Assembly (NCBI GenBank): GCA_023666705.1
Contig: JAMPBO010000020.1
Coordinates: 1-51,199 of the forward strand
Direction of reading: 5' to 3'
DNA length: 51,199 nucleotides
Source of the DNA: Bacteroides sp.
Lineage (GTDB): Bacteria > Bacillota > Clostridia > Lachnospirales > Lachnospiraceae
The notes beneath the pieces are model-generated. The model made no database searches, had not been told where the DNA came from, and saw nothing but the letters and a program-made list of their open reading frames with translations. Made by a program: the position numbers and the translations under genes. Shown piece by piece: positions 1 through 51,199 of the stretch (position 1 is its first letter; every line of letters begins with the position of its first letter).

Positions 1-154
1 ATGCAATTGATTATGAAACTCTGGTTCTGGTTCCGGTACAATGAGGGATGTGTTGTAAAAATGACTATCAAGTATTACACTGAATATAGCATACAGTCCT
101 TGGAGAGGGACTATAAACACTACTACTATATAAGACGAGGAATGAACAGTAATT

Positions 155-820
155 ATGAAACTCGATATCAATATTGATGAGTACCTTCCATTGAGGGAGG
201 TAGTCTTTAGAACTCTTAGAAATGCAATCGTACAAGGGGAATTTCAACCGGGTGAGCGTCTTATGGAGGTGACCATTGCCAATAAGCTTGGTGTCAGCCG
301 CACTCCTGTGCGGGAGGCAATCCGGATGCTTGAGCTGGAGGGGCTTGTTGTTATGATACCCCGCAAGGGTGCTGAGGTTGCAAATATTACGGTCAAGGAC
401 TTAAAGGATGCACTTGAAGTAAGAATGGCAATAGAGGCGTTATCCGTCCGGCTTGCCTGTGAGCGGATTGATGATAAGGGCAAGGAGGAGTTAAAGCAGG
501 TTTGCATAGCCTTCAGGGAGGCAATAAACTCAAAGCTTGTTCCTGCCATTGTGGAAGCAGATGAAGCCTTTCACAATACCATATATCAGCTTACAAAAAA
601 TCCACGTCTGATAACCATTGCCCTTAATCTGCGTGAGCAGGTATACCGTTACAGGGTGGAATATGTAAAAGACTTTTCTTATCACGACAATCTTGTGACA
701 GAGCATGACCAGATTACAAATGCGATTTTACTTGGTGATGCAGAAACAGCAGAACGTGTTATGAAAGAACATATATACAATCAGGAGCAGATTGTAATTA
801 AAAATGTAACAAATAAATAA
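155..820 (+). CDS. GntR-family (FadR/FCD subfamily) transcriptional regulator
   Basis: DNA-binding repressor of the FadR group. Residues 11-75 form the winged helix, with the recognition helix around VSRTPVREAIRMLE (47-60). The rest is an all-helical FCD effector domain. Its usual metal/ligand ligands are visible as D136, H140, H184 and H206, so it probably binds a metal plus a small carboxylate. At 221 residues the length is normal and the frame intact. The ATG at 155 follows a GAGGAA site with long spacing. No effector gene is adjacent: the next genes lie after a 167-base gap. Its regulon therefore cannot be read from the window. The family call is secure; the ligand is unknown. Confidence 0.93.
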   Translation: MKLDINIDEYLPLREVVFRTLRNAIVQGEFQPGERLMEVTIANKLGVSRTPVREAIRMLELEGLVVMIPRKGAEVANITVKDLKDALEVRMAIEALSVRLACERIDDKGKEELKQVCIAFREAINSKLVPAIVEADEAFHNTIYQLTKNPRLITIALNLREQVYRYRVEYVKDFSYHDNLVTEHDQITNAILLGDAETAERVMKEHIYNQEQIVIKNVTNK

Positions 821-917
821 AAGAGCGGTTAAAGATATCAAAAATCCTAAGGCAAGTGTATTTTTTGCATATAATTATAATGATTTAGGAATTATATTTT
901 GGGTATATGGACATATA

Positions 918-931
918 ATATACGAGTATAT
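918..931. promoter_or_regulatory. Perfect palindrome upstream of the XRE gene, candidate operator
   Basis: ATATAC-GA-GTATAT is a perfect 6-2-6 inverted repeat 57 bases before the XRE start. A second, looser GTATAT/ATATAC pairing begins at 903. XRE regulators usually bind such sites next to their own gene, so autoregulation is a reasonable inference; nothing here proves binding. Confidence 0.4.
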
Positions 932-987
932 CAGATGCTCTAATTGAGTAAAATAAAGCTATCATTACAAAAGAATGGGGTGATAGT

Positions 988-1335
988 TTGAAGACTCGGA
1001 TAAGACAATTAAGGGAAGAACATGGTATGGGTCAGGCTGTGTTGGCTGATTTTGTGGCATCATCACAGCAAACAATTAGTAGAGTGGAAAATGAAAAATG
1101 TGTTCCTCCACTGGACTTAATCGTAAATATATCAAATCATTTTAAAGTAACGGTAGATTATTTACTATGTTTATCAGATACAAAAAGGAACTTGGAGGTT
1201 CAGCTCCAGGTTAATAAGGAAATAGATGAATTTTACGAATTGGTTTCTATGTACAAGCGGCTTAATGACGAAAACCGGAAAACTATGACGATTTTAATGG
1301 ACAGACTTTGGGAAGTACAGAAGGAGAGGAACTAA
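988..1335 (+). CDS. XRE-family (Cro/C1-type) helix-turn-helix regulator
   Basis: A 115-residue protein whose residues 4-60 form a classic five-helix XRE domain (IRQLREEHGMGQ, then QQTISRVENEK as the recognition segment). The C-terminal half is charged and helical, probably for dimerisation. The start is TTG, with GGGGTG at 976-981 as ribosome site. One base separates its stop from the start of the LytTR response regulator, so the two are almost certainly co-transcribed and translationally coupled. The perfect palindrome at 918-931 is a plausible operator. DNA binding is well supported; the target genes and the signal are unknown. Confidence 0.9.
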   Translation: MKTRIRQLREEHGMGQAVLADFVASSQQTISRVENEKCVPPLDLIVNISNHFKVTVDYLLCLSDTKRNLEVQLQVNKEIDEFYELVSMYKRLNDENRKTMTILMDRLWEVQKERN

Positions 1336-1336
1336 A

Positions 1337-2065
1337 TTGTTAAGCATAGCCATATGTGATGACGAGATTATGTTTGCTACGCAAATTGAATCACTGTTAT
1401 TGGAAATATCAAAGAAGTTATTGATTGAGGTATCAATTGAAGTATATTCAGACGGAGCCGAGCTTTGGAGTGATTTTCTGAGTGGAAAGAAGTATGATTT
1501 AATATACCTGGATATTGAAATGGATTCATTGAACGGCATTGAGGTAGCAAGAAAGATACGTGAAAGCAATATAAATTCGCTTATAATATATATTTCATAT
1601 TATGAAAAGTATTGTTTGGATTTATTTGAGGTGGAACCGTTCCGGTTTATTAAAAAGCCCGTTGATGAAAATAAATTCTTTGAATATTTTAAAAAGGCAT
1701 ATGAAAGAATCGCAAGTGACAATATATTTTTCGAGTATAATTTCAATAAGGTTACCAAGAAAATTCCAACAAAAAATATAATGTACTTTGAAAGCTCAAG
1801 GCGGGTAATCAGCATTTACTCAAAAGAGGGAAATGATAAATTTTACGGAAAATTAAATAACATAGAAAAGCAATTGGATGAAGGGAAAGCCCATTTCCTG
1901 AGAATCCACCAATCCTATCTGGTCAATTACAGGTATATTAAGAATATATCCTTTTCAAAGGTTGTTTTATTAGATGGCACGGAGCTGCAAATCAGTGCAG
2001 ACCGTCGAAAGAACATCCGGAAAAAATGTATGTTGATTTTAGGTGAAGAATTTTTTGATGATTAA
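1337..2065 (+). CDS. LytTR-type response regulator (AgrA/VirR-like)
   Basis: A 242-residue two-domain regulator. Residues 1-120 are a receiver domain with the acidic pair D8/D9, the phospho-acceptor D59 in LIYLDIEM and the conserved K107-P108 in FIKKPVD. Residues about 135-238 form a LytTR DNA-binding domain, with HFLRIHQSYLVNYRYI as its best-conserved stretch. LytTR regulators of this type control quorum-sensing, bacteriocin or surface genes and bind paired direct repeats. The start is TTG, preceded by GGAGAGG inside the end of the XRE gene. No histidine kinase lies beside it, so it is an orphan here. Its pairing with an XRE protein suggests a two-input local switch. Confidence 0.92.
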   Translation: MLSIAICDDEIMFATQIESLLLEISKKLLIEVSIEVYSDGAELWSDFLSGKKYDLIYLDIEMDSLNGIEVARKIRESNINSLIIYISYYEKYCLDLFEVEPFRFIKKPVDENKFFEYFKKAYERIASDNIFFEYNFNKVTKKIPTKNIMYFESSRRVISIYSKEGNDKFYGKLNNIEKQLDEGKAHFLRIHQSYLVNYRYIKNISFSKVVLLDGTELQISADRRKNIRKKCMLILGEEFFDD

Positions 2066-2093
2066 TGGGGTTGAAATTTTTTCGGATTTAGGG

Positions 2094-2120
2094 TTAAGGA
2101 ATCCCATTTAAGGACGATAT
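2094..2120 (+). promoter_or_regulatory. Sigma-D (sigma-28)-like promoter
   Basis: TTAA (2094-2097), a 15-base spacer and GACGATAT (2113-2120) match the flagellar sigma consensus TAAA-N15-GCCGATAT at all but two positions, with exactly the right spacing. It points at the 2278-2886 gene, leaving a leader of about 150 bases. Its presence implies a motile organism, though no flagellar gene lies in the window. Confidence 0.65.
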
Positions 2121-2172
2121 ATATATTGAAAGTACAAACCTATAAAAGATTAAAAGCTCTTTCAGCTAAGGT

Positions 2173-2234
2173 GTGATGGTATCACAGAGTTGGAGGGGCT
2201 TAATCTAGCATCCAGATATATTGGATGTTAGATT
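2173..2234 (+). other. Two inverted repeats in the leader of the 2278 gene
   Basis: GTGAT-GGT-ATCAC (2173-2185) and a 13-base arm pair (2202-2214 with 2222-2234, one mismatch) lie between the sigma-D-like promoter and the ribosome site. The larger hairpin is not followed by a T tract, so it is not an ordinary terminator. A post-transcriptional control element or mRNA stabiliser is possible. Confidence 0.5.
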
Positions 2235-2277
2235 AAGAAATCATAGTTCAAAATATAAAACCAAGGAGGGTATTGGT

Positions 2278-2886
2278 ATGGAATTAAATGGAGTTAATTC
2301 AAGTGTATACACAGCATCTTATTCTGCTACAAGCAGCACAGCTAAGACAGAGTCAGTTGCCGTTTCTACGGAGGATTCCGCTGTAGTATATGAGAAGTCA
2401 GAGGCTTCAAAGAAAACCGCTTCTGCTACTTACACGGCAGCAGCAAAAAGCACAGGTAAGGCTGACACAGCAACGATTGAGAAATTAAAAGCAGATGCAG
2501 AGGCCCGTTTTTCACAGCTTCAGTCATTGGTTGATAAGCTTCTCACAAAACAGAGTGAGACACATAAGTATGCAACGCTTGGCGATTTAATGACAGCGGT
2601 TAAGGATGGCAAGATTACGGTAGATGCCGCTACTGTTGAGCAGGCTAAGAAGGATGTTGCAGAAGACGGATACTGGGGTGTTGAGCAGACAGCATCAAGA
2701 ATTGTAGATTTCGCAAAGGCTTTAACCGGAGGAGACGCAGAGAAGATAGAAGAGATGAGAAAGGCTGTCGAAAAGGGATATAAGGCTGCTACGAAGACTT
2801 GGGGAAGCTCACTTCCTGATATATCAGAGCAGACACGTGACAGGGTAAATGAGCTTTTTGATCAGTGGGCTGATGAAGGAAAGTAG
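2278..2886 (+). CDS. Hypothetical protein, possibly in the flagellar regulon
   Basis: A 202-residue protein with no recognised enzymatic domain. ATG 2278 is chosen because AAGGAGG stands 8 bases upstream. The first ~60 residues are rich in Ser, Thr and Ala and look disordered. Residues ~70-200 are charged, helical and Lys/Glu-rich, and the end reads WGSSLPDISEQTRDRVNELF. There is no signal peptide or membrane segment. The low-complexity start followed by a helical body recalls flagellar chaperone or rod/hook accessory proteins, and the upstream sigma-D-like promoter fits motility-linked expression. I recall similar proteins in motile Lachnospiraceae, but no function can be given. Confidence 0.8.
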   Translation: MELNGVNSSVYTASYSATSSTAKTESVAVSTEDSAVVYEKSEASKKTASATYTAAAKSTGKADTATIEKLKADAEARFSQLQSLVDKLLTKQSETHKYATLGDLMTAVKDGKITVDAATVEQAKKDVAEDGYWGVEQTASRIVDFAKALTGGDAEKIEEMRKAVEKGYKAATKTWGSSLPDISEQTRDRVNELFDQWADEGK

Positions 2887-2911
2887 TCAGAGCTACATAA
2901 AGAGATTAAGT

Positions 2912-2950
2912 AGGATGTCGCACTAAGTATTTGTGCGGCATCCTGTTTTA
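2912..2950. terminator. Rho-independent terminator between convergent genes
   Basis: A perfect 12-base stem (2912-2923 with 2933-2944) is followed on the plus strand by GTTTTATTTT. It separates the convergent 2278 gene and the gerA operon. The minus-strand side has a poorer T tract. Confidence 0.85.
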
Positions 2951-2952
2951 TT

Positions 2953-4614
2953 TTACCCACTATACATCTGTTTTATCAAGTTTCTTAAGGTATATTCATT
3001 TCCGTGGGAGTCCGTGACGGAAATTGCCTTGCTTATATTTGGCATGGTGCTAAGCTCTTCAAGCAGCTCCGTGTAAGCCTGGCAATCACCGTCAAATAAA
3101 AGGGTTTCCATGTGTCCCATATCGGGAATTGTCCCATTTTCACTAAAAAAAAGTTCAATTGCTTCATCAACACTGGCGGCTTTGCAGGAGTAGGAGTTTG
3201 TTTTGAGGGAGCCGCCTGAATCACCTGAATATTCGGAAAGATCTGCAGTTTCAAAGGCGAAGCCGTATATTGGTCCGGATGCATCGGTATCAGTCGAAAT
3301 TCCGAGTCTGATGACATAGGACCGCCCTTCTAAGGATGGTGTTTTGCGGTCTATGGCTTGGCTTTGTGATATACCGCCCACAAGCTCGTCTGCAATTTTT
3401 TTACCCTCGCAGCCTGTAAAAATGACAGAGGTAATTGCTATGATAAGAAAAAACTTAACCATATTTTTCACGGGAATGCTTGTTTTCTGGTAAGAGGTGG
3501 ATGGTTTTGTTGCATGTTGTTTTGCCGCCTGTCTGTATTTTTGCACAATCCATAAGATGGAAGGAACAAGAAGGCTTATGGCGATGTCTGCCCATAGGAT
3601 ATATGCAACGGCAAATTCCCGAAACCATGAGAAGTTATAAAGCAGCATGGTTATGAGCACTAAAAGGGTTATGGCACAAGTGACCCACTTGTAGCTTTTC
3701 GCACGCTCCAGCCGTAGCATGGAGCCGGCAAATTCTTTTGCATAAAACATAAATCCGCTAGCTGTTGCAAAGACGCCGATAATCCAAAATGCGAAAATCG
3801 GATAATCCAATCGTTCTACTGTTCCATTGGCAAATGAAGATGCCTGCATGACATTTAATGCGGAGCCCTGACCATTTCTTACCCAGCCTTCTCCCAGAAT
3901 ACCGACAACATAAATATAGGAAAGGATAATGGAAATGACAATCCATATAAAAATGTTAAGGCTGTTTTTCCACTGATGCTTCCGCTCTCTGTGAATTGTC
4001 ATTATCATAAGCTCCACCGAGCTTAGAACAATTAAAACACCATAGCTGCCTGCCCATAAATCTCCGGAGGCTATTACGGAAATGTCCATTGGTGGAATGG
4101 AAAAAATATCCCACTGTATATTTGTTATGGAAAATACGACGACGAAAATCAGGGGAACAATCATCCACCAAAATAAAAATTCTAAAAGGCGTCCCCGTTT
4201 TTCAATATCACGTGCCGAGCCATAGCCGCATATCAGGACAAAGGAAATGATAATCGCCCAGAGATTAAAGCTTCGGAGCATGTACTGTCTGACAATCAGG
4301 GAAAAGAACAGGGCAACCAAGGATGCTTTGATAATATACCGCAAGGAATAAATGCCTTCCAATATTCGTCCAAACAGTCCCATTGAGGTGTGAAGTGTAT
4401 CAATAAATCCCAAAGGAAAGCTTCGGGAAAAGCCATAAATAAGCAGAGCATATAAGCTAAATAGCACAAGACCAAAGAAAAGTGCAAAAATATGATAGGT
4501 GCCTGCAAGTCTTGTGGTGATGAAAGGAACAAGGATAATTCCAATAGGAATGTTTTCTAAAATTCCTATGCGGAGCACCTGTCTGGTAGATATTTTTCCG
4601 TTATCAAGATACAT
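2953..4614 (-). CDS. Spore germination permease GerAB fused to a truncated GerAC domain
   Basis: Residues 1 to about 365 are a GerAB-type amino-acid permease-like subunit with about ten membrane segments, part of the spore inner-membrane nutrient germinant receptor. Residues ~385-553 then restart as a GerAC: a hydrophobic stretch, the lipobox-like IFTGC with C402, and the GerAC first domain (YVIRLGIS, IYGFAFE, DMGHMETLLF). The C-terminal GerAC domains are missing; GerAC is normally about 370 residues. The reading frame is continuous, so this is one fused polypeptide rather than two genes. It follows gerAA by six bases with a GGGAGAG ribosome site. C402 is not at an N-terminus, so ordinary lipidation after signal-peptidase II cleavage would need an unusual cut. 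Confidence 0.85.
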   Translation of the reverse strand: MYLDNGKISTRQVLRIGILENIPIGIILVPFITTRLAGTYHIFALFFGLVLFSLYALLIYGFSRSFPLGFIDTLHTSMGLFGRILEGIYSLRYIIKASLVALFFSLIVRQYMLRSFNLWAIIISFVLICGYGSARDIEKRGRLLEFLFWWMIVPLIFVVVFSITNIQWDIFSIPPMDISVIASGDLWAGSYGVLIVLSSVELMIMTIHRERKHQWKNSLNIFIWIVISIILSYIYVVGILGEGWVRNGQGSALNVMQASSFANGTVERLDYPIFAFWIIGVFATASGFMFYAKEFAGSMLRLERAKSYKWVTCAITLLVLITMLLYNFSWFREFAVAYILWADIAISLLVPSILWIVQKYRQAAKQHATKPSTSYQKTSIPVKNMVKFFLIIAITSVIFTGCEGKKIADELVGGISQSQAIDRKTPSLEGRSYVIRLGISTDTDASGPIYGFAFETADLSEYSGDSGGSLKTNSYSCKAASVDEAIELFFSENGTIPDMGHMETLLFDGDCQAYTELLEELSTMPNISKAISVTDSHGNEYTLRNLIKQMYSG

Positions 4615-4620
4615 TTATAA

Positions 4621-6168
4621 TCACTCTCCCTTTTGCTTTAATCTTCGTCTGCTTTTCTTTTGTGCCCATATAGGACGGTTGACCATTACCTTAATCGGTG
4701 ACCGGACGATAAAGTCCTGACTGCCTGCCATTTGGTTTATGCCGCCGCCTACTGTCGGTGCCATATAAGGAACGCCGAAGCTGGTAAGTTCTGACAAATG
4801 AATGGCTATAATCAGCAGACCGAGGATAAATCCATAAAGACCAAAGCAGGCGGAGGTCAAAAGGATAAAAAATTTCAGCAGACGGAAAACGGAGGCAAAT
4901 ACCTCGTTTGGAATTGCAAAAGAGGCGATTGCCGTCAGTGCAACTACGATGACTACCATTGTGCTGACGATTCCCGCATCCACAGCCGATTGTCCCACGA
5001 TAAGACCACCTACCACTCCGATGGTGTTGCCTAAAGGACCGGGGAGCCGTATGCCCGCTTCCCGAAGCAGCTCGAATAAAAACTCCATGATTAGGACCTC
5101 CAGCACAATGGGGAAGGTCACAAGCGACCTTGCGGAGGAAATGGCATACAGAAGCTTGGTCGGAATGATTTCACTCTGGTAGACGGTGATTGCCACATAA
5201 AATCCTGGAAGTGTAACGGAAATAAAGGTTGCTATATATCTGAGAATTCTGGCAAATGTACCGACAGCCCACCGGTTATAGTAGTCATCTGACGCCTGTA
5301 ACAACATGTTAAAATTTGCAGGGGCGATGATAACCTCAGGTGAGTTATCAAACACGATTGCAACACGCCCTTCGGTAATTGCTGCGGCAACCTTGTCAGG
5401 ACGTGTAGTTGATTGAAACACGGGAAATGGTGAAAAAGGAGTTTCTTCTAAAAGATGCTCCGCCATTCCGCTGTCATATACCGCATCAATGTCGTATTTC
5501 TCCAAACGGTTTTTAATTTCTTCCACAAGCTCAGGCTGGGCAATGTCTGATAAATACATGATTGCATAGTCGGTTCTGGAGCGTTGACCGATAAAGCTCT
5601 GCTCAACCTTAAGCTTGGAGTCGCGGATACGTCTCCGGATTAACGCTGTTGACTGGCGGAAGCCCTCATTGAAGCTGTCCCTTGGACCTCTCATGCCTGC
5701 CTCGCTGTCATTGGTGTCAATGCCTCTTAGTGGAAGCTTTTTTGTTGACATGATAAGTGCCTTTGCATATCCGTCCACAAAGATGGCAGTATCACCCTTA
5801 AGTACGGAACCAATCACAAGGTCGAAGGAGGTTTCCTCTTTTATATCAACGGTTTGTGCTTCGCGGTATAAGATGGAGTCCCAGATATCCGTTTCATTTT
5901 CGTACCGCCATTCATAGGAAACAGGTTTAATGATGGTTTCCTCCACCATGCCGTTATCCGTCAGACCGTCAATGTAAATAATGTGAATGCGGACATGCCC
6001 CTGCTCCCGCTCTATAATAAATGGCTTCTGGACTGCATCGCCGCACTTGTCAAAAAGTGTATTCAGCACGGATACATTTTCATCAAGACTTGCTTTGATA
6101 TCGACGGTCAGCTTATTGTTGCTGTCAAATAACTGTTCTGCCGCCGTATTTTGATTATTATTTGCCAT
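4621..6168 (-). CDS. Spore germination protein GerAA (A subunit of the germinant receptor)
   Basis: A 515-residue GerAA-family protein: a large soluble N-terminal domain (about 1-260) with RGPRDSFNEGFRQST typical of the family, then about five membrane segments, including LPGFYVAITVY and the GPLGNTIGVVGGLIVGQSAV region. It forms the channel-like A subunit in the spore inner membrane and works with the B and C subunits. The start at 6168 is preferred over the upstream ATG at 6234: AGAGGG lies 6 bases before it, and the sigma-G-like promoter sits at 6204-6232, downstream of the longer start. It heads the operon with the gerAB-gerAC fusion. Confidence 0.93.
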   Translation of the reverse strand: MANNNQNTAAEQLFDSNNKLTVDIKASLDENVSVLNTLFDKCGDAVQKPFIIEREQGHVRIHIIYIDGLTDNGMVEETIIKPVSYEWRYENETDIWDSILYREAQTVDIKEETSFDLVIGSVLKGDTAIFVDGYAKALIMSTKKLPLRGIDTNDSEAGMRGPRDSFNEGFRQSTALIRRRIRDSKLKVEQSFIGQRSRTDYAIMYLSDIAQPELVEEIKNRLEKYDIDAVYDSGMAEHLLEETPFSPFPVFQSTTRPDKVAAAITEGRVAIVFDNSPEVIIAPANFNMLLQASDDYYNRWAVGTFARILRYIATFISVTLPGFYVAITVYQSEIIPTKLLYAISSARSLVTFPIVLEVLIMEFLFELLREAGIRLPGPLGNTIGVVGGLIVGQSAVDAGIVSTMVVIVVALTAIASFAIPNEVFASVFRLLKFFILLTSACFGLYGFILGLLIIAIHLSELTSFGVPYMAPTVGGGINQMAGSQDFIVRSPIKVMVNRPIWAQKKSRRRLKQKGE

Positions 6169-6203
6169 GTCAATCCCTCTTATATATTCAAAAATAGTAG
6201 AAA

Positions 6204-6232
6204 TAGTATGTACCATTTTTTTCTTATCATAC
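6204..6232 (-). promoter_or_regulatory. Sigma-G/sigma-F-like promoter of the gerA operon
   Basis: On the minus strand GTATG (6232-6228), a 17-base spacer and CATACTA (6210-6204) match the forespore sigma-G consensus. This fits germination receptor genes, which are normally made late in the forespore, and it fixes the gerAA start downstream. Confidence 0.75.
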
Positions 6233-6285
6233 AAAAAATAAAAAATGCCATTTTAAAAGCCGTTGTTTTCATAATGAAGGGTAAC

Positions 6286-6315
6286 GTTTAAAAACCCATA
6301 ATATGGGAAATACTA
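6286..6315 (+). promoter_or_regulatory. Sigma-F-like promoter of spoIIR
   Basis: GTTTA (6286-6290), a 15-base spacer and GGAAATACTA (6306-6315) fit the sigma-F consensus GYWTA-N15-GGNNANANTR at every defined position. spoIIR is a known sigma-F target, so gene and promoter support each other. Confidence 0.75.
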
Positions 6316-6386
6316 TGTGTGAAGATATCCGTTTTGCGTGATATGGATAATTCTGAATAATCAAGAAGATTTGGGAGGTAAAAGTT

Positions 6387-7142
6387 ATGAAAAGTAATAT
6401 GGGAAGAATCATGCGGGGAGCATGTATTGGTATATTTTTAGGTGTGGTAGGCGGCTTAGCCTTATCTTATGGCATGCATTTTAAAAATATTGTGGACGGA
6501 ACCATGGCAGATAAATATACAGACGATGTAGTAAATGTATTTGCGAAGGAGGAACAGTCAGACACGAATGCGGATATTCTTTTGACTGCAAACGAAAACC
6601 CGCCGGAGTGCTCCAGTCTTGAGGACGTAATTTTAAGATTTCACGTAAAGGCAAATAGTAACAGTGATGAGGATATCGCATTAAAATATGCAGTAAGGGA
6701 TGCAGTTCTTATGGAGATAGGCGGTGAGCTTGAGGGAAACAAAACACGGGAGGAAGTAATGGATTACTTGTCTGCGAATTTGTGGCACATACAGGATATC
6801 GCAGCCGGTACCGTGGCGGAAAAAGGCTTTGCATACCCGATAAATGTATATATTTCCAACGATTATTTTCCGATGAGGCAGTATGGGGACATGGTTTTTC
6901 CGGCAGGGGAATATCAGGCACTCCGCATTGATATCGGACAGGCACAGGGTGAAAATTTCTGGTGCGTGCTCTATCCGATGACCTGCTATACCTATGAGTC
7001 GGCGGCGGTCATAACAAATGAGGACGCAGAGGAAATAGCCAGATGTATTTCACCTGAGGAATATGAAAAGCTGTTTGTAAACAGGGAAGTGAAACGGGAC
7101 AAGGTAAAAGTGAGATTTAAAATTCTCGATTGGATATTATAG
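6387..7142 (+). CDS. spoIIR: Stage II sporulation protein R
   Basis: In Bacillus and clostridia SpoIIR is made in the forespore and exported to the intermembrane space, where it triggers SpoIIGA to cleave pro-sigma-E in the mother cell. This 251-residue protein has one N-terminal membrane/signal segment (about residues 10-29) and the family hallmarks LRFHVKANSNSDEDIALK, VRDAVL, FPAGEYQALRIDIG and the C-terminal NFWCVLYPMTCY. GGGAGG precedes ATG 6387. It is divergent from the gerA operon, transcribed from a sigma-F-like promoter, and closed by a strong terminator, so it is a single-gene unit. Confidence 0.95.
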   Translation: MKSNMGRIMRGACIGIFLGVVGGLALSYGMHFKNIVDGTMADKYTDDVVNVFAKEEQSDTNADILLTANENPPECSSLEDVILRFHVKANSNSDEDIALKYAVRDAVLMEIGGELEGNKTREEVMDYLSANLWHIQDIAAGTVAEKGFAYPINVYISNDYFPMRQYGDMVFPAGEYQALRIDIGQAQGENFWCVLYPMTCYTYESAAVITNEDAEEIARCISPEEYEKLFVNREVKRDKVKVRFKILDWIL

Positions 7143-7146
7143 CAGG

Positions 7147-7180
7147 AAAGGGACAGCTTCGACAGCACCTGTCCCTTTTC
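7147..7180 (+). terminator. Rho-independent terminator after spoIIR
   Basis: A 10-base stem AAAGGGACAG/CTGTCCCTTT (7147-7156 with 7169-7178) runs straight into TTTTC, starting four bases after the spoIIR stop. Confidence 0.85.
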
Positions 7181-7182
7181 TA

Positions 7183-7212
7183 TTGCTTTTGTGTGTATAC
7201 AAATGATATAAT
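7183..7212 (+). promoter_or_regulatory. Sigma-A promoter of the ddl operon
   Basis: TTGCTT (7183-7188), an 18-base spacer and a consensus TATAAT (7207-7212) lie just after the spoIIR terminator and about 65 bases before ddl. Confidence 0.6.
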
Positions 7213-7279
7213 AAAAAAGTTCTTTTAATACAACGGAAAACATTTATTATATAGAAATGATTATGATACGGAGGAAGAC

Positions 7280-8350
7280 ATGGAAAAGAAAAATATTGCA
7301 GTTATCTTTGGAGGAAAATCATCGGAGCATGAAATATCATGCATGTCCGTTATTACGATTGTAAAAGCTATAGATGAGGAAAAATATAACGTTTATCTTA
7401 TCGGAATCACAAAGGATGGAACGTGGCTTTTGGTGGATGGCACAGAAGAGATTGAGGATGGAAGCTGGAGGCAGAGCAAAAAAAGTGCAATCCTATCACC
7501 TGATGCAAAAGGCGAAATGATTGTTGGAACGATTGCGGGAAATACCGTTACAAATGGGGAATGTATTAAAATTGATGTTGTGTTCCCTGTGCTTCACGGA
7601 ATGTATGGTGAGGATGGAACGATACAGGGATTGTTTGAGATAGCGGGTATTCCGTACGTGGGTTGTGGTGTTCTCGCATCGGCAGCAGCAATGGATAAGT
7701 TTTACACGAAGCTCATTGTTGATACGCTGAATATCAGGCAGGCAAACTATGTTCCTGTGCTGAGAAACCAGTTGTCCGATATGGATGCGGTTGTAGGAAG
7801 GGTGGAGGCAGCACTTGATTATCCTGTCTTTGTAAAGCCTTCCAAGGCAGGCTCCTCCAAGGGAGTTTCCAAGGCTGAGGACAGGGCAGGGCTGATTGCG
7901 GCACTGAATATTGCGGCGGAGCATGACTACAAAATTCTTGTGGAGGAAACCATTTTCGGACGGGAGCTTGAGTGTGCTGTTTTGGGGCATGACAAAACGA
8001 CAAAGGCATCGGGGGTTGGAGAGATTCTTGCGGCAGCAGATTTCTATGACTTTGATGCAAAGTATAATAGTGGTGAGTCAAAGACGGTAATTGGACCTGA
8101 GCTTCCTTCGGGAGTTGAGGAGAAAATAAGAGAATATGCAATCCGAATTTTTAATGCACTTGATGGATTTGGACTTTCAAGGGTAGATTTTTTTCTGGAA
8201 AAGGATACAAATGCGGTTGTATTTAACGAAATAAATACACTTCCGGGCTTTACATCCATAAGCATGTATCCGATGCTTTGGGCGGCTAAGGGATATGACA
8301 TAAGGACCCTTGTTGACACACTGATTGAAATGTCAGGGGAAAGAGAGTAG
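7280..8350 (+). CDS. ddl: D-alanine--D-alanine ligase
   Basis: An ATP-grasp enzyme joining two D-alanines for the peptidoglycan stem peptide. The 356-residue length is standard. Visible hallmarks are the N-terminal FGGKSSEHEIS, HGMYGEDGTIQGLFE, the ATP-binding KPSKAGSSKGVSKA, and the C-terminal metal-binding EINTLPGFTSISMYP. GGAGGA precedes ATG 7280. It is followed after nine bases by murI, so two cytoplasmic cell-wall precursor steps are made together. Nothing in the active site looks altered. Confidence 0.97.
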   Translation: MEKKNIAVIFGGKSSEHEISCMSVITIVKAIDEEKYNVYLIGITKDGTWLLVDGTEEIEDGSWRQSKKSAILSPDAKGEMIVGTIAGNTVTNGECIKIDVVFPVLHGMYGEDGTIQGLFEIAGIPYVGCGVLASAAAMDKFYTKLIVDTLNIRQANYVPVLRNQLSDMDAVVGRVEAALDYPVFVKPSKAGSSKGVSKAEDRAGLIAALNIAAEHDYKILVEETIFGRELECAVLGHDKTTKASGVGEILAAADFYDFDAKYNSGESKTVIGPELPSGVEEKIREYAIRIFNALDGFGLSRVDFFLEKDTNAVVFNEINTLPGFTSISMYPMLWAAKGYDIRTLVDTLIEMSGERE

Positions 8351-8359
8351 GAGGAAGGT

Positions 8360-9163
8360 ATGGACGCACCGATAGGAGTATTTGATTCGGGAGTAGGCGG
8401 TCTTACGGTTGTGAGGGAAATTATGCGCCAGCTTCCCAGTGAAGATATTATTTATTTTGGAGATACGGCAAGAGTTCCGTATGGCAGTAAATCCAAGCAG
8501 ACCGTGCTTAAGTATTCCAAGCAGATTGTACGGTTTTTGATGACCAGAAAGGTTAAGGCAATCGTAGTTGCCTGTAATACGGCAAGTGCACTTGCACTTG
8601 AGGATATGAGAATGGATATGGAGGTGCCCGTAGTCGGTGTTGTAAGACCCGGTGCAAAGATGGCTGTCGAGAAATCCAAAACGAAAAGTGTGGGAATCAT
8701 CGCTACAGAGGGAACCGTCAAATCAGGCATATATACAGAATACATAAGGCAAATTGACAGTGATATAACGGTTATTGGAAAGGCATGTCCGCTGTTTGTG
8801 CCTCTGGTTGAGGAGGGACTGATTGAGGACAGGATAACGGATGATATGGTTGATCGTTATTTGTCGGAGCTTAAGGCATATAACGTTGATGTGCTCGTTC
8901 TTGGCTGTACCCACTATCCGCTTCTTGCCAATCCCATACAAAGATATATGGGCGAAAATGTTACACTGATTAATCCTGCTTACGAAACGGCAAGGGAGCT
9001 AAAAAACATACTTCGGGAAAATGGATTGGTATGCACAAAAGGAAAGTCTCCCATTTACAGTTTTTATGTAAGTGACGGCGTGGACAAATTTAAGTCCTTT
9101 GCAAACAGCGTTTTGCCGATACATGTTGACGGAGTAAATATAGTGGATATAGAAAGTTATTAA
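8360..9163 (+). CDS. murI: Glutamate racemase
   Basis: Cofactor-independent racemase supplying D-glutamate for UDP-MurNAc peptides. The catalytic cysteine pair is present: C72 in ACNTASA and C183 in LGCTHYPLL. The N-terminal DSGVGGLTV and the FGDTARVPYG loop are also intact. At 267 residues it has the usual length. GAGGAAGG precedes the ATG. It sits between ddl and the DUF1934 gene in one operon, which agrees with a cell-wall precursor role. Confidence 0.97.
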   Translation: MDAPIGVFDSGVGGLTVVREIMRQLPSEDIIYFGDTARVPYGSKSKQTVLKYSKQIVRFLMTRKVKAIVVACNTASALALEDMRMDMEVPVVGVVRPGAKMAVEKSKTKSVGIIATEGTVKSGIYTEYIRQIDSDITVIGKACPLFVPLVEEGLIEDRITDDMVDRYLSELKAYNVDVLVLGCTHYPLLANPIQRYMGENVTLINPAYETARELKNILRENGLVCTKGKSPIYSFYVSDGVDKFKSFANSVLPIHVDGVNIVDIESY

Positions 9164-9219
9164 TTAAATATTTGAAATTGGTATATATTAAAGGAAACAA
9201 AGTAAAAGGGATTTCATAT

Positions 9220-9645
9220 ATGAAGGTTAATATAAAATTTATTACTACGGATGAAAATGGAGACAGTACCGAGGCAGATGTGTTTGCTGTAATGGAAAAA
9301 CAGGGAAAGCAGGGTTATCGGCTTGTCTATGTTGAGGATTTGTCGGGCAATAAAAAAATGACCCGTTCCACCCTGCAGATTAATCCGCGGAGTATGAGGG
9401 TTACGAAACGTGGCGAGGTCATCTCGGATTTAATTTATGAGGAGGGGCTGGTGCATCATGCAGTGTATGGGCTTGCATTTGGCAACATACCGATTTCGGT
9501 TAAGACGGAAAAATACCTATTTGAGGAGCACAGTGACGGAAGCAAGGTGGTAGATACGACATATTCGTTGAGCATGAATGAAGATAATGAGCCACCGCTA
9601 TTGATGAACCTGCACATTTCCATAACGGAATGTACAGAATGTTAG
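9220..9645 (+). CDS. DUF1934 (YwiB-like) beta-barrel protein
   Basis: A 141-residue protein of the DUF1934 family, lipocalin-like beta-barrels of unknown function typified by YwiB. Family features are the alternating strands, RSTLQINPRSMRVTKRGEV, and the C-terminal YSLSMN...LHISITE. ATG 9220 is favoured over an in-frame TTG at 9172: AAAGGG lies nine bases upstream of it and the resulting length matches the family. It lies between murI and a methyltransferase gene in the same operon. The molecular role is unknown. Confidence 0.85.
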   Translation: MKVNIKFITTDENGDSTEADVFAVMEKQGKQGYRLVYVEDLSGNKKMTRSTLQINPRSMRVTKRGEVISDLIYEEGLVHHAVYGLAFGNIPISVKTEKYLFEEHSDGSKVVDTTYSLSMNEDNEPPLLMNLHISITECTEC

Positions 9646-9655
9646 AGGAATCAAA

Positions 9656-10285
9656 ATGGATAGGGAAGAAATGTTTGAAAAATTTCTTGGAGTAAATACT
9701 GCTGATGAGGAGGTTGTATTTGCAAACAGGGAATTTAGCAAAAGAAAGGAAACGGGATGCTATTATCCATATGAGGCATCTGAGTATGAGGGATTAATCA
9801 AAATATTTGATGCGGTTACCCTTACACCGCAGGATACTCTGGTTGATATCGGATGTGGTATGGGCAGGGTTTTATTTTACTGCAACCAGCGGTTCATGTG
9901 TAATGTGACAGGTGTGGAGTATGACAAGGAGATATACGACAGACTGCAGGATAATGCCGCATATTATCATGTGAGATTTAAAAATCAGGAGAGAAAATTT
10001 TGTCTGCTCCACATGAAGGCGGAGGATTATGTGATAGAAGCAGGCGACAACTTCTTTTACCTGTTCAATCCGTTTTCCCAGGATATTTTAGAGGGTTTTA
10101 TGAATAAGCTTGTAGAGTCCGTGGAAAAATTTCCAAGAAAAGTGACAGTGATTTTATATTATTGCACATATGATATGATGGAGACAATGAGGGCGACACC
10201 GTTTAAGCTTTCGGGTATTATAAAGCTTCCTGCTTACAGGTTCGATCCGGATGAAAAGGTATATATATACGAACTTGAACCGTAA
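9656..10285 (+). CDS. Class I SAM-dependent methyltransferase
   Basis: A 209-residue Rossmann-fold methyltransferase. The SAM-binding motif I is LVDIGCGMGRVL (62-73), followed by the acidic residue of motif II in TGVEYDKEI. Later, YLFNPFSQDIL resembles motif IV of small-molecule or protein methyltransferases. No substrate-specific domain is evident. GAGG precedes the ATG, ten bases after the DUF1934 gene, so it ends the ddl operon. It converges with the CPBP gene across 15 bases, and no clear terminator is visible between them. Confidence 0.85.
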   Translation: MDREEMFEKFLGVNTADEEVVFANREFSKRKETGCYYPYEASEYEGLIKIFDAVTLTPQDTLVDIGCGMGRVLFYCNQRFMCNVTGVEYDKEIYDRLQDNAAYYHVRFKNQERKFCLLHMKAEDYVIEAGDNFFYLFNPFSQDILEGFMNKLVESVEKFPRKVTVILYYCTYDMMETMRATPFKLSGIIKLPAYRFDPDEKVYIYELEP

Positions 10286-10300
10286 AACAAAGAGGAGCTT

Positions 10301-11170
10301 TTATGTATGCTTGACTGCATTCATGCGGTATATCAATACGGCAAAGACTGAAAATACTGCAAGACAGGAGACACCGCTTACTATGGTTGCTGTTTTGTTA
10401 GCAAAAAATACGTTTGGAACAAGAAGGATGCTGGCATTGATGGCTATGTGGAACAGGATGCAGGGAATGAGACTTCCAAACCGCCAGGCGAGGGCACCAA
10501 GAAAAATGCCCATGACAAAAGCATAAATTTCCTGAACAACATTTCCGTGGTACAGTGCAAATAAAAGTGCCTGTGTCAGCACCGTAAAGACCGCAACCCC
10601 TTTTGTAAAGACCTTTCCAAAGAAGGTCTTTATATATTTTTGCAAAAGACCGCGGAACAACAACTCTTCTCCAATCGGTGCGGCAACAAAAACAGCTAAG
10701 AGCAGTACCCACGATGAGCCTGCACCTGTCACGTTTGTTGTAAGCTTGTCATAGTTTTCAAATGTAGCCGGGAAATAAGGTCTTACGAGCGTAAGGATAC
10801 TGTCAACAAAAATTTGTCCGCACCAGCCGGTTGCAACGAGCAGAGCCGTTGCAGGGACAGTCGGGCGGCGGACAATTGATTTACGTTCATCAGAAGAACT
10901 GATGCGGTAAAGCCATATACCGAAAACAAGTATGTATAACAGATATCTGGCAAGCGTCATGTAGGCGATATTCATCGGCTGCTTGTAAGCCTCCGTCATA
11001 ATCGTTTCAATCGTGCGTACCCTGACGGTTTTTTCGTCAGAAAACAAATTTGAAATAAAAATGATTAACACATCAAATATATTGACGGCACATTGAATTA
11101 CCACCATAATAATCAATGGTAAAAACATAAAAACAATATCTTTTATTTTTAAGTCTTTATTTGAGTCCAT
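10301..11170 (-). CDS. CPBP-family intramembrane glutamic endopeptidase
   Basis: A multi-span membrane protein of the CAAX protease/bacteriocin-processing (Abi/CPBP) family. The catalytic motifs are complete: EELLFRG with E168, E169 and R173, then LFALYHG with H208, and HIAINAS with H241 and N245. About seven to eight hydrophobic segments span 289 residues. Family members cleave near membrane faces and often serve in bacteriocin self-immunity or protein processing; the substrate here is unknown. The start overlaps the end of the preceding gene by 14 bases, so translation is probably coupled. It is the last gene of the malQ-plsC operon. Confidence 0.9.
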   Translation of the reverse strand: MDSNKDLKIKDIVFMFLPLIIMVVIQCAVNIFDVLIIFISNLFSDEKTVRVRTIETIMTEAYKQPMNIAYMTLARYLLYILVFGIWLYRISSSDERKSIVRRPTVPATALLVATGWCGQIFVDSILTLVRPYFPATFENYDKLTTNVTGAGSSWVLLLAVFVAAPIGEELLFRGLLQKYIKTFFGKVFTKGVAVFTVLTQALLFALYHGNVVQEIYAFVMGIFLGALAWRFGSLIPCILFHIAINASILLVPNVFFANKTATIVSGVSCLAVFSVFAVLIYRMNAVKHT

Positions 11171-11747
11171 CTTTAATCTTCTTTGCTCTTTCCTTCTCTT
11201 TTTTGATTTCTTCCTTTGATTTCTCTTTTGGCTTATTCTGTTTTTTGTTAAGAAGCTCCTCGTTTAATTGTTTTTGGTATTCTGCCTGCTTGGCAACCAT
11301 TTTAGCACGGAAGCTCTTCTTTTTCTTCTTTCCGTTTTCTTCCTCGGCAGGCTGGTTATTTTTCCTGCCGCGGACACTTTTTACGCTGATTATGTATATG
11401 CCGCTAATCATTGCCTTCACTTCACCCTTGACAGGCACATCCTCAAAGATTGCCTCATCACATATGAAGTTCATAATCTGCGGACCAACCTTAGCTTTAA
11501 CGATTGGAAGCTTCGCCTTCTGATATCTTTTTGGTGTCTGCTCCATCACCATTTTTGGAAGATTGGCATCCTTAAGCGGTAATATTTTTTTATCAATAAT
11601 AAGCATTGTGGCAGGCTGAGCCGCCTCCGCAATCTGCTCCTTCTGGGCCATTTGTTTTTTCTGCAGCTTATCGCCGACTTTGTATAGTACAAAAAGTATT
11701 ATAAGGGCTACCGCCATTATAATAAGCATAGTTCCCCACCAAGGCAT
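11157..11747 (-). CDS. Membrane-anchored hypothetical protein with Lys-rich tail
   Basis: I do not recognise a named family. The 196-residue protein has one N-terminal membrane segment (residues 6-23), a small mixed alpha/beta region (about 45-122), and a strongly basic, Lys/Glu-rich, probably coiled-coil tail (about 130-196). The tail probably lies in the cytoplasm and could touch RNA, ribosomes or acidic lipids. GAGGAGGG precedes the ATG. It sits between plsC and the CPBP protease and overlaps the latter, so a membrane-related housekeeping role is plausible. Confidence 0.8.
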   Translation of the reverse strand: MPWWGTMLIIMAVALIILFVLYKVGDKLQKKQMAQKEQIAEAAQPATMLIIDKKILPLKDANLPKMVMEQTPKRYQKAKLPIVKAKVGPQIMNFICDEAIFEDVPVKGEVKAMISGIYIISVKSVRGRKNNQPAEEENGKKKKKSFRAKMVAKQAEYQKQLNEELLNKKQNKPKEKSKEEIKKEKERAKKIKDGLK

Positions 11748-11763
11748 AAGTGTGTTCCCTCCT

Positions 11764-12492
11764 CTAATTCATTTCGTGTTTATCTTTCATTCCCTGAATA
11801 ATATCAGGAAGTGTTGCAAGTAAAGCTTTTCGTTCCTTTGGAGGAAGCTCCATAGGATAAAGCGGTTTACCAAATTCAATCGTTACCTTACCTTTTCTGA
11901 CCTGCTTTTTTGGTGCAGACTCTAAAAGTAAATCGGAACCGGAAATCGCGACAGGGACAATTGGGCATTTTGCTTTTTCTGCCATCTTGTAGCCGCCCTC
12001 CCGAAATGGAAGCAGTGTTTCCCCTTGATTACGGTGTCCCTCCGGAAATAAAATCATGGAATGTCCCATCTTCAAAAACTCGGCACCCTGATTTATGGTT
12101 GCAAGTCCCTGCTTTATGTTATCCCGTTCCAAAAACAGACATCCGATGTCATCCATGTACAGGGGAAGAAGCGGGATTTTACGCATTTCCATCTTAGCAA
12201 TAAAGCCGACAGGCTTGCCGATTGCTTCATGGTAAATCAGGATATCAAAATAGCTTCTGTGATTGCCCACATAAAGAACAGGCACATCCGCAGGGATATT
12301 TTCTTTTCCGATTACTTCAGGCTTACATCCTGAAATTTTAAGCTCGGTCCTGAAAAAGCCCGAAACATATTTTCTGCTTTTCTCCCATGACTTGCCTGGA
12401 TTTTTCTTCCATAGCTTCCGCAGGTACCAATGGTACGGAAGTGAGAAAAACAAAGCAACCATAAGAAATATAAATACTCCGATTGTTTTCAT
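11764..12492 (-). CDS. plsC: 1-acyl-sn-glycerol-3-phosphate acyltransferase (PlsC-like)
   Basis: An acyltransferase adding the second fatty acid to lysophosphatidic acid at the membrane face. The catalytic NH(X4)D motif is NHRSYFD (N77, H78, D83). The phosphate-binding block is FPEGHRN (149-155), a His variant of the common EGTR. An N-terminal hydrophobic segment (3-20) would anchor it. Length 242 is typical. The start lies five bases after the malQ stop, with only a weak AGG ribosome site, so it probably depends on coupling with malQ. Substrate preference cannot be told from sequence. Confidence 0.92.
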   Translation of the reverse strand: MKTIGVFIFLMVALFFSLPYHWYLRKLWKKNPGKSWEKSRKYVSGFFRTELKISGCKPEVIGKENIPADVPVLYVGNHRSYFDILIYHEAIGKPVGFIAKMEMRKIPLLPLYMDDIGCLFLERDNIKQGLATINQGAEFLKMGHSMILFPEGHRNQGETLLPFREGGYKMAEKAKCPIVPVAISGSDLLLESAPKKQVRKGKVTIEFGKPLYPMELPPKERKALLATLPDIIQGMKDKHEMN

Positions 12493-12497
12493 ATATT

Positions 12498-14030
12498 TTA
12501 CCTGCCAAACATTTTACATGTCTCATAGAGTCTTGCTTCCAGTGCAGGGGTCAGTGCATCCTGTGTGTATCTCCATGCCCAGTTTCCCTCGCCGACACCA
12601 GGTGTGTTGAAGCGTGCCCATGAGTCAAGGGAGAGCACATCCTGCATAGGAACGATAGCCATATTGGCAACCGAGCCAAAGCATGCCCGTATGAGAATCC
12701 AACAAATATCAAAGCCGTCTGTTGAAAAATATCTTCTAAGCTTGTCCTTGGATGCCTCATATGCGTGATTATACCAGCCTAAGGTTGTATCATTGTCGTG
12801 TGTACCGGTATAGCAGACACAGTTTCTCACATAGTTATGAGGGAGGAAATCATTTTCCTCAGGGTTTTCAAAGGCAAACTGAAGTATTTTCATGCCCGGA
12901 AATCCGAACTTGTCCCGAAGCTCAATGACAGAGTCATCTATTTCACCAAGATCCTCTGCAATAATAGGAAGCTGGTAACCAAGTGTAGCTTCAAGCTGTG
13001 TAAAGAAGTTTATGCCCGGTGCCTCAAGCCATTCCCCATTAATTGCAGTTTCCTCACCGTAAGGGACTGCCCAGAATTTGTCGAAACCCCTAAAGTGGTC
13101 TATCCGTAAGAAGTCCGTTAAGGTGAGCTGGAATTTAATGCGGTTTAACCACCATTCATAACCTGTCTTTGTATGGTTCTTCCAATTGTAGAGCGGATTG
13201 CCCCAAAGCTGTCCTGTTGCTGAGAAGTAATCAGGCGGAACACCTGCAACAACAGTAGGGTAACCGTCGCTGTCGAGCAAAAACAAGCTTTGGTCTGCCC
13301 ATACATCCACGCTGTCCCATGCCATGAAAATAGGGATATCACCCACAATGGAAATGCCTTTATCATTTGCATATTTTTTAAGGTCCATCCATTCAATGTA
13401 AAACATAAACTGGATAAACTTATAGTATCCCATTTCCTTTGACAGCTTCTTAATCCATGCTGCCTTCTGACGTTTGGTAGGCTTCTTTAAATCATCCTCC
13501 CACATGTACCATGGCATACCATCATGGTAGTCCTTGCCTGCCATAAAAAGTGCATAATCCTCAAGCCAGTAGGAGTTGTCACAAAAGTCAGTGTATTTTT
13601 CCATAAGCTCGTTGTTTCCTGAAAAGTTATCGTGATAATTTTCATCTGAAAAACGGGTATAGGCTGTTTTGAGTAATTCCGTTTTAAATTCAATCAGGTC
13701 GCCATAGCTTACCTGCTCCGGATTCCATGACGGCATATTTGAAAAATCGTTATCTACAAGAAGCCCAAGCTGTTTTAAGTGGTCTAAGCTAATAATAAGC
13801 GGCTGTCCTGCAAATGCCGAAAACGGTTGGTACGGGGAGTCCCCGAAGCCCGTATGTCCAAGGGGCAGAACCTGCCATGTATTAAGTCCCGAACGCTCAA
13901 GAAAATCAATAAACCTGTAAGCACTGTCGCCAAGATCTCCTATTCCGTAGGGTCCCGGAAAGGAGGTCGGATGTAAAAGTATGCCGGTGTATTTTTTTGG
14001 TTTTTTTCCGGCACTGTTATTTGTTAACAT
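12498..14030 (-). CDS. malQ: 4-alpha-glucanotransferase (GH77)
   Basis: Disproportionating amylomaltase acting on maltodextrins or glycogen-derived glucans in the cytoplasm. The GH77 catalytic residues are visible: nucleophile D311 in LRIDHFRGF, acid/base E359 in IAEDLGE, and the stabilising Asp in TGTHDNDT. The N-terminal LLHPTSFPGPYGIGDLG is typical. Length 510 is normal. AGGAGG precedes the ATG, and a minus-strand promoter lies at 14094-14122. It heads an operon with plsC, which is a functionally unexpected partner. Confidence 0.97.
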   Translation of the reverse strand: MLTNNSAGKKPKKYTGILLHPTSFPGPYGIGDLGDSAYRFIDFLERSGLNTWQVLPLGHTGFGDSPYQPFSAFAGQPLIISLDHLKQLGLLVDNDFSNMPSWNPEQVSYGDLIEFKTELLKTAYTRFSDENYHDNFSGNNELMEKYTDFCDNSYWLEDYALFMAGKDYHDGMPWYMWEDDLKKPTKRQKAAWIKKLSKEMGYYKFIQFMFYIEWMDLKKYANDKGISIVGDIPIFMAWDSVDVWADQSLFLLDSDGYPTVVAGVPPDYFSATGQLWGNPLYNWKNHTKTGYEWWLNRIKFQLTLTDFLRIDHFRGFDKFWAVPYGEETAINGEWLEAPGINFFTQLEATLGYQLPIIAEDLGEIDDSVIELRDKFGFPGMKILQFAFENPEENDFLPHNYVRNCVCYTGTHDNDTTLGWYNHAYEASKDKLRRYFSTDGFDICWILIRACFGSVANMAIVPMQDVLSLDSWARFNTPGVGEGNWAWRYTQDALTPALEARLYETCKMFGR

Positions 14031-14093
14031 GTATATTTCCTCCTAAGAACACTATAAACCTTCAAATGGTGCCTGTTAAATGCACCAAGTTTC

Positions 14094-14122
14094 ATTATAC
14101 AAAATATGGAACTAAAATACAA
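14094..14122 (-). promoter_or_regulatory. Sigma-A promoter of the malQ operon
   Basis: Minus-strand TTGTAT (14122-14117), a 17-base spacer and consensus TATAAT (14099-14094). A 6-base-stem hairpin, TGGTGC/GCACCA at 14067-14087, falls in the leader between it and malQ. Confidence 0.65.
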
Positions 14123-14125
14123 TAA

Positions 14126-15316
14126 TTAATCTCGGTACATTTTGTATAACTTTTCAAAGAGAGGGATGGACCGCTCAATCATATCAGTCGTAACACAGTA
14201 AGATATCCGAAAATGTCCCGGACAGTGAAAGCTGTCGCCGGGAACCGTAATCAGGTCAAGCTCCCTTGCTGCCCGCCAGCAGAATTCATTGGCATCATCT
14301 GTAAGGGAACGTGGAAACATGTAAAAGGTTCCACCCGGCTCTACAATATGATAGCCAATTCTTGTAAGCTCCTTATAAAGTATGTTTTTGTTCGTCTCGT
14401 ATATGCTGAGGTCACTGGTTGTGTCAAGTATTTTCTCAACCGCAAGCTGAATGATGGACGGTGGACAGTTATGTCCCGTGAAACGGGAAATCTGACCGCA
14501 CATAAGCACAATAAGTGCAGCATCCTTACAGACAGGGTTTACTGCAACATAGCCCATACGTTCACCTGGAAGTGACACGGATTTGCTGAAGGAATAGCAG
14601 CAGATACTGTTGTCATAAAAGGCTGATATGAAAGGAGAATCCGTTCCCTCAAACACGATTTCCCTGTATGGTTCATCTGAAATCAGATATATATCATGCC
14701 CATATTCCTGCTGCTTTGCATTTAATATTTCTGCAAGCCGTTTAATCGTTTCCGTAGAATAAACAATTCCCGAAGGATTGTTGGGGGAATTAATTAAAAT
14801 TGCCTGAACATTTGGATTTAATGCTTTTTCAAATTCGTCAAAGTTAATCTGAAATGTATCAATATCCGCAGGAACGATGGTAAGCTTTGCTCCCGTGCCT
14901 GTGATATACGGTACATATTCAGGGAAGTATGGTGCGAAGGTGAGAACCTCGTCACCGTCAGTAACCACGCACCTGACTGCGTGTGCGATGGCACCTGCGG
15001 CACCTGTGGTCATAAAAATGTGGTCTGCCGTATAGTGCATTCCAAACCGTTTGTTTAAGGAATCGGCAATGGCTGCCCTTGTAGAGTCGATTCCCAAGGA
15101 AGGGCTGTAGCCGTGAAGTGCGACAGGGTCTTTTGTATTCAAAAGCTCAATCATGTAGTCCGTAAAAATTTGGGGCGTTGGGACGGATGGGTTTCCAATA
15201 GAAAAATTGAAAACATTTTCTGTACCTACTACCTTTGCCCGTTCACCTGCATAAGCAAAAAATTGCCGTATGACAGAGCCCTTGCCTGTCATGTCCTTGT
15301 ACATTTCATTAATCAT
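14126..15316 (-). CDS. PLP-dependent aminotransferase class I/II (aspartate aminotransferase-like)
   Basis: A fold-type I aminotransferase of 396 residues. Hallmarks are SPNNPSG (177-183), the Asp of ISDEPYREIVF that contacts the pyridine nitrogen, and the Schiff-base lysine K245 in YSFSKSVSLPGER. The binding-site arginine lies in GHFRISYC near the C-terminus. ATG 15316 is preferred to the upstream ATG at 15358 because GGAGG stands just before it. It is a single gene between rsmA and the malQ operon, with a putative promoter at 15429-15458. The exact amino-acid substrate cannot be decided. Confidence 0.92.
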   Translation of the reverse strand: MINEMYKDMTGKGSVIRQFFAYAGERAKVVGTENVFNFSIGNPSVPTPQIFTDYMIELLNTKDPVALHGYSPSLGIDSTRAAIADSLNKRFGMHYTADHIFMTTGAAGAIAHAVRCVVTDGDEVLTFAPYFPEYVPYITGTGAKLTIVPADIDTFQINFDEFEKALNPNVQAILINSPNNPSGIVYSTETIKRLAEILNAKQQEYGHDIYLISDEPYREIVFEGTDSPFISAFYDNSICCYSFSKSVSLPGERMGYVAVNPVCKDAALIVLMCGQISRFTGHNCPPSIIQLAVEKILDTTSDLSIYETNKNILYKELTRIGYHIVEPGGTFYMFPRSLTDDANEFCWRAARELDLITVPGDSFHCPGHFRISYCVTTDMIERSIPLFEKLYKMYRD

Positions 15317-15428
15317 ATATTTGCATTTCCTCCATGTTTTTTTCATATAAATCTGCAAAGCAAACTACAAGAAAAATGTGTAATATCACTTTGCAAATAA
15401 TCGTTTTATTAAATGAATGGGATACATC

Positions 15429-15458
15429 ATTATATCGCTAAATAGTGTCCGCTGTAAA
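15429..15458 (-). promoter_or_regulatory. Probable sigma-A promoter of the aminotransferase gene
   Basis: Minus-strand TTTACA (15458-15453), an 18-base spacer and TATAAT (15434-15429), overlapping the last codons of rsmA. The leader to the aminotransferase start is about 105 bases. Confidence 0.5.
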
Positions 15459-16310
15459 TAGTTTGGTAAGCACATTTGCAAGCTCTGCAAACTGTGCAAG
15501 GCTTAAGGTTTCACCCCTTACGGAGTTACTAAGCCCCATATGGGACAAGGCAGCAGCCACCTGCTCCTTTGTAAAGGAAAGCGAAGGGAAGTTGCTTATG
15601 CCATTTTGCAGCGTTTTCCTTCTCTGATTAAAGGAAGCCCGTATGAGCCGAAACATAAGCCGCTCGTCCGAAACCATAACAGGCGGGGTATCCCAACGGT
15701 TCAGCCGTATGACCGCTGACCCTACATTTGGTCTTGGCATAAAGCAGTTTGGCGGAACATTTGCGGCTATGTAAGGCTCGGCATAATACTGTACCGCAAG
15801 TGTAAGGGCACCATAATCCTTTGTTCCCGGCTTTGCCTTCATTCTGTCCGCCACCTCTTTTTGAACCATTACGGTAATGGAATGTGCGGGTATATGCTCT
15901 TCGAACAGCTTCATTATGATTGGGGTAGTTATATAATAGGGCAGGTTGGCGACTATCTTACAGGTTTTACCTTTCCCTATCAGCGTTTCAATGTCAACCT
16001 TTAAAATATCTTCATTTATAATGTCAACATTATCATATTCGGATAATGTCTCGCCAAGGACAGGCATCAGGTTTTTGTCTATTTCAACAGCATAGACATG
16101 TCCTGCAGCTTCCGCCAGATACTGTGTCATGGTTCCGATTCCGGGTCCGATTTCTAAAATGATATCGTCCCTTGAAATGTCTGCTGCACGGATTATTTTT
16201 TCGATAACATGTCCGTCTATCAAAAAATTTTGACCGAATCGTTTTTGAAAGGCAAAGTTATATTTTTTAATTATTTCAATGGTAACCTTAGGGTTGCTTA
16301 GTTTATCCAC
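15438..16310 (-). CDS. rsmA: 16S rRNA (adenine1518/1519-N6) dimethyltransferase
   Basis: KsgA/RsmA dimethylates two adjacent adenines near the 3' end of 16S rRNA during small-subunit maturation. SAM motif I is ILEIGPGIGTMTQYLAE and the catalytic motif IV is NLPYYITTPI; the N-terminal KRFGQNFLID is characteristic. Length is 290 residues. The start codon is GTG, preceded by AGGAG inside the end of tatD with a two-base gap, so the two genes are coupled. In many Bacillota an rnmV gene lies between tatD and rsmA; it is absent here. Confidence 0.97.
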   Translation of the reverse strand: MDKLSNPKVTIEIIKKYNFAFQKRFGQNFLIDGHVIEKIIRAADISRDDIILEIGPGIGTMTQYLAEAAGHVYAVEIDKNLMPVLGETLSEYDNVDIINEDILKVDIETLIGKGKTCKIVANLPYYITTPIIMKLFEEHIPAHSITVMVQKEVADRMKAKPGTKDYGALTLAVQYYAEPYIAANVPPNCFMPRPNVGSAVIRLNRWDTPPVMVSDERLMFRLIRASFNQRRKTLQNGISNFPSLSFTKEQVAAALSHMGLSNSVRGETLSLAQFAELANVLTKLFTADTI

Positions 16311-16312
16311 AG

Positions 16313-17113
16313 TTAACTCCTATCCATATGATAAAGGTGCATGGCATTATCCCATGTTGCACGGTACACATCCTCAACGGATATCTGTTTTATCTTTGCT
16401 ATCGTTTCGGCTACATATGGAAGGTTAAGGGAGGAATTTCGTTTTCCCCGGTATGGTTCAGGTGCCAAATATGGGCTGTCCGTCTCCAGAACAATGTGTT
16501 CTAAGGGGAGATACTCCACAGTTTCCACAAGCTTTCTTGCATTTTTAAAGGTTATTACGCCTCCTATGCCGAAAAAGAATCCCATGTCAAGGAAGGTCTT
16601 TGCCAGCTCCTTTGTGTAGGAGTAGCAATGAATGACACCGCCCAGCTGCTCTGCATGGTTTTCCTTCATAATGTCCACGGTATCGGCAGCGGCATCCCTG
16701 CTGTGAACAACAATGGGAAGCTTTAATTTGCCTGCAAGCTCCATCTGTTTTACAAACCATTTTTTTTGCATCTCCTTATCGGTATCATCGTAGTGATAAT
16801 CCAAGCCGATTTCTCCGATAGCAACCACCTTTTCGTTTGCCAGTGCCATTTGCCGTAGTGCATCTATGGCGGCCGCCTCGCCGCCGTCATAGTTCTCAAG
16901 GTCTGATACATCGGATGGGTGAACTCCGATAGCACCGTATATAAAGTCGTAGCATTCCATAAGCTGTAAGGTATGTTCACAGGAAGCAAGGCTTGCCCCA
17001 ATGTTGACAAGCTTCTCAATTCCATTATTTTTCATTGACAGTAGAAGCTCATTTCGGTCTTCATCAAAAGCGTCATCGTCAAAATGAGCGTGTGTTTCAA
17101 ATATTTTGTACAT
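16313..17113 (-). CDS. tatD: TatD-family metal-dependent DNase
   Basis: A TIM-barrel metallohydrolase with 3'-5' DNase activity in characterised members. Metal ligands are visible: the HxH of ETHAHFDD near the N-terminus, the Glu in AIGEIGLDYHYD, the His in VVHSRDA and IHCYSY, and the Asp in LETDSPYLAP. The start at 17113 is chosen because CGGAGG precedes it and the family normally begins a few residues before the HxH; an upstream in-frame ATG at 17194 would add an unlikely extension. Length is 266 residues. It forms a two-gene unit with rsmA. Confidence 0.95.
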   Translation of the reverse strand: MYKIFETHAHFDDDAFDEDRNELLLSMKNNGIEKLVNIGASLASCEHTLQLMECYDFIYGAIGVHPSDVSDLENYDGGEAAAIDALRQMALANEKVVAIGEIGLDYHYDDTDKEMQKKWFVKQMELAGKLKLPIVVHSRDAAADTVDIMKENHAEQLGGVIHCYSYTKELAKTFLDMGFFFGIGGVITFKNARKLVETVEYLPLEHIVLETDSPYLAPEPYRGKRNSSLNLPYVAETIAKIKQISVEDVYRATWDNAMHLYHMDRS

Positions 17114-17196
17114 ATAATACCTCCGAACTGACATATACATTCTAATTTCTAAGAGGGAATTTGTAAATATTTTTTCAAACATTTCTATAATCATTG

Positions 17197-17225
17197 TTGA
17201 AATTTATGTGAAAATTGTGTAGAAT
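17197..17225 (+). promoter_or_regulatory. Sigma-A promoter of the PocR/MCP-like gene
   Basis: TTGAAA (17197-17202), a 17-base spacer and TAGAAT (17220-17225), about 35 bases before the gene, which has CGGAGG as ribosome site. Confidence 0.65.
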
Positions 17226-17259
17226 GAAAATACCATATGCTGAACGGAGGTAAGCTGGT

Positions 17260-17859
17260 ATGTCTATAAATGATTACTTGGATATAGGGGAGTTGGACGA
17301 ATTGCTCAAGAAGTGGTCCGATTCCACAAACATGATATGCGTGGTTCTTGATGACGAAGGGAACTTCCTGTCAAATTCATTAGGATTTTCCCGTGACAAC
17401 ATCGAGGCTTTCAGTGAAGATATAGAGGTTGATGATGTTGTTGTTGCTTCTGTTGTAGGAGGTCCTTTGGATGAGGAGGAGGACGAGGAGAAGGTGGAGG
17501 CTGCGGCTGAGCTTCTTGTCATGTCTATCCGTAATTTACTTGAGGCTTCGTATAACAAGATGTTTTACACGGACAAGCTCTCAAGCTTTAGTGCACAAAC
17601 GGAAAATGCATCTGATCTTATTAAGGAGCTGACGGTAAAGTCACAGGGACTTAAGAAAATTGAAAATAAGCAGAATATTCTTGCACTGAATGCATCCATT
17701 GAGGCTGCAAGAGCAGGAGAGGCTGGTAAGGGATTTACGGTTGTTGCCCATGAATTTGGCAAGATGGCACATGAGTCAGGAACCATCAATGATGCAATCC
17801 AAAAAACCTTGCGTCAGTTGGATGATGCAATTCAGGATATCAGCAAAGAATGTGAGTAA
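17260..17859 (+). CDS. Small soluble chemoreceptor-like protein (short PocR-like sensor plus MCP signalling tip)
   Basis: A 199-residue protein without membrane segments. Residues 5-95 resemble a PocR-type ligand-binding domain ([22 protein letters not shown]) but are short. Residues ~105-195 form a helical hairpin with the conserved MCP tip [20 protein letters not shown] (VVAHEF follows), the site that contacts CheA and CheW. The methylation helices of a full receptor are nearly absent. It could plug into cytoplasmic chemosensory arrays or act as a dedicated CheA/CheW regulator. It is a single gene between its own promoter and a terminator. The domain calls are good; the ligand is unknown. 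Confidence 0.85.
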
Positions 17860-17970
17860 ATGTTTAATTTGTGAACATCATTTCACAAGGAGAACATATT
17901 TTTTACACATTTTATTGTTATATTGAAACTCGTAAGAGCTTTTCATATATTGAATCCTCTCTCCCCTTAA

Positions 17971-18020
17971 ACAAGCAGTGATAGTTTCTTCCCCGATTCT
18001 ATTAACTGCTTGTTTTTTTA
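17971..18020 (+). terminator. Rho-independent terminator
   Basis: Stem ACAAGCAGT/ACTGCTTGT (17971-17979 with 18005-18013) followed by a run of seven T. It closes the PocR/MCP-like gene about 110 bases after its stop. Confidence 0.8.
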
Positions 18021-18027
18021 TTTTCTT

Positions 18028-18056
18028 TTGACGTATTTTGAAAAGTGTGGTAAACT
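18028..18056 (+). promoter_or_regulatory. Strong sigma-A promoter before a structured leader
   Basis: TTGACG (18028-18033), a 17-base spacer and TAAACT (18051-18056). It sits directly behind the previous terminator and fires into the structured element at 18063-18118 and a short ORF relic. Confidence 0.6.
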
Positions 18057-18062
18057 GAAAAA

Positions 18063-18118
18063 TGATTAGGCAATACTAACTGTTGCTAAGGTTGCCGAAA
18101 CCGTGATTAGGCAGCTTT
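18063..18118 (+). other. Structured leader with a repeated 10-mer and competing stems
   Basis: TGATTAGGCA occurs twice (18063-18072 and 18104-18113). AAGGTTGCC (18088-18096) can pair with GGCAGCTTT (18110-18118), using two G-U pairs. TTAG-CAA (18066-18073) can pair with TTGCTAA (18083-18089). The two stems share two bases, so they may be alternatives. It matches no riboswitch class I know. This covers most of what is visible in the 17860-18455 stretch apart from the relic ORF and promoters. Confidence 0.35.
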
Positions 18119-18147
18119 AAAATAAACCATTGGGTTAGTAAATTACT

Positions 18148-18354
18148 ATGCTATATTTGCTGAAAGCATTTGATATTATTTTCTTTGACTGGTTCCTGCT
18201 CACAAAGTCCCATTTTTTCCAGCATTACTATCCTGAGACAGAGGGATGTGCAGGATATCATCAGTTTGGGTTTAACAGGAAAGAACAGCTTACGAAGATT
18301 ATACTGTTTCCTTTTGTGGCTTTATTACTGGCATGGATTTGTCAAATTATGTAA
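18148..18354 (+). pseudogene. Probable C-terminal relic of an integral membrane protein gene
   Basis: A 68-residue open frame with two hydrophobic stretches flanking the polar, Cys/His-bearing YYPETEGCAGYHQFGFNRKE. The composition looks like real coding sequence ending in a last transmembrane helix, but there is no ribosome site before the ATG and no N-terminal portion upstream, where the structured leader lies. I read it as the preserved end of a longer membrane protein whose front was lost. A functional short membrane peptide is the alternative. Confidence 0.4.
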
Positions 18355-18361
18355 AAAATGC

Positions 18362-18390
18362 TTGATTTTTTTTAATTAATTTTTTATACT
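18362..18390 (+). promoter_or_regulatory. Sigma-A promoter of the secreted-protein/ABC operon
   Basis: TTGATT (18362-18367), a 17-base T-rich spacer and TATACT (18385-18390), about 60 bases before the gene at 18456. Confidence 0.6.
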
Positions 18391-18455
18391 TATGTTGTTT
18401 TATAACAATCTTGGGATGGGCTGATGTCCATAATTTAAAAAAGGGGAGAAAAATT

Positions 18456-18995
18456 ATGAATTTAAAAAATCAAGATGTTACTATGCAAAATAGTATCAAA
18501 TGGACGAAAAAAGTAGTCACTCTAGTAGCATTATGTGTTGTTTTGATGTGCAGCGATACGCTTATGGCAGCATCAAAGCATACGACGCGACCATTGGTAG
18601 TTGCGAAAGCAGGTCAATACAATCCGTTTGTGCATGATCAAGGTATTTTGTATATCGATTTTTGTACATATCACAAAAAAAAGCCACATTCTTCAAAGGT
18701 AACGGCAACTCTTTATGTAAAATCCAGTGCAAAAAAAAGCAAAGTGATTTCAAAGACCTATGACGCCACGGCAAAGGGTGCTGTAGAAAATGCACCTGCG
18801 TATACAGAGTACAATAAGGGAAAAAAGAAAAAACTTACTTTAAAAACCAAGGAAGCTGATAAATATAGAATTTCAGCGAGATGTATAACCAAGGACTGCT
18901 ATTGTGCAACTTGTCAGATTAACTCATATTCACGTGGTGATGAGAAGTATGCAAAATACTGCAATTACACCAGCAAGTGGAAAACCGAAAAATAA
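18456..18995 (+). CDS. Secreted Lys- and Cys-rich protein of unknown function
   Basis: No family recognised. The 179-residue precursor has a basic start and a hydrophobic core (about residues 19-36), ending in LMAASK, a plausible signal-peptidase I site. The mature part of about 140 residues is very basic, with Lys runs such as KKKP and GKKKKL, a beta-rich middle (TATLYVKSSAKK), and six cysteines, four of them clustered in ARCITKDCYCATC, an even number suited to disulfides. ATG 18456 follows GGGGAG; an in-frame TTG at 18411 has no site. A weak terminator-like hairpin separates it from an FtsX-type ABC system on the same strand. That arrangement recalls secreted bacteriocin plus export/immunity genes, but the resemblance is in layout, not sequence. 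Confidence 0.85.
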   Translation: MNLKNQDVTMQNSIKWTKKVVTLVALCVVLMCSDTLMAASKHTTRPLVVAKAGQYNPFVHDQGILYIDFCTYHKKKPHSSKVTATLYVKSSAKKSKVISKTYDATAKGAVENAPAYTEYNKGKKKKLTLKTKEADKYRISARCITKDCYCATCQINSYSRGDEKYAKYCNYTSKWKTEK

Positions 18996-19010
18996 ATAAT
19001 ATACGAATAA

Positions 19011-19050
19011 ATACCTACAGTAGTTATTGAAATTACTGTAGGTATTTGTG
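19011..19050 (+). terminator. Terminator-like hairpin inside the operon, probable partial attenuator
   Basis: A perfect 12-base stem (19011-19022 with 19034-19045) is followed only by TTGTGG, a weak T tract. It lies between the secreted-protein gene and the permease genes, so it could let most transcripts stop after the first gene while some read through. Confidence 0.55.
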
Positions 19051-19061
19051 GTAGGAGAACT

Positions 19062-20090
19062 ATGAAGGATCAAATAAAATTTGTGTTAGGATGGGCGAAG
19101 TATAATAAGTTTATTATCACAGTTTTTCTTTCGGTTTTGAGCCTGATTGTGTGTTCAAATATTTTATTAGTACAGTTTTTTTATGAAAGCTGTGTGAAGA
19201 CTAAAGATGGAAAATTTTATTATACTTACTATTTCGATGAAAGTGTCAGCATAGATGTTGTGGATGAAATGCTTAAGGATATGAATGACAACAATGTAAA
19301 TGTGCTTGAGTTTCTTGCTGCGTCAAATTCAAATGGAGTTTACGGGTGCAATGAGTATCAAATTTCATCATACTTGATTTTGGATGCACAGGAAAATGAA
19401 GAAAGAAATCAATATTTGTCATATGGAAAATTTGATGATGCACCCCAAAGCTATATTTCAGACATGGGAGTAGATGATTTGGTTTTGGATGGCTTACCGT
19501 TTGAATGTGCAGGCGAAGGGGCAATCCATGTGGGAAGTTATTTTTCTGATTACATGATTGGGGCAGGCGATTACAGAAATTATATTCACAGCGTTGATGC
19601 ACTGGAAATTACCTTAACTGAGAAAAATGGGAAGGCATTGGAAAAGGTTATAAGAAACTATACGGCAAATTATGAAGTTGAGCAGTTTGAGGAACTGCTG
19701 GAAAGTGGATTTGAGTCAATAAAAGGTACGATAGTCATCTGCTTTTTGTTATTTTTGTTTTCGCTATACTCTGCACTTGTATTTGTAGAAATCATTATGC
19801 ATATGCAAAGCTTGGATATTGCGGTTTTAAGAAGATGCGGTGCAACAAAGCCAGATATCAGAAGAATATATCTTGTACAGGTAATTGGAGCGGGAGCAAT
19901 AAGCTTTGTAATTGGTGCAGTTCTTTGCAATTTGCTTTTAATGGTTACGGATTTTAATTTCCATAAAATAGAAGCGGTGACGTATCTTATCACGTTTTTA
20001 ACGTTTATGCTCTGTTACATAATCGAGGCATTGATATATATAAGAGCGACATTGAATTACACAGGAAGCATGATAAGCAGGGAATGTTAA
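19062..20090 (+). CDS. FtsX-like ABC transporter permease, first subunit
   Basis: A 342-residue membrane protein with one N-terminal membrane segment (about 17-37), a large external domain (about 45-220) and three C-terminal segments, the topology of FtsX/MacB permeases. The cytoplasmic loop LDIAVLRRCGATKPDIRRIYL is the FtsX coupling-helix signature that contacts the ATPase. GTAGGAG precedes the ATG. Its end overlaps the second permease gene by seven bases. Such systems move no solute across the membrane but extract or expel peptides and lipids mechanically. Two separate half-permeases plus one ATPase are encoded here. Confidence 0.85.
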   Translation: MKDQIKFVLGWAKYNKFIITVFLSVLSLIVCSNILLVQFFYESCVKTKDGKFYYTYYFDESVSIDVVDEMLKDMNDNNVNVLEFLAASNSNGVYGCNEYQISSYLILDAQENEERNQYLSYGKFDDAPQSYISDMGVDDLVLDGLPFECAGEGAIHVGSYFSDYMIGAGDYRNYIHSVDALEITLTEKNGKALEKVIRNYTANYEVEQFEELLESGFESIKGTIVICFLLFLFSLYSALVFVEIIMHMQSLDIAVLRRCGATKPDIRRIYLVQVIGAGAISFVIGAVLCNLLLMVTDFNFHKIEAVTYLITFLTFMLCYIIEALIYIRATLNYTGSMISREC

Positions 20091-21262
20091 GGACGGATGT
20101 AAGCACATCGAATGATAAAATGGCAGGTGAAATTTTGAAAAAATTAAATTACATTTTAAAGGACCTTTTAACAGACAGACGAGAAAATTTCAGAATATTT
20201 ATATTTTCAGTTGTTCTTTCCTTTGTAGGGTTGTTTTTCTTTTGTAATACGGGATATGTAAGGAAGCACATCAGCTTATTGGAGAAGCTTTCAAATTCAG
20301 TTTTTATTACGGTTGAAAATGCTGATTATACATATTCGGATGTAAAAAAAATAACACAGGAATATGGGACATTGCATTTTGTCGGACATACAGGCGTGTT
20401 GTGTGATGAAACTATATGTGATGCATATGTTTATGACGATTATTTGTCAGATAACATATCCTACAGCCTGAAAAAAGGTAAAATGATTGAAAATGACAGT
20501 CAGATCATGATTTCAAAGTCATTAGGAAAAATATATGATATAGGAGATATGATAAAGGTTTCAGGATATGATGCAACGGGAACCCCTATTGAAAAGGAAA
20601 AGACAGTGTGTGGTATTTTGGACATGGATGCAGTTTATTATCCGACGGGGAAAGGAAATTTTATATATGATATGCTCATTGTAGATTTAGATGATGAACT
20701 TTATTTGGCAGATGCAATTATAACTATAGATGGTGCATTTTTCAGTGAGGATGACAGTATGGGTGTTTTTACACTTGAACCGAATGACCAATACGAAGGT
20801 GATGTGTTGGATGATTTATTTGAGAGCATCGGTGATGTAAATGATGGCGATGATGTTATCAGGGCAAATGAGGAGCATCTTATATATGAGAAAAACCAGA
20901 AAAAGGTATTCGTGATAGCAGGTCTTATAATCGGATTATCTGTGTTTTTGGGAAGCATATACATTTCTGTTATAAGGAGGAGGCGGGAGCTTGGGGTAAT
21001 GCTTCTTGCAGGGTCAGATTACATGGGAGCATTAATGCTTGTAAAAATGAATGGATTATTATCTGCGGTTGTGGGTGCGGTTGTAGGAGAGACAGCCTCA
21101 ACAATTCTAATGCAAAAAGGAATTTTGGAAGGGTATGTAAGCTTTCATTACAGCCTGGCAGTGCTGTTAATAATTGTTTTATTGTATATAGGTGCTACCC
21201 TGATTATCGGAGCATGCTGGAAACGGGAACATATTATAGATTTAATTATGAGAGATATTTAA
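20084..21262 (+). CDS. FtsX-like ABC transporter permease, second subunit
   Basis: The same fold as its neighbour: a membrane segment (about 38-57), an external domain (about 65-270), and three C-terminal segments with the coupling loop YISVIRRRRELGVMLLAG. It is 392 residues from the overlapping ATG at 20084. A TTG at 20135 behind AGGTGA would shorten it to 375 and is a reasonable alternative start. It is tightly linked to the first permease upstream and the ATPase downstream. The two permeases are diverged, so they probably form a heterodimer. Confidence 0.85.
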   Translation: MLRTDVSTSNDKMAGEILKKLNYILKDLLTDRRENFRIFIFSVVLSFVGLFFFCNTGYVRKHISLLEKLSNSVFITVENADYTYSDVKKITQEYGTLHFVGHTGVLCDETICDAYVYDDYLSDNISYSLKKGKMIENDSQIMISKSLGKIYDIGDMIKVSGYDATGTPIEKEKTVCGILDMDAVYYPTGKGNFIYDMLIVDLDDELYLADAIITIDGAFFSEDDSMGVFTLEPNDQYEGDVLDDLFESIGDVNDGDDVIRANEEHLIYEKNQKKVFVIAGLIIGLSVFLGSIYISVIRRRRELGVMLLAGSDYMGALMLVKMNGLLSAVVGAVVGETASTILMQKGILEGYVSFHYSLAVLLIIVLLYIGATLIIGACWKREHIIDLIMRDI

Positions 21263-21285
21263 ATATTTCGGAATTGGAGAGTTTT

Positions 21286-21963
21286 ATGATAATTGAACTG
21301 AAGGAAGTAAAAAAAGAATACAGTGATGGAAAAAATAAAAAAATCATCCCGTTAAACAATGTAAATTTTTTTGTTAATAAGGGTGATCTGATTGCTATTA
21401 CAGGACCATCGGGTGTGGGAAAATCCACATTACTGAATATCATTGGATGTATAGACGAAATTACATCAGGACAGTATTATTTAAATAATGTTAATACCGA
21501 TGATTATACGGAGCGTGAAAAGTCACATATCAGAAATAAATATTTTGGATATGTATTGCAAAACAACGGTCTGATACCATATAGAAATGTGTATGATAAT
21601 GTATCGGTTCCGCTTATGTTTGATAAAAATATAAGAAAGGCTGACTACAAGGAAAAAATAGAGAAAGCACTTGAGGATGTGAATATGGCAGACTGCATAT
21701 ACAGAAATGTAAATGAATTATCAGGCGGGGAAAAACAACGGATATCAATAGCGAGAGCAATTGTAAATGACCCTGAAATTATTTTGGCAGATGAACCTAC
21801 AGGTGCACTGGATGTAGATAACAAGGATATGATTGTGGAGCAGTTATTTCAATTAAATGCAAAGGGCAAAACCGTTATCATTGTCACACATGATTTGGAT
21901 ATTGCAGATAAGGTTAAAATGCAGTATGTTTTTACGCAGGGAGGAAAGCTTTGTGCAGGCTGA
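21286..21963 (+). CDS. ABC transporter ATP-binding protein (MacB/LolD type)
   Basis: A 225-residue ATPase with Walker A GPSGVGKST (40-48), Q-loop Q92, signature LSGGEKQR (145-152), Walker B ILADEP (166-171) and the switch H202. It is closest in style to MacB/LolD and to ATPases of the lactococcin-972 type (GYVLQNNGLIPYRNV). The start at 21286 has GGAGAG upstream; an earlier in-frame ATG at 21214 lies inside the permease gene. It should power the two FtsX-like permeases encoded just before it. Confidence 0.95.
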   Translation: MIIELKEVKKEYSDGKNKKIIPLNNVNFFVNKGDLIAITGPSGVGKSTLLNIIGCIDEITSGQYYLNNVNTDDYTEREKSHIRNKYFGYVLQNNGLIPYRNVYDNVSVPLMFDKNIRKADYKEKIEKALEDVNMADCIYRNVNELSGGEKQRISIARAIVNDPEIILADEPTGALDVDNKDMIVEQLFQLNAKGKTVIIVTHDLDIADKVKMQYVFTQGGKLCAG

Positions 21964-21987
21964 TGTTTAACAAAAGGAGGTATGGGT

Positions 21988-22473
21988 ATGCAGTTATCAA
22001 ATAAAGAAGACAGCGTTACCACGGAACAGTACAGGCAGATGAAACAGCTTGAGACAAGAATTGAAAGTCTTGGAATCAGTGTTGATATTGAAGAAAAAGA
22101 AATAAGCAGCTTAAGGCTTAAAGAGGAAAGATTAAACAATGATTTTAAGACAACATGTGTGTTTGTCGTTATTTCAATCGTAATTCTTATATGGATATTT
22201 AAAAATGCATATAGCTTTTTAACGAATATGCTGTCGTATACATATGTTGCAGTGATGGTATTTGGTGGAATTGTTTCGTTTATTGGATATACGGTGAGGC
22301 GTGTTATGAAACATTTTCCCATGTACATACATTGCAGACAGGAAGAAAAGGGAGGCTCTGCCGACATGACCAATTACGTCTATCAGATAAAACAGCATGA
22401 ACGCAGGAAGGCGGAGTACACAAAGGAGCTGGAGCTGCTAAATCAGGAATATGATAGTATGATAGAGGAATAA
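21988..22473 (+). CDS. Small membrane protein with flanking coiled coils
   Basis: A 161-residue protein with a coiled-coil-like N-terminus (about 10-45), two adjacent membrane segments (about 50-68 and 77-97) forming a hairpin, and a charged C-terminal coiled coil (about 120-158). Both ends would therefore face the cytoplasm. AGGAGG stands eight bases before ATG 21988, which is better spaced than the ATG at 21982. It closes the ABC operon and may act as an accessory or immunity component. No family recognised. Confidence 0.75.
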   Translation: MQLSNKEDSVTTEQYRQMKQLETRIESLGISVDIEEKEISSLRLKEERLNNDFKTTCVFVVISIVILIWIFKNAYSFLTNMLSYTYVAVMVFGGIVSFIGYTVRRVMKHFPMYIHCRQEEKGGSADMTNYVYQIKQHERRKAEYTKELELLNQEYDSMIEE

Positions 22474-22492
22474 TCTAACATGTTGAAATGTA

Positions 22493-22528
22493 AATAATCA
22501 AAAGGGTAGTTGATTTCTCAGCTACCCT
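22493..22528 (-). terminator. Terminator of the toxin mRNA
   Basis: Read on the minus strand, AGGGTAG/CTACCCT (22528-22522 with 22509-22503) is followed by TTTTGATTATTT. The plus-strand side has no T tract, so it works for the leftward toxin transcript. Confidence 0.7.
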
Positions 22529-22538
22529 AGTGTATAAT
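22510..22538 (+). promoter_or_regulatory. Promoter of the antisense (antitoxin) RNA
   Basis: TTGATT (22510-22515), an exact 17-base spacer and consensus TATAAT (22533-22538), in a region with no plus-strand gene. A start near 22545 would give an RNA complementary to the 3' part of the toxin mRNA. Confidence 0.7.
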
Positions 22539-22544
22539 TTATTC

Positions 22545-22647
22545 AGAAAGGCAATCGGACATAATTCCGATTCACCCTCAGAAAAATTAAAAATGTAAAA
22601 GAATTAGCATCTAAACTTTCTCAGGGTCGGGATGCTATTTCTTTTTA
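22545..22647 (+). ncRNA. Predicted type I antitoxin RNA (RatA-like arrangement)
   Basis: Bounded by the promoter at 22510-22538 and a plus-strand terminator formed by TAGCATC (22605-22611) and GATGCTA (22631-22637) followed by TTTCTTTTT. The RNA of about 100 bases would contain a hairpin, AATCGGA/TCCGATT (22553-22572), and would overlap the last codons and 3' untranslated region of the convergent toxin gene. This is the geometry of txpA/ratA-type modules. Its existence is inferred from signals only. Confidence 0.6.
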
Positions 22648-22721
22648 TTGAAATGACTGTCTATGTATGACAGAGCCGCAAAAATAACCAACAATAGAGT
22701 AAGAACTTCTAATGTGTTCAT
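22635..22721 (-). CDS. Type I toxin, 28-residue holin-like (Hol_Tox/TxpA-like) peptide
   Basis: MNTLEVLTLLLVIFAALSY is followed by IDSHFNKKK: a single membrane helix with a basic tail, the pattern of the small holin-like toxins of Bacillota (TxpA/BsrG and Clostridioides relatives). AGGAGG lies nine bases before ATG 22721; an alternative ATG at 22727 is too close. The gene is far below normal length cut-offs. Its own minus-strand promoter, a stem that hides the ribosome site, and a convergent antisense RNA together make a full type I module. Overproduction of such peptides damages the membrane; that function is inferred from the family. Confidence 0.85.
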   Translation of the reverse strand: MNTLEVLTLLLVIFAALSYIDSHFNKKK

Positions 22722-22728
22722 GGGCATC

Positions 22729-22751
22729 ACCCTCCTTTAATACTAGAGGGT
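22729..22751 (-). promoter_or_regulatory. Stem sequestering the toxin ribosome binding site
   Basis: In the toxin mRNA ACCCTC (plus strand 22746-22751 read in reverse) pairs with GAGGGT (22734-22729), covering half of the AGGAGG site. Hidden ribosome sites are a common second layer of control in type I toxin mRNAs. Confidence 0.55.
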
Positions 22752-22801
22752 ATTTTACAATCGAAAATCACATCCGTCTTTCTTTTCAATTACACAAATA
22801 T

Positions 22802-22830
22802 ATAATAACACGCAAAACTCTTATATTCAA
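22802..22830 (-). promoter_or_regulatory. Promoter of the toxin gene
   Basis: Minus-strand TTGAAT (22830-22825), a 17-base spacer and TATTAT (22807-22802), about 80 bases before the toxin start. In the rest of the 22752-23040 gap I see only the ribosome site of the next gene and short A/T-rich repeats. Confidence 0.5.
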
Positions 22831-23040
22831 GATTTTAATATTTTATAGTAGAGTGAAAATGGGGACAAATAGTGCTTTATATTTGGCATCTTTTGTGTTA
22901 TATTTTCACCTCACATGGCATATATATTTATAAGTGTTATTGGACGCAGGTTCACCGGCTTATGACGGAGAGGTGTCAAAGCGTGTGAAGATTTTCGCCT
23001 TATGGCTCGGACAATAATTAAGGGGAAGTGAGGTTTTGCT

Positions 23041-24324
23041 ATGCAACAAGGTAGATGGGTATCCTATATATTCAAATACCGAAATAACGCAAGATGTGAA
23101 AATGCAGGTTTTATAAAGGTGCAGCGTGTCGCATCTGAATACAGGGTTATTCCTCCAAAACGAAATAGGATGGACCGGAAAACGGATACGGCACGAATTC
23201 AGGTTGGAATGAAAATGTATAAAAGACAAGCCTGCAGATGCCTTGTGTATCTTATGTACAGACCGGATGGAGCAATATCCCCAAAGGTTCGTTTTTTGGA
23301 GGAAATGCATTTTAAGCCGGAGGAGCGGGATACCATTACAAAAAGGTTTGAGCTTGATTGGGATAGTCCGTTGGGGGATGGGGCACCCTTTGATACATAC
23401 GATGGTCTTTTTTTTGTGTGCGATGATGGCGAGGTTTTGGCAGGAATGTGGGATGAATACCCATTTAAGCCTGAGGAGATAAAGATAGATGGAATTAATA
23501 ATGCTGTGGGGAAAGAAAACCAAAATAGGAAAAGGCAGGCGGGGGAAGATGAGCCCCGTGTAAATAAAGCCGTTGAAGAGAATGACCAGAATAATTTTAT
23601 ACTTGACGCAAACATGAAGGATATTAGTGAACCTGATATAAGGCAGTCAGAAAGTGCTGAAAATATGCCAGATATCAGCAAAAATGACAGAATGCAGGCA
23701 GGGAATGCCGAGAATCATTTTATGCCTGGCGAAAATATGGAAGGTACCAGTGAATCTGACATGACGCAAGCCGGCAGTATAGAAAATAATCGTGTACCTG
23801 AAGAAAATATAACAAATGATAGTGAATCTGACATGATGCAGGTTGAAGCTCCTGCGGATATTGCAGGAACAAAAGAGGATGGGGAGGAGGAAACTTTGGG
23901 TAGTGGCGATGATAGAAAAAACAGCCACGAAAGTAATTGGGAGGCTCAGGAAAGTAAGAGTTGCATGGATGTATGCAGGGAGATGCTCGACACATTTCCG
24001 AGGCTACCTCTTTTTGCAGACAGCCAGTTTGTGGAATGTGTAAAAATTGTTCCCCACGATATAGGACGGCTTGCCATGAGCAACTGGAAGCTGGGCATAA
24101 ACAGCTTTTTATCGCATGGATATTATCATTACAGATATATCATGATGGGTAAGGTGAAATTTGAGAGAAGGGAAACCTATGTTATAGGTGTTCCCGGAGT
24201 ATATACAAATAAGGAAAAATACCTTGCCAATATGTTTGGCTTTAATATTTTCGTACCTGCGAAACGAACAAAGCTTATGACAGGAAATTTTGGCTACTGG
24301 ATTTCGGAAATATTAACGGAATAA
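23041..24324 (+). CDS. Lachnospiraceae-type protein with a repetitive acidic linker (DUF6128-like C-terminus)
   Basis: A 427-residue protein in three parts. Residues 1-150 are an ordered N-terminal domain (MYRPDGAISPKVRF). About 165-310 is an acidic, low-complexity linker with degenerate repeats around the core MPxxNMxxxSESDMxQA. About 315-427 is a conserved C-terminal domain (WKLGINSFLSHGYYHYRY, IGVPGVYTNKEKYLANMFGF, NFGYW). I recall this C-terminus as a Lachnospiraceae family (DUF6128-like) of unknown function. No signal peptide or membrane segment is present, so it is cytoplasmic. GTGAGG precedes the ATG. Its last 31 bases overlap the convergent GNAT gene. The linker length is probably variable between strains. 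Confidence 0.8.
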   Translation: MQQGRWVSYIFKYRNNARCENAGFIKVQRVASEYRVIPPKRNRMDRKTDTARIQVGMKMYKRQACRCLVYLMYRPDGAISPKVRFLEEMHFKPEERDTITKRFELDWDSPLGDGAPFDTYDGLFFVCDDGEVLAGMWDEYPFKPEEIKIDGINNAVGKENQNRKRQAGEDEPRVNKAVEENDQNNFILDANMKDISEPDIRQSESAENMPDISKNDRMQAGNAENHFMPGENMEGTSESDMTQAGSIENNRVPEENITNDSESDMMQVEAPADIAGTKEDGEEETLGSGDDRKNSHESNWEAQESKSCMDVCREMLDTFPRLPLFADSQFVECVKIVPHDIGRLAMSNWKLGINSFLSHGYYHYRYIMMGKVKFERRETYVIGVPGVYTNKEKYLANMFGFNIFVPAKRTKLMTGNFGYWISEILTE

Positions 24325-24851
24325 CGGATTAAGTCAACATAGCGGCCAAGTATATTTGCACTTTTGGGCTCAAGACAAATCGGTTTAAAACCGATTTTCT
24401 CTGCCAGCCTGATAGAAGCCACATTGTCAGGATGGATACGGGCATCTATGCGGTCAATGCCATATTCATTGGAAAGTATGTCAAATGTAGACAGGCAGGC
24501 ATGATACGCAATCCCTTGACGCTGGTGCATAATATCTACCTTGTATCCCAATTCCGCATATTTGTTTTTATCATGATTCATAATGTTATAATTGACAGAA
24601 CCTAAAATCCGGGAGGAATTTTTATCAGAATAAATATAATATCTGATAAATTTACCTGAAAGATAAGCCATATATTCCCTGTGGAGCATATGTTTATGAT
24701 AATCTACCGTATAAAAGCCGTTTGGGCGAGTAGGCTCAAACTGCTCAAAATTTAGTTTGTTGCGTTGGTATAATTCTAAAACATTCTTGGCACAGCTTTC
24801 ATTTTCAACCTTTAAAATCAGGTTATCTGCGAATTTAACAGATGGGCCCAT
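24294..24851 (-). CDS. GNAT-family N-acetyltransferase (RimJ/RimL-like)
   Basis: A 185-residue acetyltransferase of the RimJ/RimL type. It has the opening LKVENESCAKNVLELYQRN, the beta-4 strand ELGYKVD, a Q/RxxGxG/A-like acetyl-CoA loop HQRQGIAYHA, and the late RIDARIHPDNVASIRLAEKIGF, which is the most conserved block of this subgroup. Targets include protein N-termini, ribosomal proteins and small amines; none can be chosen here. AGGAGG precedes the ATG. The 3' end overlaps the convergent gene by 31 bases. Confidence 0.92.
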   Translation of the reverse strand: MGPSVKFADNLILKVENESCAKNVLELYQRNKLNFEQFEPTRPNGFYTVDYHKHMLHREYMAYLSGKFIRYYIYSDKNSSRILGSVNYNIMNHDKNKYAELGYKVDIMHQRQGIAYHACLSTFDILSNEYGIDRIDARIHPDNVASIRLAEKIGFKPICLEPKSANILGRYVDLIRYSVNISEIQ

Positions 24852-25027
24852 GGCAGCCTCCTTTGGTTTTGTAGGAAACGTCTTTAAAATATTATATTAA
24901 TGGTGTATACTTCAAGATACGTAATTATTTCCTTTAATGGGAAATATTACATTCCTGTTATTATATAATAATGGTTTATTCTACGCATTGCAAGGATAAA
25001 GTATGTTCAAAGAGGGAGAGTAAAATA

Positions 25028-25516
25028 ATGGAAGGCTCTGTTGATAACATAAAAGAACATGAAAAATATATGAGACAGGCTATCCGCCTGGCAAAAAAAG
25101 CATGGGGGAACGGAGATGTTCCGATTGGATGTGTCATTGTTTATGGGGGAAAGGTTATCGCAAGGGGCTATAACAGAAGAAATATCGATAAGACAACTCT
25201 GGCACACGCCGAAATTTTAGCAATAAAAAAAGCATCCAAGGTTTTGGGAGACTGGCGGCTGGAGGATTGTACCATGTATGTAACACTTGAGCCGTGTCAA
25301 ATGTGTGCAGGTGCAATCGTACAGGCACGAATTCCAAGGGTCGTAATTGGATGCATGAACCCTAAGGCAGGTTGTGCTGGCTCCATTATAAATTTGCTGG
25401 ATATCAGGCAGTTTAATCATCAGGTGGAGACGACGAAAGGCGTTTTGGAGGGAGAATGTGCTGATATGATGAAGCTGTTTTTTACAGAGCTTCGAAATCA
25501 AAAAAAGAATTCATAA
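25028..25516 (+). CDS. tadA: tRNA adenosine(34) deaminase
   Basis: Zinc deaminase converting A34 to inosine in tRNA-Arg(ACG). The metal and catalytic residues are all present: HAE with H60 and E62, and EPCQMC with C90 and C93. ATG 25028, with GGGAG nine bases upstream, gives 162 residues, the family length; an in-frame ATG at 24971 is unsupported. It lies directly upstream of the SRP RNA gene, a very common arrangement in Bacillota. Confidence 0.96.
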   Translation: MEGSVDNIKEHEKYMRQAIRLAKKAWGNGDVPIGCVIVYGGKVIARGYNRRNIDKTTLAHAEILAIKKASKVLGDWRLEDCTMYVTLEPCQMCAGAIVQARIPRVVIGCMNPKAGCAGSIINLLDIRQFNHQVETTKGVLEGECADMMKLFFTELRNQKKNS

Positions 25517-25539
25517 TTGTGTGGGATGTGTGAAAAAAC

Positions 25540-25568
25540 TTGACTTAACATAATATTTTGGGTATACT
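25540..25568 (+). promoter_or_regulatory. Strong sigma-A promoter of the SRP RNA
   Basis: TTGACT (25540-25545), a 17-base spacer and TATACT (25563-25568). The predicted start is about 35 bases before the mature RNA, so 5' processing is likely. Confidence 0.75.
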
Positions 25569-25610
25569 TTAAAGGTGTCATTATAGGCATATTATATTGT
25601 TATAAAATTT

Positions 25611-25872
25611 CCGTGCAGCTGGGGAGTTAGCGGTGCCCTGTACCTGCAATCCGCTACAGCAGGAGTGATGGTTGGCCTCGGGTTGTTTCTTGTAGAGCTG
25701 CCCTTAGTAAGTGGCGTTGATGTTTGGGTCTTGTGCGACAGGAACCTATGAACCGTGTCAGGTCGGGAACGAAGCAGCACTAAGTAGGAGCTCTTGTGCG
25801 CCGCGAGGGTGCCTGGGCTGAGTTAACTGTTAAGGTAACGTCTATGAGAGCTTCACAAAGCTAACCGCACGG
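25611..25872 (+). ncRNA. ffs: Signal recognition particle RNA, large type with Alu domain
   Basis: RNA core of the signal recognition particle, binding Ffh for co-translational membrane targeting. The ends pair as CCGTGC (25611-25616) and GCACGG (25867-25872). The Alu part carries GGTGCCCTGTACCTGCAATC, and the S-domain helix 8 region reads GTCAGGTCGGGAACGAAGCA, almost the same as the Bacillus scRNA. GAGGGTGCCTGGGCTGAG lies on the return strand. Length of about 262 bases fits the long Gram-positive form. TTTTAATTT follows and may serve as terminator. The rest of the 25517-25999 gap holds only the promoter and an A/T-rich lead to the HD gene. Confidence 0.95.
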
Positions 25873-25999
25873 TTTTAATTTAATATAAAATTTTGTTGTT
25901 ACATATTTTCAAAAATGTATGGATATTTTAGTAAAAAAATGTTATGATGTAATATAATGCTTACCTTAAGAAGAATTTGTTGACTAAAGGGGCTGTAAT

Positions 26000-26590
26000 A
26001 TGAACTACGCTGAGGTAATAGAATACGTAAAAAAAATGACTGCCGAAAACGGCAGACCACCAAATTATCCATTTAGGAGCCGTTACGAGCATACAATGAG
26101 AGTGTATCGGTGGGCGATAAAGCTTCAATCGAAATTAGGTGGCGATTTGGATGTCATAGCACTTGCTGCTTTATTGCACGATATAGGATGGGATGAAGTA
26201 CGCCCTCATGCTGAGGTTGGAGCAGAGCTTGCAGTTGAATACCTTGACAGTATTGGTGTTGACCCTTCCATCATAAAAAGAGTCGGTGAGATTATTATGA
26301 TGCATTCTGATAAGGATACGGAAAAGGAGCTTTCACTGGAATGTAAAATAGTCATGGATGCTGACTTTCTTGATGAAGTGGGAGCAGTGGGCATACTGTG
26401 GGATGCCATGGCAACGGCAAATGAGGATGATCCTACTTACAAAAAAGCATACTACAGGATAAAGAATTTTTACAGAATTAATAAACCAAAGATAAGAAGA
26501 TGTAAGACGGATGCCGCAAGGGCTGAGTATACAAAACGTATGCAGATGATAGAAAATTATATATATCAGCTTGAAAAGGAACTGTTTTAA
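26000..26590 (+). CDS. HD-domain metal-dependent phosphohydrolase
   Basis: A 196-residue single-domain HD protein. The metal-binding set is complete: H31 (RYEHTMRV), H60-D61 (ALLHDIGWD), H70 (PHAEVGAELA), H102 and D120 (VMDADFLDEVG). HD proteins hydrolyse nucleotides or other phosphoesters; this form has no sensor or synthetase domain, so the substrate cannot be guessed. AAGGGG precedes the ATG. In many Bacillota dnaX follows the SRP RNA gene, but here this gene does. A strong terminator follows. Confidence 0.9.
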   Translation: MNYAEVIEYVKKMTAENGRPPNYPFRSRYEHTMRVYRWAIKLQSKLGGDLDVIALAALLHDIGWDEVRPHAEVGAELAVEYLDSIGVDPSIIKRVGEIIMMHSDKDTEKELSLECKIVMDADFLDEVGAVGILWDAMATANEDDPTYKKAYYRIKNFYRINKPKIRRCKTDAARAEYTKRMQMIENYIYQLEKELF

Positions 26591-26631
26591 TGAAAATAAA
26601 AAGCACCTTAAGAGGTAGCTCAAATGTAGAT

Positions 26632-26667
26632 AAAATCCAAGGCGTAAGCCTTGGATTTTCTTTTATA
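26632..26667 (+). terminator. Rho-independent terminator after the HD gene
   Basis: A 12-base stem (26632-26643 with 26648-26659) with a GTAA loop, followed by TTTTC and TTTTAT. Confidence 0.85.
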
Positions 26668-26708
26668 GGAAGAGATGAAAAGCGAGAGATTTCTTTCATG
26701 TCATTTCG

Positions 26709-26737
26709 TTGACAAGAAATTACTATGATGTTAAACT
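26709..26737 (+). promoter_or_regulatory. Consensus-like promoter with a long leader to the surface-toxin gene
   Basis: TTGACA (26709-26714), a 17-base spacer and TAAACT (26732-26737). The next gene starts at 27014, so the leader would be about 270 bases. It has a GAGGGGAGG ribosome-like site near 26814 but no convincing ORF after it, and no riboswitch fold I recognise. Confidence 0.6.
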
Positions 26738-27013
26738 GTGGTTAATAGATATGCTATAGTTATACATTTCAAAATAATTCAAAATGCAGCTATACGGTGG
26801 AAAATTAATATAGAGGGGAGGATATTAAAGGACGCACTGTCTTTGACACTGATGGTATGCTCATATATGATAAGTTTGTCCAACTAATATTCCACTAGAG
26901 ATGCAAAATAATAAATGCAGGAAAACAATTCAAGAGGCTGTTTTGAGGATATTCAGAAAAAGACTGAATATGAAAAGAAAAAAGGAAGATGAAAAACAAG
27001 GAGGATAAAGCCT

Positions 27014-30000
27014 ATGTTGGGGAGAAAAAATATTAAATGCCGCTTTACGTTATTGCTGAGCTTTGTGATGACGTTGTCATTATTTAGTAACAGTCCAATA
27101 AAAGCAAATGATACCGTTGATTTATATCCATACACAATATTTGCAGCTTCCAATGAGGAGGGAGCAATTTTTGTTACGGCAGACAATTTTTGTGTGAATG
27201 GGAATGTGGCATCAAACGGTACGATTGTATCAACAGGGAACGTAAATATAAATGGCACAAAAACAGAAAATGCCAGCGAAGACATGATTTACATATTTAA
27301 TAAAATTGATACAACATATTTTTCAGATGATGATGTGGAGACACATGCTGAAAATTATTTTTTGGAGGATTTGAATATCAATATTAACCATCCGCTTGAA
27401 GTTGAAGGGGAGGCTGCACTTATTGGTAATATCAACATCAATACGGCATTTAAGGCGTCGGAAGATATATCATTGCAAGGAGAGGTAAAAAACACCAATG
27501 ATTCAATTATCGCTTCTGAGAATGGTAATATCGTGATTGACAGCCAAAATGTAAATCTGAATGGTTTGGTATATGCACCGTTTGGGGAAGTTAATATAAC
27601 CGCTCAAAATCTGACGCTTAACAGTGTAATAATTATTGCTGATAAGGTCACGATTAACTGTCCGAGTGTTAATGCAAATTATAACAATGATATGGCGGCT
27701 TTTATAGGAACAAATTCAGAACAAGTAGAAATTTCGGATGACGAAAAGTCGGATATGACAGATGAGAATGAAAATGGATTGCCTGATTTCTATGAAGATA
27801 TTTCAAATTGGTATTGTTTTGAAGATACCGATAAGGATTTGATTCCGGACGTGATTGAAGCATGGCTAAACTCAAATCCTAATATGCAGGATACGGATGG
27901 TGATGGTCTAGATGACTTTTTCGAAATGACAATCAGCTTAACTGATTTAACGTTGGCGGATACGGACAATAATGGGATATCCGACGGAGATGAGGATTTA
28001 GATGCAGATTCCCTTACCAATATAGAGGAATATCAACTTGGCACACACCCGTTATTAGCGGATTCAGACGGTGATAAATTAAATGACTATGAAGAAATAT
28101 ATGTTTCCTTTACTAATCCGAATGAAAAGGATACCGATGAGGATGGTGCTAATGATAAATGGGAAATTGATAATGGATTTAATCCCAGCGTATACAATGC
28201 CTCATTTGCTATTTCTGCTCAGGCAGAAGGAAAAAATATAACAGCGTCTGTCTCAATAAAGGCAGCAGGCAGTCAGGTGGAAAGCTTATCTGTTGAGCCT
28301 GCTGATGATCTTTTGTTGCTTGATGATAGCGTTCCGGGATACATAGGAAGTCCTTTTCGCTTTGAAATAGATGGCACCTTTGAACAAGCTGCTATTTCGT
28401 TTACTTTTGACGCACAGTATTTAAATGATATGACATTTATACCGACAATTTATTATTACAATGAGGAAATGCAGCTTTTAGAAGAACTGCCGACTACGGT
28501 TGATGGAAATGTTGCAACTGCTGTAACAACACACTTTTCTACATATATATTACTGGATAAAGCAACCTATGAAGCTGCATGGGAAACAATGCAGGAATCT
28601 GATAATAACGCCAACGTAGAAAAAGTTAATATTGCGTTTGTGGTAGATGTATCAGGAAGCATGGTTAAAAGAAATCTGCCTGTTGCTAAAATGGTAATTG
28701 GCAATTTTATTGGCAGGATAAAGAAAAGCGGTGTTAATACAAATGTAGCGTTAGTGGAGTTTGAAAGTACGTCACATACCGTGTGTGATTTAACAGATGA
28801 GTATGACACATTTTTACTGAAATTAAGCGGTTTAAGTGGCGGAGGAGGGACAAATATATGTAATGGAATAAACGAAGGTTTGACGGTACTTGATGTTGAT
28901 ATGAATAAACAAAATGTACAGAATATTATTATCCTATTAACAGACGGATATGATAATTATGGAGTGAAAAAGGAGGGATATCTGCAAGCCGTTGCACGTG
29001 CAAAAAACCAACGGACAAAAATTTATACAGTAGGGGTTGGTTACGTTGATGAATCGTTGTTAATGTCTGTTGCAGATGCAACAGGCGGGGCATATTTCTT
29101 TGCAGACTATGAAGGAAAGCTTTATGAAATTTATGAGGATATTCATTCCGAGATTTTTGATTATACGACGGATTCCAACCATGATGGCATTAGTGATTAC
29201 TTTACCAAATGTCTTTGTGATGGAACATTAAGAGTTGGAACACAATGTAATATATTTGATGGTATTTCATATGAGGCGTTTAATGCCAACGATGACTATG
29301 ATGGGGACGGCATTATAAATGGGGATGAATTCGAGATAAGATATGCAGAAAAGAGGAATCGGATTTACGTTTACTTACATTCTAATCCTGTTGAAGCGGA
29401 TAGTGACTTTGATGGAGTGGACGATTCTATAGATGATAACCCCTTTGATTCAGGAACAGGATTTTTAATCTATGAGTCTTCAAAAACAGATAAAAAATTA
29501 AAGGGTTTAAGCTTTGCAGACAGACCAGAAGATTACAAATATGCAGATAAAAGCATTGATGAAATAAGAGCCATGAAATTTATTAGTTGGATGGATTTTC
29601 TGGGACAGGAGAAAGATGTTTATGCAAATAATTTTAAATCACTTCTAAGCTTGTGCTCTACTGGAGATATGTCGGATGTTGCATATGATATGGCAAACCA
29701 TTTTTTGGACGGAACCGGAACGGATTATTCCAATAGTGTGTTAAGCAAAACAATTTCAGAAAATGAAAAAACGGATGCATACGTCAATGCTGTAAGCAAG
29801 ATTGTTGATGAACATATCAAAACGAATCAGGGGGATATATCGGGCCTTGCCTATATTGACGGAACGGAGTTTGAACGCAAGCAGGGAGTAATGGTTAAGA
29901 ATATGAGGTACCAAAAAATTGCAGAACCACACTATACGGAACCTTTCAGTGGTTTGGGAATCTGTGTAGATAGTCTGTATGGAAATCGCTTTGAAATTAC

Positions 30001-30241
30001 ATCGTACAAATTTGATGGGAAAAATTATGAATATACGTTACGGTTTACATTTTACGATGTTTTTGGCTTGGATAGTGGTGATATCAAAGATTCAGGGGTA
30101 TCAAAGCATTTTAAGTTTGGCATGATTGGGGGATTTCGTAGCTGGTATATTCTTCAACATTGTAACCTATACAATGGCGACTATAAGCCTTATATTTCTT
30201 ACATGACATTTGAAAGGACATTTCAGGGGCAGATTGAATGA
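27014..30241 (+). CDS. Large secreted VWA protein with calcium-type repeats and C-terminal DUF3289-like domain; candidate polymorphic toxin
   Basis: A 1075-residue exported protein. Residues 1-31 are a signal peptide (ending IKAND). About 32-235 is a beta-rich domain with recurring NGN/NIN turns (VNINGT, VNLNGLVYAPFG). About 243-392 holds thrombospondin-type-3-like acidic repeats (DTDGDGLDD, DSDGDKLND, DTDEDGAND). About 537-715 is a von Willebrand A domain with a full metal site: D545, S547, S549, T613 and D644. About 717-815 is a second acidic-repeat cluster (DYDGDGI, DSDFDGVDD). About 825-1073 resembles DUF3289 (GDMSDVAYDMANHFLDGTGT, FTFYDVFGLD, GFRSWYILQH), a domain I associate with effector or toxin C-termini. 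There is no LPXTG anchor. AAGGAGG precedes the ATG. The stop overlaps the next start as ATGA, tying it to a putative immunity lipoprotein. The architecture is seen; the toxin role is inferred. Confidence 0.85.
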   Translation: MLGRKNIKCRFTLLLSFVMTLSLFSNSPIKANDTVDLYPYTIFAASNEEGAIFVTADNFCVNGNVASNGTIVSTGNVNINGTKTENASEDMIYIFNKIDTTYFSDDDVETHAENYFLEDLNININHPLEVEGEAALIGNININTAFKASEDISLQGEVKNTNDSIIASENGNIVIDSQNVNLNGLVYAPFGEVNITAQNLTLNSVIIIADKVTINCPSVNANYNNDMAAFIGTNSEQVEISDDEKSDMTDENENGLPDFYEDISNWYCFEDTDKDLIPDVIEAWLNSNPNMQDTDGDGLDDFFEMTISLTDLTLADTDNNGISDGDEDLDADSLTNIEEYQLGTHPLLADSDGDKLNDYEEIYVSFTNPNEKDTDEDGANDKWEIDNGFNPSVYNASFAISAQAEGKNITASVSIKAAGSQVESLSVEPADDLLLLDDSVPGYIGSPFRFEIDGTFEQAAISFTFDAQYLNDMTFIPTIYYYNEEMQLLEELPTTVDGNVATAVTTHFSTYILLDKATYEAAWETMQESDNNANVEKVNIAFVVDVSGSMVKRNLPVAKMVIGNFIGRIKKSGVNTNVALVEFESTSHTVCDLTDEYDTFLLKLSGLSGGGGTNICNGINEGLTVLDVDMNKQNVQNIIILLTDGYDNYGVKKEGYLQAVARAKNQRTKIYTVGVGYVDESLLMSVADATGGAYFFADYEGKLYEIYEDIHSEIFDYTTDSNHDGISDYFTKCLCDGTLRVGTQCNIFDGISYEAFNANDDYDGDGIINGDEFEIRYAEKRNRIYVYLHSNPVEADSDFDGVDDSIDDNPFDSGTGFLIYESSKTDKKLKGLSFADRPEDYKYADKSIDEIRAMKFISWMDFLGQEKDVYANNFKSLLSLCSTGDMSDVAYDMANHFLDGTGTDYSNSVLSKTISENEKTDAYVNAVSKIVDEHIKTNQGDISGLAYIDGTEFERKQGVMVKNMRYQKIAEPHYTEPFSGLGICVDSLYGNRFEITSYKFDGKNYEYTLRFTFYDVFGLDSGDIKDSGVSKHFKFGMIGGFRSWYILQHCNLYNGDYKPYISYMTFERTFQGQIE

Positions 30242-30747
30242 AGAAAATTTTAAAAAAAATAGTGTTAATTTATTTAGCTTATGTATGTATTATGGAAGTT
30301 TGGGGCTGTCAAGGTCCGGCACCAAAGCATATACGTGAGATGGTGCTGGATAATAAGCATGATTACGATACAATAGCCCAATTATATTACAGCTATTATC
30401 AGTGTGATGCGGGGGCAGGGATATTATCATATAGTGGGGGAGATTGTCGATTTATATTTTGTTATACGGATCCTTATGCCCGTGAAATTTGGCTTAACGA
30501 TGAGCAATATTCAAGTGTGCAAAAGGTTGACGCTAGTTATCGTTTGGGTAAAAAGTATTGGGATAGAGTATATGTATATGATACGTTTGTGTCATTTTGT
30601 ACTGAAAATGGGCGAGAATCCCTCGTATACTCTGCCAAGGGTAAAAGACCATCTTATATTAATACACCGGATGATGACGATGGAATTATCGCGGTCAATA
30701 AAATAACGGAGCACTGGTATTATATGAGCGGTTGGCCTTCGCCATAA
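30238..30747 (+). CDS. Putative lipoprotein, candidate immunity protein of the VWA-DUF3289 protein
   Basis: A 169-residue exported protein with a basic start, a hydrophobic core (about 8-20) and a lipobox-like VWGC, so C24 would be the lipidated N-terminus. The mature domain is small and aromatic-rich (LYYSYYQCDAGAGILSYSGG, then YTDPYAREIW). No family recognised. It starts in an ATGA overlap with the large gene, which means the two proteins are produced together. A single small exported partner directly behind a toxin-like C-terminus is the usual place for an immunity protein guarding the outer face of the membrane. A second, broken copy follows at once. Confidence 0.8.
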   Translation: MKKILKKIVLIYLAYVCIMEVWGCQGPAPKHIREMVLDNKHDYDTIAQLYYSYYQCDAGAGILSYSGGDCRFIFCYTDPYAREIWLNDEQYSSVQKVDASYRLGKKYWDRVYVYDTFVSFCTENGRESLVYSAKGKRPSYINTPDDDDGIIAVNKITEHWYYMSGWPSP

Positions 30748-31294
30748 AAGCATTTACGGAGGAATATTGATGAAAATACCTTTAGAAACGTTAAGTTTAA
30801 AAAAATGTTTAAAATTAGCAACATTAATCTTCTTAGCTTATGTATGTATTATGGAAGTTTAGGGCTGTCAAGGTCCGGCACCAAAGCATATACGTGAGAT
30901 GGTGCTGGATAATAAGCATGATTACGATACAATAGCCCAATTATATTACAGCTATTATCAGTGTGATGCGGGGGCAGGGATATTATCATATAGTGGGGGA
31001 GATTGTCGATTTATATTTTGTTATACGGATCCTTATGCCCGTGAAATTTGGCTTAACGATGAGCAATATTCAAGTGTGCAAAAGGTTGACGCTAGTTATC
31101 GTTTGGGTAAAAAGTATTGGGATAGAGTATATGTATATGATACGTTTGTGTCATTTTGTACTGAAAATGGGCGAGAATCCCTCGTATACTCTGCCAAGGG
31201 TAAAAGACCATCTTATATTAATACACCAGATGATGACAATGGAATTATCGCGGTCAACAAAATAACGGAGCACTGGTATTATATGAGCGATTGG
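30274..31294 (+). repeat. Tandem duplication of the lipoprotein gene body (about 462 bases, offset 559)
   Basis: Bases 30274-30735 recur at 30833-31294 with about five substitutions by eye, near 99% identity. The signal-peptide codons before the block and the bases after it differ between copies. Recent duplication, or gene conversion of the body only, explains this. Confidence 0.95.
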
Positions 31295-31297
31295 TAG
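30770..31297 (+). pseudogene. Second lipoprotein (immunity-like) copy, inactivated by a stop codon
   Basis: The copy has its own good ribosome site (GGAGGA) and ATG at 30770 and a different, longer signal-peptide start (MKIPLETLSLKKC). The codon for the Trp just before the lipobox Gly-Cys is TAG instead of TGG (30860-30862). Downstream the frame is fully open and almost identical to copy 1 up to 31297. Translation would give a 30-residue hydrophobic peptide, so no lipoprotein is made unless the stop is suppressed or translation restarts at ATG 30899, which would lack the export signal. The single-base, very recent lesion could also be a strain polymorphism or a sequencing error. Confidence 0.8.
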
Positions 31298-31322
31298 TGA
31301 AGAGTAAATACTTCAATGTGAA

Positions 31323-31370
31323 GGAGGGTGTTTCCCAAAGTCATAGATGATGGGAACACCCTCCGTTTTG
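31323..31370 (+). terminator. Rho-independent terminator closing the toxin/immunity cluster
   Basis: A long stem GGAGGGTGTTTCCCA (31323-31337) pairs with TGGGAACACCCTCC (31351-31364), one T unpaired, followed by GTTTTGC. It separates the cluster from convergent murG. Confidence 0.85.
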
Positions 31371-31387
31371 CATATTTAATCTTAAGC

Positions 31388-32452
31388 TTATCCTGCAAGT
31401 TCATCAATCATATTCATAATGAGCGTGATGGAGTCGTGTCTTGTACTGCACTCCATTGCACGAATATAAGTATCCCTGTTTTTGTAGACGTAATTAATTG
31501 CTTCAAGTAAGGAAGTATCATTTACATCCTCTTCCATGAGAAGCTTGGCATAGCCGCTCTTGTCAAAGGACTGGGCATTTAATATCTGGTCCCCCCTGCT
31601 TGCTGCAAGGGAAAGCGGAATAAGAATGCTCGGCTTTTTCAGCGACAAAAGTTCACATATGGCATTTGCTCCTGCACGTGAGACAACAACATCTGCTAAG
31701 GCAAGCAGGTTTGCAAGCTCCTGCTTGATGTATTCGAATTGCACATAATTTTTCCTGTCTGTATAGGAACTGTTAAGGTTGCCTTTTCCGCACAGGTGAA
31801 TGACGTTAAAGGTTTCAAGTATACGGTCAAGACATGACCAAATTGCCTCGTTTACTTTTACGCTGCCTGAGCTTCCGCCTATAATGAGAAGTGTCGGACG
31901 TACCTCCATAAAGCCGCAAAAGGTCATGGCAGCAGCGGCATCCCCTTCAAACAGTTCCTTTCGTATCGGTGTTCCCGTTACAACTGCTTTGCCTGCAGGC
32001 AGATTGTCAACGGTTTCAGGAAAGTTACAGCAAATCTTATCTGCTTTTGGAATCGCTATTTTATTTGCTAGCCCGGGCGTCATGTCAGATTCATGTATAA
32101 TACAGGGAACCTTTTTTGAGCTGGCGGCAAGCACGACAGGAACGGAAACAAAGCCTCCCTTAGAGAAGACTACATCAGGCTTTAGCTCTTTCATAAGAGA
32201 TTTTGCCTGTGAAAAGCCCTTTATGACACGAAAAGGGTCGGATAGGTTTTTTAGGTCAAAATACCGCCTGAGCTTTCCTGTGGATATGCCATGGTATGGA
32301 ATACCGATATCTTCAATCAGCTTTTTTTCGATACCTTCATAGGAGCCAATATAGTGTATGTCATATCCTTTATCCTTAAGAAAAGGAACAAGTGCCATAT
32401 TTGGTGTGACATGCCCGGCGGTGCCGCCGCCCGTAAGTATTATTCTTTTCAT
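31388..32452 (-). CDS. murG: UDP-GlcNAc--lipid I GlcNAc transferase
   Basis: A GT28 enzyme adding GlcNAc to lipid I at the inner membrane face to make lipid II. N-terminal G-loops TGGGTAGHVTPN and FSKGGFVSVPV, the second-domain IIGGSSGSVKVN, and the donor-site SRAGANAICELLSLKKPSILIP block are all present. Length of 354 residues is standard. It is outside any division/cell-wall cluster here; its only same-strand neighbour is the small TSCPD gene 11 bases upstream, from which it is probably co-transcribed. Confidence 0.96.
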   Translation of the reverse strand: MKRIILTGGGTAGHVTPNMALVPFLKDKGYDIHYIGSYEGIEKKLIEDIGIPYHGISTGKLRRYFDLKNLSDPFRVIKGFSQAKSLMKELKPDVVFSKGGFVSVPVVLAASSKKVPCIIHESDMTPGLANKIAIPKADKICCNFPETVDNLPAGKAVVTGTPIRKELFEGDAAAAMTFCGFMEVRPTLLIIGGSSGSVKVNEAIWSCLDRILETFNVIHLCGKGNLNSSYTDRKNYVQFEYIKQELANLLALADVVVSRAGANAICELLSLKKPSILIPLSLAASRGDQILNAQSFDKSGYAKLLMEEDVNDTSLLEAINYVYKNRDTYIRAMECSTRHDSITLIMNMIDELAG

Positions 32453-32463
32453 AAATCCCTCCG

Positions 32464-32700
32464 CTATAAAGTCTGTTTGAGTGCCTTCGCAAGCTGGTCA
32501 GGACAGGACGTGTTTTTTGTACCACACTGAATGCCCTCAAGCCTTGCGATAACGTCTTCTACGTTCATCCCCTCAACTAACTTACTGATACCCTGAGTAT
32601 TTCCGTTACAGCCTCCAAGAAATTTTACATCGGTTAATTTGCCGTCAACTATGTTAAAGTCTATGGCAGCAGAGCAGGTTCCTGTTGTTTTATATCTCAT
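32464..32700 (-). CDS. TSCPD-domain protein (TIGR03905-like)
   Basis: A 78-residue protein ending with the family motif TSCPD (64-68). It keeps four cysteines (C9, C31, C59, C66) that could bind metal. The domain is otherwise known from the C-termini of some ribonucleotide reductases; free-standing versions have unknown function. ATG 32700 is chosen for AGAGGG upstream; an earlier ATG at 32784 lies within a leader hairpin. It probably forms a transcript with murG. Confidence 0.88.
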   Translation of the reverse strand: MRYKTTGTCSAAIDFNIVDGKLTDVKFLGGCNGNTQGISKLVEGMNVEDVIARLEGIQCGTKNTSCPDQLAKALKQTL

Positions 32701-32764
32701 AGTATATCCCTCTTTCTTTAGAATAAATCGCATGCCGCATGTTATCATTGATTTAATTATATTG

Positions 32765-32808
32765 GACCTAAGGACTCCTCCCACCTTCGGTGGGTCCCTC
32801 CTCAGGTC
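32765..32808 (-). repeat. Long palindromic stem-loop at the 5' end of the TSCPD-murG transcript
   Basis: CCCACC-TTC-GGTGGG (32780-32794) forms the core, and GACCTAAGGA/TCCTCAGGTC (32765-32774 with 32799-32808, one mismatch) forms an outer stem. On the minus strand it contains two GGAGG-like tracts. No T tract follows. It starts almost exactly where transcription from the promoter at 32811-32839 would begin. It could be a REP-like element or a regulatory leader. Confidence 0.6.
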
Positions 32809-32810
32809 AT

Positions 32811-32839
32811 ATTATATCACAACACATTAAGGTATTAAA
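32811..32839 (-). promoter_or_regulatory. Promoter of the TSCPD-murG unit
   Basis: Minus-strand TTTAAT (32839-32834), a 17-base spacer and TATAAT (32816-32811), preceded by TG in extended -10 position. In the remaining gap to 33074 I note GTGTA-AGAA-TACAC (33002-33015), a perfect small palindrome before the next gene, and nothing else. Confidence 0.5.
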
Positions 32840-33074
32840 GCAAGATTTCTGTCACGATATGTATTTATTTGTTGTTGGAAACTGCTTGATTTCTCAACTT
32901 CGCCTTTCTTATAATCACCACATCGAAATGTCAGTGGCAAAGAGAGCTGTGTAAACACTGTGGGTTTACCCGTATATTTGCAGTATATGCTGTTTTTGTG
33001 AGTGTAAGAATACACCTTGTATGTGACTGATGCGATAATGCTAAAAAATAATGAAAAATGAAAGAGGGAAAAGT

Positions 33075-33848
33075 ATGTTTGAAAGAATCATGGAAGTGGA
33101 TACATATGTTTACGTCCTGTGGGGGATAGGAGTGCTGGGGTTACTACTTAAAATGATGGCAAATACATACCTTAAATCTTTGATAAAGGCTTCTGAAAAT
33201 ATGGCATTGACGAAGAATAAAAAGCTTCAGATACTTGCAAGGAAATGTAAGAACAGGCAGAGCCTTGGAATAAGCGGAAAAAGCAGTGAAGCCTACGTTG
33301 ATAAGAACATACGTAATATGAGATTTATGGGGCGAACGTTTGCATTTTGGCAACAATGGGGTGTATCGCTTGCGTTGTTTGACTGTATGCTGATGGCAGG
33401 TGCATTTCTATATTATGATGTTTCGTGGCGGGGGAGTCCTGAAATGGTAGAGTTTTTAGCGAATGGAATTATGGTATGTGCATTTTTATTTGCACTTGAG
33501 AATATATTTGTAATTAAGAATAAAGTGGAAATATTGAAAGCAAATATCAGGGATTATATTGACAACCTGACACCTGCGAGGGAGTATGCCATGCAGCGTG
33601 CAACGCTAAGACCGACGGTAAAAGGGGAGGCTGCGGTCACCGAGGCAAAGGTGTACGATGAAGATACAGGGCAGGCATCTTCCGAAATGGTAAACCAAAT
33701 AAAGCAGGTTGTAAAACAGCGGCAGCGAATGGATGCATCTTCGGAGGAAGCTGCCGGGAAACAGGAGAACCCTGTGGAGGAACGAGCCTCTCCGCAGATT
33801 GAGAGTGATAAAGTCCTTGACAGCTTTCTAAAGGAATTTTTCTCTTGA
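33075..33848 (+). CDS. Conserved membrane protein of unknown function
   Basis: A 257-residue protein with one N-terminal membrane segment (about 9-28), a basic helical stretch (about 45-85), two further segments (about 97-115 and 130-150), and a charged, disordered C-terminal tail of about 100 residues rich in Glu, Gln and Lys. The tail ends in DSFLKEFFS. GAGGG precedes ATG 33075. The stop overlaps the TTG start of the PdaA-like gene, so the two are translated together. That suggests a role at the cell wall or in sporulation, but I do not recognise the family. Confidence 0.8.
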   Translation: MFERIMEVDTYVYVLWGIGVLGLLLKMMANTYLKSLIKASENMALTKNKKLQILARKCKNRQSLGISGKSSEAYVDKNIRNMRFMGRTFAFWQQWGVSLALFDCMLMAGAFLYYDVSWRGSPEMVEFLANGIMVCAFLFALENIFVIKNKVEILKANIRDYIDNLTPAREYAMQRATLRPTVKGEAAVTEAKVYDEDTGQASSEMVNQIKQVVKQRQRMDASSEEAAGKQENPVEERASPQIESDKVLDSFLKEFFS

Positions 33849-34855
33849 AAAAGAAAATATTTGTTTTATGTGCAGCGGCTATTGTAGTAATTGTGTTTTT
33901 GGTTAGGGGAGGGTATCTGTCATGTCTTCTTCATGATTTGAAATTTATAACTTATAAAAATGAGACTGGTGGTGGTACAGAAGATGGCATTTATGAAAAC
34001 AATGGGGAAAGTGAAAATACGGATAGTGATGCAAAGGTCGGTGAAATCAAGGAGGATACCCGATATCAATGTATTCCGATTGTGAGTCAGATTAAAGACA
34101 AGGAAGAATATTATAAGTGCTCCAACGAAAAGTATGCATGGTGGTTTAAAAGGAATGATGCCCATGAGCCAAGTGGCTGTGATGATGCCCTAAATCTCGC
34201 AGAGTATAGCGCCTACTATGTGGATTACAGGGTTTTAAAGGAAGGGGTAAATGCAACACCAGGCGATGCTTCCTTCTCGTTGGATGAAAAGATAATTTAT
34301 TTAACATTTGATTGCGGATATGAAAACGGATATACGGAGCAGATATTAGATGTGCTTCGTGATGAAGATGTTCCTGCATGTTTTTTTGTTACAAAGACAT
34401 ACATACGTGACAATGCTGCACTGGCGAAAAGAATGAAAGAGGATGGTCATCAGGTTGGAAATCATACCATAACCCATCCGTCCATGCCTACAAAGTCATA
34501 TGAGGAAATCATTGAAGAGGTCGAGGGAACTGCTGATTATATGAAAGAGGTGACAGGATATGATATGGATCCGTACCTGCGTCCGCCTATGGGGGAATAC
34601 AGTGCCAGAACTCTTGCAATTACCCGTGACTTAGGTTACAAAACGATATTTTGGAGCATGGCATATTTGGATTATGATGTAAACAAGCAACCAGGAGCCG
34701 ACTATGTTATCAAGCATTTTGAAAAATATCATCACAGTGGGGCAATTGTTTTAATGCATAATGTTTCGGAGTCAAATAAGGATGCACTGGAAACAGTTAT
34801 AAAAAATTTAAAGAAAGAGGGTTATCGCTTTGCAAGCTTAAATGAATTACCGTAG
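33845..34855 (+). CDS. Polysaccharide deacetylase, PdaA-like (CE4 family)
   Basis: A membrane-anchored or secreted NodB-fold deacetylase. The signal/anchor segment is residues 4-20, followed by an acidic linker. The catalytic domain spans about 150-336: TFDCGYENGY with the base D156, the metal pair H207 and H211 in HTITHPSM, RPPMGEYS (246-253), and a C-terminal IVLMHNVS. This subgroup includes PdaA, which makes muramic delta-lactam in spore cortex so that germination enzymes recognise it. That role fits the spore genes elsewhere but is not proven. The start is TTG, in a TTGA overlap with the preceding gene, with AAGGAA upstream. Confidence 0.92.
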   Translation: MKKKIFVLCAAAIVVIVFLVRGGYLSCLLHDLKFITYKNETGGGTEDGIYENNGESENTDSDAKVGEIKEDTRYQCIPIVSQIKDKEEYYKCSNEKYAWWFKRNDAHEPSGCDDALNLAEYSAYYVDYRVLKEGVNATPGDASFSLDEKIIYLTFDCGYENGYTEQILDVLRDEDVPACFFVTKTYIRDNAALAKRMKEDGHQVGNHTITHPSMPTKSYEEIIEEVEGTADYMKEVTGYDMDPYLRPPMGEYSARTLAITRDLGYKTIFWSMAYLDYDVNKQPGADYVIKHFEKYHHSGAIVLMHNVSESNKDALETVIKNLKKEGYRFASLNELP

Positions 34856-34922
34856 GATTTGGAGGCTGCCGCATTAAGAGATTTTTCAATATAAAGCCTT
34901 TGAATACCGCTACTCCCGCCGT

Positions 34923-35015
34923 CTGCATCATATTGCTTATACCATAACATAAAGCACGCTTTCGCCCGATGAAAGACGTAACAGTTTTTATTATGGGGTA
35001 AGCGATATGATGCAG
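34923..35015. other. 93-base near-continuous hairpin next to an XRE gene
   Basis: The 25-base left arm (34923-34947, starting CTGCATCATAT) pairs with the right arm (34991-35015, ending ATATGATGCAG) with only a few mismatches or G-U pairs. An inner stem ACGCTTTC/GAAAGACGT around a GCCCGAT loop (34958-34979) sits within. There is no T tract. It occupies most of the 239-base gap after the deacetylase gene. It could be an RNA element, a protein-binding palindrome or a relic of a mobile element end. Confidence 0.6.
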
Positions 35016-35094
35016 GCCGCTTTGAGTAATATTATGCCTGATGGTGTGGGTAATGTCCTGAAAATTTTAAGAAAAATAATCAATTATCAATCTA

Positions 35095-35298
35095 TCAATC
35101 TGTAAATTTCACAATATCATTTGGCGTACAATCCAGTGTTTTACAAAGTTTTTCCAAGGTAACCAGCGTTATACTCTTATTTGCTTTAATACGGGAAATT
35201 GTCGTTGGGTCAATGCCATTTCGTATCAGCTTATATTGGCTGCATTTCTTCTCTGCCATTGTTTTCCATAAAGGTTCATAGTTAATAATAGTAATCAC
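35095..35298 (-). CDS. Small XRE-type HTH regulator
   Basis: A 67-residue protein that is almost entirely one helix-turn-helix domain (YKLIRNGIDPTTISRIKANK, then LEKLCKTLDCTPNDIV). AGGAGGTGA precedes the ATG. Such minimal XRE proteins occur as stand-alone regulators, antitoxins or remnants of mobile elements; no toxin gene lies beside it. It is flanked downstream by the large hairpin at 34923-35015, a possible target. Confidence 0.9.
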   Translation of the reverse strand: MITIINYEPLWKTMAEKKCSQYKLIRNGIDPTTISRIKANKSITLVTLEKLCKTLDCTPNDIVKFTD

Positions 35299-35387
35299 CT
35301 CCTAATCTCCCCTACCGTTTCAAGTATTTTATCCTTGTTATGTTTTTTTTCATATCATGTAAAATTACATTGTGTTAAAAAACATTA

Positions 35388-35416
35388 TGGACAATTCCAT
35401 ATGATTGGTGTATACT
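35388..35416 (+). promoter_or_regulatory. Sigma-A promoter of the secreted amidase gene
   Basis: TGGACA (35388-35393), a 17-base spacer and TATACT (35411-35416). The leader to ATG 35633 is about 210 bases; I see no recognised riboswitch in it. The remainder of the gap from 35299 is A/T-rich without a gene. Confidence 0.6.
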
Positions 35417-35632
35417 GAAAACTACTTTAGGATATGTAATAGGCGAAGGAATATACATCGCATAATATGATGGTTCTTTTATAAAAAGGGGTAGCGGAGG
35501 TGGTTAGAATACTTCAAAGACAAAGCATGAAAATAAGTTGAAAGGATTACAGTACAATGAGAAATGTCTGACAATGTATTTAATGAATATTAGTGTTAGA
35601 TGAATGGCATTCAAAGGGATGGAGGGAAAAGT

Positions 35633-37918
35633 ATGAATGTTAAAAAGTTTTTTAATCAAAAAGATGTCAATAAGATTACACGGCGGTTAAAACGAGCGAT
35701 TAGTCTTGTTCTTACGGCAGTTATGCTTGTTACATTAGCACCGCAGACAATGTTGTTTGATGTACAGAATGTAAAAGCAGCAGCGGCATATAATCCGCAA
35801 GCAGCGGCTAATTATGCGTTGCAGTATACAGATGAAAGTGGGGGAAGTGATACAAGCTCATATAATAAGGAGTATTCTTATTTTAGCGGAAATGATTGTG
35901 CGAATTTTGTGTCGCAATGTTTGGTGGCTGGAGGTTTGCAGACAGATTCGAATTGGTATAAATATTCTCAAAGTTGGAAAAGGGCAGATTACTTGTATGA
36001 ATGGTTTAAATCGAAGGATGAATATAAAAATTTAATTGTTAAAAATCCGTCTGCATCACAGGTAAAAATAGGAGACCCAATATTTTATGTATGGGGAACA
36101 GAGGATTTGTCTAAGACGAATCCGAATGATATCGATCATGCAGGAATTTGCACGGGCTATGACAGCAACGGAAATCCACTTGTTTCTGCACATTCAAATA
36201 ATAGAAAAAATTATTCTTCCTGGAAAATGGGAGCAGGTGCAGTTTATGTTGTAAGATTGGATCAATTAAATACTAATAAGGAACCTATAGGTTGCTTTGA
36301 TGAGGTTGAATCTCAAGGAGCTCAAAAAATAAGAATTAAAGGTTGGGCTTATGACCCTGATGAACCTTCTAAGTCTATAGATGTTCATGTTTATATAGGC
36401 AGTGTTGCAGGGGAACCCAATGCGGAAGTAATTGCAATACCGACAAATATATGCAGAACTGATGTTAATAAGATTCATGGTATAAGTGGTAACCATGGAT
36501 TTGATGTTACCATAACAGTTAATAAAAATGGAAATCAGCCTATAAATATATATGCAATAGACTCTGCATTAGGAAACAATCCACAAATTGGGACAAAAAA
36601 TGTAACAATAGTTGCAGATACAGAAACTCCTAATGTGACGGATGCCAAAATTTTTAATGTGACGTCAGATGGGTATGATGTATCTTTTAAGGTAAGTGAC
36701 AATGTTGGGGTTACTAGGGTTGAGTGTCCTACATGGACTGCAAAAGATGGACAGGATGACATAGTATGGTATAAAGCAACAGTTAAGGATGGGGTTGCAA
36801 CATGTCATGTTAATAGAGCAGAACATAATAATGAATATGGAATATATATAAGCCATGCATATGCATGGGATGCTCAGGGAAACAAACAATATGCTTCATT
36901 AAGTGTAACACTTACAGATGAGACGGTGTCAAGTCATACACATACTTGGACAAAGAAAGTGGTATCTCAACCGACATGTGACAAAACAGGAAGCAATTTA
37001 TACACATGTAAAGAATGTGGCAGTACATACAGTGAAAGCGTTGAGGCAATTGGACATAGGTATGCAAATTACATTTCCAATAACAATGCAACATGTATAA
37101 ATGACGGTACAGCAACAGCAACATGTACAACATGCGGAAAATTAAATACGGTTATTCTGAAAAATTCTGCAACAGGTGTACATATATGGGATAAAGGAAC
37201 GATAATAAAGAACCCGACTACAACAGAAAATGGAAGCAAATTATATGTTTGTTCAGTATGTGGTGAGACAAAAACAGAAGTATTGCCAGTAAAGATTAGT
37301 GTGGATATTCCTGAGGAGCCAACGCCGCAAAAGCCGACTGTCACAGTTCCAAAGGTTGGTGACACCTTTAAGGACACCAAATCAAGGGCACAGTATAAGA
37401 TTACAGGTAAGCAGACCGTTTCATTCATAAAGACAACCGCAACATCAGGTAAGGTAACTATACCTGCAACGGTTACATATAAGGGCAAAACATTCAAGGT
37501 GACAGCTATATACAAAGGAGCATTCAAAAATAAGACAGGCATTACCGCAGTTACCTTTGGCAAAAACATTACATCGGTTGGAAGTGAAGCCTTTAGTGGC
37601 TGTAAAAAGCTTAAGACGGTAACCCTTAATGTAAACCTGACAAAGATGGATGAGAGAGCTTTTTATAAATGTACGGCACTCACTACTATTACGATACCTA
37701 AGAATGTAAAGCAAATCGGCAAGCAGGCATTCTATGGCTGCAAGAAGCTAAAGAGTATTACAATCAAGACAACGAAGCTGAAAAATGCAAGTGTCGGCTC
37801 AAATGCGTTCAAAGGCATCTACTCCAAGGCAACCATAAAAGTACCTAAGAGCAAAAAGGCGGCATATAAGAAGCTGATAAAAAGCAAGGGTGCAGGCAAG
37901 AACGTAAAATATAAGTAA
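35633..37918 (+). CDS. Secreted modular protein: amidase_6-like domain, Cys-pair repeats and BspA-type LRRs
   Basis: A 761-residue exported protein starting at ATG 35633 behind GGAGGG. A signal peptide covers about 20-50 (ending VKAAAA). About 51-215 is an amidase_6-type papain-fold domain, with C89 in GNDCANFVSQC and H169 in DIDHAGIC as likely catalytic pair. Two beta domains follow (about 220-330 and 335-435). Next comes a region with repeated CxxC motifs (LYTCKECGSTY, CTTCGK, VCSVCGE; about 440-560) ending in a Pro-rich linker. The C-terminus (about 575-761) is BspA-like leucine-rich repeats (AFSGCKKLKTVTL, AFYKCTALTTITIPKNV) closing with a Lys-rich IKVPKSKKAAYKKLIKS. It probably acts outside the cell on peptides or wall material. 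Confidence 0.9.
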   Translation: MNVKKFFNQKDVNKITRRLKRAISLVLTAVMLVTLAPQTMLFDVQNVKAAAAYNPQAAANYALQYTDESGGSDTSSYNKEYSYFSGNDCANFVSQCLVAGGLQTDSNWYKYSQSWKRADYLYEWFKSKDEYKNLIVKNPSASQVKIGDPIFYVWGTEDLSKTNPNDIDHAGICTGYDSNGNPLVSAHSNNRKNYSSWKMGAGAVYVVRLDQLNTNKEPIGCFDEVESQGAQKIRIKGWAYDPDEPSKSIDVHVYIGSVAGEPNAEVIAIPTNICRTDVNKIHGISGNHGFDVTITVNKNGNQPINIYAIDSALGNNPQIGTKNVTIVADTETPNVTDAKIFNVTSDGYDVSFKVSDNVGVTRVECPTWTAKDGQDDIVWYKATVKDGVATCHVNRAEHNNEYGIYISHAYAWDAQGNKQYASLSVTLTDETVSSHTHTWTKKVVSQPTCDKTGSNLYTCKECGSTYSESVEAIGHRYANYISNNNATCINDGTATATCTTCGKLNTVILKNSATGVHIWDKGTIIKNPTTTENGSKLYVCSVCGETKTEVLPVKISVDIPEEPTPQKPTVTVPKVGDTFKDTKSRAQYKITGKQTVSFIKTTATSGKVTIPATVTYKGKTFKVTAIYKGAFKNKTGITAVTFGKNITSVGSEAFSGCKKLKTVTLNVNLTKMDERAFYKCTALTTITIPKNVKQIGKQAFYGCKKLKSITIKTTKLKNASVGSNAFKGIYSKATIKVPKSKKAAYKKLIKSKGAGKNVKYK

Positions 37919-37926
37919 TGAAAAAC

Positions 37927-37960
37927 AGGCAGGCGGAAAACCGCCTGCCTTATTATTTGT
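37927..37960. terminator. Bidirectional terminator
   Basis: A 10-base GC-rich stem, AGGCAGGCGG/CCGCCTGCCT (37927-37936 with 37941-37950), with an AAAA loop. The plus side is followed by TTATTATTT and the minus side by GTTTTTC, so it serves both convergent genes. Confidence 0.9.
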
Positions 37961-37974
37961 ATTTGCAAATACTA

Positions 37975-38799
37975 TTATTTAGAAAGTTCAGCTTTTAGCT
38001 CTGTTATCTGTTCGATGGTAAGCCCTGAGTATTCGGAAATTTCCGCAACAGACAATTTGCCAGCTTTCAGCATTTTTATGGCTAACTGTTTTGCACCCTG
38101 TTCTAAACCATCCTCAACGCCTTCTTCATATTTTTCCCGATAATGCATTTCTAACGTCATATATTCAATCCTCCACTTCTCCTTACTTCTAACGGACTTA
38201 ACCGCTGTCTCCAGTTCTTTTGTAAATGCATCCGATGCCGCCTGCCCATCTATGTAATTTAACAGTCGTTTCATTTCAGGGGTTACATCGTCCATTGTCC
38301 CTTTGGTATTTAATATTATTTTCGTTGTCTCATCGCCAAGTCCGATGTCGTAATCCTGTAGGCATCTGTTTTCAAATGTGTAAATATGCCGTCCCTTGCC
38401 AAATAAGTCAAAGGTGCAGATAAAAATGACAAAGCTCCGTTTTAGGTCTTGGTAGTCCCCACCCTTTTCCAGTATGTTCAGGTCTATTATCCCCTGATAA
38501 TACCTTGAACGTTTTGGCAGATTTTTATTTATGGATACCTGCATTTCTATATTATATACCGTACTTTTGTCATCTTCAACATAAACATCAAGCCTTACAG
38601 ACTTTGCATCTGCCGCAAGGTCTATTGTTTCCTGCGTTCTTGGATATTTTATGTCTGATATACGGATACCAAGTATTGTTTCCAGAAACGGCTTGCAGTA
38701 CTTGGGGTTCCGCATAATAACCCCAAACATGAAATCATCCTTAAGTTCCAGTTCCTCAAAGCGTTTGACGTTTTTCTTTTCGTTCTTGTTTTTGTTCAT
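37975..38799 (-). CDS. Rpn-family PD-(D/E)XK nuclease protein
   Basis: A 274-residue member of the recombination-promoting nuclease (Rpn)/PDDEXK_2 family, often labelled a transposase-like nuclease. The N-terminus LKDDFMFGVIMRNPK is characteristic. The active site is D71 in VRLDVYV and E85-x-Q87 in YNIEMQ. The C-terminal ~60 residues (KYEEGVEDGLEQGAKQLAIK, then an HTH-like stretch) form the variable tail typical of these proteins. Such genes are abundant in Lachnospiraceae and occur singly. Characterised relatives cut DNA and promote recombination or act in phage defence. AGGAG precedes the ATG. Confidence 0.92.
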   Translation of the reverse strand: MNKNKNEKKNVKRFEELELKDDFMFGVIMRNPKYCKPFLETILGIRISDIKYPRTQETIDLAADAKSVRLDVYVEDDKSTVYNIEMQVSINKNLPKRSRYYQGIIDLNILEKGGDYQDLKRSFVIFICTFDLFGKGRHIYTFENRCLQDYDIGLGDETTKIILNTKGTMDDVTPEMKRLLNYIDGQAASDAFTKELETAVKSVRSKEKWRIEYMTLEMHYREKYEEGVEDGLEQGAKQLAIKMLKAGKLSVAEISEYSGLTIEQITELKAELSK

Positions 38800-39327
38800 T
38801 CAATCTCCTCCCTTGTCCTTTGGACATGTACCATGGTTTTACAGAGTCCTTTCGAAACTTATCATCGTGTAAAACCAAATTTGTTGCCAGTAATAGTCAA
38901 TCACATCAGGCAGAGAAGCGTATTGAACAAATATATTTTGTTGTTCTCAAACAGCACTCCGCTGCCTATTTTTGTGAAATAAAGCATCGAAGTTTATTTG
39001 ATAACAGATTCGTCAAAGACCGGCTAAGCCGTAAAATTAAATCGAATACAATGCTTCAAGGACATTGTATTACATGTATATAGTAAATACAAGTGATTTT
39101 TTTGTGAATAATAAAATGAGTACACTGTATGACATTTTTTAAAAATACTATGAAAAATAAGGAAATATGTTATAATTAATTAAATATTGGTGTGAGACAT
39201 CCCGTATCACAGGCTGAAACGTAAATATCGATATGATAATCAAGGATATGATGATATTCTGGAATCATTCCTTTACTGGCAGGAAATCAGATTTGTAGGA
39301 CGATTATTTTAAATAAGGAAGTGCTAT
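38800..39327. other. 528-base non-coding gap before the diguanylate cyclase operon
   Basis: No convincing gene on either strand. I see a perfect 9-base-stem hairpin AATACAATG/CATTGTATT (39045-39053 with 39063-39071), a smaller GAACAA/TTGTTC hairpin near 38927-38949, and an extended -10 promoter TG-T-TATAAT (39168-39176) that probably drives the operon at 39328. No c-di-GMP riboswitch consensus was found, although the next gene makes that signal. Confidence 0.5.
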
Positions 39328-41022
39328 ATGAAAACAACGAAAGTGTATGGTGCCCAAATTATTTGTATACTTGTTTTGCTCCTGATAACAAATACGCTGT
39401 TATCTGATAGGTTTACGGGCAATTTTCAGCATGCTGACGGATGCGAAGCATTTCGTGAGGGCTGGCAGGTATATGTGGGGGATGAAGTCCGAAGCTATGA
39501 CAAGCTCCCGCAAATTCTTTCAACCAATGGGCACAATGAGATTAGGCTGAACCGGACCGTGCAGGGAGCGGATACAATCGGACTTTTCGCTTTTCAGCAG
39601 CAGATTTATGTATATTTGGACGGAGAAGAAGTCTTTCGGTTTGCACCCAACGAAAATGTGAACAGCAAAACGCCGGGAAATGGCTGGCAGTTTATTGAGC
39701 TTGCGTCTTATGACGCAGGTAAGGAGCTTTCCATCTGTATTGTCCAGTGCTATAAGAAAAACAAGGTAAATATTCCTGTGCTCTATCATGGAACCAAAAT
39801 GTCAATTACACTGCATTATCTGCAAAGCAAGACTTTTTTGTTGGTAATCAGTCTGATCGGAGTTATGGTAGGGTTGTTTTTGTTGCTGGTATGGGGTATC
39901 GCAGGTCAGAGTCTTCAATTGAACAGAGGGCTTCCGTGGCTGGCGTTATTTGCTGTGTTTATTGGAACATGGTCTGTAATCGAGGCAAATGTATATTCGT
40001 TCTTCTTTGATAAATTACTGTTGTTCAGTTGGATTTCTTACATATGCCTGAAGATGTCGGTTGTGCCGTTTCTTATGTTCGTAAATTATACATTCCACAA
40101 TGGAAATTCAAAGCTGTTACGTGGATTGATTGCGTTTTCCTGTGCGGAGTTCTGGGTTTCCAGCTTTTTACAGCTTACAGGGATTATGGACTACGCAGAT
40201 ACTGCGTTTGTGACGCATGGTATATTGTGTGTGTCAAGTATCTATATCATGGTAACGGCTGTTCCAAAGCTGTTTTCCAAAAAGAAAAATTGGGAGAATA
40301 TGGAAGACCATAAGGTTACATATACTGTACATAGTGTCTTTATTGTGGTTGTTGCCGTGACCTCCATGATGGATATGTACAGATTTTATTTCAGCAACAA
40401 CCCTGATATTGCCCTGTACAGCCGCATTGGATATTTTGGCTATGTCTTAGCAGTTACAATTGCATCACTTATGGATTTTATCAGTCTGATTGTAATGGGT
40501 AAGCAGGCGGCACTGATTAAGCAGGAAGCATCGATTGATGCAATGACAAAGCTGCATAACCGTGCTGAATTTGAAAAGGATATTGCTAAAGCCTCCAAAA
40601 ATAGCAAAGACATGGGAATCGTAATGTGTGACCTGAATGATTTGAAAAAGTTTAATGATGTGTATGGACATGATATGGGCGACTTTTATATCATTATCGG
40701 TAGTGAGGTCATTCAGGATATTTTTGGTCAATGGGGGAAACTGTACCGCATTGGAGGAGACGAATTTTGTGGTATTGTGAAGGGTCTGACCGAGGATGCA
40801 TTCATGAAAGCACAGGAAAATATGGAAGGTCGGATGAAGGCACTCCATGTTGTGGGCTATGATTTGCACATGGAGGTATCCTCAGGATATGCCGTGTTTG
40901 ACCAGGGGCGGGATAAAAATTTAAGGGATACAATGAAACGGGCGGATGCACGAATGTATCAGAGGAAAAAGCAGTTGAAAGAGGGTGTGTCGTATTCGGA
41001 AGAGAATCTATTTAAACAATGA
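39328..41022 (+). CDS. Membrane diguanylate cyclase with extracellular sensor (7TMR-DISM-like plus GGDEF)
   Basis: A 564-residue signal protein. After an N-terminal anchor (about 7-25), residues ~30-160 form a beta-rich external domain like a carbohydrate-binding jelly roll. About 165-390 contains seven to eight membrane segments. About 405-545 is a GGDEF domain with DAMTKLHNRAEF, MCDLNDLKKFNDVYGHDMGD and an intact RIGGDEF (476-480), so it should make cyclic di-GMP. No RxxD inhibitory site precedes the signature. AAGGAAG precedes the ATG. It is the first gene of a glycosidase operon and overlaps the GH2 gene by 38 bases. Direct coupling of sugar sensing to c-di-GMP is a reasonable inference. 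Confidence 0.92.
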   Translation: MKTTKVYGAQIICILVLLLITNTLLSDRFTGNFQHADGCEAFREGWQVYVGDEVRSYDKLPQILSTNGHNEIRLNRTVQGADTIGLFAFQQQIYVYLDGEEVFRFAPNENVNSKTPGNGWQFIELASYDAGKELSICIVQCYKKNKVNIPVLYHGTKMSITLHYLQSKTFLLVISLIGVMVGLFLLLVWGIAGQSLQLNRGLPWLALFAVFIGTWSVIEANVYSFFFDKLLLFSWISYICLKMSVVPFLMFVNYTFHNGNSKLLRGLIAFSCAEFWVSSFLQLTGIMDYADTAFVTHGILCVSSIYIMVTAVPKLFSKKKNWENMEDHKVTYTVHSVFIVVVAVTSMMDMYRFYFSNNPDIALYSRIGYFGYVLAVTIASLMDFISLIVMGKQAALIKQEASIDAMTKLHNRAEFEKDIAKASKNSKDMGIVMCDLNDLKKFNDVYGHDMGDFYIIIGSEVIQDIFGQWGKLYRIGGDEFCGIVKGLTEDAFMKAQENMEGRMKALHVVGYDLHMEVSSGYAVFDQGRDKNLRDTMKRADARMYQRKKQLKEGVSYSEENLFKQ

Positions 41023-43405
41023 CTGGCTTTTTATGGAACAGTTCAGTGAACAAATTTTTGATGCGGATTTTGCGGAAAATGAGATGACAGCAGTCCGCCT
41101 GCCGCATACCTGTAAGGAATTACCGCTGCATTACTTTGATGAACATATTTATCAGACCGTGAGCGGGTACAGACGGGTAATCACAGCACCTGAGGAATGG
41201 AAAGGGCAGAACGTTATCCTCACGATTGATGGGGCTGCTCACGAGAGTGAGGTCTTTTTGAATGGGGAGAGGATTGGCGGACATTCCTGCGGCTATACGG
41301 CATTTTCCATTGATTTGACAAAAAAGCTCCGATACGGAGAAGATAATGTGTTGGTTGTGAAGGTAGACAGCAGAGAGTCCCTCAACATACCGCCGTTTGG
41401 TTTTGTGATTGATTACATGACCTATGGCGGAATTTATAGGGACGTATATCTGGATATCAAAAACCAGATTTATTTGCAGGATGTGTTTGTTAGGTCGGAA
41501 ATCAGAAATACGGATACGGGAAGTGCAGATGTGATTTCCGAAATCACCCTGAATGAGAGGGCGGAGGGATTTACCGTATGCCAGTATATAAGGGAAAAAG
41601 GGAACGGGGACTACCAGCTTTTGGGCGAGGAGCCAATAGACGGTTTAACGAGTACCCTTCGGTTTCAGATGGAACAGACAAACTTGTGGGACACGAAGCA
41701 TCCGAGTCTCTATGAGATAAAAACAGAATTGCGGCAGGGAAAAGCTGTTTTGGATGCAGATATGGTGATATTTGGTTTCCGTAAGGCAGAGTTTCGTACA
41801 GACGGCTTTTACCTGAACAATAAAAAGCTGAAAATCCGTGGATTAAACCGCCATCAAAGCTACCCGTATGTGGGGTATGCGATGCCAAAATCCATGCAGA
41901 TACTGGATGCAGATATATTAAAAAAGGAGTTGGGAGTAAATGCGGTGCGGACCTCACATTATCCGCAGTCCCATTATTTTTTGGACCGCTGCGATGAGCT
42001 TGGGCTTTTGGTTTTTACCGAAATACCAGGGTGGCAGCATATCGGTGATGAGGCGTGGAAAAAGCAGGCAGTAGAAAATGTGCGTGACATGGTACGGCAA
42101 TACCGAAACCATACCTCCATTATTCTCTGGGGTGTCCGGATTAATGAATCGCAGGATGATGACGAGTTTTACAAGCGGACAAATGCAGCAGCCCATGAGC
42201 TGGATTCATCAAGGCCTACAGGCGGTGTGAGAGCAAACAAAAAGAGTAGTCTTTTGGAGGATGTCTACACCTACAATGATTTTGTGCATGATGGAAAAAC
42301 AAAGGGCTGTGAACGAAAAGCAGATGTCACGTCAGACGTGAATAAGCCTTATCTAATCAGTGAGTATAACGGACATATGTATCCGACCAAATCCTTTGAC
42401 TGGGAGGAACACCGAACAGAGCATGCAATACGCCATGCAAATGTGCTTGATGCAGCCGCAGGGGAGAATGATATTGCGGGAAGCTTTGGCTGGTGCATGT
42501 TTGACTATAATACACATAAGGATTTTGGAAGCGGAGACAGAATATGCTATCATGGCGTCATGGATATGTTCCGGAATCCGAAGCTTGCGGCAGATGTCTA
42601 TGCATGTCAGCAGGAGGAAGTGCCGATACTTTCCCTAAGCTCTTCCATGGATATCGGAGAGCATCCGGGTTGTGTCCGTGGAGACGCTTATATTTTAACG
42701 AACGCCGACAGCGTCCGCATGTATAAGAATGATGTATTTATCAAAGAGTATACAAATCATGATTCCCCATATAAGCATTTAGGGCATGGACCGATTTTAC
42801 TGGATGATTTTATTGGGGATGCAATTGAAAAAAATGAAGCATTTAAACCCGCTCAGGCAAAGGGGATTAAGGATGCACTAAATAAGGCGGCGAGATACGG
42901 GCTTTCCAATTTGCCGAAGTCAGTATATCTCACTGCAATTAAGATGATGGTTTTATATCATATGAAGCCGGAAGAGGCGGTGGTGCTTTACAATCGGTAC
43001 ATTGGAGACTGGGGAGGTGCTTCCACATCGTATCGTTTTGATGCAGTCAAGAATGGCAGGGTTGTAAAAAGCATTCAAAAGCAGCCGATGACATCCCTGA
43101 AAATGGAGGTGAAAGCAGACCACTGTGAGCTTGTGGAGGAGGAGAGCTACGATGTAGCGGCAATCAGGGTCAGAATATTGGATGAAAATGACAATCAAGT
43201 TAATTTTTTTCAGGAGTCAATGATTCTTGAAGCAGAAGGACCAATCACAATAATCGGACCTGCAGTTGCCGGTCTTTACGGCGGTATGGGCGGAACCTAT
43301 ATCAGGACGACAGGAGTAGAAGGGGAGGCAAGGTTAAAGATACGGACCTTGCAGACAGAGCCGATTGAAATTGCATTTACCGTGAAAACGGAAAACGAAA
43401 AATAG
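40985..43405 (+). CDS. Glycoside hydrolase family 2 enzyme (beta-galactosidase-like)
   Basis: An 806-residue cytoplasmic GH2: sugar-binding jelly roll (about 10-170, YLNNDWLF and GERIGGHSCGYTAF), immunoglobulin-like domain (about 175-265), TIM barrel (about 270-550) and extra C-terminal beta domains. The acid/base E388 lies in RINES and the nucleophile E460 in ISEYNGH. Late barrel motifs WCMFDYNTH and ICYHGVMDMFR belong to the beta-galactosidase/glucuronidase side of GH2. The only start that keeps the first strand is GTG 40985, directly abutting GAGG inside the cyclase gene; the next is ATG 41033, with no ribosome site. Either way expression depends on the upstream gene. Beta-galactosidase activity fits the GH36 and symporter partners. 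Confidence 0.9.
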   Translation: MCRIRKRIYLNNDWLFMEQFSEQIFDADFAENEMTAVRLPHTCKELPLHYFDEHIYQTVSGYRRVITAPEEWKGQNVILTIDGAAHESEVFLNGERIGGHSCGYTAFSIDLTKKLRYGEDNVLVVKVDSRESLNIPPFGFVIDYMTYGGIYRDVYLDIKNQIYLQDVFVRSEIRNTDTGSADVISEITLNERAEGFTVCQYIREKGNGDYQLLGEEPIDGLTSTLRFQMEQTNLWDTKHPSLYEIKTELRQGKAVLDADMVIFGFRKAEFRTDGFYLNNKKLKIRGLNRHQSYPYVGYAMPKSMQILDADILKKELGVNAVRTSHYPQSHYFLDRCDELGLLVFTEIPGWQHIGDEAWKKQAVENVRDMVRQYRNHTSIILWGVRINESQDDDEFYKRTNAAAHELDSSRPTGGVRANKKSSLLEDVYTYNDFVHDGKTKGCERKADVTSDVNKPYLISEYNGHMYPTKSFDWEEHRTEHAIRHANVLDAAAGENDIAGSFGWCMFDYNTHKDFGSGDRICYHGVMDMFRNPKLAADVYACQQEEVPILSLSSSMDIGEHPGCVRGDAYILTNADSVRMYKNDVFIKEYTNHDSPYKHLGHGPILLDDFIGDAIEKNEAFKPAQAKGIKDALNKAARYGLSNLPKSVYLTAIKMMVLYHMKPEEAVVLYNRYIGDWGGASTSYRFDAVKNGRVVKSIQKQPMTSLKMEVKADHCELVEEESYDVAAIRVRILDENDNQVNFFQESMILEAEGPITIIGPAVAGLYGGMGGTYIRTTGVEGEARLKIRTLQTEPIEIAFTVKTENEK

Positions 43406-43430
43406 AATGAAAGATAGGAGGAAAAAGAAC

Positions 43431-44909
43431 ATGACTGAAAAATCAAAGTGTATTTTTGGAAACCCGATAGCCGGGAAGGTTTACCGGAAGGCTATCAGAA
43501 CAAAGAAAAGAAATATCAGGAAATTTGGGAATGATGCCAATGCCAATTATCCGGTATCGATTGAGAAGAATGCATATATCGGAGAAACCTTAGGGGTAAT
43601 GAATGTTCTGCTTGGGGAAGACGGCAGTGCAAAAGATGCAGGAATATCGTTTGATACGAAAAAGGGAATTATTGTCGGAAATATCCGCATGGGCTTTGGA
43701 CATTACCGGATTTCCATGGCGATTGCATCAGCGGCAAAGTCCATGGGCTATATTCCTTACTGGATGGATTTGAATTCTTACCACCAGACAACCTGTACCA
43801 AGGTCATTAGTGCACAAAATGACTTATATTCTTTAGGCTCAAGACTTTCAGGCAAAAGCAGATTGTTTAACAAGCTGGTGTGGGAACCGATGAATTATGA
43901 GGGCTTCCGCAAATTGAGCTATAATGCCTCCGACCAGAAAAATGCAGAGCTGATGGCACCTGTTTATGGAAATGTGCCGAAAGAAATTCCTGTTGTGGCA
44001 ACGCATGTGTGGCCTGCACAGGCTGCGGTTCATGCAGGAATGAAATATGTTGTCAATGCAATTCCAGATAATTGGCCGATGGCACTCCATCTTTCGGAGG
44101 GAAGTTTGCATACGGTGCAGACAAATTATGCATATCAGGGGTACCGCATATTAAATGGAATGCAGGGAAATGACGTCCTGCAGCCGATGCCGGATACGGA
44201 TTTGCTGTATGTAGGACATTATATCGACCACGAGCTGGTGAGTAATATCGAGGCAGACTGCGAACGGCGTATCAAACGGAAAGCAGAGAAAAAACCGACA
44301 AGATTTTTACTGACCATTGGCGGTGCAGGTGCACAGAAGGAAATATTTTCAGCGATTATCCGTGCACTCCTGCCGGCAATATATGCGAAAAAGGCTGTTC
44401 TCTATGTAAATGTGGGGGATTACCGAAATGTATGGGAGGATTTGCTTAAGGAAATTCCAAAGCTTGGCAGAGTATCCAAGGAGCATTTTAACCAGTGGGA
44501 ACAGACGCAAAAGTTTGCTGAAAAGGCACTGACAAATGAACTGTATGGGGTACATGCATTCTGGCATGAAAATATATTTGAGGCGGTTTACTGTACCAAT
44601 CTTTTGATGAGAAGCTGTGACGTGCTTGTCACAAAGCCGAGTGAGCTTGCCTTTTATCCTGTTCCGAAGCTGTTTATCAAGCGTGTGGGCGGGCATGAAC
44701 AGTGGGGTGCAATTCATTCAGCAGAAATTGGGGATGGTACACTGGAATGCAGGGACATACCACATACCCTGCAGATGATAAAACTTTTTATGGAAGAAAA
44801 TCATTTGCTGGAGGATATGTGTAGAAATATTATCAAAAATAAAGCAGCAGGGGTTTACAATGGTGCTTACAGGGTAGTTGAGCTGGCAATGGCGAAAAAA
44901 AATAAGTAA
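43431..44909 (+). CDS. GT-B fold glycosyltransferase-like protein (MGDG-synthase/GT28-like)
   Basis: A 492-residue soluble protein. The N-terminal domain has a glycine-rich GNIRMGFGHYRISMAIASAA, like the lipid-acceptor loop of MGDG synthases and MurG-type enzymes. The second domain has a donor-site pattern: LLTIGGAGAQKEIF, then SCDVLVTKPSELAFYPVP with a following GGHEQWGA. AGGAGG lies nine bases before ATG 43431; an in-frame ATG at 43407 is poorer. It is the middle gene of an operon of glycosidases and a sugar symporter, where a transferase is unexpected. It may transfer or phosphorolyse galactosyl units or build a glycolipid. The exact family is not recognised with certainty. Confidence 0.75.
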   Translation: MTEKSKCIFGNPIAGKVYRKAIRTKKRNIRKFGNDANANYPVSIEKNAYIGETLGVMNVLLGEDGSAKDAGISFDTKKGIIVGNIRMGFGHYRISMAIASAAKSMGYIPYWMDLNSYHQTTCTKVISAQNDLYSLGSRLSGKSRLFNKLVWEPMNYEGFRKLSYNASDQKNAELMAPVYGNVPKEIPVVATHVWPAQAAVHAGMKYVVNAIPDNWPMALHLSEGSLHTVQTNYAYQGYRILNGMQGNDVLQPMPDTDLLYVGHYIDHELVSNIEADCERRIKRKAEKKPTRFLLTIGGAGAQKEIFSAIIRALLPAIYAKKAVLYVNVGDYRNVWEDLLKEIPKLGRVSKEHFNQWEQTQKFAEKALTNELYGVHAFWHENIFEAVYCTNLLMRSCDVLVTKPSELAFYPVPKLFIKRVGGHEQWGAIHSAEIGDGTLECRDIPHTLQMIKLFMEENHLLEDMCRNIIKNKAAGVYNGAYRVVELAMAKKNK

Positions 44910-44924
44910 GGGGGAAGGCACATT

Positions 44925-46304
44925 ATGAAATTAAGTTTGAAAGAAAAAATATCATACGGTCTGGGCGCAGTCGGAAAAGATATGGTTTATATGTTTTCTG
45001 CAAGCTATATTCTATATTATTATCAGGATATTTTAGGGATGAGTGCAATTGCAATGGGAATTATTTTGATGGCGGCACGTGTTTTTGATGCCTTTAATGA
45101 CCCTATTATGGGAGTGCTGGTTGCAAAGACAAAGACGAAGTGGGGGAAATTCCGTCCGTGGCTTTTAATTGGAACGATATTAAATGCGGCTGTTCTGGTT
45201 CTGATGTTTTCGGCACCGCCTTCCCTTAATGGAAGCGGGCTTGTGGCTTATGCTGCCATTATCTATATTGTGTGGGGCGTTACCTATACCATGATGGATA
45301 TTCCTTATTGGTCCATGATACCCGCATTTACAGAGGGTGGCAAAGAGCGGGAGGGACTTTCGACGCTGGCACGTTCCTGTGCAGGTGTCGGTTCCGCCAT
45401 TATTACGATTATTACCGTAAAATGTGTTTCTTTGCTGGGTCAGGGGGATGAGCGTCTCGGATTCCGGCTGTTTGCGATTATTGTAGCTGCTATTTTTATC
45501 GTATGTATTTTATGTACCTGTATCAATATTAAGGAAAAATCCACGGTAGATGTGGAGTCACCATCTGTGGGTCAGATGTTTAAGGCGTTGATTGAAAATG
45601 ATCAGGCGATGGCAGTAGTCATTACAATCGTGCTGATTAACTGCTCGGTTTATATTACTTCAAATCTTGTTATTTATTTTTTCAAATATGATTTTGGAGG
45701 GGCAGATTGGGAGAATGCATATACATTATTTAACACCTTTGGCGGTGCAGTGCAGATTCTTTCCATGATGCTTTTCTTCCCGTTGCTGCGTAAGATATTC
45801 AGTGCTATTAAGGTATTTTATATCAGCTTCGCAATGGCAATTTTAGGATATATTGTATTGCTTGTTCTTGCTTTTGTGAACATGTCGAAGGTAACATTAT
45901 TATTTATTCCAGGATTTTTCATCTTTGCCGCAAACGGAATGCTTACGGTTCTGGTAACCGTCTTTCTTGCAAATACGGTTGACTATGGCGAGTTAAAAAA
46001 TAACCGGAGGGACGAAAGTGTTATTTTCTCCATGCAGACATTTGTGGTCAAGCTTGCTTCGGGTGTGGCAGCACTGGTTGCCTCTATCTGCCTGAGTGTA
46101 TGTAATCTCAGTGATGACACGGAAGCAGTTGCAACCGCAGCAGATGCATCGGTCATAGGCTTGCGTATGACCATGACGATAATTCCGATTATTGGTCTGT
46201 TGATTGCCATATTCTTATTCCGCAAAAAATTTATTCTGACGGAGGAAAAGGTTGAGGAAATTGCAGCACAGGTAAAGGCAAATCGTGCAAAAGAAGCCAT
46301 GTAA
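44925..46304 (+). CDS. GPH-family sugar:cation symporter (MelB-like)
   Basis: A 459-residue major-facilitator-type transporter with about twelve membrane segments. The family signature is clear: FDAFNDPIMG followed by TKWGKFRPWLLIGT in the loop after helix 2, and DIPYWSMIPAFT. These transporters bring in galactosides, pentosides or glucuronides with Na+ or H+. Lying between the GT-B protein and the alpha-galactosidase genes, with gaps of 15 and a few bases, it is the likely importer of the operon's substrate. AAGGGGGAAGG precedes the ATG. Confidence 0.94.
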   Translation: MKLSLKEKISYGLGAVGKDMVYMFSASYILYYYQDILGMSAIAMGIILMAARVFDAFNDPIMGVLVAKTKTKWGKFRPWLLIGTILNAAVLVLMFSAPPSLNGSGLVAYAAIIYIVWGVTYTMMDIPYWSMIPAFTEGGKEREGLSTLARSCAGVGSAIITIITVKCVSLLGQGDERLGFRLFAIIVAAIFIVCILCTCINIKEKSTVDVESPSVGQMFKALIENDQAMAVVITIVLINCSVYITSNLVIYFFKYDFGGADWENAYTLFNTFGGAVQILSMMLFFPLLRKIFSAIKVFYISFAMAILGYIVLLVLAFVNMSKVTLLFIPGFFIFAANGMLTVLVTVFLANTVDYGELKNNRRDESVIFSMQTFVVKLASGVAALVASICLSVCNLSDDTEAVATAADASVIGLRMTMTIIPIIGLLIAIFLFRKKFILTEEKVEEIAAQVKANRAKEAM

Positions 46305-46316
46305 GGGGTGAGTGGA

Positions 46317-48707
46317 GTGATTCAGAGATATCAGCAATGCTTTTTGCTTGAAACAAAAAATACGTCATATTGCTTTCAAGTAATACAGACAGGTCATCTG
46401 GAGCATCTTTATTATGGGAGAAGGATTACCATACCGGAAAAGGAATTTGCTGAAGCGTTGACGGAGAAGCATGCGTTTATGTCGGGAAATACCAACGCAT
46501 ACACGCAGGAACATACAGATTTTTCCCTGGAGGACATCCGGCTTGAGATGTCCTCCTACGGCAAGGGTGATATCAGGGAGCCGTTTGTGGAAATCATTCA
46601 CGCTGACGGAAGCTATACTTCAGATTTTCTGTTTGAAAATGCCGAAATCACCAAAGGAAAAGAGGAATATCAGACGCTGCCAGGGTCTTACGATGACAAG
46701 GGAACGGTGGATCACCTGTGCATTACATTGAAAGATAAACAGTACAGTCTCACATTGGAGCTTCACTATTATGTTTATGAGGATTGCGATGTGATTACCA
46801 GAAGTGCAAGGCTGATGAATGAAAGCCATGAGGAGATAAAGCTGACAAGACTTATGAGTGCCCAACTGGATTTTGATACGCCGGAATATGTGTTTACCAC
46901 ATTTACGGGAGCATGGGCAAGGGAAATGAAACGCACGGATGTAAAAATGCTTTCAGGTAAGCATGTGAATGCATCTTATACGGGAACCTCCTCCAGTCGT
47001 GCCAATCCGTTTGTAATGCTGAGTAAGGAGGAAACCTCTGAGGATTCTGGCGACTGCTATGGCTTTCATTTGATTTACAGTGGAAATCATTATGAGGCGG
47101 TTGAGGTAAGCGGATATGGAAAGACAAGAATTGTGGCTGGAATAAATCCGCAGTCATTTTGTTATCTGCTGGGGGAAGGAGAATGCTTTGAGGCACCTGA
47201 GGTGGTTATGAGCTATTCCCATCAGGGATTTAATGGAATGAGCCAGCATATGCACGGATTTGTAAGAGAGCATATTGTGCGGGGCACATGGAAGCATAAG
47301 GTCAGACCGATTTTGTTAAATAGCTGGGAAGCAGCGTATTTTGATATCGATGAGCGGAAGCTGCTTTCTCTTGCAAAGGCAGGGAAAGAGGCGGGTATTG
47401 AGCTTTTTGTTATGGATGACGGCTGGTTTGGAACAAGGGATGATGATACACAGGCACTTGGTGATTGGGATGCCAACCGTAAAAAGCTTCCACATGGATT
47501 AAAGGGACTTGCCACGAAAATAAAAGAACTAGGACTTCTGTTTGGCATATGGGTAGAGCCTGAGATGGTAAATGTCAACAGCAGACTGTATGAGCAGCAT
47601 CCTGATTGGGTACTTGCAATTCCCGGGAAGCCACACTCGGAGGGAAGAAACCAGAGAATTCTGGACCTGACCCGAAAAGAGGTGCAGGATTACGTGATAG
47701 AACAGATGAGCAGGATATTTTCCTCTGCTGATATTTCGTATGTTAAATGGGATATGAACCGTACAGTTACCGATTATTTTTCAGCAGCACTGCCGCCTGA
47801 ACGGCAGGGAGAGGTGGCACACCGCTATGTTCTGGGGCTTTACCGCTGTATGAAGGAGCTGACAGAACGTTTTCCGCATATTTTATTTGAGGGCTGTGCG
47901 GCGGGCGGAAACCGTTTTGACCTTGGTATTTTGTGTTATTTTCCACAAATTTGGGCAAGTGATGACACTGATGCACTTTGCAGGGCTGAAATTCAAACAG
48001 GGTATAGCTACGGTTATCCCATGTCAGTAGTCAGTGCACATGTCTCCTCCTGTCCGAATCACCAAACCCTTCGGAATACACCATTGGAGACACGCTTTCA
48101 TGTGGCAGCCTTTGGCATTTGCGGATATGAGTGTAACTTCTGTGATATGAAGAAGGAAGAGATAGAGGCAGTAAAGCAGCAAATCGAATTGTACAAAAAG
48201 TGGAGAGCGGTGTTACAGACAGGCTCATTTTATCGGGGAAGGACCTTTGCAGGTAATGCAAGCATGGCGGAAAGCTGTATTCGGCAATCAAAGGGGAACA
48301 TAACTGAGTGGACCTGTGTCTCGGCGGACCAAAAAAAGGCAGTGGGTTTCATCATGCAGAAGCTGGTTGTTCCGAACACGCAATTTGAGTATTATAAGGC
48401 AAAAGGGTTGTCTTCTGAATTAAAATATCATTTTTACAATCGTGCACTGAAATACAACGTGAAGGAATTTGGTGATTTGGTAAATACGGTTTCACCAATT
48501 CATATAAAGCAGGATTCCCTGATTCATGATATGGTTGCAAAATTTGTGAAAATGGATGGGGAAACAGAGGATTTATATGCATATGGAGATACGCTGATGT
48601 ATGGCGGTGTAAGGCTTAAGCAGGCATTTGGAGCGACAGGATATAGCAGTGAGGTAAGACATTTTCCTGATTTTGGCTCGCGTCTTTATTTCATGGAAGC
48701 AGAGTAA
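46317..48707 (+). CDS. Alpha-galactosidase (GH36)
   Basis: A cytoplasmic GH36 enzyme releasing terminal alpha-galactose from melibiose, raffinose-type sugars or galactosylglycerols. The N-terminal beta-sandwich includes CITRSARLMNE-like VITRSARL. The barrel carries LNSWEAAYFD, FVMDDGWFG, the nucleophile D479 in VKWDMNR and the acid/base D549 in ASDDTDALCR, positions that almost coincide with characterised bacterial GH36 enzymes. The last part has SSHVSSCPNH-like AHVSSCPNHQT. GTG 46317 is preferred, with AGGGG eight bases upstream; GTG 46308 would add three residues. Length is 796. It ends the operon; I see no strong terminator after it. Confidence 0.95.
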   Translation: MIQRYQQCFLLETKNTSYCFQVIQTGHLEHLYYGRRITIPEKEFAEALTEKHAFMSGNTNAYTQEHTDFSLEDIRLEMSSYGKGDIREPFVEIIHADGSYTSDFLFENAEITKGKEEYQTLPGSYDDKGTVDHLCITLKDKQYSLTLELHYYVYEDCDVITRSARLMNESHEEIKLTRLMSAQLDFDTPEYVFTTFTGAWAREMKRTDVKMLSGKHVNASYTGTSSSRANPFVMLSKEETSEDSGDCYGFHLIYSGNHYEAVEVSGYGKTRIVAGINPQSFCYLLGEGECFEAPEVVMSYSHQGFNGMSQHMHGFVREHIVRGTWKHKVRPILLNSWEAAYFDIDERKLLSLAKAGKEAGIELFVMDDGWFGTRDDDTQALGDWDANRKKLPHGLKGLATKIKELGLLFGIWVEPEMVNVNSRLYEQHPDWVLAIPGKPHSEGRNQRILDLTRKEVQDYVIEQMSRIFSSADISYVKWDMNRTVTDYFSAALPPERQGEVAHRYVLGLYRCMKELTERFPHILFEGCAAGGNRFDLGILCYFPQIWASDDTDALCRAEIQTGYSYGYPMSVVSAHVSSCPNHQTLRNTPLETRFHVAAFGICGYECNFCDMKKEEIEAVKQQIELYKKWRAVLQTGSFYRGRTFAGNASMAESCIRQSKGNITEWTCVSADQKKAVGFIMQKLVVPNTQFEYYKAKGLSSELKYHFYNRALKYNVKEFGDLVNTVSPIHIKQDSLIHDMVAKFVKMDGETEDLYAYGDTLMYGGVRLKQAFGATGYSSEVRHFPDFGSRLYFMEAE

Positions 48708-48774
48708 TGCGTTTAGGAAAAACGAAACGTGGCAAAATAGGGGAGAAAACAGTGTGGCAATGCCTAATTTCGCC

Positions 48775-48803
48775 TTGTAAAAAATTGGTAACAAAGGTAT
48801 AAT
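48775..48803 (+). promoter_or_regulatory. Sigma-A promoter of pgi
   Basis: TTGTAA (48775-48780), a 17-base spacer and consensus TATAAT (48798-48803), about 100 bases before the pgi start. Confidence 0.65.
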
Positions 48804-48900
48804 AGCTTACATGAGCCGTGAACCATAAAGGTATATCCGATTAAGCAGATATATTGGAGCGGCAGAACGGAAAAAGAAGATAATGATAAGGAGAAAAAAG

Positions 48901-50256
48901 ATGGCACAGACAATTAAATTTGATTTTAGTAACACAGAGTTTATGGCGTCAAAGGATGAAGTTGCAGCTATGTCCAAAAAGGTTGTGGCAGCGAAGAAAA
49001 CACTTCTTGAAAAGACAGGGGAGGGAAATGATTTCCTTGGATGGATTGATTTACCTGTAAATTATGACAAGGACGAGTTTGCAAGAATCAAGAAGGCAGC
49101 AGCAAAAATTCAGAGTGATTCAGAGGTTCTTATTGTTATAGGAATCGGTGGTTCTTATCTTGGAGCAAGAGCTGCAATTGAGGCATTAAGACATGGATTT
49201 TATAATTGTGTGAGCAAGGAAATTAGAAAAACTCCTGAAATTTATTATTGTGGCAATAATATAAGCAGCACATATCTTTCACAGCTTATGGATGTGATAG
49301 GAGATAAGGATTTTTCTGTAAATGTCATTTCAAAGTCAGGTACAACAACAGAGCCTGCAATTGCATTCCGTATTTTCAAGAAGAAGCTTGAGGCTAAGTA
49401 CGGCAAGGCTGAGGCAGCAAAGAGAATATATGCAACGACCGATGCCGCAAAGGGTGCCCTTAAGACACTTGCAACAGAGGAGGGCTATGAGACATTTGTA
49501 GTACCAGATGATGTAGGCGGACGTTTCTCCGTGCTTACTCCTGTAGGACTTCTCCCTATCGCCGCAAGTGGAGCAGATATCGATGCACTGATGGCAGGTG
49601 CGGCAAATGCAAGAGAATATTGTCTTGCAAATGATTTTGATGGAAATGATGCAATGCAGTATGCAGCAGTCAGAAATGTACTTCATGAGAAGGGTCTCGG
49701 AATGGAAATTCTTGCAAATTATGAGCCGTCACTCCATTATGTTTCTGAGTGGTGGAAGCAGCTTTACGGCGAGAGTGAAGGAAAGGATGGCAAGGGTATC
49801 TTCCCGACTGCCGTTGATTTCACGACAGACCTTCATTCACTTGGACAGTTTATCCAGGAGGGTACGAAGAACCATTTTGAGACAGTTATCAATGTATTAA
49901 ATCCAAAGCTTGAGGTTATCATGGAGGAGGAGCCTGTTGACCTTGACGGACTGAATTACCTTACAGGAAGGTCTGTTGATTTTATAAATAAATGTGCCAT
50001 GAACGGAACCATTCTTGCCCATGTTGACGGCGGTGTTCCAAACATTCTTGTCAATATGGAAAAAATTGACGAGGCGTCGTTAGGAGAGCTTTTCTATATG
50101 TTTGAGTTTGCGTGTGGAATGAGCGGATATGTACTTGGTGTAAATCCATTTAATCAGCCTGGTGTTGAGAGCTACAAGAAAAACATGTTTGCACTTTTAG
50201 GAAAGCCTGGAAACGAGGAGAAGCGTAAGGAGCTTCTCGCAAGACTGGAGAAATAA
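48901..50256 (+). CDS. pgi: Glucose-6-phosphate isomerase
   Basis: Interconverts glucose-6-phosphate and fructose-6-phosphate. The 451-residue length is that of the short Bacillota form. The two SIS-type domains show [32 protein letters not shown] and the signature [16 protein letters not shown]. The C-terminal catalytic helix ends with [24 protein letters not shown] precedes ATG 48901; an upstream ATG at 48883 would overlap this site. It has its own promoter and is independent of the galactoside operon, although it handles the same sugar flow. Confidence 0.97.
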
Positions 50257-50292
50257 TAAAAATGTGCCAAGGTCTGTATAAAATATTTATTT

Positions 50293-50356
50293 GTGGGACA
50301 TACTTTACTATGTCACATCTGAAATATCAGATAGAACAAATATGTTGGGGAAACCC
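50293..50356 (+). promoter_or_regulatory. Three consecutive hairpins in the leader of the Asn/Gln-rich gene
   Basis: GTGGGACATA/TATGTCAC (50293-50316), ATCTGA-AATA-TCAGAT (50317-50332) and TTGGGG-AAA-CCCC (about 50344-50356) follow one another up to the AGGAGG site. CCTAATTAGG partly covers that site. The first may help terminate pgi transcripts; together they could control translation. Confidence 0.45.
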
Positions 50357-50373
50357 CTAATTAGGAGGACATT

Positions 50374-50541
50374 ATGGCACAGAATAATCAGTCAAACAAC
50401 ACAAAGAATACTACAAGCAATGGTCAGAATAACCAGAGCAACCAGAACAACAAGCAAAACAACAGCCAGAAGAACAATAACAATCAGAGTAACAGTCAGA
50501 AGAACAACAGCGAGAGCAATGACTACAACAGTTACCAGTAA
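50374..50541 (+). CDS. 55-residue Asn/Gln-rich small protein
   Basis: ATG 50374 follows AGGAGG (50363-50368) with ideal spacing, and the frame runs to TAA at 50539-50541. The protein has 22 Asn and 10 Gln in 55 residues, with recurring SNQNN and SQKNN units and a Tyr-containing end (NDYNSYQ). There is no hydrophobic segment. A strong terminator follows at once. Composition alone suggests a disordered, possibly aggregation-prone or spore/coat-type protein. No family can be named, but the translation signals are convincing. Confidence 0.7.
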   Translation: MAQNNQSNNTKNTTSNGQNNQSNQNNKQNNSQKNNNNQSNSQKNNSESNDYNSYQ

Positions 50542-50555
50542 TTGTTAATCCTTAA

Positions 50556-50583
50556 GCCATCGGTATATGCCGATGGCTTTTTT
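50556..50583 (+). terminator. Rho-independent terminator after the Asn/Gln-rich gene
   Basis: Perfect stem GCCATCGG/CCGATGGC (50556-50563 with 50570-50577) followed by TTTTTTC. Confidence 0.9.
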
Positions 50584-50654
50584 CTACCGTTTCGCCATGT
50601 CACATATGCACTTTTTCTGAATAGACTAAAGTAAGAAAAAGGAGGCGGAAAACG

Positions 50655-50978
50655 GTGAGATTTCACAATATTAATATCAGAAACATATTAAATGAAGCCC
50701 TGAACTATGGAGGAATAATAGTGGACGTAAGAAGTAGTGAAGAGTTTGCCAGGGGACATATTCCCATGGCTATTAATCTGCCTCTGGAAGATATACAACA
50801 AGGCAGTTATTCGCTGCCTAAGACAAAGGTACTGTTATTGTACTGTGAAAATTCAGGTAAAAGCTCAATGGGGGCAAAGCTTCTTGCCGAGAGAGGCTTT
50901 AACGTCATAAACACGATTGGTGGGCTGAAGGAATACAGAGGGCCATTGACCAAGCCGTCAAAGAGCGTGTCGCGATAA
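50655..50978 (+). CDS. Rhodanese-like domain protein
   Basis: A 107-residue single rhodanese domain. The active-site cysteine is C64 in the loop CENSGKS, and the domain also shows IIVDVRSSEEFARGHIPMAINLP-type elements (DVRSSEEFARGHIP) and the closing GGLKEYRG. Such proteins carry sulfur as a persulfide for tRNA or cofactor thiolation, or detoxify sulfur species. The start is GTG with AAGGAGG upstream. The final eleven residues after YRG run into the structured segment that follows. It appears to be a single gene. Confidence 0.92.
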   Translation: MRFHNINIRNILNEALNYGGIIVDVRSSEEFARGHIPMAINLPLEDIQQGSYSLPKTKVLLLYCENSGKSSMGAKLLAERGFNVINTIGGLKEYRGPLTKPSKSVSR

Positions 50979-51054
50979 CATTAGGAAGCCGGCACCTAAT
51001 AATGTGGTCCTTAGAACCGAGCTGCTGTGTTGCATGGTCCTTTGGACCTTTTTT
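50937..51054 (+). other. Structured segment downstream of the rhodanese gene, possible small RNA or 3' UTR
   Basis: CATTAGG/CCTAAT-ATG (about 50979-51004) forms a good stem. GGGCCAT (50940-50946) can pair with ATGGTCC (51034-51040), closing a larger structure. GGTCC also forms the terminator at 51036-51054. The folding is suggestive of an independent RNA, but I cannot assign it to a known family, and no clear promoter precedes it. Beyond 51055, GGGCTGTC/GACAAGCCC could form one more hairpin before the window ends. Confidence 0.3.
51036..51054 (+). terminator. Short Rho-independent terminator
   Basis: GGTCC-TTT-GGACC (51036-51048) followed directly by six T. It closes the rhodanese transcript or the structured RNA. 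Confidence 0.7.
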
Positions 51055-51199
51055 CGTTTTATGGGGGCTGTCGCAGTAAGGATTTAAGGCACGCATATAA
51101 TTACACTGACAAGCCCTCTTTTATTTTGTATTTTTATAGTTACCGGCTATCTTTAGCATATTGATATTTTGCTTTTCTATTATGTGGGGCACGAACTGT

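What the first reader, a model, noticed from the sequence alone, without database searches (positions are those of the whole stretch)
27014..31297. Candidate surface polymorphic toxin (VWA + calcium repeats + DUF3289-like tip) with an exported immunity lipoprotein
Seen: a signal-peptide protein with TSP3-like repeats, a complete VWA metal site and a distinct C-terminal domain, overlapping (ATGA) a small lipobox-bearing gene that is duplicated. Known: polymorphic toxins carry a variable toxic tip followed by a small immunity gene, often in several copies. DUF3289 is, from memory, a domain of unknown function typical of proteobacterial proteins. Inference: VWA and repeats form a surface delivery stalk, DUF3289 is the effector, and the immunity protein works outside the membrane because it is exported. 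A Gram-positive VWA-DUF3289 toxin with lipoprotein immunity would be a new combination.
Basis: partly seen in the sequence, partly recalled or inferred. Interest (0 to 1): 0.8.

Follow-up and report, generated by a model that had tools for sequence, protein, structure and literature searches.

The report
Secreted gut-bacterium toxin with swappable tip
A gut-type Gram-positive bacterium carries a secreted protein whose end looks like a toxin that destroys a cell-wall building block, next to a membrane-anchored gene that probably protects the owner; relatives keep the same body but carry different ends, which points to a little-described weapon system.

Summary
The 1075-aa protein (27014-30241) has a signal-like N-terminus, TSP3-like repeats, VWA and a DUF3289 tip (Pfam 4.3e-16). 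The next gene overlaps it by ATGA and encodes 169 aa with a hydrophobic N-terminus; its lipobox is atypical. The second copy is broken by a stop. Stalk homologues change their C-terminus near residue 815: DUF3289, DUF4474, Ntox44, an EC869-like nuclease, lipases. In Coprococcus (L072) the toxin is followed by five immunity homologues, four preceded by displaced tip ends, typical of polymorphic toxins. The nearest relative has no insert here. DUF3289 is a published antibacterial domain likened to colicin M; our tip model matches the DUF3289 effector BtpeA. Best reading: a Sec-secreted polymorphic toxin attacking lipid II outside the membrane, with immunity anchored there. Against: only one of five recurring tip clusters had recognisably related next genes, and direct likeness to colicin M is weak. 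Toxin kind and tip are known; the VWA/TSP3 chassis was not found in the papers searched. Toxicity, target and surface display are inferred.

The parts
27014..30241 (+). toxin gene, 1075 aa: signal, head, TSP3-like repeats, beta-type domain, VWA, repeats, DUF3289 tip
27014..27106 (+). signal peptide (about residues 1-31)
   Evidence: by eye; no predictor run
27107..27748 (+). N-terminal head (about residues 32-245), no significant Pfam match; some relatives carry CBM_2 heads instead
27815..28198 (+). TSP3-like acidic repeats before the VWA
28196..28618 (+). conserved domain before the VWA, HFS motif at residues 507-509 (28532-28540)
   Evidence: no identity found
28628..29131 (+). VWA domain (539-706), MIDAS residues present
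29159..29443 (+). second TSP3-like block; tips change just after it
29456..30238 (+). tip (815-1075); DUF3289 core 29630-30208
30238..30747 (+). candidate immunity gene, 169 aa, N-terminal membrane anchor or atypical lipobox, overlaps the toxin stop
30770..31297 (+). second immunity copy, interrupted by an in-frame stop; residual ORF 30899-31297 lacks export signal
31323..31369 (+). likely intrinsic terminator closing the operon
   Evidence: 31315-31375 folds at -30.9 kcal/mol, z -7.2
26612..31382 (.). stretch without a match at the same site in the nearest relative G431

Best explanation
This is a polymorphic toxin-immunity pair. The toxin leaves the cell through Sec (inferred from its signal). 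Its head, calcium-type repeats and VWA domain make an extracellular body that probably holds it on the surface or on neighbours (inferred). Its C-terminal DUF3289 tip is a colicin M-type enzyme that most likely cleaves lipid II on the outer face of a neighbour's membrane, which in Gram-positives needs no outer-membrane crossing (inferred from published DUF3289 work and fold). Because the toxin also emerges on the owner's outer face, immunity must sit there: the ATGA-overlapping gene encodes a membrane-anchored protein whose domain is exposed outside and blocks the tip (topology predicted, binding inferred). The module is accessory, and tips are exchanged near residue 815 by recombination, leaving displaced tip ends and spare immunity genes in a close relative (sequence shown, process inferred).
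For: DUF3289 significant; tip model mean pLDDT 92.9; Foldseek top hit BtpeA T6SS effector 9jdi, E 7.9e-14, ranks 2-5 syringacin M and colicin M at weak E-values 0.19-1.4; tip profile matches DUF3289 PDB chains at 1.1e-39, the next chains being unrelated at E 0.016 or worse. Published: DUF3289 toxic in the E. coli periplasm, cells round up, DUF943 protects (PMC11148199); DUF3289 T6SS effector with an immunity protein that has a signal peptide and three TM helices (PMC12135965). Different tips on one stalk, including Ntox44. Tip/immunity array in L072. Hydrophobic N-terminus in 33 of 35 next genes against 33 of 122 control ORFs. No insert in G431 and G399.
Against: No activity measured. Likeness to colicin M itself is weak here (Foldseek E above 0.1, no Colicin_M among Pfam matches), and the published motif DXYDX5HR is not present as such. 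The His of the common YDHFGLD motif is Val here (other rows have Ile, Val or Tyr). The immunity model matches no solved fold. Of five recurring tip clusters only DUF4474 had related next genes at blastp 1e-3; some next genes are evidently ordinary genes (L047, L067, L068, L070 by eye). The control ORFs are mechanical ORFs, and many of the 35 are related Bacillaceae. No cell-wall anchor was recognised.
Confidence: 0.7

Rival explanations
1. The pair is a toxin and immunity protein, but the tip acts on another envelope target (another lipid-linked phosphate or the membrane), not lipid II.
For: Weak likeness to colicin M proper and no ColM motif; PMC11148199 itself asks for further work on mechanism.
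Against: Published rounding of cells and structural likeness point to the cell wall; syringacin M and colicin M are the next Foldseek hits after BtpeA.
Confidence: 0.2
2. The stalk is a general carrier of secreted enzymes for feeding or wall remodelling; the DUF3289 protein is not a weapon and the small gene is a chaperone or anchor.
For: Six of 29 C-terminal regions form a lipase cluster (three scanned by Pfam, all three Lipase_3) without a shared next gene; some heads are CBM_2.
Against: Ntox44 and a just-over-cut-off EC869-like nuclease on the same stalk; alternating displaced tips and immunity genes in L072; DUF4474-DUF5104 linkage.
Confidence: 0.12
3. The locus is decaying and no longer makes an active toxin.
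For: Second immunity copy is interrupted; the common motif His is replaced.
Against: The toxin frame and first immunity gene are open; the same His position also varies in L072, L073, L075, L094, L095 and L104.
Confidence: 0.08

Closest known systems
DUF3289 T6SS effectors with membrane or exported immunity (T6EC1/T6IC1; A. jandaei pair; BtpeA/BtpiA of B. fragilis)
   Same: Same tip family (Pfam, PDB profile and fold); immunity gene next door
   Different: Those are reported as T6SS effectors of Gram-negatives; here a signal-like N-terminus and VWA/TSP3 body; our immunity protein has no Pfam match
TelC/TipC, lipid II phosphatase of Streptococcus intermedius (PMC5555719, PMC6193138)
   Same: Predicted same target and side of membrane; N-terminally anchored immunity facing outward; tipC paralogues in the operons (section heading seen)
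   Different: TelC is an LXG toxin exported by T7SS; no Pfam link to our tip; no TipC entry among the 50 of 525 fold hits shown for our immunity model
ColM bacteriocins (PMC5821083)
   Same: Reported fold relative; polymorphic; varied membrane immunity partners
   Different: ColM motif not present; only weak direct fold match; different body
CDI/Rhs/WapA-type polymorphic toxins (recalled)
   Same: Constant body, variable tip, displaced tip ends and spare immunity genes
   Different: Body is head-TSP3-HFS domain-VWA-TSP3, not a filamentous or YD-repeat protein

Membership tests
Polymorphic toxin system | constant N-terminal body with variable C-terminal toxin tips | tested here: met
   29 C-terminal regions in 15 clusters; several kinds within the genus
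Polymorphic toxin system | immunity gene directly downstream whose kind follows the tip | tested here: inconclusive
   DUF4474-cluster to DUF5104 5 of 5 and window/L072 pair 43%; but 4 of 5 recurring clusters show no related next genes at blastp 1e-3
Polymorphic toxin system | orphan tip and immunity cassettes | tested here: met
   L072 array; lone tip ORFs in G197 and G106
Polymorphic toxin system | tip is toxic and immunity neutralises it | not testable with these tools
   published only for other DUF3289 members
DUF3289 (PF11692) | score above the curated cut-off | tested here: met
   59.7 against 25 bits
TIGR03034 (YPO3983 family) | score above the curated cut-off | tested here: not met
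   61.9 against 156.45 bits
Colicin M enzymes | colicin M fold | tested here: inconclusive
   syringacin M and colicin M rank 2-5 but at E 0.19-1.4
Colicin M enzymes | DXYDX5HR motif | tested here: not met
   alignment A3 read by eye shows YD[H or other]FGLD and WxxLQH instead; motif from PMC5821083
LXG/T7SS toxins | LXG N-terminal domain | tested here: not met
   no LXG among Pfam matches up to E 10
Lipoprotein | consensus lipobox before Cys | tested here: inconclusive
   atypical site, failed consensus pattern

The most novel reading that the evidence does not exclude
A separate class of Sec-secreted polymorphic toxins, built on a TSP3-HFS domain-VWA-TSP3 chassis, is spread through Lachnospiraceae, Paenibacillus and other bacteria. 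It delivers lipid II-attacking, other envelope-attacking and nuclease tips without T6SS or T7SS, and the conserved HFS-containing domain before the VWA cleaves itself to release the VWA-tip half.
Probability: 0.5. Interest if true: 0.78.

Novelty: new variant of a known kind. Interest (0 to 1): 0.62.

Why it matters
As far as I recall, few contact or proximity weapons are described for gut Firmicutes apart from T7SS LXG toxins. A Sec-secreted chassis with swappable tips, if active, would add a route by which commensals compete. It gives DUF4474 and DUF5104, for which the searched library held no paper, a testable toxin-immunity role, and it places a colicin M-like enzyme in Gram-positives, where lipid II is exposed outside the membrane. 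How a nuclease-tipped version would reach a target cytoplasm would be an open question.

Tried and rejected
Rejected: T7SS/LXG (no such domain). TIGR03034 membership (below cut-off). ZU5-type autoproteolytic identity of the HFS domain: the profile found no such PDB chain, and none of 10 members matched such a Pfam family. The link of HFS to self-cleavage is recalled only; the A6 rows were picked by an HFS pattern, so the fair view is, where HFS is usual in VWA-bearing stalks but is HFG, QLS or lost in Bacillus, Streptomyces and some other proteins. Orphan immunity in G401 beside murG: the contig ends there, so a toxin upstream may be unassembled. murG as a functional neighbour: the HD-murG gap is empty or holds other genes in relatives, so the neighbourhood is probably chance. 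An Rhs body for L075 was seen by eye only; Pfam found only DUF3289. Immunity fold and profile: no match. PADLOC: no match. One further literature search listed a single review, not opened.

The G399 gap is corrected to 47 bp.

Rows dropped: of the 36 regions fetched, 28 proteins went into the clustering with the window; contig-truncated, fragmentary or poorly covered ones were left out, and cut points were set by eye. Of 53 loci, 43 were analysed (10 left out as apparent repeats, judged from the listing); 41 gave an ORF. A3 used 33 of these plus the window. A5 used 13 next genes plus the window, chosen for similar length and C-terminal pattern.

Full report
What is there. The window is one contig of a 2.86 Mb genome. 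The reported ORF is real: 27014-30241, 1075 aa. Pfam gives VWA (6.1e-24, residues 539-706) and DUF3289 (4.3e-16, 59.7 bits against a cut-off of 25, residues 873-1065). The VWA metal-site residues are D545/S547/S549, T613 and D644; eight DxDx[DN] motifs lie outside the VWA. The next gene begins inside the toxin's stop codon and encodes 169 aa with a hydrophobic N-terminus. The duplication is real (95% over 300 nt), but the second copy contains an in-frame stop just before its Cys codon, and what remains open (30899-31297) lacks an export signal. Identity between the copies begins abruptly after a divergent start. A hairpin with a T run follows.

The body is shared and the tip changes. A search of 397 genomes of the same family gave matches in 60 at E <= 0.001, some through the VWA domain alone. 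I fetched 36 regions and compared 28 C-terminal regions plus the window: they fall into 15 clusters at blastp 1e-4. Pfam names some of them: DUF4474 (L042, L048, L051, L062; L052 by clustering), Lipase_3 (L043, L044, L047, L056 over cut-off), and an EC869-type CDI nuclease in L055, only just over its cut-off (27.5 against 27 bits). DUF3289 occurs in only 2 of these 397 genomes, the window's own and G197. Within the genus (37 genomes, own included) the toxin query matched 9, three of them weakly. The better ones carry DUF3289 (own and G411), Ntox44 (G402, 1e-12) and, by eye, two further tip kinds (G413 with G403, and G404 with G403), one of these with a Lnb_N match just below its cut-off.

Does the next gene follow the tip? 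Mixed. The five DUF4474-cluster tips are each followed by a DUF5104 gene over its Pfam cut-off. The L055 nuclease tip is followed by a protein without a hydrophobic N-terminus, and downstream lie a further tip end and a second similar gene. In the other four recurring clusters (lipase, DUF3289, and two pairs) the next genes were not related at blastp 1e-3, and in a few loci the next ORF is evidently an ordinary gene. For DUF3289 a weaker pattern holds: one scan of genome contigs, limited to two peptide patterns, found 53 loci in Clostridia, Bacillaceae, Paenibacillus, Actinobacteria and two proteobacteria. Of the 41 with an ORF that I analysed, 35 have a same-strand ORF of at least 100 aa close downstream, and 33 of those 35 have a strongly hydrophobic N-terminus, against 33 of 122 control ORFs in the same loci; many of the 35 are related Bacillaceae. 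The bodies differ: of 16 DUF3289 proteins scanned, 7 have VWA (L072, L090, L095, L097, L099, L101, L108); others have TSP3 without VWA or RicinB/CBM96/Big_2 domains.

The strongest single piece of evidence is L072, a Coprococcus contig. Its toxin is 61% identical to ours overall (stalk 60%, tip 63%, immunity 43%). It is followed by five immunity homologues, and each of the last four is preceded by a displaced end of a DUF3289 tip; three of these tip ends are ORFs that overlap the following immunity gene, and the fourth is seen only as a tblastn match. Alternating tip ends and immunity genes are what tip exchange in polymorphic toxins leaves behind.

The module is accessory. In the relative with the closest MurG (G431, 97%) and in G399 (88%) the HD-domain and murG matches are 158 and 47 bp apart. 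G430 (95%), G400, G416 and G417 have other genes there (1.3-4.9 kb), three of them sharing a zinc-ribbon membrane-protein kind by eye. G401 has a double-domain immunity homologue beside murG, at a contig end. The stretch of the window without a counterpart in G431 is about 26612-31382. Its genes have G+C 0.36-0.38 against 0.40 for the window.

How it probably works. AlphaFold gives a confident tip model (mean pLDDT 92.9, 34-sequence alignment). Its only Foldseek match at E <= 0.001 is BtpeA, a T6SS effector of Bacteroides fragilis (E 7.9e-14); the next four hits are syringacin M and colicin M, at E-values that alone prove nothing (0.19-1.4). The tip profile matches the DUF3289 chains in the PDB at 1.1e-39. 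Passages read in PMC11148199 report that a DUF3289 protein is toxic in the E. coli periplasm, resembles colicin M, makes cells round and is neutralised by DUF943. Passages in PMC12135965 report a DUF3289 T6SS effector and an immunity protein with a signal peptide and three TM helices. Passages in the RIX and PAAR papers (PMC10435454, PMC8651086) also list DUF3289 among toxins. In Gram-positives lipid II is reachable from outside: TelC, a T7SS toxin, cleaves it, and its immunity protein TipC is anchored with its active part outside (passages of PMC5555719; abstract and one section of PMC6193138). Our immunity model (mean pLDDT 81) has an N-terminal helix and a helix-and-sheet domain but no PDB fold match, so a TipC relationship is not shown.

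Shown by sequence: architecture, differing tips on one body, exported next genes at DUF3289 tips, the L072 array, the accessory insert. Inferred: Sec export, surface display, toxicity, lipid II as target, immunity binding. The conserved HFS motif before the VWA could mark self-cleavage, but this is only a recalled resemblance.

Novelty. The tip family and the polymorphic toxin kind are known. In the held open-access library one paper holds polymorphic toxin with von Willebrand and Lachnospiraceae; the passages read in it (PMC12419801) do not describe this chassis. Searches for TSP3 or VWA domain with polymorphic toxin listed one and five papers, which by title and abstract concern other systems; none was opened. 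There were no papers for DUF4474 or DUF5104. The library lacks most subscription papers and bioRxiv, so this is not proof of novelty.

Noticed in passing
L072:6762-10365: Array of five immunity homologues with four displaced DUF3289 tip ends behind the toxin gene.
   Followed up: yes
window 28532-28540 and relatives: HFS motif in a domain just before the VWA, usual in VWA-bearing stalks, changed or lost in Bacillus and Streptomyces relatives.
   Followed up: partly
window 26591-31387 and L145-L151: The gap between an HD-domain gene and murG varies within the genus: empty in two relatives, other genes in four, immunity homologue in one.
   Followed up: partly
L042, L048, L051, L052, L062: DUF4474-cluster tips are followed by DUF5104 genes in 5 of 5 cases: a candidate unnamed toxin-immunity pair.
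   Followed up: partly
L055:5451-8048: Same stalk with an EC869-like nuclease tip, an immunity-like gene without signal, and a second tip-end/immunity pair; how such a tip would reach a target cytoplasm is unclear.
   Followed up: no
L077-L092, L100: In several Bacillaceae a DUF3289 protein (TSP3 without VWA in the three scanned) has a lipoprotein-like next gene.
   Followed up: no
window 30238-31297: The two immunity copies are nearly identical except for sharply divergent first codons, as after gene conversion.
   Followed up: no
L075: DUF3289 tip on what looks like an Rhs/YD-repeat body (by eye only; not confirmed by Pfam).
   Followed up: partly
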